Shown here in pieces: positions 1-64,000 of a stretch of DNA of 64,000 nt. Where the stretch lies: NCBI GenBank assembly GCA_015143295.1, contig CM026561.1:41048875-41112874 (forward strand), written 5' to 3'. Position numbers and translations under genes: made by a program. This DNA is from Tetracentron sinense. Lineage: Eukaryota; Streptophyta; Magnoliopsida; Trochodendrales; Trochodendraceae. The notes under the pieces were generated by a model. The model was given only the letters and a program-made list of their open reading frames with translations. It had not been told where the DNA came from and ran no database searches. Position 1 is the stretch's first letter. Every line of letters begins with the position of its first letter.

Positions 1-1961
1 TTGAATTAGGGGAAGGTGTTAGGCACCCCTAAACTCTCATCCGGAGATGGTTACATACTCCCTAAGTCTGAATTAAAGTGAGGGAAACCATAAGAGAAGC
101 TTGAAATTTTATTTATATGTCAAGCATATATCATATTGATAGTAATGTACAAGTTGAAATAAGTAGGGATAAGATAGGGGCTTTATCCTATGTGAGTTGA
201 ACTCGATCAGGGTTGCCTACGTATCCACTATTAGTGGAATCAAGCTACACGTAGTTCCAGATGGATAGTTGATAGCTTGATTTAATTTGTTTTGATTGTG
301 GGTGTTTGATAGGCTGAGATTTGTCTTTGGATATTAGGATGTTTTTGAATGGTTTGAGTTCCTATTCAGGAGCGCTTGGGCCTTTTAAGCTCTTACCGGA
401 GAGTATCTGGACAATTTTAGCTCATGTCAATGAACATTTAGGTTGGGTAAGGGTTTGATAGAATTTGAACCAGAGTTTGAAAAGAGGTTCGGACAGAGGT
501 TCAGTTAAGGCAAATAGGGTTTGAACCGAGGTTCGGACAGAGGTTCGGCTAAGGCAAGTAGGGTTTAAACCGAGATTTGGACAGATGTTTGGCTAAGGCA
601 AGTAGGGTTTGAACCGTGTTTCGGACAGAAGTTCAACAGGGTAGGCTAAGTTTGAATCGTAGTTCAAGCAGAGGTTGGACAGGGTAGGCTAAGTTTGAAC
701 CGTAGTTCGGGCAGAGGTTTGACAGGGTAGGCTAAGTTTGAACAGTAGTTCGGGTAGAGGTTTGACAGGGTAGGCTAAGTTTGAACTGTAGTTTGGGCAA
801 GAGTTCAACAGGATAGGCTAAGTTTGAACCGTAGTTCGGGCAAGGGTTCGACAGGATAGGCTAAGTTTGAACCGTAGTTCGGGTAAGGGTTCGACAGGGT
901 AGGCTAAGTTTGAACCGTAGTTCGGGTAAGGGTTCGACAGGGTAGGCTAAGTTTGAACCGTAGGTCGGATAGGGGTTCGACAGAGTAGGCTAAGCAAGTA
1001 GTCTAAGTATTTTAAAGCAATTTAAAAAATAATTAAAAAGCTAATTAAACTACTAAAAGACAAAGCAAAAGTCAGTGTTTGGAGAAAAATTACCTTTCGG
1101 AAAACTCAAAAGGGTCTTTGAAATAAGTGTTCCCAATAATGATTATTCGAAACCAAATTCCCGGGATTGCCAAACGCTAAAGAGAAATTTTTGAAAGATG
1201 AGAGAGAAGAGAGGAAGTGGAAATGAATGAGAAATGAAGGAATGAGGTGTGGGTATTTACAGTTTTTCAAAATGGGAGGGCGCTACTTCAAGTAACGCCC
1301 GTATTTGGATAAAAACCCCAAAAAGCGAGACGGAAGGGAACAGTGAGGCGGTAAAATAGGTCGAAACTAGGGGACGTTGTTTAAAGCAGCGCCCCAAATC
1401 AGATTTTACAAAAATAGCCTGCCAACATGCCCAAAAAGAACAGGCCCCAAAGGGGGGCGCTGTTTGAAGCAGCGCCCCTATTGAGGGGCCAAAATTCATT
1501 TTTTTATTTTTTTATTTGTTGACTTTGACTTGCCACGTGTCACGCTCCAATTCGTCGAAAAACCGTTTTCCCGTTTTTAGCTCGAAAATAGTCAAAATTG
1601 AACTGATAAAATCCGGAAAAATATTTTAGATAAAACATGAATTTTTCAGTACTTTTCAAGGGCATTTTGGTTATTTTGCACTCTAGGGGTATTTTGGTCA
1701 TTTTCTACCGTTTTAAGTCCAATTTAATCCCAAAAATAGCCACAATTCATCAAAAAATTTGTAAAATCATTTTGGATAAAATGACAACTTTTTAGCATTT
1801 TTTCAGGGGTATTTTGATCATTTTTCACCCTAGGGGTATTTTTGTCATTTTTAACCTGAGGGGCGTTTTTGGAAATCAAAGCACGTGGAAAGAGGGTTTT
1901 AAAAGAAGGTTTTTAGAGGTGTACAAAGAGACTAGTGGGATGCAAAATTGGGGTGTTTACA
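1..1961 (-). mobile_element. LTR of an LTR retrotransposon, cut by the window start
   Basis: On the minus strand the sequence begins TGTAAACACCCC at 1961 and runs leftward, a start typical of plant LTRs. The stretch contains a tandem array (480-985) and GC-rich repeats of the type GGGCGCTG..CAGCGCCC at 1265-1490. No coding domain is visible in the part inside the window, so the lineage is not determined; Gypsy is a guess from general look. The other LTR and the internal region would lie left of position 1. It appears to have inserted into a hAT-type MITE, whose remnant starts at 1962. It is treated as a fossil whose intactness cannot be judged. Confidence 0.5.
480..985. repeat. Tandem array, unit about 43-44 bp
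   Basis: The motif GTAGGCTAAGTTTGAACCGT recurs every 43-44 bp from about 640 to 985 (eight to nine copies). It is preceded by about three longer related units (480-640) containing GGTTTGAACCGAGGTTCGGA. The units differ at a few positions each. The array sits inside the LTR described at 1-1961; minisatellites inside LTRs or leaders are common in large plant Gypsy elements. Confidence 0.85.
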
Positions 1962-2075
1962 AATATTATATATGTATTTATAATAACTATATATAAGTTA
2001 ATTATTTTATCGCCTAGGCATTGCCTGGGAGTTGCCTAGGTAGCGTCTCGCCTAGACGCCTTAACTACATTGATA
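1962..2075. mobile_element. Remnant of a hAT-type MITE
   Basis: An AT-rich segment is followed by CGCCTAGGCATTGCC and CGCCTAGACGCCTTAACTAC. This matches the right-hand end of the complete element at 24809-25435 (…CCTAGACACCTTGATTACACTG). Only one end is present, since the LTR element at 1-1961 abuts it on the left. The left part was presumably separated when the LTR element inserted. Confidence 0.5.
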
Positions 2076-2486
2076 CAAGGGTAGTTTTGCAAAACACTTT
2101 CATCCTGTAATTACAAAAGTACCACCATCATAGGTAAAAAGAGGAGCTTCGCTTTTTTTTGCCGTGAAGCAGAGCTCCCCTTTGTATTTAAATCGATTTT
2201 AAAAATGGGCACATTTTCCAATATTTTATATGAGATGGGTTAGTTTCTAACATAAGCGAAAGATGCATCGAGATCGATCTAGCAAAGTCGGAAGCCATTA
2301 TGGAGGATTTAAGATTTTCAAGCCGATCAGTAGATTGGCCAAAAATACGCAACGTATTTAAGTTTGAACCTAATTGGCTGACTATTAAGCTTAAAATTTG
2401 AAGATAGTAGAGTATATATTTCATATTTTTTAGGGGGAAAAACCCACCTTACACATTCTACACGATTATTTCTACCATGTATTAGT
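2076..2486. other. No recognised feature
   Basis: The stretch is AT-rich and holds only short open frames with no recognisable domain. A short inverted match, GAGGAGCTTCGC versus GAAGCAGAGCTCC, lies around 2139-2180 and may be the edge of another small MITE, but I cannot define its ends. Confidence 0.4.
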
Positions 2487-2511
2487 TAATTTGGGCCAAA
2501 AATAACCAACA

Positions 2512-2708
2512 GGGGATCAGTGTGCTGGTCAGGACCACGCCTCAGGAAGCGGAGGTTCTGAATTCAATTCCATTTCCCTTATTGGTCACTCTTAGGGATT
2601 TATCCCTACTGTCCTGGTGCGTGTGGATGGAAGGGTCTGCATGTGCCCAGGGGATTAGTCAGGTACTCTCATAGGCCCAAACACTCTTGTTTTCAAAATA
2701 ATAATAAT
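2512..2708 (+). mobile_element. tRNA-derived SINE, first unit of a tandem dimer
   Basis: The unit begins GGGGATCAGTGTGCTGG (A-box-like) and carries GGTTCTGAATTCAATTCC about 45 bp in (B-box-like, compare GGTTCGAATCC). It ends in an A/T-rich tail (CAAAATAATAATAAT). It is about 85-90% identical to the next unit. The pair is flanked on the outside by a 23-24 bp direct repeat (2487-2509 and 2908-2931) that differs by one base, which is a target-site duplication for the pair as a whole. Confidence 0.7.
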
Positions 2709-2907
2709 GGGGGGTTAGTGTGCTGGCCAGGACCACGCCTCAGGAAGCAGAAGTTTTGAATTCAATTCCCTTTCCCTTGTTGGCTACTCTTAGGGATTTA
2801 TCTCTACTGTCCTAGTGTGTGTGGGGAAGGGTCTGCACATGCCCAGGGATTCAGGTGCTCTTAGAGGTCAAACACCCTTGTTTTCAAAAATAAAAAATTA
2901 ATAATAA
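2709..2907 (+). mobile_element. tRNA-derived SINE, second unit of the dimer
   Basis: Same layout as the preceding unit: GGGGGTTAGTGTGCTGGCC at the head, a B-box-like GTTTTGAATTCAATTCCC, and an A-rich tail ending in AATAATAAT. It follows the first unit's tail directly with no target duplication between them. The right copy of the shared target duplication (2908-2931) comes straight after its tail. Confidence 0.7.
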
Positions 2908-3059
2908 TAATTTGGGCCAAAAATAAACCAAATTTTGGTGAAATATGGTTGAAAAATAAAATGACTAACACCTAATATCCTTGACCGTTGGTTGAGATCT
3001 AAGTAACCAAAGCGGGATCGAGAGTGGGGAGCGGGAGCAAGAGCGGGAGCGCGATAGCG

Positions 3060-3545
3060 TCAAATTTTAATTTAGGATTGGGTCGAGAGTGCCTCCGGAG
3101 CTGGGCTAGCTTGGTTCTTCGGATCGGCCCGACCCGGCCCGATCAAGCCGAGCTCAAGTTTGATTTTTAGGCTTGATCAGGCCGGGCGGAACAACCAAGC
3201 TTGAAATTTACTTCGGGCCGAGCTCGGACCAACCCCTATTTGATTCGGCCCACCTCAAAGCTTGGCCCGACTTGAATATTATATAAAAAATAAATTAAAA
3301 AAAATATTATTTATATATATCATTATAATTATAAAAAATATTTTATTAAATAAAACAAGCTGAGTTTGGCCTGAGCTTGAATCAATTCGAGCTCGAGCCA
3401 ACTACTTGAATTCGGGTCGAGCTTCGTGCCGAGCCGTTCGAACACCATTTCAAGCCGAGCTTCGGGCCGAGCCTAGATTACCCTCCTTTCAAGCCGAGCC
3501 GAGCTTGGCAAGCCCTACTCAGCCCGGCCCAAATACACCCCTATT
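3060..3545. mobile_element. GC-rich repeat, probable truncated hAT-type MITE
   Basis: Runs of GGCCCGACCCGGCCCG, GCCGAGCTC and GCCGAGCTTCGGGCCGAG give dense self-complementarity around an AT-rich core (3290-3350). The right end reads GGCCCAAATACACCCCTA. Plant elements of this style usually carry matching ends, but I find no partner for the right end on the left, so the element looks truncated. No coding content. Confidence 0.45.
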
Positions 3546-4065
3546 TGTGATATATCATTCGTATATAAAATATAAAAAGTAAAAAATTTAAAGAAAAACA
3601 GTCAAAAATAAATAAAATAAAATAAAAATATATTATTGAAAAGACATCCCTCACATTTGTTGTACAATCGTACAAAAATGAAAGGACAAAAAAAAGGTAA
3701 AAAGACTTTAAGGTGGTGTTTGGATAGACTTCTAAATCTACTTTTACCAACTTCTAGCTTTTAAATCTAAAAAAATCAAAAATTAATAAATATTACGTTT
3801 GGTTATTCATATAACTTCTAACTTCCCGCAAAATCCAAAAGTTACTTTCCCCTTTAAAACTGATTTTTTTTTATAAATCTTGAAAGTGTGTGCTCAGAAT
3901 GGTGGTACCTACGAAACCATGCTCACAAGATCTGAAACCCCACTCCGGTAGCGATTCCATTCTCAAACCATGGGAGCAAGGTTTGAGAGCGGGAGCGGCC
4001 AGGGGTCCCATGGTTTGGGTTAATAAGGTTAAGATATTCCCATTTTGACCGACTTAATATATTTT

Positions 4066-4437
4066 GAAGCCAAATCTTCAACGGTGATAACCGGATTTGG
4101 CAAATCCGGTTATTACCCTTTGAGGTAGTCACGTGTCCCTTTTGACACCCCTTAATTGAAGTTAAGATTCACCCACCCCTAAGGTTCACCCACCCATTCT
4201 TGTTTTTTTTTTTTTTAAATATATTAATTCTTTTTTTTAATACTTTTAATATGAAAAAAGCCTTAATAACAGTTTTTAATTTTAAAAAAATAATTAATAT
4301 TTTTACAAAAAAACTAAGGATGGGTGAGTGAACCCTAGTGAATCTTAATCACTATTAAAGGGTGTCAAAAGAGACACGTGGCTACTCTACTCACCGGATT
4401 TGCCAAATCTGGTTATCACCGTAGAGGATTTGGCTTC
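4066..4437. mobile_element. Fold-back Mutator-type MITE with 9 bp target duplications
   Basis: The element starts GAAGCCAAATC and ends GATTTGGCTTC. The two arms (about 4066-4205 and 4305-4437) are inverted copies of each other over about 130 bp, separated by an AT-rich loop. The flanks carry a perfect 9 bp direct repeat, ATATATTTT (4057-4065 and 4438-4446). A 9 bp duplication with long inverted arms is the signature of Mutator-like elements. The arms contain ACGTGTCCCTTTTGACACCC and TTAAGATTCACCCACC, which reappear in the tandem array at 17570-18130. There is no coding content. Confidence 0.9.
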
Positions 4438-4446
4438 ATATATTTT

Positions 4447-6039
4447 CCTTTTTGATACTGTTAGATGATCAAAATATTGTCATAAATGCAATCTTTGAGA
4501 TATATTGTAATATAGTAATAAATTGCGATAAGTTGACACTAATTGATTGATAATTATAAAGGGATAATATCTTGGGAGGAATATAATCTAACCCACTTAA
4601 TTGTTATGGCAGTATATTGAGAATATGGATCTTGTGGGTCTCTCTCCGTGGTCCTCTTTCTAGACCTTGTGTTAGCAGAGGCTCAGTTTTGAGCCTCCGA
4701 GGGTTTTGTGTGAATCTGATTTCCTGAAATTTGATTAGGTTCACAGGTTTAGTCCCAGAACTGACCTCTAGCAGCTAGAACAGCCTCGTTGTTGGACTGT
4801 TACAGGGTGTTTGGATTGGATTTTTTTGGCCAAAAATTGATTGTGTAGAAATTAATAGTCAAATAATCATTTTTTCAAATAATAGTGGTCTGAGAATACG
4901 TAGGTGAGAATACGTAGGTGAAAGAAGACCTCTTGCAGCTAGAACAGCCTCGTTGTTGGAAGGTTAAAGCCTGTTACATTCGGTTTAACGTATTTGAAGC
5001 TATTTCGGCAGCTAAATTGTTTTTTCTGCCAAAAGGAAGGCATTTGATTATCACATACATTGCTTTTGCAACAAGCGATTACAGAAAAGCTACCCAAAAT
5101 TAATGGATTCATAGCCCTTTTTCTAAACAAAATTAATTCTGTCATTTTTTTTTAGTTAAACCCAACAATACCACAAGGCAAAGTCGGTAGGCAACACAAG
5201 GAAATTAACTCACGCTTTTGATTCAAGTTTAGGCTTGAATCTTAAAAATATCCCCAACAGAGGTGCTTAGTTGTGTGCAACAGATTTTGCACCAGTCAGT
5301 TGACCTGCCGCCTATAGTGTGCCCCTATCACCAGAAAGGGAAAATATCCCTCTCAGTGAATTTATGTCAATTTTTCAGAGTTCAACTTTAAATATAATCA
5401 AAATTATTTCTGTTTTTTTTCTTGGGTAATACCAAAATTATTTCTGTTCAAATCTGAAATTTTGACAAAATATTCCAAGATTTTATGAAACTTAAATAAA
5501 TAAATAACTTTGAAGACAGATTTTAAAAGTTTGAGCCAAAAATTTGGAATATTTCGGCTCAAAATAACTAGAGACTCCAATCAACCGACTCTCTATCCTC
5601 TTTTTTTCCATCTAATTGGTTTGTGTTCATTATAGGATATCAAGATGGTTAAAAATCCTTTATTTTTGCAACTTGATCGCTCTTTTGATTTTGGAAAAAA
5701 TTATCTTTATCAATATGTTGCTTCTTCTACACATTCGTATCCACTCTATAATCTATAATAGAGATGTAGTTAGGATTCATCCAAAAAAAAGGACAATCCA
5801 CTCATGGGAGAACCCTTTCCCCTATCAGGCATTAATTCAGAAAAAAATCATTAAGAATCCGAAACAAGGATCACATTGTATCCAACATTACTGATTACAC
5901 TCATAAACAGACAATTTGTAAAAAGAACAATCTTTATTGGGTTAGTTATTGTTGAAAATATTTCCATATTCATATATTTGAATAAAAATATGTAGAATTA
6001 AAAATTAAAAATAAAACACATCAGGGCACCTTAAGATCT
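4447..6039. other. No gene; short direct repeat only
   Basis: AT-rich sequence. A direct repeat of about 40 bp containing CAGCTAGAACAGCCTCG occurs at about 4768 and again at about 4933, roughly 165 bp apart. The 12 bp GAATACGTAGGT is repeated back to back at 4890-4920. The open frame at 5616-5894 shows no known domain. I see no transposon ends here; the left end of the CACTA element may lie in or before this stretch but is not recognisable. Confidence 0.4.
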
Positions 6040-6049
6040 ATCAACATTT

Positions 6050-6233
6050 TTTTTTATAATTGAGGATGTCCGAAACCCTTCGAGGCAAGGACTAGTCTCT
6101 TCAAGTGTCTGCACCGAACCAATCGAAATTCTCTCTACTACATTAGGGTAAGTCGAAGAGTTGGAGCTGAACACACGACTACAAGGAGCAAACCTAGGAT
6201 GCTTGCCATCTACACCAACCCCTGGTGTATTAG
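6050..6233 (-). mobile_element. tRNA-derived SINE with 10 bp target duplication
   Basis: On the minus strand the element has an A-box-like TGGTGTAGATGGCAAGC near its head and a B-box-like GTGTTCAGCTCCAAC. It ends in an A-tail (plus-strand T-run at 6048-6055). The flanks repeat ATCAACATTT (6040-6049 and 6234-6243). It is the same family as the copies at 40552-40730 and about 61255-61400: all share the block AAGGACTAGTC next to GTGTCTGCACCG. It lies in the 3' part of the decayed CACTA transposon. Confidence 0.75.
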
Positions 6234-6437
6234 ATCAACATTTGCGTGCACATTTTAAGCATTTGAATAATGATTCTGAAATCAACTATTTCTTAAGTGA
6301 AATCTAATTTTTTGAGCAGACATCATAACTCTATTTGGATGTGCACATTATGTTCTTTTTGAGAAATCATTTTCCTTGATGTCCCTCCCTTGAGACATAA
6401 CATCGACCCAATCATACTTAAATAACATAACCTTTCT

Positions 6438-6692
6438 TCATTCGTAATAGTCCACTTGAACTATTTCTTGCAAGACGTCATAGTATGTTACATTGCCTAT
6501 TCGCGGTGTCTCTGTGGTGAGGACTACGCCGCTATTTTGCGTCTTCTTGGTACTATCAACAAATTTTGTTCGAAAACGAAAGTCATTGATGACAAACCGT
6601 TGAAAGTTGCATGCAATCTTCGATGGGCCACAAGCCAACCATTTCAGATCATTACGTAGATGATCTAGGCTTCCACCAATCAACGTATTCAC
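6438..6692 (-). pseudogene. CACTA transposase region, DUF4216-like C-terminal segment
   Basis: The translation contains KTQNSGVVLTTET and GNVTYYDVLQEIVQVDY. These match the conserved 'KTQNSGV…' and 'YYGVL.DI.ELDY' blocks of the DUF4216 domain found at the C terminus of plant CACTA transposases. It is the most distal piece of the transposase gene on the minus strand. It is separated from the next piece by about 280 bp without an open frame in register, so the gene is not intact here. Confidence 0.7.
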
Positions 6693-6973
6693 CTATTAGT
6701 GTTTGGTAATAGGTGTTAGTAAACAGTCAAAATAATAAACTTTGTTGCTAGTTGAAACATAGTACTAGAATATTACTAACATTTGACGCAAACCAATTTG
6801 GAAATTCTCTATTGTGGATGCGGTCAATGTCAGTTGGTCACCTGTGATGATTTTCAGTGGTTACTTTTTTCAAGTGTGTCATGTATTTCAATCATCGTAA
6901 TTAATTGATGAATACCACCTGTAGATGATTTCGATGAATATAAATACAAAGTGGAGTCACTTTACCCAATAAA

Positions 6974-7252
6974 TTATGCCACTTCAGGACAATTGAACAT
7001 GATATAACGGTGTATCTGCATTGATACATCAACAGATAAATATGTCGTCACCGCCTTTCCTATAGCACGACTAGGTGCAGAAAAAATTGACAATCCGTGG
7101 TATGTCCCAACCCCATTTGCATCATAGTTGCGAGCTACACGGTTGGACTTTGTTTCAGCACCATGCACATACCTTGCGCAGAAAGTGACACATTCTTTAG
7201 CAAGATATCCCTCTGTTATGGAACCTTTTGGTTTACTTTTGTTACGTAACAT
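6974..7252 (-). pseudogene. CACTA transposase, segment upstream of DUF4216
   Basis: The frame carries PKGSITEGYLAKECVTFCARY followed by HGAETKSNRVARN and, at its end, HRYIMFNCPEV. These are the 'PEGSIAEGY..EEC.TFCSRY' and 'VLFNCPEV' blocks seen in plant TNP2-type proteins after the DUF4218 region. It follows the 7377-8153 piece in the expected order on the minus strand. A gap of about 120 bp between them may be an intron or decay. Confidence 0.75.
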
Positions 7253-7376
7253 ATGATTTCAATGTATGAAGGTATCTGTTATACAAAAAAAAAATATAAT
7301 GTGAATGTCGTATAACAGAATAGTCTTGTTGTAATAACATATCGCAGTTTTAATTTTGAGCATCAATGCGTAACAC

Positions 7377-9050
7377 TTACCGCTCGATCGGGTACATCCA
7401 TCGGTACTGTACTGGACCTGCAACCCTGGCCTCGCCTGGCAAATGGATAGCTAGATGTACCATGATGTCAAAGAATGCAGGTGGAAAAATCCTCTCAAGG
7501 TTGCAAAGTGTAACTGCATATCCGGCCTCAAGTTCTGTGAATTCTTCGACGGTGCCAACCTTAGAGCATAACCCTTTGAAGAATCTACTCAACCCAATCA
7601 ACGTTCCACTTACATTCCTTGGCAGTGATTTCTGCAAGGCCAATGGGAGTAGTTGTTGGATTAAGATATGGCAGTCATGGCTTTTCAACCCTGATATTTT
7701 GCCCTCTTTCAGGTTCAAACATCTTGAAATATTGGCCGCATATCCGTTAGGAGTTTTCACCGTTGCTAGTACGTTACAGAAAATACTTCTCTCATCGGCC
7801 GACATGGTAAAGCATGCAGCAGGCAAATATGTTTTCTCTCCTACCGCATGTGGATGAAGTGCAATTCGAATACCCATTTCCTTCAGGTCAAGACGTGATT
7901 TCCAAGTATCTTTTGTTTTTCCATCAATATTCAATAACGTCCCTGTGATACTATCGCAAATATTTTTTTCAATATGCATCACATCCAAATTGTGCCTTAT
8001 TAGTAGATGCCCCCAGTAAGATAACTTGAAGAAAATACTTACCTTCTTCCATCCAATATTCTCAACATTACTGTTGCGCAATCTTTTTCCTCTCGAGGTG
8101 TTTGCCTTATGCTTCCCAAATTGGACGTTCAGACCACGCATTTGCCCCAACAATTCGGTTCTTGTGTGTGCAACAGGAGCAGGTCTTGTTTCGGCCTGTC
8201 CATTAAATGACGCTTTTTTTTGAGGAATCTATGACCAAACCCCAAGAATCGTTTATGACCCATATAACAAAACTTATGCCCATGTTTCAAGTACTGGGAA
8301 CATACATCTCGGTTGCAATGCGGACAAGCGTATCGCCCCTTTGTACTCCATCCAAACAAGTTCGCATATGCAGGGAAGTCATTGATTGTCCACAATAACG
8401 CTGCTCTAATCTGAAAATTTTGACCATTTGACGCATCGTACGTGTCTAGTCCATCAGTCCACAGATCTAATAACTCATCTACAAGTGGTTGTAAGTATAC
8501 ATCAATGTCATTACCAGAAGCACGAGGACCAGAAATAAGTAATGACATCATCAGAAAAGGTTGCTTCATACACATCCAAGGCGGCAAATTATATGGAGTC
8601 AAAATAACAGACCAAGTACTGTGTGCGATGCTAAGGGTACTAAATGGATTGAAGCTATCGCTTGCTAACCCAAGTCTAACATTGCGAGGTTCGGCATAAA
8701 ATTCACGGTATCGTTCATCAAGATGTCGCCAGGCTTCAGAGCCACCTGGATGCCTTAGAACACCATCTTGGGTGCGACCCTCTGTATGTCAAATCATGGA
8801 ACCAACTGTCTTGTCTAACATGTAAAGTCTTTAAAGTCTAGGCTTTAAAGGAAAATGACGCAAAACTTTTGCTAGAATTCTGCCTTCCTTCTTGGATGAC
8901 GGTGTTGTATAGGAGTCCGCAATCTTCCATCGTGAAATTCCACAAACGGAACAGGCAATATCATTGGCATGTTCTTTCCAGTATGACATGCAATCGTTTG
9001 GACATGCATCAATCTTATTGTAACGAAGACCTAATTCTCCGATTATCTTT
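7377..9050 (-). pseudogene. CACTA TNP2-type transposase core and DUF4218 region, broken
   Basis: The minus strand encodes recognisable TNP2 blocks: GELGLRYNKIDACPNDCM, WKEHANDIACSVCG, LTPYNLPPWMCMK, PFLMMSLLISGPRASGNDID, VYLQPLVDELLDLWTDG and CPHCNRDV. A DUF4218-type stretch follows with LDVMHIEKNICDSI and PAFFDIMVHLAIHLPGEA. The reading frame is interrupted by stops near 8790 and 8830, and shifts at a run of eight T at 8214-8221, where the two long open frames (8602 downward and 8153 downward) meet. In living relatives this protein cuts and joins the element ends in the nucleus. This copy cannot encode an active enzyme. Confidence 0.85.
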
Positions 9051-9055
9051 TTAGT

Positions 9056-9658
9056 TCAGTAAAAGGATGCAGGCAAGGTCTCACCTTCAGGAAGTGTCTC
9101 TTTCAGTAATTCAAGTAACATTGTGAATGATTTGTTGCTCCATCCATTCAGACACTTAAAGTTATATAACCGGACGATAAAAGATAGTTTACTGAATATT
9201 TTACATCCGGGATACAAATCTTGCTCGGCATCTTCTACTAACCTATAGAATTTTGTAGCTTTAGCGTTAAGACTCTCTGTTGTTTCACTCGATCCCTCAT
9301 CGACTGTCCCTTGGTTTGCACGATTGGGTCTGAACGCTGCATTCAACATCTCTTGCATATCATCTATGACAGGGTTATCCACGTCCCTTACAACTTGGGC
9401 AGGTTGAGATCTAGGATGCGGTCTTTTCCCGTGAAAAATCCAAGTACCCGTGGCATAATGCTTATTAAATCCATCGCAAATCAAGTGTTCGTACACAATG
9501 TGTCGTATATGGTTATATCGATTACTACATTTTTTACACGGACACTTGATAGTACTGCCAGGCTGTGGTGAATGACTAAATGCAAAATCCAAGAAATTGT
9601 TCACACCCGTTTTATATATGTCACTCCATTTGTATGCAGAAACCCAACTTTTATCCAT
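9056..9658 (-). pseudogene. CACTA transposase N-terminal part with transposase-associated domain
   Basis: The likely start is the ATG at 9658-9656 (MDKSWVSAYKWSDIY). The protein then shows CPCKKCSNRYNH and YEHLICDGFNKHYATGTWIFHG, matching the zinc-binding transposase-associated domain that opens plant TNP2-type genes. The frame stops at 9056, where family members continue into the block beginning KKIIGELGLRYNKID, which is readable just downstream. That stop is one of several breaks in this copy. Confidence 0.8.
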
Positions 9659-10650
9659 GGTCACTTTATCAGCTCTCGCAATCACTAACAACAGAAGGCA
9701 ATATATACCTGTCATTAATGAATGATATAGAAATGACACCAGAATAATTAGGATAATGCATGTATGCACCATGGTTGTTCATTTCTCTTATTGGGTGGAG
9801 TGTTCCTATCTCATTCAGGAATACATAATCCCCATGAATCAGTACCGCACGTCCGCTATCAATTTTCTGAAAATTTCGGCAGCATCTCCCTATGGCTCTC
9901 CAAGTACACAATTCAGACAAGAGGCAAATGCATTGCTTGTCCAAATATGTACCCAGAGAGCAATAGGAATGACTAACGAAAAGATTCTGAAAATTGAGTG
10001 TGCTTCAGGTGACTGACACATGCTTCAGGATTATGCATTCCCAAACTGTCTACACGGACAATTCAAGAATCATTTCCAGATAAATACTCCTCTTGACATA
10101 CAGGACGGATTAGTTGTTAGCGGTAATGTAGTCCACGTAGGAATAACACATCGTAATCAACAACGAATCCGTCCATAGTGATGGTAAGAGAGGCACTTAT
10201 CCGACAATCATTCTTGAACGAGAGATCTAAGTTTCAATGCATGCATATTCACAATGACCTTGAGGGATGCAGACATCATTAACAGTTCCATGACCATAAC
10301 TGTAAAATTATAATGACCAAAAATTCGGAGTATTGCAATAATCTAAAACAACCCACATTCATCAAAATAACATTATAATCATTGATATTAGGCAATAGAC
10401 ATAATATTTAGCACACATAAAAACCAACATAGCATGTTCATATGAGAAGGAAAGGGAAAACTAAAACTAGGAGAGTTTAGCTATCTTAGGTAAGGTTGGC
10501 ATAATGAATTTAAGTTGTGTTAAGGGGGGAAAATAAAATAGAGAAGAAAGAAGAACATTGTGACAATGGATATGAGGATGTTCCAATTGTATTACTTGAA
10601 TACTATCTAGGGCTCGACTATTTGCGCAGTTCGAGCCATGAATAGCAATA

Positions 10651-10794
10651 CTTGGGAAATGGATTTTAAAATCCAAGGCTAGACATCATTGGCCCATGCC
10701 CCCCTCTTAAATACCCAACACAGTTGATGGGTATTTAAGAGGGGGGCATGGACCAATGAGGTCCAGCCTTGGATTTTAAAATCCATTTCCCAGG
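10651..10794. mobile_element. Long hairpin (fold-back MITE) within the CACTA element
   Basis: Two arms of about 64 bp are near-perfect inverted copies: GGGAAATGGATTTTAAAATC… on the left and …GATTTTAAAATCCATTTCCC on the right. They meet around TGATGGGTATTTAAGAGGGG with a loop of about 10 bp. A transcript of either strand would fold into one long stem. It lies in the non-coding 5' part of the CACTA transposon. I cannot fix a target duplication longer than TA. Confidence 0.8.
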
Positions 10795-10987
10795 TACGTT
10801 AACTATTTCCTTTAAAAATATAATCAATCTAAACACAAATTTTCTTTCCACCTGCATTGCATTACGTCCATGATTCTCAGTCATTTATATATAGAGTTTC
10901 ACTACTACACACATGAGCTTTGGTTCAACAGTAAATCCCTCTCCTAAAATATGCCTTGATATGGATATTTCGTGAAGGATAAAGTTT

Positions 10988-11132
10988 TTGAGACCCTCTT
11001 AGGGCCGAGACCACTGAGACCAGCTCTAACAGCACGGGATTTTAGGTGGGGCCCATACATGAAATGGGCCCCACCTAAATCTCGTACTCTTGGAGCACGG
11101 TCTCGGTGGTCTTGGCTCTAAGACAGTCTCAA
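10988..11132. mobile_element. Second long hairpin (fold-back MITE) within the CACTA element
   Basis: The arms begin TTGAGACCCTCTTAG and end AAGACAGTCTCAA. They pair over about 67 bp at roughly 80% identity and meet at GGTGGGGCCCAT / ATGGGCCCCACC. It is unrelated in sequence to the hairpin at 10651-10794. No coding content and no clear target duplication. Confidence 0.75.
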
Positions 11133-11828
11133 TAGCAAAATCCTTTCGAGAATCATGTAAAATGATTTTATATAACAAAAATATCCTAAGCTTATATTTA
11201 TAATTCCTAAATTACCCCTGCAATAAGGCATGTTTTGAAGAGCTCTGATTATCTCCTACTCATAGTAATTTCTTATATATAAATTGAACACACCTTGTGC
11301 AATGCACCGAACAAAAAAATTGTGAAGAAATTATAAAAACATTTATGGACATCCAACCACAACAAATAGGATGAGAAACAAAAAAAGCTCAATCCACATG
11401 ACGAACTGGATATATATATCAACTACACCTAAGCATTGAAACATGAAATAACAATTTAATAGATAAATATTTTAAATTTCATAAGAAAGACAAATAGAAA
11501 ATATGAACATGAAGCATCAAAAAATTAGTAGTGACCACAATTACAGACAAAAAGCAAGTTTTCCTTCATGGAAGAAATTAATAACGAAAAGTGGCATGCA
11601 ATGTAATTTTGTATTGATATCTTACAATAAATAAATTGTGGATATTATCTTCTCAAATACTATATACATTTCAGGTCTCATACTTAAATGAAGAATGAAA
11701 GAAAATACTTCATTCATCCAACCATCAACAACGAAGACCTCTCTATGATAAAATCCACAATTATCACATACAACATACCCTTAACAGTAGTTACAAGCAA
11801 TTCATTAGAGAAATTTCATCAACTACAA

Positions 11829-11871
11829 TTGTATTAAAAAAAAAAAATTGGGGGGGGGGGGGGGGGGGGGG
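11829..11871. repeat. Homopolymer pair, A-run then 22 G
   Basis: A run of twelve or more A, then TT, then 22 consecutive G ending at 11871. The length invites sequencing or assembly error, so the exact count is unreliable. Confidence 0.8.
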
Positions 11872-12249
11872 TGACAGTATTAGATGTCATTAAAAAAAAA
11901 TTAAAATTGTTGCAGTCAGTAGACTTCGCTCATTTTTGCCTTAGGTGATATTATAAACAAGGGTGGCTGGACTATTCAAATCAACCAAATTTGGTTGATT
12001 TGAATGAGCAATCTATCAGAGGATGGGGTCTTTGAAGCACCAGAGACTTTGGGGCTGTTTGGAATGGGATAGGGTACGACATGGACTTACAGTGGGGGTC
12101 GGAGCTTCACGGGGACTGTGATCGGAGCTTGGCGGTGGCGTTGCTTGGCACTGGACGGCGGCGGTCGTCAGAGCTGGGAGGAGAAGGAGAGAGAGAGAGG
12201 CGCGGTAGAGAAGAGAAAAGGGGGGGGAAAATGAAGTTTCACGGGTTAG

Positions 12250-12541
12250 GAACACGGGAAATATCAAATTCAGTATTAGACATGGAAATATTTCCGTGTC
12301 TAATGATAATTAAATATAGACACGGAAATATTTCCATCCCTAAAATCCAAACCCGTGTCTAATACTATTAGACATGGAAAAAATTCCGTCTCTAATAAAT
12401 ATATTATCCAGTAACCCTATTATCATCATTAGATACGGAACATTAGAGACTGAAATATTTTCGTGTCTGTAAATGGTTATTAGACACGGAATAATTTCTA
12501 TGTCTAATATCCCGTATCTATCCGGTAGATTTCTTGTAGTG
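12250..12541. repeat. Palindromic subterminal repeats and terminus of the CACTA element
   Basis: The motif TTAGACACGGAAATATTTCC and its complement occur about eight times in both orientations, often as a palindrome, within 300 bp of the element end at 12541. In En/Spm elements such subterminal repeats are the binding sites of the TNPA-like protein. They end directly at the terminus TTTCTTGTAGTG. Confidence 0.85.
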
Positions 12542-12689
12542 TATCCGACGTATCTTCCCCATAAAAATAGGCGTCTCTGTGGGAAACCTCTCTTTGGTCT
12601 TTTTGCCTTCTATCTTTGTCTTAGTTCTGGTACTAAAATCCTTTGAGGAATATGACTACCAACGACCAACCCTAAGACGTTCAATCCCA

Positions 12690-13600
12690 ATTTTAATTGT
12701 TCATCAAGATGATGGAGCAACAACGAGATACTCAGAATCAGCTTGGTACATCTCAAAAAAATATCCAGCAACGTCTAAATTCTGTTAAGGATCAAGCTCA
12801 AAGAGCAATTCATCAAAATCTTGATGAATAAGTACTTGTTTCTCATATCCAACCTTGTTCTTGCCCCTAGACTCATCATCAAATTGTACCTCAATATAAT
12901 TCGGATTTCCTAGATATACCTTAGTCCTCTCCACCTACTCCTTTCACTGGTATAACTACTAATGAGGTACGAGCCCTCATTCAAACTAAGAGAGAAACTT
13001 ACTTGAACATGACCAGTTGTAGTAAGGCTGACCAAACTGCACGTCAAGTTCTTCGCGTGAGACGTGTAAAACTTCTCCTTTACTGCTACTATCTTTCAAT
13101 CAGTACCCACAAGAAGTCCATACCCCTAAATTCATTATTTTTTTTTATCGGGGCAACGGACCCTGTTGACCATCTTTTTCATTACCATCAGTCTATGACT
13201 TTGCATGAGCAAGATGATGCTCTCATGTGTCGTATCTTCCCTTCGAACTTGCAGTCCCGAACACTGGACTGGTGCCATCGTCTTCTTATTGGATCTCAAG
13301 AATTTGGGCATGTTAAGGTCAGCTTTCATCTCTCGATACACTGCTAATCAACTAAAAATGGCTGATGTTGATTCTCTGGTCACTTTGAGAATGAAACCTA
13401 CAGAGTCTCTTCAAGATTTTGTTCAGGAATTTCGAGACGAAGTACAATCACTAGGCATTAATTGTGATGATCGGACTATTAATGCATTTAAGAAATCATT
13501 ACCAGTAGGATCTCTTCTGTATGAATCGTTAATCAAAACTCGTCTAGAGGAGCTGGACAATTTATTGACTAAAATTGCTAGGTACACGCGTGTAGCCTAA
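12690..13600 (+). pseudogene. Gypsy-type gag fossil
   Basis: Two neighbouring frames together show the hallmarks of the retrotransposon gag family (PF03732-type) of Ty3/Gypsy elements. One has DPVDHLFHYHQSMTLHEQDD followed by the conserved SRTLDWCHRL block. The next has TLRMKPTESLQDFVQEFRDE and LDNLLTKIARY. It is broken, with about two breaks, and no protease, reverse transcriptase or integrase follows. Its LTRs are not recognised. It lies immediately beyond the CACTA terminus at 12541, so the CACTA element may have inserted in or next to it. It looks old. Confidence 0.75.
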
Positions 13601-16126
13601 ATTATTAATTCACTTCTAGGGGTATTTTTGTAAATTCCTATTTGAAGGGTATTTTGGTAATTTTACTTTTGAGTGTTTGGCCATGATAATTAAACCAATT
13701 TGAGATTAGAATTACTTAATGAGAATAATGCACAAACCTGGTTTAGTTAGAGCTCGAAACCAAACACAATTAGTAATGACATTTCAGTATATAATGTGTA
13801 GGGTTAGTATATAAGCAAAGAGAAAAACCTAATTAGTTATTTTAATCAGAAAACCTAATCTTTGGAGGAGAGAATGTGTTGAAGAAAAGGAAGCCGGTGG
13901 CTATGCTTTTGGAAGATCAGTTAGAGGTTCGAGATCAGGATTTGAGGCTCAAAGTTCAAGATTATCGAATAGAGTGGTTTGATTCCTTAGAGGCGATCTT
14001 TTTTGGGGTGGATTTACCTCATTTTAACCGTAACTTATGAAGAAAATGCAAGTGAATACTCCACTCTTGGTTTAGATTTGGTTTCTATTGTGATTTTGCA
14101 ATTAAATAAACATTGTTGGAATGCTTAGATAGTCCTGGATTGAAATAGTATGTTAATCTCAAATGTTTTTGTTTTTTGAGATATCTAGATTGTTATTAAT
14201 GTTGTATCATGATCTCATACATGTTAGAGTAATATCATATTGCTTTTATGTTTGAAAATCATGTTAAATTTGATTTATAAAAATTAGTTATAATTCCATA
14301 TCTTATTAGTTAATTTATTAGATGGTTGAAAGCGGTGTTACAAATCTCATTCTCAGGTTTTTATCGGTTGAAGTTTTTCTCGGGAGATTTTCAAATATAG
14401 AATATTGATAATGTTCTTTTTATTACATCATTATCCTTTAATTAAAGATCATTATTATAGGATTCCGATGTAAAACTTGCATAATGCACATAAAGTCGTA
14501 CATTTTCATAATTCTACTATGTAGTATGCATTAGTAAGGATCTAATGCATCTCACGCATGTCTCGTGCAAGCCAAATGACAATTGGGCTCATTGCGTCTT
14601 CTTTAATCTTGTAAGAAGCCCAATGGATCATGGAACATCAAAGGAGCTAGAACTCTTGGATAATTCATAGAACAAACAAATCATTGGACTTAAAGTTTCA
14701 TCACTTGCAACCATTTGATCTTAATCAAAGAGCATCAAGGTCATCATTACTTAAAATCTCAAGACACCCAAAAGTTAATACACAAAGACTTTTTAAAGCT
14801 ATAGCCCACTTAATGAGCCTACATAGCCCATCATTTTGGATCTCTCACCATACTTGTCATTCTTTATTTAATGCATACAATATATCTGTTGGCGAACTGT
14901 CATCTTTCCTTTGAAATTGGATGAGAGAAGAGGTGTGCATGTGGGCATAAAAGGAGAGAGTTTTCTCTCACTTGGAGCTATCTACGTCTCTTTTTTTTGG
15001 TGTAGTCGATGTTCTTCATCTTGTTTTCTATTCTCCTTGTAAAATTAGAGAGCATCATGCTCTTCTAAACACTTAGCTAAGGCTAGAGAAGAGGCTCTCC
15101 CCCTCCTTTTGTCATCTTCATGAGTGTGTACTCCATGTTTTGAGAGCTATAATTTCCAGATTTTTCTTTTTACTATTTTGTTGTATTTGATTTATGTTTT
15201 CAAGTTGCATATCATATATGTTTCTTAGTTAACAATTTCATGTTCAATAGATTAAAGTTCTTTTTATTTGCATCTTGTGTGAGACAATTTGTTGTCTCTT
15301 TTGATCTTTTGTATCAAGTACCCTAAATGCTTAGGATTCACCTATTGCAATCACCTCACCTACAGAGTTCTAGTCTTGGTTCTTATAGTTTAGAAGGACC
15401 TTGGTGGAGGAGAATATATCATTTTAGTTATTGTTTATGTGCTTACATTATTAGTTTCTTGATGTAGAGAAATTCTCTAGTCGTCACTACTTACTTTTGA
15501 TTTTCATACACTTGATGGAACAAATGGAAGGGTTAGGCCAAATCTTGATGTCTTAGCCTCCCATATCCATATATTTCTCCTACTAAAATTTATCACCACT
15601 CCGGTGAAACAAACTTACACACTTGTTACTTGCTTACACTTCATCTCACTTTATTTTCACACACACTTGTCATTTTTCACCTCACACACAAGTAGTAGTA
15701 CTTGTCCCTCTTGTTTTCCAAGTCAATCCTTGTGGGTTCGACCATGGGTTTTCCATGATTTTATTACTTGCACTACACTACACTTTGACTACCCTAGTAA
15801 CACTCACAAACATGTTACACTAAACTTTGATGTCTAGGATTTGTTGCATTTGTCATGTCATCCATGAGAGATATATTATTGTATTTTCTTCTTTAGAGTG
15901 TACACAATCAAAGTCGTAGCAAGTATTTTTCGGGTATTTGTTGCCTAAATCTCGGCAATAATTAAAATAATAATTTAAATTACAAAAAATAGTAATAAAT
16001 ATCAACAATTTATAAATTCATCAAACTCGATGAATCACGTAAATCCATGTCTTTGTTCTTGATCTCTTTTTTTTCTTGACTATTTTCCAAGTTTTATTGC
16101 TCGATCTTTTAAAATAAATATACAAA
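13601..16126. other. No gene recognised; possible LTR-derived sequence
   Basis: There is no credible coding frame. A TATA-like AGTATATAAGCAAAG sits at about 13807-13821. The phrase CCTTGTGGGTTCGACCATGG near 15730 resembles a motif seen close to LTRs of large plant Gypsy elements. I therefore suspect retrotransposon-derived sequence, but no paired LTRs, primer site or domains can be shown. Confidence 0.3.
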
Positions 16127-17340
16127 TTTCTAAAGGCCAAACAACAAAGCATAATGACTACATGGTAAATACCTGTTTCAAAATTTTGTTCACAATGTCG
16201 CAAAATTTAGTTTCAAAGAAGGTAAAATATCATACACCTCTAGGCTCAGAGCTAGGGGCAAGGGGGCATGTGCCCCCTAAACTTCTGAAAAACAAAGATA
16301 AAATAAAATTTATAGGGGCATAGCCATGGGGCATGGGATGCAGCAGCCCCTTAACTTTAATTTTTTTTAAAATGTTAGTTTAATATGGACATAGCCATAA
16401 GGCTTGGGGGCAGCTACCCTCCAACTTTTGAAAAAAAAATCTTTTATACTATGTCATTTAATTATTTAATATCGCATAGTCATGGGACAAGGGGGCAAAT
16501 GTCCCCCCGAAAATATATATATATTTTTAAAAAAAATTTATACTATGTTGTTTAGTTATTTCATAGGACATGGAAACAACTGCCCCCATGAACTTTTAAA
16601 AATAAACTATTTGTATATTATGTATTTAACTATTTAACGGACATAGCTACGGGGTAAGAGAACAATTGCTCAATAAACAAAGAGAAACAATACCCACAGG
16701 ATATGTAATAGATGAAAATGGCCCATGAACTTAACTGCCAAACAATTTCATACGGCTCTAATTATTCTCTAAAATTCTATCAACAATTACTAACATTTTC
16801 AATCAACTACCGCTTGCCCCTACAAGAAATACTAGCTCCTCCCCTACACACCTTGCTCTAGTGGTGGCAGTCTATCCCTGTAGGAGGTGGACTCAATTTT
16901 GAGTCTTGAGGTGTGGCTGTTAAAAGGCTCACCCTCGCACTAACTTAACTGGAACATATTCTAATCAAACTAACCTAGGTTACAGTCTAATTGTCATGAC
17001 ATGTACCAAAAAAATTATAAATTTATCCAAAGTTCACTATTTTTTTATTTAAGATTTCATATCCAATCTTAATTTTTGGCTCATATTGTTGAACATTTGA
17101 GGGACTTTGCTTCTGGCCAAATTATAAAGGGAACAAAGTTGGGAATATTCCCAAAATTTATATTTTGGGCAAAAATAATTTAAGAAGCATTAAGAACCCA
17201 TTATGAAATTGTTCTCTTACATTAGTTATACTTTATTAATTACGTGTTTACATAAATGACTTAAAATAAGATTAACGTATGTGGTTTTTCTTTGTTAACT
17301 ACATAATTTTTTTAGCTATTTACATAAAATTAAGAAAGGG
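16127..17340. repeat. Segmental duplication, copy 1
   Basis: Blocks of this stretch recur in the same order at 19120-20600. Examples are CAAAGCATAATGACTACATGG (16146) versus a near match at 19143, the GGTGGACTCAATTTTGAGTC block (about 16886) versus 19298, and CTCTTACATTAGTTATACTT (about 17213) versus 20459. Identity by eye is roughly 80-85%. This copy additionally contains a tandem array (16240-16700) absent from copy 2. Confidence 0.75.
16240..16700. repeat. Tandem array, unit about 110-120 bp
   Basis: Each unit contains a purine-rich CATAGCCATGGGGCA/AAGGGGGCA block, a complementary GCCCCC..AACTTTT block, and a spacer like TATACTATGTCATTTAATTA. About four or five degenerate units can be counted, so each unit also holds a small internal hairpin. 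No coding content. Confidence 0.6.
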
Positions 17341-18300
17341 TTTTTTGCAAAAACACCCCTAACTTTTCAGCTATATGTAAATACCCCTTATGTTTTGTGA
17401 TTTTGCATTATGGTCCATTAACTTTTAAAACTTTTGCAAATCCACCATTCCATCCAAAAGTTGGTTAACAAATGTTAAATTTTTTATGAGATGGCCTTTT
17501 TGACCTTATTTTAATTTTAAGGAGATTTGTAACAACTTTTCACAAGAGAAGTGCTTGGATCCCACTAACTGTGGTTAAGATTCAGTCACCCCAAAGATTC
17601 ATCAATTTAACCTTGGTTTTTAGGAAAAAAATATTAACTTTAGGTTGACTATGTTTAACCACGGTTAAAGGGGGCTCTACAAGCCGCCATGTGTCCCTTT
17701 TAAAACTCTTAATTGTGGTTAAAATTCATTCACCCCTAGGATTAATTCATGCATCTAACCTTGGTTTTTAGTAGAAAAAATATTAAACTTAAATTGATTA
17801 TGCTTAACCACAGTTAAAGGATGCTCTACAAGCCTCCATGTGTCCCTTTTGATACACATTAACTATGGTTAAGATTCATTCGCCCCTAAAGTTCAGGCAT
17901 CTCTCCTTGGTTTATAGAATAAATTGATTGTGCTTAGCCACAGTTAAAAGGAGGCTCTACAAGCCGCCATGTGTCCCTTTCAACATTCACTAACTATAGT
18001 TAAGATTCACTCACCCTTAGGGTCCATCCATCTTACCTTGATTTTTAAAAAAAAATATTAAGCCTAGGTCGATTAAGCTTAACCCCAATTGAAGGGGGAT
18101 AAATGGGACACATGGTGACTTATACAAGCGTTTGTGTTTCGTCCAACTCATTAAAAGAAAGTTAAAAATGTCATTTCATACAAAATTTAACAACCATTAA
18201 CTAACTTTTGAATGGAAGGGTGGATTTGCAAAGTAATTTAAAATTTAGTGGACTATAATGCAAAATTTAACAACCGTTAACTAAATTTTATTTCGAATCT
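17335..18300. mobile_element. Long-inverted-repeat element enclosing a tandem array
   Basis: The left arm (about 17345-17520) includes TTTTGCATTATGGTCCATTA and CAAATCCACCATTCCATCC. Their inverted counterparts lie at about 18190-18275 (GGATTTGCAAAG, TGGACTATAATGCAAAA). The arms match at roughly 80%. The right arm lacks the outer part of the left one, so the element looks truncated or rearranged. Its middle is the array at 17570-18130. Style and composition resemble Mutator-like elements, but I do not find a 9 bp target duplication. Confidence 0.55.
17570..18130. repeat. Tandem array related to the fold-back MITE at 4066-4437
   Basis: Four units of about 130-160 bp start at about 17577, 17709, 17870 and 17998. 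Each contains TTAAGATTCA(C/T)TCACCCCTA, an A/T tract, TTAACCACAGTTAAAGG, and CTCTACAAGCC.CCATGTGTCCCTTT. The combination 'TAAGATTCACCCACCCCTAAGG' type block plus 'GTGTCCCTTTTGACA' type block is the same as in the arms of the MITE at 4066-4437. The array is therefore built from MITE-arm sequence. Confidence 0.75.
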
Positions 18301-18579
18301 AAAAAAGAAAGAAAATTGCTAAGATTAGGGTTTTGACCTTTTACAGTGTGTTCTTTAGCCTCGTACACAAACTTCTAAGCTCTCACTGTGTGCACATGTT
18401 TTGTTTTATTTTCATATCACCTTTCGAACAGTCGAAACCATAGCTTTCTCCTAATATAAAATTATTTTTCTAACACATTGGACGGGTCGTAGCAACAGGT
18501 GTTGCACACCTATAGTAAGTGTTCCAAAATCTGCGTTTGGGCCTAGCACTCCTCAAAACGAGGGAAAAAAAGGAGGGGT

Positions 18580-18930
18580 AGAGATTTTGCTGGCCTCTAT
18601 TTTTTTTTCTCCAATAAAGGTAACATACACAGGCAAAACACACGCACACACAGACCACCAAAAGGTTGAGCCCAACAAATCTCACCAAAATGACTTACTC
18701 TTGATGTGATGAGATGAGAGGGAGGAACCTTAAGTGATCTCACGGTTATGGATAGCTAGCCAATGTGGGACCAAATTGAGTAACTCCAACCGTCCAACTC
18801 TAAGGGAAGTATAACCCAACGATTTTTTCGGTAAAGGTAACGCACACCATGCACAGGTCAAACACACCCACACCTATGGACCAATGGACTTATCGAAGGT
18901 TGAGCCCAACACATTTCATCAGAAGGGTCA
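18580..18930. repeat. Imperfect direct repeat of about 110 bp
   Basis: The block TAAAGGTAACATACACAGGCAAAACACACGC…AGGTTGAGCCCAACAAAT at about 18616-18690 recurs at about 18832-18920 as GTAAAGGTAACGCACACC…AGGTTGAGCCCAACACAT. The phrase is not a recognised gene or transposon end; it may be two copies of a small repeat. Confidence 0.6.
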
Positions 18931-19119
18931 GACTCTTAACACTTTAGGGTTGGGCCCATCCAAAAGTGTTCTATCTTCTTCGCCATTAAAAAAAGAAAAG
19001 AAAAAAGAGTGTAATGGTTTTGTTTTACAGCAACAGTTGAAACAAAAAATGAGTGAAATACTGAACTCAGCAAAAGGTTAAAAATGATCTCTGGCATTAA
19101 ATGGTATAGACACTTAACC

Positions 19120-20600
19120 AATTTCTAAAGGTCATAACAACAAAGCATAATGACTGTATGGCAAAGACCATGTTTCAAAATTTTAATCATCGAAAAATTT
19201 AGTTTCAAAGAAGCTAGAATATTTCTTCCCCAAAAACAAAAGCTAGAATATCACTCCCTGGTTCCTCCAGTGTGGCACTCTGTATCCCCAGAGCAGGTGG
19301 ACTAGGTTTTGTCTTGAGGTGTGCCGGTTGAAAGGCCTGCCATCATAGTGACTTAACTAGACTAGAACATATATTAACCAAATTAACCTGAATTACAGCC
19401 TAACCCATGGTTGTTAAATCCTTATGATTTGCATTTCACATCCTACAATTTGAATCGAATCGTGGGTAAAATGATTCAAATCACATGTGAAAATCTTAAT
19501 TGGGTAAATCTCATTTGATTTACAATTCAAATTGCGATTCAAATCGTATAATTCATACAATTGGAGCATAAACCCCTTTTTACGGACCAATACTTCAAAA
19601 ATATATTTTTAAAATAATTTTTATTCTTTCAATTTTCTATAGGTATTTTATGTTTTCTACAAAGATAAAAGAAACAAAAAAAACTTGTGTTAGGGACATA
19701 CCAAAACCCCTATTTCAATTTTCTCTATGTTGTTGTGAAACAGAAAAAAATAGAAGGAAGAGAGAAGAAAAGAGAAAGAAGAAACAATAAAGAGGGTGGA
19801 GTTGAAAAATTGGACTCTGGAATTACTTGAGTTTATTCTATTAGTCTTTTTAATTGTGTAAATCTTTAATACTGATCTCATACAATATGATTATATGAGT
19901 TTACTTTTGTTAATTTCTTTTTGGTGATATTGAGGTTTATGTTTCGTTTTATAGAATTTATTCACATTTTGTATAATGTATGCACTGAAATGTTCATTAC
20001 CTTCTTTTAAAAAAAGTTATCCTTCTTTTAAAAAAAGTTATGAATGAAATCTTTTAAACAATGAATCATTCCATTTTTTTTGATTTATTAAGTATTTTTT
20101 ATTTCTAAATAATTTTCTAAAACTGAATCTACAATTTACTATTTGAATCACGATTTAAATCAAATCGGTCTTAAAATGATTTTATGATTCGATTACGATT
20201 TAGTAACCTTGGCCTAACCAAGTGACAAGTACCAAAATATATATATATATATATATATAACTTAGTCCAAAGTTCACTTTTAAAAAAAGATAATTCATGT
20301 CCAATCTTAAATCTGGGTTCATAATTTAGAACATTTGAAGTTCTTAGTTCCAGCCAAATTGTAAGGCATTTTTTTGGGGGGGAAGGAAGAGATATTCCCA
20401 AATTTAGTAACTTCACAAAAATAATTTTAAAAAAAACAAGAACCCTTTATAAATTGTTCTCTTACATTAGTTATATTTTATTAATTAGGTTTTTACATAA
20501 ATAATGTAAAATAAGATTGGCATGTGATTTTTCTTTGTTAACTACACAATTCTTTTAGCTATTTACATAAATCTAAGAAAATATTGAAAAAAATTGAAAG
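19120..20600. repeat. Segmental duplication, copy 2, split by a hAT element
   Basis: This is the partner of 16127-17340. The sequence up to 19405 matches copy 1 up to about position 16995, and the sequence after 20211 resumes the match. The 806 bp element in between is therefore an insertion made after the duplication. A (TA)n run sits at 20238-20260 just after the insertion. Confidence 0.75.
19406..20211. mobile_element. Non-autonomous hAT element with perfect 8 bp target duplication
   Basis: The left end reads CATGGTTGTTAAATCC and the right end GATTTAGTAACCTTG, an imperfect terminal inverted repeat. It is flanked by the direct repeat GCCTAACC (19398-19405 and 20212-20219). An 8 bp duplication fits the hAT superfamily. 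Subterminal AATCG/CGATT blocks repeat on both sides. The only open frame (19690-19881 on the minus strand) is low-complexity and not a transposase. Confidence 0.85.
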
Positions 20601-21713
20601 TTCATTTATTTCCCTTGAAACTTTCAAAATACCGATTCTTAGTTTTGGTTCAATAAAAATCAATTTGGCTGAAAGGTCATTGTCGAAAAACCAATAATAA
20701 TAGACAGGAAGTTACAAATACTGAATAGAGCAAGTCTTGAATCATTAATACCCAAAAAAAAAGTATTGAAACAGACAGGAACAAAGAAATATATGCAAAT
20801 GCGATAAATGCAAAACCCATATAGTTGGAATAAGGTACTGATAATGATTGACAGATAGAAATTAGTTCAGTCATGACCCAAAACTGTAAGATAAAGAATC
20901 ATCTATTTGGAATGGTTGCTTGGACTTGCCCTTATGGCACCTTAGCAGCAAACTTAAGTCTGGCTGTGTGTGTGCGTTAGTTACATAATATCATTTCAAC
21001 CCAAAAAAAAAAGGATTGACAACGGTGAGAATAAAGGGAAAAATACAGATCTAAACTTACCTCAACACTACCAGGACCACCAGCGTAGAGAATGAACAGA
21101 GCAATAAAGTCTATATAGATACGTAGTCTGACCCATCTAGTCAGTGAGTAACTATGCCTTCTATAACCTATGAACTGGGGGGCAAATTCTGAAGACTAGT
21201 ATTTTTGTGAAAAGGAGCAGTCAGTGATCAACCCAAAATGGCATATGATCCAAACTCTATAATTTTGTATCATAAAGATCAAGACCCACTTGTATCTCAA
21301 TGTATTTCCCAGTTCCCATCAGCCCTAAGCAAATATAGTTATAGACTCTTCTCATCAATCTCCAGATCACAAAATAATCTCGTAATATTACAATGCATTT
21401 TAAAGCTAGAGTTCTGCATAATTAAAACTTGTGTCCAACTATCTGAACCCATTCATTATGATAAAAGTATATAGTAAAATATTTACAACATAGGCTTCCG
21501 GTTTCTGAGTGCATGATCCCGTTGTGGCATTAATGATTTAATATGATTGTGATTTGAGGGGCCAAAAAGTGATACATAAGGTATAAACTAAATAAAGGGT
21601 GGAAAAAAGGGGAAAAAATCAAAAGGAACCTAAATTTCTCCTACAAAAATTTCAAACTGAGCAAGCGGGTTATTACTCCGAAAAAATCACGCAAGGCAGT
21701 CTGGTCAATATTT
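20601..21713. other. Downstream flank and probable 3' UTR of the GFA2-like gene
   Basis: No gene or transposon end is recognised. The part just below 21714 should contain the 3' untranslated region of the minus-strand DnaJ gene. I see no single convincing AATAAA signal, so the transcript end is not set. Confidence 0.4.
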
Positions 21714-24700
21714 TTACCCCGACGCTCCAGCAGCAGCAGCTTTATCATACTCTCCTTGCTCCTCTTTGGCAAACTCTTCAATTAGCATGCGTTGTCTCTG
21801 TGTCAAGTTCCTGCATACAAATTCCTCCAGAAATTAAGTTGTCTTTCTTTACGCAGTCGAGAAGTATCCAAGAACACCGGCCCAGAGATAAAGAGGAGGC
21901 AAATATGACATTGGCAATAATTGGCTGAGAACAAAAAACTTACGTTGGAATGCTGACATTAAAGTGAACATATTGATCCCCGAACGAAGCAGAGCTCCTG
22001 GTTTTAATCCCTGTTAGAAGATAACAGTAAGAAAGCATACTAACTCCAACTCGGCACAGGTAAAAGTAAATTAGTTAGGGAGCCATTAACTTTTTTTGGG
22101 GTGGGCAGAGAACTATTAATTTTACTCGGGCACAGATGAAGCATAATTGACCAATAAGCCAGTGTATAATTGTGCAAAACACAATTTGAATGTTAGACTG
22201 CCTACTAAATTCTAGCAGTACAGATTCATAATCCACATCATCCCTATATGAAATAACACTTGTTGCAAAGGTAAAGGGTTGATAAATAGACAAGTTATAT
22301 TAATCTAGTTTTCCTCAAGAAGTGGAACCCAAGAGCATACCGAAGTTGCATAACTAAAGATTGATCAATAGGGTGTATTTTTCAGTTATTTATTTATAAC
22401 TGCACTTTTTTTTTTGACAACCTGAAAATGAGGGGGGGAAAAAGAAGAAAGCAAAAGAAGTTGAACACATTCATGCATTGCTCTTACCTTTTTTCTTCAG
22501 AACAACCTTCTGACCCGGTTGGGTGCCTGGACGGACCTGCAAACCAGTACCCCATTTAAACATTCTGCCTCAGTGAACTATATAACAAACAGTTTTTTTA
22601 GACGATAACTGACAATCACCACTTGTTTTCCATATTAATATCACCAGCCTACAACTATGTACTTTGATTGGGGATTCCAGTGATATCCTCTGATATTCAA
22701 ATCACAACTCTTCATGATTTACACTACTGAATTTCATTGCCAATCAGGGAAAGATAAATCATGCATTAAATTTTAAACAAACCTTCAGAACAACATCTCC
22801 TGTGAGAGTTGGGACCTGGATGGTTCCTCCCAGAATTGCCTGCACAAATAAATCCAATATCCTCCATAATGAACAAACAGGTGACTCTTGCTGTAGGTAC
22901 ATTGAGAAGTAGACAAGTGAAAAGGAACCTCTAGGAGTTAGGTAAAATCCTAAAAAAGTCAGACCCAACTACTTGCCTACAAACCTCGTAAATTGATAAT
23001 AACGCAAAATCCAATTGACTTTGTTTTATCCAAGTGCATAGCCAATATAAAGTGAATTATGACAAGTAGTTGGCACTTTAGTGCCTCACTTTGGCAACAA
23101 ATGGAGTCTCAAGTCAGAAAATGATTTGCAATAGTCGAACAATCAGCTAAAAAGATACATTGGCTAGCCGATGAAAAATTTGCAAATCAATAAACTGGAG
23201 TCAAGTTCTCTATCTAGTGAAAAGCACAATAATCTCCTCTACCAGAATACCTTCTAACGTAGCCCCTTTTGAGATATCAACACTAGAGCATCTAATATTT
23301 TCTTGGAACAAATAAAAATCAGGAATATTACCTGAGTGACATTCAAAGCAGCATCCACATGGATGTCAGGTCCTTCTCTTCGGAAAACAGGGTCTTCCTG
23401 GACCTGGAAAAAAAAGTATGGTATCAACTACTGAACTAATCTCTTATCATAAATCAATAACAAGATAATGTATGATGAAAGAAGCTAGGCAAGTTACCTT
23501 GATTGTAACATAAAGATCACCAGGTTGGTTGCCATCAGGATCTGCTCCACCACTTCTATAAACCTTCATCGTTTCGTTATCATCCACTCCTGCAGACACC
23601 AACAAACTCAGAGTGTTGGGTTGAATTTTGTTTTGTTGAGTAGTTTGACTAATTTTGCTTTCAGTCTAGGGGGATCTTTGTATGCTTTTTTTAATCCTTC
23701 TTTCCCGAGTTTATGTGTTTGTAAACTCTATACCTGTTGTACTGCTTTTGTATCTCTGATTCGATAATATAATATAATTGTTGCTTACCGATCCACAAAA
23801 AAAACTCAAGAGGAGTTGGGCATTGTTTGTAGTACATAATTATTGAAGTTTTTAATACACATTCTCCCATTATATCCAAAGGAATTAGCATATTTATCTT
23901 TATTTAGAAGGCAATATACCATCAAAGTTTCAAATGCCAGAATATAACAAAGCTTAGAAGACCTTAAGGTTTTTAATTTTCATGCATAGAAGAAAATGAC
24001 AGGGAAAAAGTTCTCTTTAAATATTCATTCATCCTAATCTCACATGCCAGTGGCAGCTTAAGGGTTACAGCTCAAGACTTAAGGTTCAAAATTAGAAATA
24101 CAACTTTTTAATTTACAAGAGCATAAAAATATCAAACAATCAGATGAAACAAAACAGTTCTGTTAGATGTGTATTTAGGCTTGAATATGGATTCACGGTG
24201 GAAAAGCGCATTTGGGTTAATTCGAAAAGAACTTTCTCCAACCTACTTTTCTGTTATTTATTCGTATTACACAATGCAAAGATATTCCTTCTGACTAAAA
24301 TGCTAAACCAATTCAACTATATGATGAACCTTTGGCACACAAAACAACCATTAGCTCAAAAGATAACCCTTTAAACATACCTGGCATAATATCCAACCTG
24401 ACTGACTTTGATCCTTTGACAACTCGATCTCCCTTGCATGACTTGCAGAAGCTCTGTACACGAACAATACAAATTAGTAACTAAATGCAATGCATCATTT
24501 ACTATTATTATTTTTTTTTTTTGGGGGGGGGGGGGGGGTTAATTTCCCAACTAGAGATATCAAATGAAGAGAACAGACAAAAAGAAGAAAACAATTATTT
24601 GCGGCATCTGAATTATGACCAAATGCAATTTTAAAGAAAAGAAAAACAATCCAATAAATACAAAAGCTGCCTAAGAGTAGTGCTTCAAAACATATAGACT

Positions 24701-27700
24701 TTGTGATGGGAAGTATAACGAAGTTACCAGGCTCGCATGGTTTACCATGTGCGATCGCATATCTCTACTTCAACTATGTATCAGCCAACAAACTAAGCCT
24801 CTCTGAATCAGTGTAGTCAAGGGATGGCCTAGGCAGTTTTGGACTGTCACCGCCTAGGCACCTCTCTAGGCGGGCAGTAGTCACCTGGATCCTTTAACAG
24901 TTAGCCTGCTTTACAGTTTTACAACTTAATTACATTTACGTAAATGATTTTACACTTTACTTTCATTTACTTAAGATATTTATATATAAATAAGGTTATA
25001 CCCCCATTTGAATTCAATAAAAATTATCTTAGATCCAAATTCATAAAGAATAAAAAGTCACCTTTTCAGTTCAAGAATTAAATCATCTTTTTAACGCCTG
25101 TCAAAATTTCAACTTGCAAATGTTACGGTATTTCTCAAATTTTAAATTTTCAATAAATTTTACTATAACAAAATATTACTAAAACTCAAAAGTCCGGTAA
25201 AAAAGTCATATTTTAGTCTTTAAAAATATTTTCATCTACAGGGTCAAAAAGTCAACTAATAGTTTAACAGAAAAAGATTACATTCAAGCATTACAACATT
25301 AAATTTGCTTAGATTATTGTCAACCTTTGGAGATTTGAATTGTTATATATATATAATTATTTTTATCACCTAGGCGGCACCTCGCCTAGCCAGGCCTAAT
25401 CACCTAGACATTGCCTAGACACCTTGATTACACTGCTCTAAATATGTCCTTTAAACCTAAAGTCTGTATACACGAAAAATAGACTACCCAAATTAATATT
25501 GTCTGGAACCAACCATGCCACCAAGCTCCATCCAATCAAATGGAATCACACAGAGCATCATTATTTAATTCAAGTGGTTTGCACCATTTGTCCTCCCTCA
25601 TGGTTTATAACTTTCCTTATGGTCTATTGTCTAATTCCATGAGTCATCTAACTCGACTCGGCAAATGTATTACTAAAAACCAACAGGTTCCAAGGGTTAA
25701 AATTTGGTTGTTACAGTCACAAAAATAACCGACTCCCGCCTAAATCCAAATCTTGGCCTAGGCAAGATAAACAAAATCAAATTCTCAACTGATCAAGCAA
25801 CCCTTTTTTCTTCTATATAGCTGCAGAAATGTATAGTTGCAACTTAGCCAGCAAATTACTTACACCAAATTCAATCTGGGAAACTTCTCAGATAAGTTAC
25901 CATGATTTTGAATAAATGACTCATACTAAATCAGTGAGGAACAATTCAACCCTGAAACACTAGATTACATTGTAAAACATCACCGTCGTCCACATTAAAC
26001 ATATTCAGTTTCAAAATTTTGGCCAATTTCGGCTAACTCCTATGTGAGTTTTTATTTATTTATTATCAGTACTCCTGACCAATTCTAGTATTTGACAATT
26101 GACCAGGACAAAAATCAATGCCAAACTAAGATGTATAAATTTTCTTCTTTTGCATCTCTTTCACAAGGATCTTGCAGATGGACAGTCCAGTTTGTTGATT
26201 AAGTGGTGGAAGGCCAATTAAACCCTACCTTTCCGAGAAAAATCAATCGTAATTCCCTCTTACAATTGATTTCTCCACGATTGCATCTCTTCCATATTGG
26301 ATGAAGTTGCTTCATGGATATCTCCAATCATAGCCTGTTTTCTCCACATTTAGCAGACATGGGGGGCAGCGCATATGACAAATGATGAAAGATCATCTTA
26401 CTTGAAATCCCTATAACTTACCAAAAACCGAGTGTCCATGTCTACGTGACCAACATAATAAATTTTTTAATCTATAAATTTCGGACATGCATGCCCACAT
26501 GGAGACTCCAGAAACCATTTTTCACATATTTTAGTTATCCTCGCTCATCCTCTTTGCATGATCAAATTATCTAAATGATATGAAGTGTAGCTATATTAAT
26601 GTGCTGAGCAGTGTGGAATCTTATACTTTTTATCTAGGGTTCAAGAACAATCTATACCCATGGTGATGGATTCCGTTACAGTATTATACGACCATCCTAA
26701 ATACAAGGTCAGGTCTTTAAAATACCAAAATATATTCTTAGCACAGTGATATTTTTTCAGTTAAGACATTTGCCATGTAATTGAGAAAGTAAATGATGTA
26801 GGACTATGCAATGACCTAAAATCTAGTGTGTTGAGATCAAGATTTTTTTTTGATAGGCAAATGAAGATCATCATATTAAAACTAGAAAACCTAATAAAAG
26901 GGATTCATAAAGAGTGAACCAAAATGATAGAAAGATAATAATGACAAAACCACACCAAACAAAAGTACATGCAAAAGGCCATGGCTAAAATATGTCTCTG
27001 TAGTCAGGAAACATGATGGTCTCCCTCCCTGTGGCTTCTCCCCTGATTGAATCCCATGCTCCAACAAGCTTGCAAGCCCGCTTGGTGACATTCACCTGAT
27101 AGGGAAGAGTCCTAAAAAAATCGCCTATTCCGCTCTTTCCAGATGGACCAGGTAATTACCCATGGAATAAGCGCCCAAAAATGACCCCGACGGGAACCCC
27201 TTCCGCCCAATTGCCAGCAAGATAAGAAATTCTTGAAGGAATAAAGACAGCGGGATTGGTGGTGCCATTCCTTCGATTCTGAGTAGGGAGAGGGTCAGAA
27301 ATAAGGTTCTGCAAGGATGTATGGTCTGGTTCGTCGCATCTGATGGATGACTTTGGAAACCTCTTTCGTCTTGCAGTGGATCGAGAGGCGCTGGTGGTGG
27401 ACTCTTATGAACGGAGTGCGACAGGAGTGGTATGGTGTCCAAGATTGAGGAGGGACCTCAATGATTGGGAAATGGGTGATTTAGTTAGACTCTTGGAGCG
27501 CATCTCTTCGTCGGTCATTTTCCCAGAGCTCAGGGACTGTTGGTTGTGGAGTAAGGATAAGCATGGGAGGTTTTCAGTTAAAATTCTTGTCATTCGTTGG
27601 TATTGTCGGAAGGGGGGCAGTTTCCTCACAAGGTGGTTTGGAATCCAGCATTACCATCTAAAGTCTCTTTCTTCTTATGGACCGCGGTGTTAGACAGAAT

Positions 27701-30700
27701 CCTCACTCTTGATCTTTTGCAGACTCAGGGTTAGAGCTTACCAAACAGGTGCTTTATGTGTTTCCAAGAGGAAGAGACAGAAGATCATCTCTTTCTACAT
27801 TGTTCGGTAGCAAGGGAGGTGTGGAACTATTTCTTGATTCGTATGTGGATGTGGCTTGGGTTATTTCCTTCACCCTGCGGAATTTTATGGAAAGTTGGGA
27901 TTGGGAAAGAGGTGAAGGGGTTTGGGGAGTTATCCTAGGAGCGATTGCTTGGCTTCTGTGGAAAGAGAGGACTCGTAGGGTGTTTGACGATGTAGCGTCT
28001 TCGGTGCCCCATCTTTGTGAGTGTATTCGTAGGACTGTCTTGGACAGGGGTCTTTTGCTCTAGGGAGGAAATTCTGAATTTTCTGATTTAGTGTTGGCCG
28101 CCCTCATGGGAATGAGCCTATTTGTGTCGTTGTCGATAGTGGTAGAGTTTATTTACTTGTAAACTCAGTGTGTGTTTGGTATGTTTATTTTCGTGTAATT
28201 TGCTCTTGTTTTAATAAAGTGTGCTATTGATCAAAAAATAATAATAAAGAAAAACTCATGCAACTCCAAAGTGAGCTAGAAAGAAGCTCCAAATGAAATA
28301 CGCGAAAAGGCAATGCAATAACAAGTGATCTACTGTTTCCTCCTCTGCAAGACACATCACGCATCTATTTGGAAAATTCCAACCGCTATTTTGAAGATGG
28401 TCTAGTGTCAAGATTTTATCCATAGAAAAAGGATACCTTGGATGGCATGCCTGAATGTCACACCACACTACTACGGAAGCTAAGTGAGGATAGTCACTCC
28501 AAGCCCGCAAGAAGGATCTAATAGTAAATCGACCTTTGTTGTCCCTAAACCATACTCGAGTATCCCTAGAGTTGAGGTTTGGTTTTACGGACTCTAGTCG
28601 CCCCAGTAGAGCAATAAACAAACTCACTTCCCAATCTTGCAATGGTTTCCTAAAACAAGGGACCCAGACTACAGACCCACCCCTCCGCTCGAAGGAGGAT
28701 GCCACCACCCTATGGCGGTCTAAAGATAATAGATAAAGCGAGTGAAAATCCTGGTGGAGGGTATTGGATCCATACCATAAATCGGTCCAGAAATTCACCT
28801 CCTCTCCATTACCGATGACGAACCGGGTATGGCTATCAAAAGATACCTTAGACTTAAGAATCGCTCTCCACAACTCCACCCCATAAGGGGAATTCGTCCC
28901 TCATCTACTACACTCCCCACAACACGCCACTATGACCTGTCGCCAAAGACTATGACTTTCCACCCCAAATCTCCATAATCATTTACCCAACAAGGCCTGA
29001 TTCATGACCTTGAGAGGCCACAGATTTAATCCGCCTGATTCTTAGGGCGACACACCAGATTCCAACGCACTAAATGGTATTTCTTTGTATAGATCTTCTC
29101 ATTCCACAGGAAATCAAGTTGGATCTTTTCTATCCTGGCGACTACGACGAAGGGATGGGGAACAAAGAAAGTTAATAAGTTGGAATACTACTAAGAGTAC
29201 TATTGAGGAGAGTTACACACCCTCCTCTCGAGAGGAAGCCGGCTGTCCAACCCTCAAGTCTCTTTAAGCATCTCTCAATAACAGGCTCCCAAACCGAAGT
29301 GGCTTTGAACGGGGCCCCCAACGGAAGGCCAAGGAACCTGGTTGGGAGGGATCCGGATTTACACCCTAGCACGAGGTGAACGCCTCAAAGTTGGGGACCT
29401 CTCCCACGGCAAAAGATTTGGCTCTTGGCAAAATTTATACGTAGACCAGAGACTGCCTTAAAACAACTGAACTTGCATTGAATGAGGAGTAATTGGTGGA
29501 CTGAGGCGCCACAAAAGAGTAGGGTGTCATCAGCGAACTGAAGGTGGGATAGGAAGACCAGAGGAAGATCGATGCTGAAACCTTCCCATACCAAGTGGGA
29601 TGCTCGATCAATCATCCGACTAAGGGCTTTCGTGATCATAATAAACAATAGTGGAGATATGGGATCACCCTGACAAAGGCCTCGGGAACTACAAAAAAAA
29701 CCGTGGGGAGAACCGTTAATCAATACCAAGAAGGTAGAGGAGGAATAACATCTCATCCAGGGCCCCCATTTAGCTCCAACCCCCAAACGCCCAAGCATGT
29801 ATTCTAAAAAAGCCCAGCTCACATGGTCGCATGTTTTCTATATATCGATTTTACAAATAATGTCAGGAGTGTTGAGCTCAAGATTTGATTAAGAATAAAG
29901 AAAATCATAAAATAGCATTCTTATCACAAATAATTAAGCAAGAAAATCAAGAAAACAATTTTATAACAACTTGAGGCCACGTCACAAACCTACAATAATA
30001 CTGTCGACACAAAATTTCGTGGACGAAATAATGATGAACAAAATATTTATTTATTTTCAGTTTGGTACAACTCTCAAGAAATCCTCTAATTAACAATCAG
30101 AAATTTCTAAAGTAGAATATGAGGGCCGAGGCGTGATCTCAATCTGCTTTGAAGGTGTTGATGTAACTTTTCTTTTCTTCCGGGCTTCGCGCTTGATCGG
30201 CTAGAAAGTGATTCTAGAGGAGAACTGGCTTCTTTGCAACTTTGTCTTCTCTGGAATGTTTTGATTTCTTTTCTTTGAAGGCTAGAGAATGCTTCTGACT
30301 TCTCTTCTTTGGCTTCTCTTCTTTGTTTCTGAATACCCTCAAATCTCTAGCTTTGGGTCTTATTTATAGACTTTTAGAGATAAGGATCTCAAGAGTCCCA
30401 CTCCATTTAGTGGTTTAAGAGACTTCGGAGATTTTGATAAGCCTCACCCATTTAGAGATAAGAATTCCAAGAGTCCCACTCCACTTAGACTTTGATGGGC
30501 CCCACCCATCTTCTTAGGTATTGAATCCACAATCAGGTTTTTTGTGTTAACGGATCGACCCATTTATCGAGTGTGTGACCCATTTAGATTTGGACTTGGG
30601 TTTTGAGTTTATGGGCTTTCTACTTCGTGCCCAGACCCGAACCGTAAGAGGCCCATGCCTTGTCATTAGGCCCAATTTAAATGTATAGGGCTTTTTAATG

Positions 30701-33700
30701 ATTTTAGGCTCTTTGTACAATTTTACGGGTGTGTAGGGACCTTCGTGTAAAATCGAGAAAATTTAGGGTTCTACAACGACCCTTAGTTATATCTGCAAGG
30801 GTTGTATGAAATTCTGTGTTTCCACAAGTTTAGGAAATAGCTCTCAATTCAATGTAGGTTTTCTAACATTTTCTAGGTTTTGAAATTGAATTAGGGTTCA
30901 ATACCCATAAAAAAAATTTTAAATTATTGGGATTGTGATGTTTTATGGTTTCAAAATTGAATTAGGGTTGAGGTATTACTGTTTTAGGGTTTTGCAATTG
31001 CAAAAATCCTGTAATTGCAATAGGGTGAGGTTAGGAAGCTATGGTATCACTTTCAAAGACTGTAGGAATCAGTGTCAGCAATAATGATAGACCTAGGGTT
31101 TCTGTAACAGCAATAGGATGATTTATTAGGGCTGTGACAGTGAAAGGGGGGGCTGTATAAGGTTGGACAGGCTATAGGAGAGTTATCGGGTGAAGAGACA
31201 GGCTGTAGGAGGCCTGTAGGATGACTAGTGCGGCAGCTTGTAGTGGTGGCTGGGAGGGCTGACAACAGTCAAGGGAGGGGTAGGGGTGTTGCAGCTGTGC
31301 TGGGACAGCAACGAGGGGCTGTGGCAGTGAAGGGGTTGGGGTAAGGAGGCTAGAGTTTCGTTGGAACAGTAGGAAAAAAGGCTAAGATTAGGTGATTTCA
31401 ATGGGGGAAGGAGATCTAGGGTTTGTTAATGAGGGTTTTTAATGAAAAATAGAAAATTATTATAGAAACAAGAAAGAAAATTAAAAAGAAGATCAAGAAC
31501 ACACCTTAGAGCTTTAGGGAATCACTCCCATGGCATCACACCAATTTCCAATCACTGGAGAATACCCAAAAGTAGGTTTTTCTTTGTTTTCATTCATTAA
31601 CTAAAAATTAACAGCAGAAAATAAGTTTAAATAGATGTAAATTCTACTTGTTTAAAAACTAAAATATCCAAACTAATAAAAAGACTAGAATAACTCAATA
31701 CTAATAAATTGTTTCCGCCCTAACTAAAAGTCCGGCTCATTGAGCTTTAAAAATCATGCTAAGTCAGCTCATATGCACACCTTCCTAATATGGGGTCTTC
31801 CTAATGATCAATGTGTGCGTATGAGGTCTTCAATACCCCAAATCATCTATCCATAGTGATATAGGGGCCTTCTTCTTCTTCTTCCGCCTATGGTAACCTG
31901 AAACTCTTTGTGATGCTGGATGTCTACATCAATACTTTTGATTGCTAATTGACCAGATCATTGGTAGACAACATCTGCATGCATGTTGAAGCATGCAATC
32001 CCACATTGCATTCAGCAATAGAGGGATAACAAAATACCCAAAGATTCCTCTAGATGTACCAGAAGAGAAAGCACTGGTTTTAGTATTCTCCTAGAATGTA
32101 CATGGTGACAAACAACTTCTTTAATTGGTTCCTAGATATACATCAATAGAAACTACATCCTTGATTGTTTCTGTATATTAACCACATCAAATATGCCTCG
32201 ACATAAAAAAATCATGAACTTCTACAACTGTTTATATGATCAGTCAATCACTGAAAAAAAATATATTTCTTTCATAAAAATAGTGAAAATATCAGTCACA
32301 CGTGGCATCCATACCACAAAAATTAGACCAAGTGCCAAGAACACATCAAGAACAAATTGTTTCTTGGATACATGGGACAACCAAATTAAAATTTTATACT
32401 GTGCCAGATAAAATAATATCCAACAACTTCAAAATAATTATCTTCAAAGTCATGCCAGATAGTAAGTTATGAATTATGATACGATGCAGCAAGCATACTA
32501 TACCGTTACAAATTTCCCAGTTCCACCACACTGTGCACAGGTGGACTGCAACCTAAACGGCCCCTTTTGCATGAATATCTGCGGATGTAGCAGAACCCAC
32601 ATATTAGCTATGAACACAGAAAATCTGAATGTAGACAATTAAATTGTAAAGATATAAAGCTCCTAAAATTACTTACCATTCCTGAGCCTCTACAGGGCTT
32701 ACATGTTTCGGGCCTGGTCCCTGGAGGAACACCAGTTCCACCTGCAAAAGAATATTCCATGAACATTACCAAAGAACATTACCAAATGGAGTAGGAACCT
32801 TGCATTGGGAACTCAGTTATACTTGCACAACAGATAACTAAACAAATGGAATAAAATGTAAAATCAGACACTCCACAAGCAGTAATCTTTAAATAGTAGA
32901 AACTTTTAGTAAATGAAGAATACCACAAGCTTCACAAGGTAAAGCTGTTTGAAATGTCACGGTTTTGGTGCATCCCTGAACGGCTTCCATGAAAGAGAGT
33001 TCAAGGGGAACCTACGCAAGATAAATATAAGGAGATGGACGTCAGTGAAACAAAGCTCGACAACAATCGGAAATCAGAAACTTCAAGGTAGCAGAAATTC
33101 ATCAATAGATAATGAGATGAAAACCTTGACATCTTGGCCACCAAATCCCTTTTGGTTGAAGATTGTCTTGAAGAACTGATTTCATTGAACAAAGTGCCAC
33201 ATCAAGCATAAACATGATCATGATTGGTTAGATTTCAAGGATGAAATTGATACTCCAAAGAATAAAAAGGCGTATATGAATAAGCACATTCAATTACATC
33301 TGGGACATTATTGAGCACATCCAAAATACAGACTAGGAAAGGAACAGCCAGCAATAATAACAATAAGATTTGACAGTTTCAGCGGTAGTTACTGAAAAAT
33401 ATATATTTTACAAGATCAACTTCTGCAATCAGCAATGTCATAGTGCAATAACATCAAGCATCAGATATCAGAACACTCACTTAGAGCAATATCCAGTTAT
33501 GGATAAAACTTCGTTGCGTTAAAAGAAACACCAAAATTTATAGGAAGCACATTTAAACTGCAAAGAATCACAAAAAGATCCAAGCTATATAGTAATACAC
33601 ATTGAGATCCTAAAGATGTCAGGATTGCAACTTGTCATTCATGTTTGAAGCTCCACGAGTGGGTTTGTATTAGCAAGAATGATGAGGCTATCACAGAATT

Positions 33701-34778
33701 GAATATACCATGCTGTTGGTGAGATAAGAGGATAGGAGACGGCAATATAAAAAGTGAGATGTCAGCATCAAGGAGCTGAAGCGTGGCACTATTATATCAT
33801 TATACTAATGATCTAACAAACGACAAGATTAATGATGACAGAAAAGTAGATGTCCAAGGCCTACAGCAATGCAGAAAAAAATACTCTAATAAGTATCTTG
33901 TACAACTCCATGTGTCAATAATGATGATTAATTACATCCACATGATAGATCTGCATCACCCTGCCAAGTATGTCTTTCAAGAAGTAGATTTCGCTTCCGA
34001 GTGCTGGTACTCTTGGGAGGGAAGTCCATCCCAAGTTGCTCAAAGAAAGAATCTAAATAGTTCTAATCTAATATTATGGAAAGACGATGCTTATAATTAG
34101 AACATTGAGAAGCAACATATATATTGATTCCTATTATATGAGCAAGGCAACCAGCTCAAATTAGGATCCTACTTCTTATGATCTTCTCTACATGCATCCC
34201 AATTAAAAGAGGACTGAATACGATAAATATATGTGATCATCTCATAAAGAACAATAAATACAAAGTTATATAGTTCTAAACTCTAAAGTTACCTAACTAT
34301 TCACATACCATAGTAATTTTGAGATCTTACAAAGATTACTATACATGTGTGTATATATTTGTGATAAGTTGATCTAATAAAGATATTAACTAACACATGA
34401 GAAAGTATCAGGCATTGCATCAAAATTGTAAGTATACCCTAACAAGTGCCATCTTCTGAAAAATAACTTGCAACCTGATCAAATCCACTCAAAAGTAATG
34501 ATAATTTGGAATAGATTTAGGCTCCAACGCATTAGGATACCATGATGTCATAGAAAAGGTTTATGATATCACGTCCCCCCAATCCAACACCATGTAAGCC
34601 AGGTGCTAATTCAATTAGTACCAGCACTATAAAATCAGGCTGATTTTCAGCATGCCGGTTCACCAAAGAGGTGAGCCAATCATTCGTGGGTCAGTTGGCC
34701 CAAAGGCATGCAGCATGCCATGAGGCACCTAATCACGTCGCATTGGAAATGCTCCCTATGAGTCATGCATATGTTACT

Positions 34779-34866
<88 letters not shown>

Positions 34867-37800
34867 GGCCAGAATTCACGAAGCACATTGCATTTCGTGT
34901 AAGGTGAAGGAGGGATGTGAGATTTTGGTCAGACAATTGGTGGTGTACTCATGAAGAAACACTTTGACAAGAACACCTCGGTGGAATCTTGTCAAGAGAC
35001 GGTGAGCAATAACATAGTATGGTACCTAAGGTTTATGCATAACTTGCATGATTGGGAACTTGATAGCGTGGTTAGTCTATTCGATGTCTTCAATTAGCTA
35101 AAACTTTTCCTCACCTAAGCGACGTTAAGATTTGGATTGGTGACAACAAAGGCCAATTTACAGTGAGATATCTTTACCAATCTATGAGAGTCAACCATGG
35201 TATATCCTTTCCTCATAAGCTCGTGTGAAATAACAATGTTCATTCCAAAGTATCATTTTTCTGTGGATGGCAATGGTAGACAAGATCTTCACATGTGAGT
35301 TCTGACCAACTGAAGAATAGAGGAGGATGGCCAACGACTGTTTTATGTGCCTCCAAAAAGAAGAATAGGCTGATCACCTTCTTTTGCACTGCCCTTTTGC
35401 CTTTGGGACTCGGGACATATTCTATCATTGATGAGTATCTGTTAGGCTTTTCCTCGTACTTTCCGGGGCTTCTTATCTAGTTGGTCCTTGATAAAAGTGG
35501 ATCATAGTTTGGAGGAGGCTCGACTGCTCCTTCTTGGGGTTATAGTTTGGTAGAACTCTACTCTACATCTTGATCAAGTTCACTCAAGGGCGAGATGGCT
35601 CCTCTTTCTGGCTCTCTGAGAGCCTTGACATTGGTGCAAGACGTTCAAGAATTCTACTTTACATCTTGATCAGGTTCACGCAAGGGTGAGAAGCCTCCTC
35701 TCTTTCTGGCCCTCTAAAAGCCTTGACATTGGTGCAAGACCTAACGACTTGCGACTGGCTGTTTTGAAGATCTCGAATTCCCTTTTTTTTTTCCAGTTAC
35801 ACTAATGTTTGCTACTATTTTCTACTCAAGATCAGTTCTCTTGTGAACTCTAGTTTTATATGTTTTCACTTCTTTTACAGATTAATACAATTACATAATT
35901 ACCGATCTAAAAAGTAGGAAAAAAACTAATCTAAAAGTTCTAATGTGCATAGCTTTTGAGATTAACATGTTTTACGTAAGATATCATCAATAATTAAACT
36001 ATGGGCATCTCATTAATGGTATAAAAAACCTTTCAAAACCTTTTAACAAAGGAAGAGGTCATGAAATGATAAATTGAGGAACCAACTCAAAGACACCCAA
36101 GAGAGAGTCATTACATCATTCATTCCACCACCACCACCACCACTAAAGATGTCCTCGAATGGGTTACCAAATCCAGCACCTCCATATGGACCACCAGGAC
36201 CACCTCCAGCGGCAGCTTGTTCAAATGCATCAGCACCAACCTATTGAATTTAGCAGATAAGAAAAACTGATTACCAACATGAGAATAGAGATTAAAAGTA
36301 CAAAAACAGGAAGAAACAAGCTCGCTGATTAATCAAATAATAATAACATAAATGCCAGCAGAACTGCAGTACCCAAAAAAAGAGCAAAATTTACCATATA
36401 CAAGACCGACCAAGTACGGAATCGGGTTGCACTGGAGATGAGTTCAAGAGTAGTTTTTGCTCAAGAATGATTGCGAGACAGAAAAGTTTTGCTTAAAATG
36501 ATGGCGGGACGACAGAATTAGCAAATCTTCACTTTAGCCACTCAACTCTAATTCTATGGGCAATATCCTCTTTAATCTTTCTATTCTTAAAGAGCTAAGA
36601 TACTGGAATTGGTCACTTTCGTGTTCTTATTATTGTTGCATTCTATATATTGTCTTGGTCTAACTTATTTTAAAACCTTTAGATTTCAAGGTATCCCTCT
36701 ACAATTACAGTTTTCATTTACTCTCATTTTAGTTTCATCAATTAATATAGTACCATATCATTTACAAATGGAGAAAATACATTTACACCCCCTCAAGTTT
36801 GACGAAAATACACATAGACCCCCTCAGTTTTCAGAAAATACATTAGGTACCCCTACTTTTCAAAATAATGGCACTTGCACCCCTTCCGTCAGTTGACCGT
36901 CAGTCAACTGATAAAACCGCTCATGTCATGTGATAAAGTTATAAACTTCCAATATTGCCCCTCTACAAAAGTTGTCATTTCCCCTTTTCTCATATACGAA
37001 AGTTTGCAATTTTTTCCCCAAATCACAAATCGAAACCCTAGACCATCTCGGCTCCGGCAACAATAGAAACCCTAGACCATCTCAGCTCTGGCGGCAATTG
37101 ATCTTCTCCAGCAACTACCACATTATCTTCTCCGGTAATCTCTCCCGCTTTGCTTTCTCTGCTCTTTATTTTTCTGCATCATCTTCTCTGGTAGATCCTG
37201 CGCAAGAAAGATAGATCGTAGTTTCTCTTCTTGGAGGTCCCACTATCTGGTTCGGGCCTTTAGAATATGAATGAAACCACTTGGAGGTCCCACATGTCTG
37301 ATTCAAGTGAGATGGAACCTATCATTGACTCTACTGTATCGAGCAAGCTGTGGGTATGAGCAAGATGCTCGATTTATCTTTCATGCACAGGCCAGAATTT
37401 TTCGTTCAGTAGGCTAGGAGTGGAGATGAGATTGGGTTATTTTGCATCCTGACCGCTCTCACTTTTGTTTCTCAGCCTTCAGGAATGGCTGTGTTCTCAG
37501 ATAAGCTACTCATTGTATTTGGTTCAATTTCTTGTTAGTGTGGTTTTAAGTTTCTTGTAAGTGTGATGACATGTGTAATGATTTGAAAGGTAGAACCATA
37601 TAGGATTTCTATTAGTCATGGATCAATGTCAAGATCCTCCATGGTGGCTTCTCTTTCTATTCAAAAATATATATTAAAACCTTTTGAGTCTTGTTTTAGT
37701 GTTGAAAGGCCTACATGTTCCTTCTTCGTGGTATGTAAATGAACTGTTTGCTGATTTTGACAATGCTATTAGAACAGGACATGCGTAAGGTGTTTTCTAA

Positions 37801-40800
37801 CTTTGTTGGAGACTCTGTTTCTTATTCCAGCTGATAATTTAAACCATGGTTGAGAAGGGTCATAATTTAATCCTCATTGCAGGTTGTTAACCAACACTTG
37901 CAGTGATTGATTTTTGGGTTTATGTAGAGTTTTCTCTTGAAATGTGTATCATCATCTCAGGAAGCCATTTGATACTCGAAGCAGAACTGAAATGGGCACA
38001 AGACAACATTAAATATTTTGCAATCTAATTTTTTTCTCAGGTACCAAATTTGGAATTTGCTATTCTTCTGTTGTGTATTCTCCATCTTTGGCCTGCATTA
38101 GGGTGTTAATGGATTTGATGGGATGCTTATTACCATGTAGTCTAGTGTATTTAATAATTTTACAGTTTTTACTTTGATGTATTGAGGGTTAAAGACGGAA
38201 TAAATTCGAGTTACGAGGGTTGGAGCATCTAGAATATTTCTTTTGTTTGGCCCCTCTTTGGTGTTTTTTTTTTCCTATCATCTTTTGGGAAGTCCTCTCC
38301 TTCTTTGTACACTCTTATTTTATTTAACAATACCCATCAAAGAAGAAAAAAAACAAATAAAACCCTAGAAAATTTGTTTAAATTCAAGCAAGAGATCTAT
38401 GAATGTATGATGAAAATTTTGTGCTGAAGGATTATTAGAAGACAATCAAATTCACTTCACAAGAAGCCAATCAATTCATCAACCAGCTAGTTGAAATAAA
38501 TTGAATCAGAGAGATCAAAGATGAACCTTGTATAACTCATTACTTAGAAGATTCAAAAATTATGTGTACCATCCCCTTCTCAGAGAAAGAGCAGCTTTGT
38601 TTTTCTATGGTGTTGTACCAAGCATGAAGTCTTCATAATGACTAAATAAAAGCAAGACAATCATAAATCTAACTTGCATTTGCAGCATTATCTGCTCAAC
38701 TTCTCATATATTATATCTTTTTCTTCAGCAAAGTAACATAAACATCTTAAAGATGGAGGGCTAACATTATTAGTCTTCCCTCTTTACCTTTTCTTTAATT
38801 GCGATTTGCGAAACTTTTAAAATTTGATTGACCCACCACTCCACATATGTTTGGACTATCCCAACTTTGTCCACATATGTTTGGACTATCCCAGCTTTGA
38901 TCAGGTTTCTTAAGGTCATCTTTATCAAATAGGAATATGCAACTGCAAATAACAGACTAGTTATGCTCCACCATGGACAGAAGTGGCTGTATTATATCTA
39001 TATATGCATCATTGTACTGTTGTTTGTTCATACACAATTTATTTTTTTATGGTCTTTAATTTCGGGAACAATTTTAATTACATTACATGGACTTTTTTGA
39101 GGAGGGGTTGGCATGGTTTGATGATGGTGGAGATGAATGGAGGGTTGAGAGTGATGATGGTGATAGAGATGATGACATTAGCAAACGTCAGCATGCCATG
39201 GTGGAGATGAATGCTTCTGACACTGAATGCATGGCTGCTGAGTTTAGTCTTTAATGGTGGATTTACGATCTTAGAAATATGTTTTTTGGGGTCTTAGAAA
39301 TATAGCTTTTGAATTGCTTTTTGTGAATTGTAATGCTTTTTGTGAAATGTGGCGCTTGTATGGATACAGACCAAGGTATTAAAAGAAAGAGAATCCTTTT
39401 TTTTTAATTGTTAATTTGCAACTTCTTTATCATTTGCAAGTGCACTCCTGTTTGATTGTTTTCTCCATTTTGAATTTGGATTTGTGCATATTCTTCTCTT
39501 TGATGTACAAGAAATATATAGACTAGAAATTTTTTATGTTCATATTTGAATGCAGCTTGAATCCGAGTAAGCATGAGATTTAGCACTATGCTTACAGTGA
39601 TATTTTCAAGATTTTAGATATTTTAGACAGTAGTTAATGTAGCTGCTTGAGCAGTGGAACTTTCAGTTGATTATTATTTCATAGAGATTTTAGAGTTTTC
39701 TCCTCCTGGGGATCCGAGTTAAGGCATTATTTTTGTTTCTGGATTCATGGGTTCTTTGCTCTCTAGGTTTGTAATGCTGGGAATTGAAACAAAGAGGAGG
39801 ATTCATATCGGGGATTTTGGCAAACTGGAGTAGTGTGTTGATGGAAGGTGAGAGTATAAATGGATTTATGGGTTGTTGCAGCAGCTGCTGGTGCTGGGTA
39901 TTTGGCTAAGTATTGGCAAATACTAAATCCAAATATATCTGATAATCCCCTAAGTTGCCTGATAGTATTGTCAGTCTTTTAGCTGAAGTGGTTGCTTTCC
40001 AAGCCTCCAATACATAAAACTGTTCTTCAGTTGCTTATGCAGATCAAAGAAAGCAGATAACTCAGAGAGCGAATTAGCTATTAGAGCAGCCGCAGCTTCC
40101 ATTTACTCCACATGTAACTTCGTCATGTCAACAGAAAATGTATCATGTTTTTGAGTGTTTTTTTTTTATTTCCAGTACCTCCACCCATGATTCTTTTTGT
40201 GAGAACACAAGTTAAGAAATTGAATTTATGTAGAAATCAACTTGCAAGGAATTGTCATTACCTAATGGGTCTGTTCATTTGGCAAGAAAAGGCACTGAGA
40301 AAGTGAGCAAGGAAGCCTAATGTATTTTCTGTAAATTGAAGGGGTAATTTTGGAAGTTTATACACTTTATCACATGACATCAGCAATTCTGTTAGTTGAC
40401 TGATGGTCAACTGATGGAAGGGGTGTAAGTGTCATTATTTTGAAAAGTAGGGGTAATTAATGTATTTTCTGAAAACTGAGGAGGTCTATGTGCATTTTCA
40501 TCAAACCTCATGGGGTGTAAATGTATTTTCTCCTTTACAAATAACTTGTTTTTGGTAACGGAGGGTGCCCCAAACCCTTTGAGGCAAGGACTAGTCCCTT
40601 CGGGTGTCTGCACCGACCTACTCAAATTTTCCCTATGGACACCAAGGTAAGTTGAGGAGTGGGAGTTGAACACACAAACCACAAGGTGCATCCCGGGGAT
40701 GCTAGCCAACTGCACCACCAAGAGACCTCCTCTATAATATGAGTCGTCAACTCATCAACACCAAAGTAAAAAGATATAGACACTGATGTAACCCTCTTAT

Positions 40801-43800
40801 TATAGGGAACTTACCTATCTCGCCATCAATTGTTCTCACGGTAGTTACCAACTTCATCATACATGCTCTTAATAGTACTAATATATTTTCTTGAAACTCC
40901 TTTCTTCCCTAACACCCACCAGATTTATTCTCTAGGGACTCTATCATACGCTTTTTCTAAGTCAACAAATATCATATAGGAATCTTTTTTCTTCGCCTTA
41001 AACTTCTCCATCAATTGTTGAAGTAAGAAGATAGCCTCAACCGTAGACCTCCCATGTATGAATCCAAATTAGTTTCCTCTCTCCCATAACACATACTTGA
41101 TCTCGTGATAATTAGTACAACTTTAGACATCTCCTTTATTCTTGTAGATAGGTATCACAAAACTTCTCCATGCTTCAGGAATTTTTTTAGTATTCAAAAT
41201 ACAATTAAACAACCTCACAAAGCAGAATGTCAGTTCCTCCTATATATTTTGACACTTCAACTGGAATATCACCTAGAGCCTTTCTTATTTTCATCCTACT
41301 AAGAGCTTCTTTCACTTTAATTAACCCTTTTTTATCGGTAAATCAAGCATATAAATATAAGAACAAGGGAGAAAACAAAGCTGGGTTCACAAATATTCTC
41401 TGGTTAGTATCTCCACCTAGTATGAGAACCTATAGACAATCTTCATTAAGTAACTTTTGAAATTATCATCTCCAGTTTTCTTAATATCTTCATCCCTCAC
41501 CAATAATCTCTGGCCGTCGCCTTTAATGCATCTAATATGATTTAGGTCGAGTTTTTCTCTCCCAACTTCTTGAAATTTTTTAGACATTTTTCTCACCTCT
41601 TGTGCCTAGCTTATTGTATGTTATCTCATATGCCATATATTTGGCTTGACTTATTACTTTTAGCTTCTCTTTTAGCATTTTCATATGATTTAGGACCTCT
41701 TTTCTGTAACGGCTTTTAAACCTCATCACTCTATGCGATTGATTTTCCATTTTAGTTTTCCCTAAAACCTCTTTTTAATCATTTAGCGAGCTTCGTCAAT
41801 ATTAAGCTTAATTCACACTCTTTCCTGTTTTAGCGAGGAAGGCAATACTTCATTTTCAACTCCTTACTTTTCATAATAGATATCTAGTCCTGCACAAACA
41901 TAAAAATCTAAAGCACCAGAATTCATTCAATATTAACCCAATCGACAACCACACATTTAGTATCTTCATAGACACCATTGACCAAAAGAGTCCCACCTTG
42001 AAAGATGTTATCATTATGATACGTAAAAAAATATTTTTTTCATTAAACATTCACACTCGAATCAAATGTCAAGATGACCAATTGGCAAATCTATCAACCT
42101 AAAGAAAACCCACTATTGCAACGGGATAATATGTGATTCTGAATCTCTTTCGGAATCTACTAGTGGGTACAAAGACGGTTACTGGAAGGAATATGTTTGC
42201 TTGAGATCGGATCATAGCCTTAGGGTTAATATTTTTCTAAAAACAAAAGTTAGATTGTTGAACCCTATGGGTAGTGAATCTTAAACATTGTTAATAGGGG
42301 TTAATAGGAACACGTGTTAACCTGTGGGTGCGATTGAGTTCTCCCCGAGTTCAATTGCAATTGGTTATGATTCGATCTCCGCTTGCTTTCCTTCTTTTAT
42401 ATTTAAAATATTGTTGAGACATATTCATATTATGGTCATAGATACACCATATCATGTCATCATGTCATTAAGAGCATTATTGTAATCTTCTTTTATAAGC
42501 AACATAAATAATAGAAAAAGAATCATCCCCTAATCTTTTCTCTCCACTTCTCATCTTCGTCTTCTTTTCGTCTAGGGTTTCTCTTTCTACTTAGTATTAT
42601 AGCAGGATTTTTGAATAATGGCATAAAATCATAAATAGTGATCGTGAATAATTGGTCAAATTCAAGAGTATATGATACTTAATTTTTTGAGTATGTTTTT
42701 GGAATTTTTTAATAATGTTTAGTGGATTTTTTTCTCACCCATAGTGTCTCACGAGAAAAAAATATCATTTTTTCAAAATCTAATTGGAATAACCTGTCCG
42801 GGCTATTTTCTGGGGGGGAATTGCTTTTGTTTGATGAGTTTAAATATTTTAGAATTTCTTAAACACGTTCGGCCTTATGGAGAAGAATAGTTGAGACCAA
42901 GTTTGGGATGTCTAACCGCATTTGGGATTCTAAGCCATTGGCAAGCTCATAAGGAGTTGGGGTCTCAAAAGCGATAATGAAAGTGCGCACACATTCAGGG
43001 AATAAGTCAAATTTGTGCCAAGCAGCAGAAGGAGCAGATCCTAGGATAGCTAGAGTGGCGTTGGGTGCTTTTGTGAGGTAGGCACAAGATTGCAGAGGCT
43101 CATTCTCTCTAAAGATGCTCTAGTCTATGATCTCTTTAATTAGGATTTAGGATAAATGGGGATGTTTTATGGGGCCCGATTGTCCCAAGAACCTCAAAGA
43201 CAGACATGTTGAAGAGTGTTTGCAGTTGTTATACAAGTTGGACGACAATGAGATTAGTCTGGGCTTGGAGGACCAGCTGATGTTGAAAGCATAGTTCAAA
43301 AACCCGAAAACTCGACTCGGAAGCTAGCCGAGCCGAGTAACTCGGGAAACTCAACAAAAACTCGACTCGGTCCAACTCGGAATACATATGTAATAACTTA
43401 AAAAACCTAGGTTAAAAGAACTCAAAGTATGCTGGTTTTAAAGCCTCAAACCAAAAAATTAGGTTTAACAAAACCCATAGTAAATTGTCTTTGTAGACCC
43501 AAAAAAATATGATGCAAAAAAAAATGTGACGTTCGAGTTTAGGTTTAAAATAATGATAAAAATAACCTTTTGTGACTCGGCCTAGTCTGGCAAGTCGAAA
43601 AACTCAGCTCGACTCGATCGAATCACCGAGTAACTCGGCAAATAGTGCTCCTTCGAGTTTTGAGGCGACTCGACCTGAAATTCAGTCAAGTCGAGTAACT
43701 CGGCTGAATTACTAGGGTGACTCGCCGAGTTTTCGAACTATGGTTGAAAGGCAGTCTTAAGGAGGCTTTCATGGCCAGATGTCTAACATTATCTCCTCCA

Positions 43801-45577
43801 GAAGAAGGCTGGAAACTCATCAGAAGACCCCAGTTGACAAAATTTTGAAGGCTCAGGTCCCTCCTAAGGTGCAAGAATTCATTTGAACGATAGTGCAAGA
43901 ATTCATTTGAAGTTTTGAACGACGGTGTTAGATAACATTATTACCATAGATCTCCCAAGGAGTCAATGTATGCTTAGACAGAACAAATGTGTTTCGTGTG
44001 GAAGCGTAGAGGAAAACGTTAGTCATCTACTTATTAATTGATCGACATCATGACTGATCTAATGTTTTTTTCTTTTCTTTGGGATTGCTTGGGTTTCCCT
44101 CCCCCAATGAGGTGGGCAACATCTTCCTTGGAGGGCCAGAATGAAACCATCTTTGGATATGATGTTGTTTGCAGTGTGTTAGAAATAGAAGGATTTTTCT
44201 AGGACTCCAAGACATCTCTACCTAAAATTTGCTCGACCCATCGGGCAGGTTTTGTGCAGTTGGCAAACTTCCGTTCTAAAGTTCTCGAGAGTGTATATTG
44301 CTGCAGACTGTTTATATAGATGGAGTCAATTACTTTATTTGCAACTCTTTACTCCTTTTTCGTTCCCCCGCCTCATGTAAAATTTTCTCTTCTTAATCCA
44401 ATTCTCATTATTTATAAATCAACAGAAAAATAAATCTATCTAAAAGAAAATTAGTGTGGCACCTGATCATAAAGTGATCGCTTTTCCTCATCTTTTAAAA
44501 CCTACAACATGTCAAAAGAGAGTGCTAGTTATCACATTCCAAGCATGAGATATAAAAGAGAGGTTATACATCATTGTAACCAAAACTTCTTAGAAGCTTA
44601 AAAAAAATACCTCATAGGCCTTTTGGACTTCTTGAAACTTTCTTTCAGCATCAGCATCATCTTTATTTGTATCTGGATGGAGCTTCTTTGCAAGCTGCAA
44701 AAGCATGCAAATTATTTAATAACAAATAAAAAGGGGAAAAAAAAGGAGTTGGGACAAATTTAACACACTCCCAATTAGTTCCACGTACAAAGGAAGACAT
44801 GAATAAATACTTTTGTGTGGTGGTCCGTGTATAGACAATGTGTAACTATGTATGGAGAGAGATGGTGAGAAAAACCGACCCCATAATAAGCTTTCTTGAT
44901 TTCCGATTGATTTGCATTCTTGCTTATGCCAAGTATATCATAGTAATCTCTTGCAGGCATAAACGTTGATCCTAAGAGAGCCAATACAAACACGTACTTA
45001 ATAGGAAACAAAATTCCACAAAGTAACAAACAGGAAAGGATGAAACTTTTCAAAAATAAAGAAATATATAATCCGAACTGCAACAAAGCAAAAAATTTCA
45101 ATACTTGTGCCATGAATCGACCTCGTCGCACCCCAATTACAATGTAAGAATCCACACGACGTTCCATTCCTCTGTTTCACTGTTAAATCAAAAGCATATA
45201 TATGAAAAGAAAGAAAGAAAAATATCCCTTGACCAACAATTCGAACCAGAGAACTCAAACCCTAACAAATCCAAAAAAGAACTGAACATACCATTTCCTG
45301 AATTGCCATATCCGAAAACCTGAGATGAATTGCAGATTCTCGAACTAAATTCCCGGCAACTTCCTTTACGCAATGAATCATTTAACTGTAGAACAAACAA
45401 AACCAATAAAAACAGTACCCAAAAAACAAAATCTTAATGAGATGACTCAATCCAAGAACAATAAGAGAAGAGGAAACAAAGATATCTTACGAAATTTGGA
45501 GAATCGTCGACGAGCTTCGAACTGAGAGATCTTCGGGCGAACCAATAGGCGAGTCCAGCACCGTTGGAGCGCACCAT
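21714..45577 (-). CDS. GFA2: Mitochondrial type I DnaJ/Hsp40 co-chaperone, GFA2-like (18 exons)
   Basis: Coding exons in transcript order: 45491-45577, 45292-45385, 45105-45179, 44880-44971, 44611-44694, 44463-44501, 36115-36240, 33125-33175, 32924-33011, 32677-32741, 32504-32578, 24381-24453, 23498-23589, 23332-23403, 22783-22839, 22488-22536, 21944-22010, 21714-21810. All introns are GT..AG and phases join without a stop. The sum is 1383 nt, 460 aa; from memory Arabidopsis GFA2 is about 456 aa. Residues 1-29 are Arg/Ser-rich (mitochondrial presequence). The J domain is at about 94-157 with HPD at 122-124. A Gly/Phe region follows (158-199). Four CxxCxGx(G/R) zinc motifs start at C242, C259, C281 and C295; the fourth ends KGDR. 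The C-terminal substrate-binding part includes [11 protein letters not shown] and [12 protein letters not shown]. The protein should stimulate mitochondrial Hsp70; in Arabidopsis GFA2 is needed for polar-nuclei fusion. No expressed-sequence support is available here. Confidence 0.93.
24809..25435. mobile_element. hAT-type MITE with 8 bp target duplication, in GFA2 intron 11
   Basis: The left end is CAGTGTAGTCAAGG and the right end CCTTGATTACACTG (one mismatch as an inverted repeat). The flanks are CTCTGAAT (24801-24808) and CTCTAAAT (25436-25443), an 8 bp duplication with one change. Subterminal regions are dense in CGCCTAGGC, and the middle is AT-rich. A remnant of the same family lies at 1962-2075. 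There is no coding content. Confidence 0.85.
26840..27240 (-). mobile_element. 3' part of an L1-type LINE (LINE A), separated by a nested LINE
   Basis: The minus-strand translation includes [20 protein letters not shown], which corresponds to the 'LW..I..AI.W..W.ERN.R' block after the zinc-binding domain of L1-type reverse transcriptases. It continues the element whose earlier domains lie at 28256-29850. The plus-strand LINE B sits between the two parts. Confidence 0.65.
27240..28255 (+). mobile_element. 5'-truncated L1-type LINE (LINE B) nested in LINE A
   Basis: Plus-strand frames read [33 protein letters not shown] and, in another frame, [18 protein letters not shown]. These are the zinc-binding (zf-RVT) region that follows the reverse transcriptase in plant L1 elements. 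They lie in more than one frame, so the copy is decayed. The 3' end is A/T-rich (TCAAAAAATAATAATAAAG). An AATAAAGA repeat on both sides may be the target duplication, but it is A-rich and weak. Confidence 0.75.
28256..29850 (-). mobile_element. L1-type LINE (LINE A): reverse transcriptase and zinc-binding regions
   Basis: On the minus strand, 29822-29385 encodes [15 protein letters not shown] and [10 protein letters not shown], the latter being the FADD catalytic block of reverse transcriptase. Downstream, 28879-28256 encodes the zinc-binding region with [14 protein letters not shown] and [18 protein letters not shown]. Between them (29385-28880) the frame is interrupted. The element is 5'-truncated and inactive. 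It lies in the same direction as the host gene, inside intron 11. Confidence 0.9.
30002..30775 (-). mobile_element. Possible solo LTR
   Basis: The minus strand begins TGTAGAACCCTAAATTTTC at 30775, shows a TATA-like CTATAAATAAGACCC at about 30355-30369, and ends …GAAATTTTGTGTCGACA at 30002. TG..CA ends plus an internal promoter suggest an LTR. No primer site or coding domain adjoins it, and the 5 bp flanks do not match, so this is tentative. It is treated as a fossil. Confidence 0.4.
30776..32503. other. Intron sequence, nothing recognised
   Basis: The stretch is AT-rich, with a moderately G-rich patch at 31030-31400 whose only open frame (31053-31265 on the minus strand) is Ser/Pro/Thr-rich with no domain. 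No transposon ends are seen. It ends at the 5' splice site of intron 11 (32503). Confidence 0.4.
34780..34862. repeat. Compound microsatellite (CT)n(TA)n
   Basis: About 17 CT units are followed, after TATACA, by about 22 TA units. It lies in GFA2-like intron 7 (33176-36114), just upstream of a truncated LINE. Confidence 0.95.
35030..35910 (+). mobile_element. 5'-truncated L1-type LINE remnant in GFA2 intron 7
   Basis: Plus-strand frames read [16 protein letters not shown] and, after a frame change, CLQKEE and [14 protein letters not shown]. This is the zinc-binding region C-terminal to LINE reverse transcriptases. The 3' end near 35905 is A/T-rich. It is antisense to the host gene. The direct repeat of about 60 bp containing GAGCCTTGACATTGGTGCAAGAC occurs twice (about 35617 and 35709). 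The copy is decayed. Confidence 0.65.
39087..39254 (+). CDS. Short acidic open frame inside the Pack-MULE, 55 aa
   Basis: It starts [18 protein letters not shown], continues [20 protein letters not shown], and ends AAEFSL before TAA. It has 15 Asp/Glu in the first 30 residues and no known motif. Composition and codon pattern look like coding DNA more than like the AT-rich surroundings. It may be a captured exon of a host gene or chance; I do not recognise the parent. Confidence 0.35.
   Translation: MDFFEEGLAWFDDGGDEWRVESDDGDRDDDISKRQHAMVEMNASDTECMAAEFSL
39860..39982 (+). CDS. Short open frame, possible captured first exon, 40 aa
   Basis: It starts [20 protein letters not shown] and stops after …LIVLSVF. 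The opening resembles the N terminus of a family of plant proteins of unknown function that begin with a hydrophobic Ala/Gly stretch followed by AKYWQ. That match is from memory and unverified. The preceding 150 bp read like a 5' leader. It lies inside the MULE arms, so it would be a captured gene piece. No exon follows in frame. Confidence 0.4.
   Translation: MDLWVVAAAAGAGYLAKYWQILNPNISDNPLSCLIVLSVF
40552..40730 (-). mobile_element. tRNA-derived SINE in GFA2 intron 6
   Basis: On the minus strand it reads TTGGTGGTGCAGTTGGCTAG (A-box region), GTGTTCAACTCCC (B box), then GGTCGGTGCAGACACCCGAA and GGGACTAGTCCTTGCCTC. It ends GGTTACC-like with a short A-tail (CCGTTACCAAAAAC). It belongs to the family seen at 6050-6233 and 61255-61400. 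It starts ten bases beyond the right target duplication of the MULE, so it is a separate insertion. Confidence 0.75.
40790..41850 (-). mobile_element. RTE-type LINE fragment
   Basis: The minus strand carries, in order: [16 protein letters not shown] (about 41470-41520), [18 protein letters not shown] (about 41250-41320), [18 protein letters not shown] (about 41130-41190), [19 protein letters not shown] (about 41010-41070) and [15 protein letters not shown] (about 40925-40975), then [20 protein letters not shown]. These are reverse transcriptase blocks of the RTE clade. A piece between NYHEIK and YVLWERGN is missing, frames change several times, and a stop follows VPRE. The LINE is dead and truncated at both ends. 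Confidence 0.85.
42850..44420 (+). mobile_element. Decayed L1-type LINE, split by a hAT MITE
   Basis: After the MITE, the plus strand reads [20 protein letters not shown] (about 43979-44040), the zinc-binding region of an L1-type element. A 3' tail follows with GTTTATATAGATGGAGTC and an A-rich end near 44420. Before the MITE (42850-43289) the sequence is consistent with the upstream part but has no clear frame. It is antisense to the host gene and ends about 40 bp from exon 6. Confidence 0.6.
43290..43742. mobile_element. hAT-type MITE with perfect 8 bp target duplication
   Basis: The left end reads CATAGTTCAAAAAC and the right end GTTTTCGAACTATG. Subterminal regions are rich in ACTCGACTCGG and its complement. 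The flanks are GTTGAAAG on both sides (43282-43289 and 43743-43750). It has no coding content and is inserted in the LINE remnant at 42850-44420. Confidence 0.9.
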
Positions 45578-45737
45578 TGGAGCTCAAGCTCGATCAGAAA
45601 TGGCGTTCTCAGAGAACCAGAAACGTTTTATTCGGAACTAAAACCCTCAAAAGAACCCTAATTTTGGGGGGTAATGGCGCCCCCAAAACACCTGTTGTGT
45701 TTGCTTGCAAAAAGGAAGCGTCTAGATGAAACTACTA
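45578..45737 (-). promoter_or_regulatory. 5' UTR and proximal promoter of the GFA2-like gene
   Basis: Upstream of the ATG the minus strand contains TTAGGGTT and GAGGGTTTTAG (plus strand AACCCTAA/AAAACCCTC at 45641-45663). These are telo-box-like motifs common near start sites of plant housekeeping genes. No clear TATA box is seen. The duplicated block starting at 45738 limits the unique upstream sequence to about 160 bp. Confidence 0.45.
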
Positions 45738-47740
45738 AAGGTTCGAATTCTTACTAATCTCTTGGGGATACATGGTTACTGTACCCATTGCTAAATATTT
45801 GTTATAACTTTCTTAAGAGGCTTATAAGTGTAATTTAATACTAATTCACTCTTTATTGTGGTCAAGGATATTGCAACTAGGGTTAATGATAGTGAGTGTT
45901 TGATGACTGCCAAAACTCAATTCTAGATCGGTTTACAAATGGTTTAAAATTATCTAATGTTTGGACATTGTTTTTTTAATTAATAGAAGAGAACGGAGAA
46001 CTTAAAAACAACCCGATCGGTGCTCAATTTTTGCCTATGAAAAACCAAATCTCGATGCCTAACCTAACGTTACTTACTCTATAGGGGCTAAGCATATAAG
46101 AGCTAAGTCTCCTGTGAATAGACGTGGGAATACGCACAAGGACGGGGACAGGGAGGAAGTCCCAAGCCAACCCTTTCTTCCCAGGGTGGAACCAGAATCA
46201 TTCTCGGGGAGGAGACTACTACCAGCTACCAAATGGAATAGACGAGAACGGAGAACAGGGCAGGAGTCTTCCCATTAGGGGTAGGCTAGGGTTGGGGCCC
46301 CTCGGCCTAAGCCCGCCTCGTTGCCATCCCTAGACATGTCATCTTCAACTTTGGTCTTTGGAGCACAATCAGTATCGGCATGAAGTATCAACCCGGTTTT
46401 TTGAGTATTGACCATACACTATAAACTATGAAAAAAATGAAAAGAAAACACCATTTAAGCATAAACTATTGATAATGGTTTTTGCATATGCAAAGTTGGT
46501 CCTTGTTTGCAAATGACAATTATGGCATTAAGATATTTCATAGACCTCAACCCTAAATACCTTGTATTACATTACCAAACATAACAATTCAATGAGACAA
46601 GTGGATTTCTTTTCTAACCAAGGTGAGATTTGCGTAAGGCACTTAAAAATTTAAGACTAATGTAAATGACTTATAGATTTAATTTTCACCATCATTCAAA
46701 AAAAATAATTTTTTTAATAAAAAATAATAATAATTTATTACCAAAAAAAAAATATTTATATTCTTACAAATCACATGAAAGGTTTTAAAATTAAAAATTA
46801 TGGGGTGAAGACAATGATTATGTCTGTTAGAAAGAGAAATAATCCTCTCATCGGGTAGAGGAGCATACTATGCTCAAGGCCTTCACAAAGCCCCTTTAAC
46901 TACACTCGAACGCTTGAACAACAAGTATTAACCCATGTGGTTAATTTTCTTCCTCTTCTTAAAACAAGGTTAGATTTAAAGGGAGTTAAAAAAAAAGGGG
47001 GGGGGGGATTCATACCACAAGGGTATTACAGTCCACCAAATGTCACAAGGTATTGTACTTTCTAAACATTTTTTAATATAATTCAACGAATATTGAAGAA
47101 TGAGATTCTTTGTCTAACTGTTGAAAAATAACGAGTTAATTTATAAATCTATTATACATACAGTGTATTTACAAACTAGGATAAACCTAGCAACTAATAT
47201 GCAAAAACACCTTAGATATTCAGGAAAAATCAAAGAGAGTAAATATACAAGAAAGGTAAGTAAATCAATGAAATCATACAAAAATGCGAAGACTTGGATT
47301 CAAGTCAAGGGTGTGATGGTTGAGACCTACCATTAGTTCTAACCTAACTAACCTAGTAACCGGGATTGCAGCCTAACCGTATACTAAAGTAAAAAAAAGC
47401 ATACAAAAGTGTAAAACTAAAACAACATCAAATTCATCAAACCAGATCCACACCTCCCTACTTAGGTGGAGAAACCAAAATACTCAATCTTTCTGCAAAT
47501 TCCTTACTCGGGCCAATCTACACCTCTCCCCTTCCCCTTCAAAAAAAAAAGAGTCAACTGATTTTGCTAGCCCTATTTGCCCCTCGCTTAATGACCCTTT
47601 TTAGAGAGCTAGTTGGGTGTGCACGTGCAGGGCAGTGTGTATTTCCTCTAATTTATTACAATATAAATAATATATTTATAATAATTATAAAATAATAATA
47701 ATAATATAAAATTTTAAGGGGCATTTAAAAAAATTCTTAC
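45738..47740. repeat. Tandem segmental duplication, unit 1
   Basis: It shares long blocks with 47745-49440 at an offset of about 1.70-1.76 kb, for example GTTGCCATCCCTAGACATGT (about 46320, versus about 48081) and ACACCTTAGATATTCA (about 47206, versus about 48901). Identity by eye is about 85-90%. The block at about 45790-45970 (GCTAAATATTTGTTATAACT…) is present in unit 2 in inverted orientation. No gene is recognised; the open frame at 47121-47336 has no domain. Confidence 0.8.
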
Positions 47741-47744
47741 TAAT

Positions 47745-49440
47745 AGTTTGAATTCTTACTAATCTCTTGGGGATACATAAGTTAATGTACACATTGGTGT
47801 CCAAACATTGGATAATTTTAAACCATTTGTGACCCTATATAGAATTGAATTTTGAGTGTCATCAAATACTCACTACCAATAACCCTAGTTGCAGTATATC
47901 CTTGACCACAATAAAGAGTTGAGTAGTATTAAATTACACTTATAATTTTTTTAAGAAAGTTATTACAAATATTTAGCAATGTCAACTCTAATGACAGTTA
48001 TAATGTTTTATTATTATTATTATTAGACGAGAATGGGGTAGGAGTCTTCCCATTAGGGGCGCCTTGGCCCAAACCCACCTCGTTGCCATCCCTAGACATA
48101 TCATCTTCAACTTTGGAACACAACTAGTATCGGTATGAAGTATAGACTAGTATCAACCCGATTTTTTGAGTATTGACCATACACTATAAACCATAAAAAA
48201 TGAAAAGAAAACACTATGTAAAAAAATAAAGTATGGATAATGGTTTTTGAATATGCTAAGTTGGTCATTATTTGCAGATGACTATTATGCCCTTAAGATA
48301 TTTCTTAGACCTCAACCCTAAATACCTTTATTACATTTACCAAACACAACAATTCAATGGGACTCGTGGATATCTTTTCTAACCAAGGTGAGACTTACAT
48401 AAGGCACTTTAAGATTAAGACTAATGTGAATGACTTATAGATTTAATTTTTACCATCATTCAAAAAAATAAGTTTTATTCTTACAAATCACATGGAAGGT
48501 TTTAATGTTAAAATGGGTGAATACAATGATTATGCCTAGAAAGAGCAATAATCCTCTCATTGAGTAGCAGACTATGCTCGAGGCCCTCACAAAGTCCCGT
48601 TTAACTACCTTGAAGGCTTGAACTAGTAAACAAGTATTAACCCCTCTTCTTAATTTTTTTTTCTTCTTAAAACAAGGTTAGATGCTTTAAACATTTAAAG
48701 AGAGTTCAAAAAAAAAGAGAAAAAGGATTCATGTCACAAGGGTATTATAGTTCACCAATGTCACATGGTATTGTACTTTTAAACATTTAAAAAAAAATAT
48801 AATTCAATGGAAATTGAAGAAATAAGTGGGTTAATTTGTAAATCTGTTTTATATACAGTGTATTTGCAAACTAGGATAAACCTAGCAACTAATATGTGAA
48901 AACACCTTAGATATTCATAAAAATCAAAGAGAGTAAAGATATATAAGATACACAAAAGTTAAGTAAATCAATGAAATCATACAAAAGTGAACTTGGGTTC
49001 GAGACGAGGGTGTGATGGTTGAGGCCCACCATTAGTTCTAACCTAACTAACCTACTAACCAAGGTTGCAACCTAACTGTATAATGAACTCCAAAAAAGCA
49101 TACAAAAGTGAAAAACTGAAACAACATCAAATTGATGAAACCAGATCCACACCTCCCTACATAAGTGGAGAAACCAAAATACTCAAACTTTATGCAATCT
49201 CCTTACTCGGGCCAATCTAAACTTCTCCCCTTCCCCTCCAAAAAAAAACAATAATGAGTCAATTGATTTTGCTAGCCCTATCTGCCCCTTTCTTAATGAC
49301 CCTTTTTAGAGAACTAGTTGGGTGTGAACGTGCAGTGTGTAGTTCCTCTAGTCTATTATAATATAAATAATATATTTATTTTTAATTATAAATAATAATA
49401 TAAAAATTTGAAGGACATTTAGGGTACAGAGGCTTGATGG
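47745..49440. repeat. Tandem segmental duplication, unit 2
   Basis: It begins with the same TTCTTACTAATCTCTTGGGG as unit 1 (about 45751). The inverted copy of the 45790-45970 block follows at about 47800-47985, then direct homology to unit 1 runs from about 48020 to 49380. The LTR element at 49486 inserted just beyond the end of this unit. Confidence 0.8.
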
Positions 49441-49485
49441 ATATTTTGGAAATAAAATAAACTCGAGGAGCATTTCAGGTATAGA

Positions 49486-50022
49486 TGTTAGGGTTTTTCT
49501 TATTAAATAAAAACTCATGTGGTCTGGCGCAATCCTTAGTTTTCAAAACTCGGATTGTATTGCTGTCAATAGAGAATGTTAAGGATAATGGGTCCCACTA
49601 AAGAGATGTGATCAAACAGGGACTCTTTAAGTGTTATTAAAGCTAACAGCATGGTCAGGGTTGGCGACCGTTAGATCTTTGGTGTAATCCCTCTTAACCC
49701 TTGGATCTTATGATGGGTAAGGTTCCAAGGGTATATAAAGCAAAGAGGGGGTCCCTCTTTTCTCTTACGTCAATTGGAAGCCCCATTGAATCAGACTTAA
49801 GGAGAAAAGAGAAGACTCCTCTCATCCCTCTCAAGCGCCGAGAAACCCAGTGTCACACCGTGAAGGGAATAGGGAAATTCCAGCAAAAGGTATGAGATTA
49901 TCTTTTTTAATCTGTGTCCCCTTTTGATTATGAATTCTAGAAAAAAAATTTATCGCATGGCCTAGATCCAGTATTTGAATAATCTTGTTTTGTTTTAACA
50001 TTATTATTCTTGAATCCCAACA
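49486..50022 (+). repeat. 5' LTR of the Copia-like element
   Basis: It begins TGTTAGGGTTTTTC and ends AATCCCAACA. A TATA-like GGGTATATAAAGC is at 49729-49741, placing the probable transcription start some 30 bp beyond. It is nearly identical to the 3' LTR, so an open frame of 64 codons (49701-49895) recurs in both and is not a gene. Confidence 0.95.
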
Positions 50023-50024
50023 AT

Positions 50025-50037
50025 TGGTATCAGAGCC
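50025..50037 (+). other. Primer binding site (initiator Met tRNA)
   Basis: TGGTATCAGAGCC begins two bases after the 5' LTR and is complementary to the 3' end of plant initiator methionine tRNA. It is the usual primer site of Copia and many other plant LTR elements. Confidence 0.9.
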
Positions 50038-50459
50038 CAGGGTTGACCTTGTGATTAATTTTTCTTAATAATCAAATCTAAGTGGGGTTTTATTTTCGGA
50101 TCTAATAATCAATTTTTATTGATCTAGTGATTCGGATGTAAGGAAATCAACAAATAAAATTGATTAATTGGTTACGGATTTGATAATCGATTTTATTGTT
50201 TTAGAAATAATTTTTGAGTTGAATAATTATTTTTTAAGATCCAAGTGAATCGGATTAAAAAAAAAAGAAGAGGTTTTTCAGCGTTTTCGGTTGGACGGCG
50301 ATGCTTCCGGCAGTTGGGTTTTGCTCGCCGGAGGGTGGCCGTCGGTTTGTCACTGGCGGCAGCCACACAGGTGGCCGGTAGGGTCCCCAAGAAGGAAAAA
50401 CCAGTATACGGGTTTAGGGTTTTTAAAAAAAAAAAATAAAATAAAATAAAAACTGTGCG

Positions 50460-50940
50460 GGCTAAGAAGATGAGTCACGAGGGTCAACCCGACCCGGTGA
50501 CCCGAGTCGAACCCAAAACCGAAATCTAGGTGGATCTTTGTTCGACTCGCATAACCCGATCCAAATTTGACATGGTCGACCCGAATAGTTTTGACCCGAA
50601 TAGTTTTGACCCGAACCGATTAATATGGGTATGACCCGAACCGAATGAATCCGATCCGGTCAATGTGGACCGAACCGGTTCGACCGGACTGGGACCTAAG
50701 CCGAACCGGATCGTTGACTGAACCGAACCGAGTGGAACCTGGACCGGACCGCGTAAGCGCATCAGACCGCGCGCGCGTGACGCGCAGAACGCGCGTGAGC
50801 CAATTCCGTGCGCGTGCGGCACACCACCCGCGCGTGAAGTGCATTCCCCGCGCATGAGGCGCACTTCCAGCGCGCGAGGCGCGTGACACTTGCAGGGAGT
50901 GTCCCCTGCACGTGACACGTCCAGGACGAGTGTCCGACCT
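50460..50940. repeat. CpG-dense block in the element's leader
   Basis: Repeats of GACCCGAACCG give way to dense GCGCG words (50750-50890), much richer in CpG than anything else in the window. Arg-rich frames on both strands here are by-products of base composition. It sits between the primer site and the gag region. Confidence 0.8.
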
Positions 50941-51184
50941 TCCCTGAGGTTTTTGGGTGTTCTGATTCCGTTTTTGGGGTCCATTTTTGACTTCTAAGCA
51001 CTGTAAAGAGTTGTTTTAGTGCATGAATATTATTTTCATATGGTTTTGACATTAAATAAAGGAAAAACTTGATGCTTTTACCCAAAATTAATATCAGGAA
51101 CTAAAGTTAGATCATCCTATGGGGTTTAGGTTTGATATGTAAGGCAGTGATTCGAATGGGCATAACTGAAGTAGGTTAGATTGT

Positions 51185-51491
51185 CTTGCCCAAAGGTGAC
51201 CGTCCTATAGGAGGTTATGGTCCTTCGAATTTGAGATTTTGATCTCATTTAGACTGCGAGTTTGCACTCACCTACATTGAATAACTAGTCTTGCCCAAAG
51301 GTGTCTAGGGACTTCTTGCAGACTGAGTGGGGCAGAATGATTTGTGCGTGGCGGTGAGAGAAGGATAACCTTCTTGCCCAAAGGTGTGGAAGTGTCCTAA
51401 TCAATCCAAAACATGATAGATCAGTTCTGTGCGCGACTGTTGTCGCCAATTGGGGGGTGAATTGCATGTCAAAATCTCTTGCCCAAAGGTG
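51185..51491 (+). repeat. Four spaced copies of a 14-mer in the element's leader
   Basis: CTTGCCCAAAGGTG occurs at 51185, 51290, 51373 and 51478 (spacings 105, 83 and 105 bp) in the same orientation, while the sequence between copies is not obviously repeated. Conservation of only the short word suggests a bound site or RNA element rather than a decaying tandem array. Confidence 0.85.
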
Positions 51492-51777
51492 TGATTAGAT
51501 GATGCGCCCACCTGTCCCGTAAAGTGGAAGTAAGCAATCTTAAAGTAAACCACTTTAGCTATCCGGCTTAACCCCAAGACCGGATTAGAATCATAAAGCT
51601 TAAATAAAGTCATGCAATGACAAGTATAAAGTAAATTACTATAATTTATGCAATAATTTGTTAGACATACCATAACATAGTAAAACATTGACATTTTCAG
51701 ATATAGATGGGTCTGTTGTTCAGAAACATTTGACTGGGATTGAGCCTCTGAATGGTTCAAACTATAGTTCTTAGAAG

Positions 51778-52401
51778 ATGCAGCTAGATATAGTTCTGGG
51801 TTGCCTTGATTACGACTTTGTCCTACTGGAGGAAAAGCCGGTTACTCCCACTGCTGAGTCTTCAGATTCAGATAAGTTATTGCATTCGAAGTGGGAGAAG
51901 GCCAATAGGATGGCTATGATGATCATTAGGACTTCTGTTCAAGAAGCCATCAGAGGTGGTATTCCTGCTGCTGATACTGCTAAGGTTCTTCTTGAGACTA
52001 TCAAGAAACAATTTATTGGGTATGTTAGGTCTCGTCAGTACAGTTGTTTGACTCAACTAATTTCATTGAAGTATGATGGTGCTGGAAATGTTCGGGAGCA
52101 CATCTTGAAGATATCTAAGTTAATTATCTCTCTTAGAGAGCTTGGGTTAACCATTGAGAATGACCTCATGGTGCATTTGGCTGTAGCCTCACTTCCTGAA
52201 TCATTTGATGCTTTTAAGGTTAATTATAGTGCACAGGATAGGAAGTGGGACCTGCATGAACTGATAGCTGTATGTGTTAGTGAGGAAGAGCGCTTGAAGT
52301 GTGGGAAAGCCGAGTATGCAAACTTGGCTGTGAATTCTGGTAGTAAGAAGAATTTTAAGAATATAGGGTTCAAGAAATCTAATTCACAGAATTTCTGGTA
52401 A
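51778..52401 (+). pseudogene. Copia-type gag region of the LTR element
   Basis: The 207-codon frame contains AKVLLETIKKQFIG, SRQYSCLTQLISLKYDGAG, VREHILKISKLIISLRELG and AVASLPESFDAFKVNY. This is the order of conserved blocks in the Copia-type gag (UBN2/retrotran-gag) family. A zinc knuckle of form C-x2-C-x4-H-x4-C (CFFCKEKGHMKRDC) lies nearby at 52501-52542. The protein of the family forms the particle that packages element RNA. It is treated as a fossil: the region is broken, and no pol coding sequence follows. Confidence 0.85.
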
Positions 52402-53917
52402 GGACAAAATTCAGGACAGAGTTCAGGTCATAATTTAGGACAGAGTTCAGGATATCAATTTCAGGGAAATGATAATACTGAGGAACTAGAGGAGATTGAG
52501 TGTTTCTTCTGCAAGGAGAAAGGCCACATGAAAAGAGATTGTTTCAAATATAAGGATTGGTGCAAGAAGAACAAAGGAGTTCATTCATCGGCGAAGCGCC
52601 AAGGCTGATGAGCTGCTGGTTTTTGAAGAACTCTACACCAACATTATTAGAGGCTGTTGGAACTTGCTGATTAGTATTAGACTTTGTTTATGGTTTTTAC
52701 TATTAGATGTTATTTTCATTGTGCCGTTGTTTAGGCGAGATATTATTGGATTTGATACAGTTTAATTTTATCCTTGAGGGGAGTACACTCTCAATCAGAC
52801 ATATTTTTTAGACAGTTGGTAGTAATATATTAGTAGATGATCTTTATTAGCTAAACTTGGACTCGTATTTTATATCATTCTTGTTGTATGTTTGTTAACA
52901 TCAGACATATGTTAAGGTCAGTGGGAGCAGGTTTGTAAGTTATATTTTGGATATCAAGATTACCAGAGATCATATTTCTAGACATTTGGAGTTATCTCAT
53001 AGGATTTCAGTTTGGTTTACAAGAAATATATCGAACTAGAAATTTAAAAGTTATTCAGACTCTGATTTTGCTTGATTTCAAGATAGTTTGAAATCCTCAT
53101 CAGATTCTGTGTTGTTGCATGTTTGGATTGTGAACCCATTAAGTAAAGAACTCTCCACCAGAAATTTTTTAAAGAACTTGTCACTATTATGGAACCTTTT
53201 AGAATCGTTTGATTCTTTTATTTAGTGGGAGTATTGTTCATTGTTTTATATTCCAGACATTTATATGATATACATGTCATTGTTTTACACTCTCAGATAT
53301 TGATATGTTATAGTTATGCAAATTAAATATTGATGCATCATTTGATCATAGTCATATAATTGAACAGCACGTGCAAAAGGTAAAGACATCAAGTGATGGA
53401 CTTCACATGACGGATGTCATTGATGTCAGGTTTGCCCGAGAGCCTCGCACAAAGCTTTCAAGTTGCTTGGGCTGAACATAGTTGGACACCATGTTTGAGG
53501 TCTTCATTCTGGATACAAGGTGATGGACTTCACATGGCGGTTGCCGTAAAGTATCGGAATGACATGCATATGCTTAAATGCATGTAGCGTGGATAATTTT
53601 TGGACGTATACATTTTGATCACATAAGGTTGTGTATAGTCCATATCACACTATACATTGCCACCATAAAGAACCGCTTTGAAACATTAGTATTACTAGCT
53701 GTTTGACCATGGAGTGGCTTGTATCATAGTAAATGAACACTAGTAGATGCTAAATGCTTCCATGATCACCGTTAGTGGTGCTTTTGAATCAAAGTGACAG
53801 TTAAAGAACACTTAATTCTCAACAACAATGTTTTTCAAAATCAAAAGAGTGGCCACTCACGTTTTTAAAGTTGTTCAATCCGAAAAGTCATTTTATTTTA
53901 TTTAAGGATTGCTTGGA

Positions 53918-53930
53918 CCAAGTGGGAGAT
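53918..53930 (+). other. Polypurine tract
   Basis: CCAAGTGGGAGAT immediately precedes the 3' LTR (start at 53931), the position and form of the plus-strand primer in Copia elements. Confidence 0.8.
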
Positions 53931-54466
53931 TGTTAGGGTTTTTCTTATTAAATAAAAACTCATGTGGTCTGGCGCAATCCTTAGTTTTCAAAACTCGGAT
54001 TGTATTGCTGTCAATAGAGAATGTTAAGGATAATGGGTCCCACTAAAGAGATGTGATCAAACAGGGACTCTTTAAGTGTTATTAAAGCTAACAGCATGGT
54101 CAGGGTTGGCGACCGTTAGATCTTTGGTGTGATCCCTCTTAACCCTTGGATCTTATGATGGGTAAGGTTCCAAGGGTATATAAAGCAAAGAGGGGGTCCC
54201 TCTTTTCTCTTACGTCAATTGGAAGCCCCATTGAATCAGACCTAAGGAGAAAAGAGAAGACTCCTCTCATCCCTCTCAAGCGCCGAGAAACCCAGTGTCA
54301 CACCGTGAAGGGAATAGGGAAATTCCAGCGAAAGGTATGAGATTATCTTTTTTAATCTATGTCCCCTTTTGATTATGAATTCTAGAAAAAAAATTATCGC
54401 ATGGTCTGGATCCAGTATTTGAATAATCTTGTTTTGTTTTAACATTATTATTCTTGAATCCCAACA
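53931..54466 (+). repeat. 3' LTR of the Copia-like element
   Basis: It is the same as the 5' LTR except for about six substitutions, all transitions, and one 1-base length difference. It is followed by the right copy of the ATAGA target duplication. Confidence 0.95.
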
Positions 54467-54471
54467 ATAGA

Positions 54472-55040
54472 AAGTTGACTTGAGAGACATTTTGAGAGAA
54501 AAAAAAACTTGAGAGATATTTTGGATATAGCAAAAAATTTGAAAGGTATTTTTGGTATACAAATTTTGGGAGCATTTTAGAAATAAAAATAATAATATAG
54601 GGGTATTGTAAAAAAATAAAAACTTGAGGGAAATGTTGGGGGAATAAAAGACTTAGGGGCATTTTAAGTATAAAATTTTGGCTATACTTAAATAGTCCTC
54701 TTTTATAAGAGTAGAGGGCTCACTTAAATAGTCATTAAATCCCTTAAGTATCCCCAAAAGGGGTTTTTGGGCGATGAGGGCTATCAAGGTCTGTTTTGAT
54801 TGGATTGACAAGAAACTTATCGTAGAAGTCTTTGTCTAATTTTCCGAAAAAATCAAAAAGGAGTCGAGTATGATTGAGAGCGAGTGGGGCTAGCACTCCC
54901 ATTCCAACTATCTGAGTCAGCTAACACAACAAAATTCTGTTGTTAGCTATTTTTATATCTCCCCCACAATAAAAACAAATAATAATAATAATAATAAAAT
55001 TCTATACCATTTTTCTATTATTCCAAACATTGGACGGGTA
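54472..55040. other. AT-rich spacer
   Basis: Loose repeats of the phrase ACTTGAGAGATATTTTGGA / GAGGGGCATTTTAG continue across the LTR-element insertion from 49400-49480. The insertion therefore split one repetitive tract. No gene is seen. Confidence 0.5.
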
Positions 55041-55581
55041 TCTACCTATACTACTCCTATATACTTGTTGGTCTCCACGTCGCTCTTCCAAAAGCCTCCA
55101 TTTGAGCTCCATGTTATTGGCATGTGTCATCTCATTCGCACTCCTCTTTATCACCCAAATTAATAGAGGTGACGAATGAGGAGTCTCTCCTCAATTAAGT
55201 CCGCCTCTCTCTCTCTACAATAAACATTAACTTTTCTTCATTTGCCCACTCCCCTATTTCTCTCCCGAACCCACGCATGTCTCTCCCATTCATTTCCCCC
55301 AATTAAAATCCTCTTTTATCTCTCCCCATTCATCTCACCAATCTAAACCCTCTCCCTCCTCAATTCATCTCCCCATGACGCCTTCTTCATGTTTAGTCTC
55401 CTTGCCTCCCCAAGCAGAGTATAATACAAAGGGAGGTAAGGGTGCATTACTGTTAGAGGAGAAGGGATGGGTGTGCAGATCTGGCTATGGTGGTAAGAGA
55501 GATTATAATACACCCTCCGCAACATCTCCCTCCTTCTATACCTTACACCTTCTCCAAAAGATGAAGAGGAAACCAAAGATG

Positions 55582-55630
55582 TAGAAGAAGAAGAAGAAGA
55601 AGAAGAAGAAGAAGAAGACGAAGACAAGCA
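55582..55630. repeat. (GAA)n microsatellite in the Helitron
   Basis: About 13 GAA units, followed by GAC variants. The poly-serine frame on the opposite strand is a by-product of it. Confidence 0.95.
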
Positions 55631-55959
55631 TATCTGTGAAAGAGTCTAATGATCATTTGCAGGGTGATTCCTTCTGCCCTCCAAAGTTTACCGTAGATGT
55701 GGTGCAATGGCCTTCTTGTCTTGGTTTCTATGCGTGGCTTCGTCTCTTTTCAATCTTTTGGATACTCCCCTCTTTGTGATTCTTCTTTTTGAATTGACTT
55801 TTGCTGTTTCTAGATGTGGGTAATAAACTATATATATTGAGGAATCTACGATCGTATCTAAACTGTACGTCGACCGTGTGGGAATATTCACGACTAACCA
55901 TAACCATAACCTTAAACAAATCAATTCATTGTTATCCATGAAACTGTTTCTACACCTCA

Positions 55960-56154
55960 TACACCACTTACATAGACATTTGCAAAGAAACCATTGACAT
56001 CTGCGACTGGAACAGAAAGGGTATTAAGGACATTTGCAAAGTAAGCATGTTGGGTGCTTACTTTGACCTCCTAGACACTTCAAATACCCCATTTTACAAA
56101 CTCTTCAAAAACTTATGCGAACTTCTCACTTGCCTAATTTGGGATATCAAGTAA
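55960..56154 (+). pseudogene. Coding-like fragment inside the Helitron, unknown parent
   Basis: One open frame ending at TAA 56152-56154 reads DICKETIDICDWNRKGIKDI, then SMLGAYFDLLD, FYKLFKNLCELLTCLIWDIK. Residue content (Cys, Trp, Asp, Leu patterns) looks protein-like in an otherwise AT-rich element, and there is no start codon in register nearby. Helitrons often capture gene pieces, which makes capture a fair inference. I do not recognise the family. Confidence 0.35.
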
Positions 56155-57466
56155 ATGATATTGGCACATTATGAGTATTTCAGTTAGAAATCAATGTCTG
56201 AATGTGTACCTATATTTCAACTTGAGATTTGCAGCTTGAAATCTTCTTCTGCTTTACCAACGCTTTGTCAAATTGTCCACTCACTCTGCTACAAAAACCA
56301 ATATGCGCTCCTGCATGTGAACCTCCTAGAGGGTTAAAGGAAGTTAAACCATACTACTGTAGCTACATCTATAGAGGAAATTACAATGTTTATTTGAAGG
56401 ATGTCTAAGAATCTAACTTCTTGCTGATCATTCACTGGCTTTTGCTGTAGGCCATTTTATATGTTCATCATTCTCATTTATTTTTCTCATAATGAGAGGA
56501 ACTATTTTTAATAACCGTATAAAAGATGTAGGTACATTGAGATAACATTCATGGGAATGAATGTGGAAGAGCACGAACCTTGTCTTTTAGTGATTGTTTA
56601 CCGTAGAAACTCAATCTCCTATGTCTGAAGACTCTGAAATATGTTCTTTGCATGAAGGGTGTGAAAACCATCTAATATTAATGCCTCTGACAAGCTGGGT
56701 TTCATAATATCATTACTACTTCACGAATGACGTTCCAAAGGGCCCTAGATCCTAAGGGAGCAACCATCAAACTCAAAATTATCCCATCCTCTATTGGAGA
56801 GCAAAATCAGGAACAACCAATAAAATACGGGAAGTTCAGGCCACTATATTTAGATCTCTCAAATATCATTAATAATATCATGTCTTTGAACTCTTTTAAA
56901 GCAATAACTCAATGCAAAAACTTCACTTCTGTCTTTTCAATAATGCTGAAAATACTACATGCTTTTTTATAAAAACTCTTGTCATTCTACTCCTCCCTAC
57001 CATCTTAGAAGAACTGACTTTCCTAATTACAGTACTGCAAGAAATTCCTGAAATTTATGTGCTCATCCTTCTAGATTCCAAAACAAGAATTTCGTGAAAG
57101 TTCAGTTAGTGATACACTGTACTCATCCTCCTATGAAACTGTTGGTCAGTATTATAATGAACATGATACATTGCTAGAAATCGATGGATTTTGCTCTTAA
57201 ACTTCTTCTTTATATGCAGGATTTTTTTGAGTATATACTTTTAGTTGATTTATGGGATGTGAACTGATTTGGGGCACAGAGTTTCTATTCAATTTCAAAG
57301 AAGGATGCATATGGGAAAATTTAGATAACATTTTAAATTTATTTGTAAAACTTAACCTCTCCGTAATCATGTACACAACATGGACAGTCAAGGAGTTGAG
57401 ATTATTTGTCGGATTTTGCTTTTCTATCCTGTATTTCGAATTTTATAATATAATCTTAATTTTGGT

Positions 57467-57494
57467 CCCGTGCATTGCACGGGGTGTTTGCTAG
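57467..57494 (+). other. Helitron 3' terminal hairpin and CTAG end
   Basis: The perfect palindromic stem CCCGTGCA/TGCACGGG (one-base loop) is followed by TGTTTGCTAG at the terminus. This acts as the replication terminator in Helitrons. Confidence 0.9.
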
Positions 57495-58505
57495 TTCAAT
57501 ACTATTCATGTAGGATTTTGCGGATCTCTTACACCACTTGCAAACATCTCACGTGGTTGTGAACTTGTTAAATTCGGGTTATAATGGGAGCTAATCAAAC
57601 ACGATGGACACCATTCAAATTGCATTAGTCAATTTTGGTGTATTTTTAGAATATACTTGGATTCAATACGCTCATGAAGGCTCCAACTACTTCAATTACT
57701 TGATAAGTGAGTATTTCCAAATGGATTGTGATTAGAGGGCTTTAAGATCCTCTTCTTAGCTGTGATTTTTTACTCACTTTACCATTTAATAACTCATAAT
57801 TAGATCTTGATAAATAAATATTTGTTACACGACAATTTAAAGTAATTAAATCTTATTTCATGGATGAAAAATGGAGAATTTTTAATCCCCATCCATGCAG
57901 GAGGCATGGTGGAAAGCCCAGCCGATACCACACATTCTTTGATTGAAATTATACGTATTCCCCGCTTCGGGAATTCCCACAAACGTGATATGGTTCAGCA
58001 AACGGACATTCACTTACATAAACAGAAAGAGTGTTCAGGGACATTGGAAAAGTCTTTCAGGTACAAGAATGAAGGAGTAGTGTTGCACTTCCAGGACATG
58101 GGAAAAGGGATCATGGGGTGAGGAAAAGAAAGAAAAGATGCAAGGTGAGGTTTTGTATGTGAAATGGGTTCAAAGGAATTAGTTAAGACCGTTTCGACCA
58201 CCTAATCAATTTTCAACAACTATTTTTAAAAAATAATAATATGGATTAAAATTTCTTAACCATAGTTAAATAGACATGTGTCACCTTCCAATTGGAAAGT
58301 CATCTAGCAAGCTGACCGTGTGGCCAGTTATTCATTTTCCTTTCCAAATATACGAGCTATACCATTCTGTAAACTTGTCTACAATTGGTCATTTTTTAAT
58401 TATCAGAAATGCCAACCCTAGTCGCAGTCTTTCAAGACGCAAGGTGGTGGCAACAAGTGTCAACACCCACACTGCGTTTGTGGAAAAAAAAATGGACTTA
58501 GTGCA
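57495..58505. other. No gene recognised
   Basis: An open frame at 57864-58121 (MKNGEFLIPIHAGGMVE…) has no known motif and no supporting context. The rest is AT-rich intergenic sequence between the Helitron and the next MITE. Confidence 0.35.
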
Positions 58506-58513
58506 TCTAGCGG

Positions 58514-59013
58514 CCTAGGGCTGTCAACGGATCGGATTCAGACCGGATATGCCTAGATCCGAATCCGATCCGATTAAGAATCCGACTGATCCGAATCCGA
58601 TCCGAGATCCGTCGGATCATGAAGTAACCGATCCGAATCCGATCCGATTATATATCGTCCGATCCGAATCCGATCCGATCCAATCCGAGTAAGGTTATTT
58701 TTTTTTAAAAAAATCTATTTTAATAATAAAAAATCTAATAATACCTTAATTAATACTAATTAATGTTAATTTTTTTTAAAATTAATATTTTATACATAGA
58801 AAATCTAAATAATATATTTAAAATAATTAAAAATTATTATTATTATCGGATCGGATTTTAATCGGATCGGATCACCCTATATCCAGATCCGATCCGATTA
58901 TAATCGGATTCCACCGATCCGATCCGACGGATCACATATAGGGTCCAAAGTCCGGCTAATCGGATCGGATTCGGATCGGATCCGGATCATGATCCGGTCC
59001 ATTGACAGCCCTA
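58514..59013. mobile_element. hAT-type MITE with 8 bp target duplication
   Basis: The left end is CCTAGGGCTGTCAACGG and the right end CCATTGACAGCCCTA. The flanks are TCTAGCGG (58506-58513) and TCTAGCGC (59014-59021), an 8 bp duplication with one change. The subterminal regions are dense in GGATCGGATTCGGATC and its complement around an AT-rich centre. The GGCTGTCAA-type terminus is widespread among plant hAT MITEs. No coding content. Confidence 0.85.
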
Positions 59014-59021
59014 TCTAGCGC

Positions 59022-59984
59022 TAGCACTCCTCTTTAATTATGTATATAGTCCCTTCCTTCCTATCTTGAGATAATATATTTACACATAAATCATTTAAAT
59101 TTCAGCTTCCATTGGCTTGCCATAAAAAATTTGTTAGTGGTAAAAATTTTTTAAATAAAATAATTTATGTATGTTGGGGCGGCTTATAATGAACCATCCC
59201 AGAGGAAAAATTATGAGCTTTACGTTATATAACATACCAGTATTGTTATTACTGAAAACACCATCATCATCAAGGAGCTTAATATCAATTTATTCTTAAA
59301 GAAGAGAAAATTTGACCTCCAAATCTCCCCTTCCATGGCTTAAGGACGGTGACTGAAATACACATTCTTTCATATCACCATGTTGGCACGAAGACAAGCA
59401 AATTATATCCATTTTCAACAAGGGGTTGGAAGCGAGGAAATTTTTTTTTTTTTGTAACAAGGGTGTCCAGGAGCGAGGAACTCCACTTAAACAAATGTTA
59501 GTGTCCACTTGATGACCTATTTACCTGTTATACACTCACGAGATAAAACCTTTCAACATCGCATGACTTGTTCAGCACTATCCAGATCAAGGGAAGCAAT
59601 GGGCCGGGTTTAGGGTTAAATTTTGGTGATTTTTGAATAAGCCCAGCCCAAAGGCCAACGCATTCACAAAGGTTTTGAAGCTCAAAGTCAGCCCGATTGC
59701 CACCCCTATCTCGGTTTTGAAGCCCAAAGTCAGCCCGATTGCCAACCCTATCCCAGATCATCTTACAATGGAACTCCGCCCGATCATATGCAACAATTAG
59801 GATCATTGGAGGCTCTCAGACCTGATGGGTGGTACCCGGGAATGTTTCTCAAATATATATTGTAATATCAATATCAATATGTGTGGTTAGCCTTGTACAA
59901 AACTGTTTTTTTTTTCACTACCGGTGCCTTTTCAAAACTAGTCAGCCACCATGTAATGTTAGTTGGATATTTTCATCCTATCTT
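59022..59984. other. No gene; one short direct repeat
   Basis: A unit of about 43 bp containing CCCAAAGTCAGCCCGATTGCC occurs twice back to back (about 59671-59757). The open frames here are not convincing. Confidence 0.45.
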
Positions 59985-60180
59985 GTTTTTTGGTAACCTG
60001 GGGTGTCCCCAACCCTTCGGGTCAGGTCTAGATCCCTGGGGATGCGCCGAAAGCCCCACCAAGAAATTCCAAAAAATCCAGGCGGGACTGGACCCGAAGG
60101 GGGCAGTGGGAAATGGAACCCAGGACCTCATGCTTGGCAAAAGGCCCAAGAACCACTGGTCTACCCCTTTGGGGTTCACC
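59985..60180 (-). mobile_element. tRNA-derived SINE, second family
   Basis: On the minus strand: GGGGTAGACCAGTGGTTC (A-box region), GGTCCTGGGTTCCATTTCCC (B-box region), then GACCTGACCCGAAGGGTTGG, ending CCAGGTTACCAAAAAAC. The GGTTACC end is like the family at 40552-40730, but the tRNA-like head differs, so it is a related but distinct family. Confidence 0.7.
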
Positions 60181-61254
60181 TATCAATGCCATCAATATTC
60201 TTTATAAGATTGCTGCAACGGTTATCGCGATCAAACCCAACCCCTCATGTTTAAATTGATATTGCTTCTTCAAGGCACCCTCTTCCCAGGCTGCAATATT
60301 CAAGATAACATTTTTATCGCACAAGAATTCCTACATTCAATTTTCGAAAGAAGGAAATGGCAGTAAAAAAAGGGAATAAACAAAGCTTATGATAGACTAG
60401 AATGATCATTCATTAGGTAATTCATCTAAAAATCACCAAATAATATGAATTAAACAGGAATGTGCACACTACCAAAAAAAAAAACAGGAATGTGCAAGGT
60501 TGAAGAACATGTTTCTGATCATTGGTTCATCTTTAAAAAAAAAAAAAAAGTAATAATAATAATAATAAACGTGTGGTGATCCACCCTGGTTCTTCTTCAA
60601 ATGTTTAGTAAATTAGCAGTAAAAAAAGGAAGAAAAAACCCTGAAGGATGGTGCCATATAACTACATTCAATACCAACTAAAGTATAACCTCAATGGTCC
60701 CATGGCGGACTTTCCAGGCCAGTCCAGCTCATAATTTGATAAGCTGGAAAAAAAAAAGCATGGACTGCCCAAAACTGCACCATGGACTGGGGCAGCTCTT
60801 ACAAAAAATCAAAAACAAGATAAGCATTCAGCAATCAGAACTATATAAGGAGGAGCTTTAGGAGTTCTGAGAATAAAGTCATGCGTGGAATCCCCACAAA
60901 GACCAGCTAAGTAAAGCTATCCATAACCTTTATATCTCGCCCCATTAAAGAACCAAGAGAAGCAGAGCACTCCCAAAAGAACTATAACGATTATTTTAAG
61001 AACAGATCATTAATTTAGTACACCTCAGTATTCTGAACTGGAAATGATCATCTACAAACATAATATCGGTACACGCAGATGCATGAATGAAATCACAAGT
61101 GATGCATTCCTGGAATATCACCAAGGAGATCCTCTCAACTTCAGGATCAATGCAACTGGATTATCACAAATATCTAGTGAATATTACACAATCTGTTTTA
61201 ATTGAGAGGTGAAGCAATCATGTTCTGAATCCCGGTATTTATATTTAAAGAGAG
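60181..61254. other. No gene recognised
   Basis: AT-rich sequence with A-runs at 60473-60484 and 60535-60549 and short AAT repeats. No transposon ends or coding signal are seen. Confidence 0.4.
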
Positions 61255-61400
61255 TCAGATTCCTGGTATCCCGGGTTTTCTCCTTGTGGTTGTGTTCTCG
61301 ATTTGGTGTCTGTACGAAAAATTCTGAGTGGGTTGGTGCGGACACCCAAAGGGACTAGTCCTTGCCTCGGGTTTGGAACATCCTCCTTTACCAAAAAAGA
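61255..61400 (+). mobile_element. Degenerate SINE copy, same family as 6050-6233
   Basis: The plus strand reads CTTGTGGTTGTGTTCTCGA (degenerate B-box region), GTTGGTGCGGACACCCAAAG, GGACTAGTCCTTGCCTCGGG and ends TTTACCAAAAAAG. The A-box head is degraded or missing. No target duplication is evident. Confidence 0.65.
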
Positions 61401-62838
61401 TTCCTAGTATACAATCTACAGTACTGAAAGCTCTTGACCCACCCTTTCACTACAAATCCCATTATTCTAAACACAAGCTTCACATGTGGAGGTGACTTCT
61501 CTATGCCTAACAACTACCAAAAAGGAATCCAACATATGGGAGAAAATGGGTGGAGTTGAACCCGAATACCCGGCATATCTACTCTATATGATCGGATCAG
61601 GTCCATTTTTTCAGGGAGATGTTAACAATAGGTTCACATCAGCCAACCCATTTTGGGCGGATTCAGATCCCTTTTTACAGCCGAAAACTGGTTCCAGACC
61701 TAACCCAGTGACAATACTACATAAGGGATAAAGGTGCCAAAGCAGGGAAATCTCTGGAATTTCAACTTGAATGAAGAAAAGGGGATTGACAATAAGTAAT
61801 TAAATTAAAGAAAGAGAATAAAGCAGAACAAAAGCATCTATGAACGAAGGTCACAGACCCTTAAGCTTTTGGTTTTGCTTTTACTTTACTTTGAACCCCT
61901 ACTCTGCTTTAGGTCTTTAATTTCTTTTCTTTTTTTCTCTTTTGCTTTCTCTCCCTCACACTGGCTTTGCTGACCAAAGAAGATAGGGATGTCCCCGAAA
62001 CTCAAGGGCCAACCCAAGTAATGCATGCAGTTCTAATTAATTGACCAGAATACCCTTGCTTCAATTTTCTAAACAAATTAATAATCTACATCATTGTTAG
62101 AAAGAAAGAAGGGTAATGTGGGCATACTTGTATGTTAATCTAAGCAGTTTTTGTTCAACAAAAATATGGAGCCTCAAGGAATTTAGGTAAGCAAACATGC
62201 ACCATGTTTTTTTGAGATTTTGCTATCCCCACTCTCCTATTGCATTTTTTCCTTTTCGGGGAAAGAAGACAAGGATTTTCTAGTGGTCCTCATAACTGTT
62301 GACATAAAATCTTTGTCTTCTTACCTTTAAAATGGGAGAGTGCAACAGGGGGAGAGTGGGGCTAGCACTCCCCTTTTCTTTCTGGTACACAGAAAACATG
62401 CACTATAATACTATATCACCCAGTTGTAGAGCTGAAGACTATCTTTGTCAGCTCAGGTGGGGCTTCAATATCTTTAACTATAATGTGGAGTTTGGGAACT
62501 AACCCATTTGTTTTCCATATATCTGCAGTCGAAGTGATCAGATTCGGCTCGCTTTAACGCTTCTAAACAAAGTAGGCATTTTCCTCCATCTCCCTCCAGG
62601 CCTCCTTTGGGCACCTTCGGCATTTGCAGACAGCTTCTCCATCTAAACAGTCTTTCCTTTTATCATCTAAACAAAGCCTGCCATATAAGAGAGAAGAAAC
62701 AGACCATGAAACCTTAACTGTAACTTCGATTTTCTTTTGATTCCCTATTAAGGACAGGTCCACCCTTGATTCGGAATCGAGGCTTCGGGATGCTTCGTTG
62801 CAGCTTCTTGCAGCAAGCTAAGTAACAGAAAAGGGAGT
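61401..62838 (+). promoter_or_regulatory. Upstream region of the MCTP gene
   Basis: A TATA-like CCATATAAGA lies at 62681-62690, about 150 bp before the ATG, suitable for a start site near 62715. The region further up is AT-rich. An open frame at 61486-61731 shows no domain. No transposon ends are recognised between the SINE and the gene. Confidence 0.4.
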
Positions 62839-64000
62839 ATGAAGCTGGTGGTGGAGGTGGTAGATGCCCAAAATCTTATGCCCAAAGACGGCGAAGGATC
62901 ATCCAGCCCATTTGCAGAAGTTGACTTCGAGAACCAGAGAAGTAGAACCCACACTGTCCACAAAAACCTCAACCCTGTCTGGAACCAGAAGCTCTTCTTC
63001 AACCTCGACAACCCCAAGAGCCTCCATCACCACAACATTGAGGTCTGTGTCTACAACGAGAGGAAGTCGTTTCCTGGTCGCAACTTTCTTGGAAAGGTAA
63101 GAATTCATGGCTCAAACATTGTTCATAAAGGAGAAGAAGCTTATCAAGAGTTTCCCTTAGAAAAGAAGTTGTTTTTCTCGTCCATTAAAGGGGAGATTGG
63201 CTTGAAAATTTATATCTCGTCCGAATCTGAACCAAAATCTCCTCCATCATGTCCACCACCTCTTCCTGTTTCTGATAAAACTAACGTTACTACTACAGAT
63301 AAAATAGCTGTTTCTGATACTGAACCAGTCGCTGCAATCAGTAACACCTCAGTTACCCCTGAAACTATTGTCTCCAATACTTCTGCTGCAGCTACTACAG
63401 GGAAGACCCATACTTCTACTACAACATTTTCTGCAATCGGAGCTTCTAGCACGCCTGCTGCAGTAGCTGATTCTACTGGCGGTGCTTCTCCTGCTAAAGA
63501 GCTAAAGGAGGAGATCAAGGAACCCGTAGAAGTAAAAATCCAGACTACCCAACACATATACAAACATCAAGTATCACAGCAACCAGGGATATCGGTGGAG
63601 AGACAGCCAGAAGGCGTGCCATTAACCATGCATCAGATCAACCCACAAGCCCATCCGAACAACAGAGAGGACTACAAATTAAAGGACACAAGCCCCCGGC
63701 TTGGAGAGCGATGGCCACATGGAGGAGTACGTGGTGGAGGAGGAGGGTGGATGGGTGGCGACAAATTAACCAGCACATACGACCTTGTCGAACAGATGTA
63801 CTATCTGTATGTTCGGGTTGTGAAAGCCAAAGACCTCTCTACCAACGCCCTCAGCGGAAGCTGTGACCCATACGCTGAGGTGAAACTCGGGAACTACAAA
63901 GGGACAACAAGGCACTTCGAGAAGAAAACAAACCCCGAGTGGAACCAGGTATTTGCGTTCTCCAAAGACAGGATTCAGTCGTCAGCACTGGAGGTTTTCG
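62839..64000 (+). CDS. MCTP-type protein (multiple C2 domains and transmembrane region), N-terminal part
   Basis: The ATG at 62839 opens 387 uninterrupted codons to the window edge with no intron, consistent with the intronless plant MCTP genes. Residues 1 to about 130 form a C2A domain (KLVVEVVDAQNLMPKDGEGS, VHKNLNPVWNQKLFFN, FLGKVRIHGSN, GEIGLKIYISSE). A Thr/Ser/Ala/Pro-rich linker spans about 135-300. The second C2 begins near residue 314 with YDLVEQMYYLYVRVVKAKDL, an MCTP hallmark, followed by SCDPYAEVKLGNYKGTTRHF. Further C2 domains and the C-terminal membrane part lie outside. MCTPs such as QUIRKY and FTIP1 tether the endoplasmic reticulum to the plasma membrane, often at plasmodesmata. 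Having the N-terminal C2A puts this with the four-C2 members; the exact orthologue is undetermined. Confidence 0.93.
   Translation, partial: MKLVVEVVDAQNLMPKDGEGSSSPFAEVDFENQRSRTHTVHKNLNPVWNQKLFFNLDNPKSLHHHNIEVCVYNERKSFPGRNFLGKVRIHGSNIVHKGEEAYQEFPLEKKLFFSSIKGEIGLKIYISSESEPKSPPSCPPPLPVSDKTNVTTTDKIAVSDTEPVAAISNTSVTPETIVSNTSAAATTGKTHTSTTTFSAIGASSTPAAVADSTGGASPAKELKEEIKEPVEVKIQTTQHIYKHQVSQQPGISVERQPEGVPLTMHQINPQAHPNNREDYKLKDTSPRLGERWPHGGVRGGGGGWMGGDKLTSTYDLVEQMYYLYVRVVKAKDLSTNALSGSCDPYAEVKLGNYKGTTRHFEKKTNPEWNQVFAFSKDRIQSSALEVF

Follow-up and report, generated by a model that had tools for sequence, protein, structure and literature searches.

At positions 49486-54466 of the 64,000-nucleotide stretch of Tetracentron sinense DNA analysed here (the window), a young LTR element carries a gag region and no intact pol domain. 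This raises the question of whether the element is a decayed autonomous copy or a member of a lineage that moves on proteins made by others. Our data favor, with a probability of about 0.82, a pol-less Copia family moving on borrowed enzymes.

Anatomy of the element

The locus is a real LTR element of 4,981 bp with an interior of 3908 bp and exact boundaries (Table 1). As the earlier note had reported, it is flanked by perfect 5-bp target duplications, its LTRs are near-identical (over 536 aligned sites they differ by 6 transitions, with a single additional gap; K2P 0.011) and a primer site and polypurine tract (PPT) are present. The primer site TGGTATCAGAGC, which we take to be of the iMet-tRNA type, is identical or nearly so in sister copies and identical in an autonomous relative described below. 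The Copia-type gag region that the note had recognized matches PF14223 at E=4.1e-19 and zf-CCHC at E=1.1e-5, but the note had missed that this gag is dead in the window copy, where the frame is broken by TAG at 51772 and TAA at 52399 and ATA occupies position 51703, the site of the first ATG in most sisters. Similarly, the reported absence of pol holds only at the level of intact domains, as 52575-53222 contains colinear pol scraps, recognizable only against the autonomous relative. An Rfam search of 49400-54600 returned no match up to E=1, and an IMG/VR search with gag returned no relative.

Table 1 Features of the LTR element and its flanks (window positions)
Feature	Positions	Strand	Remarks
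Target-site duplication ATAGA, left	49481..49485	.	Repeated at 54467-54471
5' LTR, TGTTAGGG...CCCAACA, 537 bp	49486..50022	+	
Primer-binding site TGGTATCAGAGC	50025..50036	+	Directly behind 5' LTR
Conserved leader block	51123..51522	+	353/399 aligned bases identical to autonomous relative
Leader motif copy 1, TCTTGCCCAAAGGTG	51184..51198	+	
Leader motif copy 2	51289..51303	+	
Leader motif copy 3	51372..51386	+	
Leader motif copy 4	51477..51491	+	
gag region	51703..52605	+	301 codons from first ATG in intact sisters
CCHC zinc knuckle	52501..52542	+	
Pol debris, out-of-frame Pol_BBD-region remnant	52575..52886	+	Downstream of lost DSG; against autonomous relative
Pol debris, reverse transcriptase end	52908..53003	+	Lacks YVDD stretch; against autonomous relative
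Pol debris, presumably RNase H part (named by position)	53003..53117	+	Against autonomous relative
Pol debris, C-terminal end of gag-pol	53121..53222	+	Against autonomous relative
3' untranslated region	53223..53919	+	72-85% identity per 100 bp to autonomous relative
Polypurine tract AAGTGGGAGAT	53920..53930	+	Directly before 3' LTR
3' LTR, 536 bp	53931..54466	+	
Target-site duplication ATAGA, right	54467..54471	.	Repeat of 49481-49485

A recently active pol-less family with a selected gag

The genome contains 345 matching PPT-LTR junctions, while a reversed control gave 0. Multiple copies of common pol-less layout, which the earlier note had named as support for a lineage, were found at all 29 other gag loci and, on C1, in 19 of the 20 copies read from junctions; the twentieth carries a 2.4-kb insertion with no ORF longer than 55 aa in the fetched part. 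Relatives retaining pol in the interval from gag to the 3' LTR, the outcome that the note had named as refuting its reading, were looked for, and the relatives read carry none. The family 3' end is present at 40 of 40 further junctions read. In the 100 listed places of C1 and C2, LTR-start pairs lie 4.1-4.6 kb apart in 37 of 41 cases, the other four being longer and including pairs of 5809 bp (C1:19473004/19478813) and 7758 bp (C2:30651585/30659343). These layout counts cover part of the 345 junction copies and, of the four longer pairs, the two others, so a pol-bearing copy with the family LTR may still exist. Outside the window copy's branch, eight of nine LTR pairs have a perfect 5-bp target duplication and six of nine have no substitution, the latter indicating recent family activity. 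These recent insertions without pol suggest that the family moves by proteins supplied in trans. Although the pol debris indicates an autonomous ancestor and the window copy's gag is broken, the copy survey refutes a one-off internal deletion or a decayed autonomous copy, which we consider highly improbable, as the same deletion layout occurs in many young insertions at separate target sites. The lineage proposed in the note is supported, while its autonomous ancestry by old deletion had been overlooked.

The family gag was under purifying selection. Among 19 copies picked by junction, gag pN/pS is 0.245. Shared changes number 26 nonsynonymous to 39 synonymous, whereas neutrality would give a nonsynonymous fraction of 0.715 (p=1.3e-7); for singleton changes the numbers are 58 to 36. 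An earlier pN/pS of 0.12, from 26 copies, is superseded, being biased low because those copies were chosen by gag similarity. The 19 copies comprise seven with a fully open gag (302–314 aa), ten disrupted, one open as far as read and one truncated directly after the knuckle (304 aa). TAG 51772 is shared by four of 30 loci, the window copy and three sisters, at four different target sites, and is found in none of the 19 junction-picked copies. This shared early stop indicates that a gag-dead branch also spread. TAA 52399 is present in three of the four gag-dead copies and also in locus L024, which has no TAG, and is therefore no clean branch marker.

That gag stayed under purifying selection once pol was gone suggests that Gag preferentially serves its own RNA. 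A reading in which the family Gag serves autonomous relatives or the host and not its own copy, as a helper rather than a parasite, would fit a conserved gag, and excerpts of PMC9744471 propose wheat Gag-encoding non-autonomous elements as members of a cooperative complex. We regard it as improbable, since selection among copies after pol loss is explained most simply if Gag preferentially packages its encoding RNA; the gag-dead branch, for which use in trans works too, weakens this objection without removing it.

An autonomous sister as candidate mobilizer

The earlier note had envisaged an autonomous partner with the same LTR and full pol. A full-pol relative was found, but its LTR is clearly different from that of the family (321 of 501 aligned sites identical, 64%). 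This closest autonomous relative found, at C1:64371122-64378586, is 7.5 kb long with the target duplication GTGGC and four differences in 548 between its LTRs, and contains a 1391-aa open gag-pol frame with PF14223, Pol_BBD, rve and RVT_2. It has 69 junctions in the genome, and frames of 1387–1391 aa without stops occur in 24 of 112 scored RT rows. Its gag is 84% identical to the family's at the amino acid level, versus 58% for the next sampled family. On the other side, family and sister are old relatives, with a gag dS of about 1.1. They share the primer site, a near-identical PPT context and four copies of the leader motif at near-identical spacing. Amino acid changes number eight on the pol-less branch versus three on the sister branch with either outgroup, a very small sample.

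The pol debris, compared with this relative, indicates that the family arose by internal deletions. Deletions in an autonomous Copia ancestor would have removed the integrase and most of RT-RNase H together with the DSG, which we take to be the protease active site; the first deletion junction would have shifted the frame such that gag ends soon after the zinc knuckle, yielding a stand-alone Gag of ~301 aa. The family RNA would have kept what it needs in cis, namely the LTRs, primer site, leader with four TCTTGCCCAAAGGTG, 3' UTR and PPT, and many source copies would also retain a functional Gag. The pol enzymes (protease, integrase, RT-RNase H) would come in trans: an autonomous related family, with the C1 sister as the likeliest, would donate its Gag-Pol within mixed Gag/Gag-Pol particles. 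In this model the window copy represents a side branch whose gag died before the last transposition rounds and which would thus have used sister Gag as well.

Several other candidates were rejected. Ten older sister copies were sampled as possible closer ancestors, and none stood clearly nearer to the family; gag was read in nine of them and, in two of these, did not turn up in the stretch covered. A third sister copy, on C11, yielded no LTR age, as its 5' LTR start did not turn up in the stretch covered. L039-L044, which we take to be Tnt1-like families, were rejected as partners, having gags only 20-22% identical and no convincing LTR match. Among another twenty PF14223 gags, 14 gave matches of 18-24% identity and six gave none.

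The LTR ends of sister (TGTAAGAG...TCTTACA) and family (TGTTAGGG...CCCAACA) differ, and this, combined with only 64% LTR identity, means that the sister integrase may not accept family LTRs. Mobilization could instead depend on another autonomous family, such as the C15:30745681 type or an unsampled one with better-matching LTR ends. The C15-type LTR start (TGTTGGGTTTTT) is closer to that of the family (TGTTAGGGTTTTT) than is the sister's (TGTAAGAGTTTTA), its frame runs 1181 aa without stops, and the wheat Wilma, Sabrina and WHAM trio has LTR termini in common (PMC9744471, in excerpt). This alternative is rather unlikely, given that the C15-type gag is 58% identical compared to 84% for the sister and its 3' end shows no more than short stretches of match. 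The sister is the most likely partner and a candidate mobilizer. Mobilizing partners of non-autonomous LTR elements are described as hard to determine without experiments (PMC9744471, in excerpt).

A leader motif and comparison with known systems

The leader block is 88% identical between family and sister, versus about 42% at synonymous gag sites, making it a candidate packaging signal. Its motif recurs in leaders of families with gag only 35-58% identical. In an arm-swap test of 16 instances from six families (the sister's four omitted as near-duplicates), arms matched their own partners better than exchanged ones (permutation counts of 0 in 20000 across all instances and 123 in 20000 when confined to families), and hairpin stability gave a mean z of -1.54 versus -0.23 (sd 1.22) in 62 control windows. 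The hairpin reading is based on these two results. By contrast, the family's own four hairpins gave z values of 0.94, 0.42, -2.17 and -0.15 against arm shuffles, three thus being no more stable, and RNAalifold kept only 3 pairs. Fixed-register measures were mostly weak, with 70.3% of cells paired versus 66.9% shuffled (80/500) and a covariation score at 95/500; cells changed on both sides numbered 19 versus 11.7 (4/500), and slid registers were 30-48% paired. A full-text literature search for the motif gave a single, unrelated paper.

We tentatively suggest that plant Copia Gag reads the fourfold motif as an RNA recognition code for packaging, common to the whole clade. The code might take the form of tandem small stem-loops with a GCC-CAAA-GGU head, whose arms vary between copies yet pair. 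If so, the motif would give the pol-less family entry to particles made by its autonomous relatives, also where its own gag has died, and would be kept for that reason. There is also a substantial chance, short of even, that the block serves translation or splicing, acts as a promoter element or has been homogenized by template switching, with no packaging role: it lies directly upstream of gag, hairpin support within the pol-less family alone is weak, and template switching between co-packaged RNAs is established in retroelements. Presence of the motif beside such divergent gags and the preferential pairing of its own arms argue against this.

The family is of a known kind, TR-GAG, reportedly described by Chaparro et al. 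in 2015 (cited in PMC10025401). It has two TG...CA LTRs, a target-site duplication, PBS and PPT, is multicopy and contains only pol debris, with no intact protease, integrase, RT or RNase H domain seen; the single gag ORF is found in the family but not in the window copy. Copia membership is indicated by the Copia gag and by INT preceding RT in the autonomous sister (rve lying in its first piece and RVT_2 in its second). LARD and TRIM elements are defined by having no coding capacity, whereas this family has a selected gag frame, and BARE2-like elements keep pol and disrupt gag, whereas here pol is debris. The 4,981-bp length compares with a TR-GAG median of 4,837 bp in PlantLTRdb (PMC10025401, in excerpt). 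A difference from the described TR-GAG elements is that pol debris, gag selection, a gag-dead sub-branch and an autonomous sister are documented here for one family.

In Arabidopsis, the TR-GAG AT5TE33540 (ATCOPIA63) likewise has a related, potentially autonomous element, AT3TE48480, and transposes in ddm1; its Gag is 562 aa versus about 301 aa here, and the excerpted account describes no family-scale expansion (PMC8704663). Barley BARE2, which has conserved dimerization and packaging signals, has its RNA packaged into BARE1 particles (PMC3735527, in excerpt), as we propose for the parasite RNA here; BARE2 lost Gag and kept the rest, whereas this family lost pol and kept gag, and the window copy's branch lost both. 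Wheat RLG_Sabrina and RLG_WHAM are likewise old Gag-encoding non-autonomous families beside an autonomous one, RLG_Wilma, but are Gypsy, with homology left almost only in LTR motifs, termini and PBS (PMC9744471, in excerpt); in family and sister homology is extensive, yet the LTR termini differ. Tomato TARE1, at 354 copies, likewise arose by massive amplification of a mutated Copia element, but its mutation is in the LTR terminus and not loss of pol (PMC3701649, in excerpt). The family is a new TR-GAG member with unusually testable anatomy: since one genome combines a pol-less family of recent activity with its gag-dead sub-branch, an open-frame autonomous sister and a candidate cis signal, what a parasite must keep becomes testable.

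Anatomy of the element and extent of its family

The retrotransposon is positioned exactly where the earlier note had placed it, and the hallmarks described there are borne out. ATAGA flanks the element on both sides as its target-site duplication (TSD), a primer site (TGGTATCAGAGC) lies immediately 3' of the 5' LTR, a polypurine tract (PPT; AAGTGGGAGAT) lies immediately 5' of the 3' LTR, and the Copia-type gag matches PF14223 (E=4.1e-19) and zf-CCHC (E=1.1e-5). The LTRs, described as near-identical, differ by 6 transitions over 536 sites (K2P 0.011), which at a grass-like substitution rate of 1.3e-8 gives an insertion age of about 0.4 million years, or more if the host evolves slowly. Against the PDB, the window gag matched 'Copia VLP protein' chains only marginally in sequence (E=0.02 and 0.04). 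Its frame is interrupted by two stops, TAG at 51772 and TAA at 52399; at 51703, where most sister copies of the family have their first ATG, it reads ATA. The leader is GC-rich at 50500-50900 (GACCCGAA/CCGAACCG and GCGCG runs) and AT-rich elsewhere; the GC-rich part is poorly conserved in the autonomous sister. By eye, other long ORFs in the window resemble a CACTA-type transposase (7380-9778, minus), a LINE reverse transcriptase (28259-29837, minus) and a Gypsy gag (13199-13597, plus), and a 410-codon open frame reaching the window end (62770-63999, plus) resembles the beginning of a host gene for a C2-domain (MCTP-type) protein.

Features of the window copy, with pol remnants placed against the autonomous sister
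Feature	Position	Strand	Basis
5' LTR	49486-50022	+	LTR comparison
Motif TCTTGCCCAAAGGTG, copies 1-4	51184, 51289, 51372, 51477	+	string search
gag, stretch before the first deletion junction	52402-52574	+	match to sister
Missing: sister aa 298-334, with DSG	junction after 52574	+	sister comparison
Out-of-frame sister aa 335-442	52575-52886	+	sister comparison
Missing: integrase and RT core with YVDD	between 52886 and 52908	+	sister comparison
RT end	52908-53003	+	sister comparison
RNase H end	53003-53117	+	sister comparison
gag-pol end	53121-53222	+	sister comparison
3' UTR	53223-53930	+	sister comparison
3' LTR	53931-54466	+	LTR comparison

The element belongs to a TR-GAG family. We searched the host genome (1.16 Gb, 1479 contigs) with a 38-base junction query, the PPT plus the LTR start, at up to 3 mismatches, and obtained 345 family junctions (reversed control, 0). 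The LTR start alone occurs 754 times (control, 1), and set against the 345 junctions this makes solo LTRs of the family look few, a picture blurred by truncated copies. All 40 LTR matches scored (of 1123 candidates) are full length with 96-100% identity, and the 150 gag matches scored (of 4706 candidates) are 93-100% identical. Thirty gag loci, L009-L038, the best gag matches, were aligned to the window element, one being the window copy itself. The pol-less layout, whose sharing by multiple copies the earlier note had named as support for a lineage, recurs in the relatives: in all 29 other loci, the leader, the gag and the stretch leading to the PPT are colinear with the window element, and pol is absent. 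Small pieces are lacking in several, and seven, together with the piece L147 (1724-1807), carry ~85 or more extra bases at window position 52898, between blocks of pol debris. This stretch shows at most faint similarity to pol and is possibly an earlier deletion state.

Because these loci were the best gag matches, copies were also sampled by 3' junction. Among 100 listed junctions (all exact, on contigs C1-C10), 53 coincide with a listed gag or 3' match and 47 do not; the 300 bp upstream, read for 40 of those 47, held the family 3' end in every case. On C1, 20 of the 24 listed junctions were read at the gag position, and in 19 of them gag lies at, or close to, the distance expected; the twentieth carries a 2.4-kb insertion preceded by family sequence, with no ORF longer than 55 aa in the part fetched. 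Among the 100 LTR starts listed for C1 and C2 are 41 pairs, 37 of them spaced 4.1-4.6 kb. Two of the four longer pairs contain insertions, in which a Tnt1-like PR-INT piece finds no match; the others are C2:30651585-30659369 (7758 bp) and C1:19473004-19478839 (minus, 5809 bp), and for the latter the lists contain neither a PPT junction nor a leader motif.

The two LTRs were compared in each of nine pairs lying outside the branch of the window copy; chosen among the LTR matches nearest the window, these pairs are no random age sample. Six pairs show no substitution (one has a one-base gap), and the others show 1, 2 and 5. Eight have a perfect 5-bp TSD, two of these being uninformative because they lie within TA repeats, and the ninth duplication agrees in 4 of its 5 positions.

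An autonomous sister and the remains of pol

The leader motif TCTTGCCCAAAGGTG occurs 1426 times in the genome (reversed control, 0), the 100 listed places extending along C1 to 64.37 of 64.56 Mb. Nine stretches, read around those of the places that did not resemble ordinary family copies, comprise seven family copies, a distant element with gag-pol and a single exact motif (L149, C1:48.88) and an element (L151, C1:64372600) whose gag is 84% identical in protein to the family gag and continues into pol. This autonomous sister has 548-bp LTRs with 4 differences, TSD GTGGC and a frame open over 1391 aa with PF14223, Pol_BBD, gag_pre-integrs, rve and RVT_2 domains. The primer site is the same as the family's, the PPT context is GCTTGGGCCAAGTGGGAGAT versus GCTTGGACCAAGTGGGAGAT (sister versus family), and both carry four motifs, spaced 104/83/105 versus 105/83/105. 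A second sister copy at C2:9.99 has 0 LTR differences over 536 compared sites and TSD ATCAG, and an RT search returned stop-free frames of 1387-1391 aa in 24 of 112 scored rows (26145 candidates). Sister junctions number 69 against 345, so the pol-less family is ~5:1 more numerous. For other sampled families, gag identity to the family is 58% (C15, C13), 35% (C1:48.88) and ~30% (C1202, C9, C3), the gag of the C6 and C23 families lying outside the piece read; none of the older decayed sister copies sampled is clearly closer to the pol-less family. The LTR ends of family and sister differ, so the sister can be taken only as a candidate supplier of the enzymes.

Reading the window element against the sister mapped the pol remnants. 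The DSG of the first missing segment is presumably the protease active site; Pfam labels sister aa 320-401 Pol_BBD. Because the frame jumps at this first deletion junction, the family Gag ends in a short tail and a stop. The short debris matches have E-values of 1e-22 to 0.002 and gain weight from their colinear order with sister pol. The two lines separated long ago, since 56-61% of synonymous gag sites differ (dS 1.05-1.24; gag dN/dS 0.063-0.088, seven copies). The best-aligned debris shares 68% identity with the sister across 287 bp, a value intermediate between that of the leader end plus gag (80%) and that of synonymous sites (~42%), which suggests that pol was lost long ago yet well after the split, a rough placement with the alignment biased to the best pieces.

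Gag constraint and the gag-dead branch

Across 19 copies picked by junction, gag pN/pS is 0.245. Changes common to at least two copies (26 nonsynonymous to 39 synonymous, plus one stop) fall far under the neutral nonsynonymous fraction of 0.715 (p=1.3e-7); private changes (58:36, with 8 stops) are closer to neutral (p=0.04), and the two classes differ (p=0.0096). Thus, gag has been conserved during the spread of the family and decays once inserted. Seven of these copies have a full open gag, one is open as far as read, one breaks off directly after the knuckle, and ten are disrupted. The copy L104 (C1:55.3), with identical LTRs, has a one-base gag deletion that could be an assembly error.

The TAG at 51772 is common to the window copy, C6:35.19, C11:2.95 and C11:7.05 (4 of 30 gag loci) and occurs in none of the 19 junction-chosen copies. 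Since these four copies sit at different targets (TSDs ATAGA, GGGAT, GCCAC and GAAAC), the branch went on multiplying after the death of its own gag. LTR differences number only 2 in C11:7.05, seven in C11:2.95 and eight in C6:35.19, and a close solo LTR with TSD ATTCT lies at C2:21305489. The TAA at 52399, common to the window copy, C6:35.19 and C11:2.95, is also present in L024, outside the branch, and so may be recurrent or older than the branch. At C11:2936990-2950239, an autonomous sister copy (RT at 2941790, 1391-aa frame, 3' junction 2943918) and a gag-dead family copy (2945231-2950239) lie less than 1 kb apart.

The leader motif and comparison with known systems

At 353 of the 399 sites aligned in the non-coding block 51123-51522, family and sister carry the same base. 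Identity is lower in the upstream leader (38-75% of columns in each 100 bp, with a single, mostly gapped bin at 18%), in the LTRs (64%) and at synonymous gag sites (~42%); the 3' UTR is conserved too (72-85%). Motif variants with up to 3 mismatches in 13 (shuffled-sequence expectation 0.015-0.12 per shuffle) occur in 7 of 15 leader pieces (L194 C15, L195 C13, L198 C21, L199 C16, L205 C17, L206 C9 and L208 C6), L205 having a single weak site. None was found in the other eight (L196, L197, L200-L204, L207), the motif of L196 being located in the adjacent piece L149. Conservation of the motif is firm. Over 16 instances in six families, the arms fold at -10.86 kcal/mol as they stand and at -6.98 kcal/mol when swapped, and the observed value was reached by 0/20000 permutations overall and 123/20000 within families. 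Three results count against a hairpin: the fixed-register pair count is weak on most measures, RNAalifold retains only the three inner pairs, and three of the family's own four hairpins are no better than arm shuffles. For the clade, a hairpin at the motif is likely, and the motif may have a role in packaging as a candidate cis signal. Rfam gave no match, and literature searches on the motif itself, plant Copia packaging signals, dimerisation in non-autonomous elements, leader stem-loops and TR-GAG packaging gave no report of the motif in the titles and abstract openings covered.

TR-GAG transposition is reported in Arabidopsis, where a related autonomous element exists (PMC8704663), and Gag-encoding Gypsy families of wheat have an old autonomous partner (PMC9744471). 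Barley BARE2 (PMC3735527) is the mirror case, gag-less where the present family is pol-less. What is new here is the family itself, together with its sister, a loss in two tiers and the leader motif.
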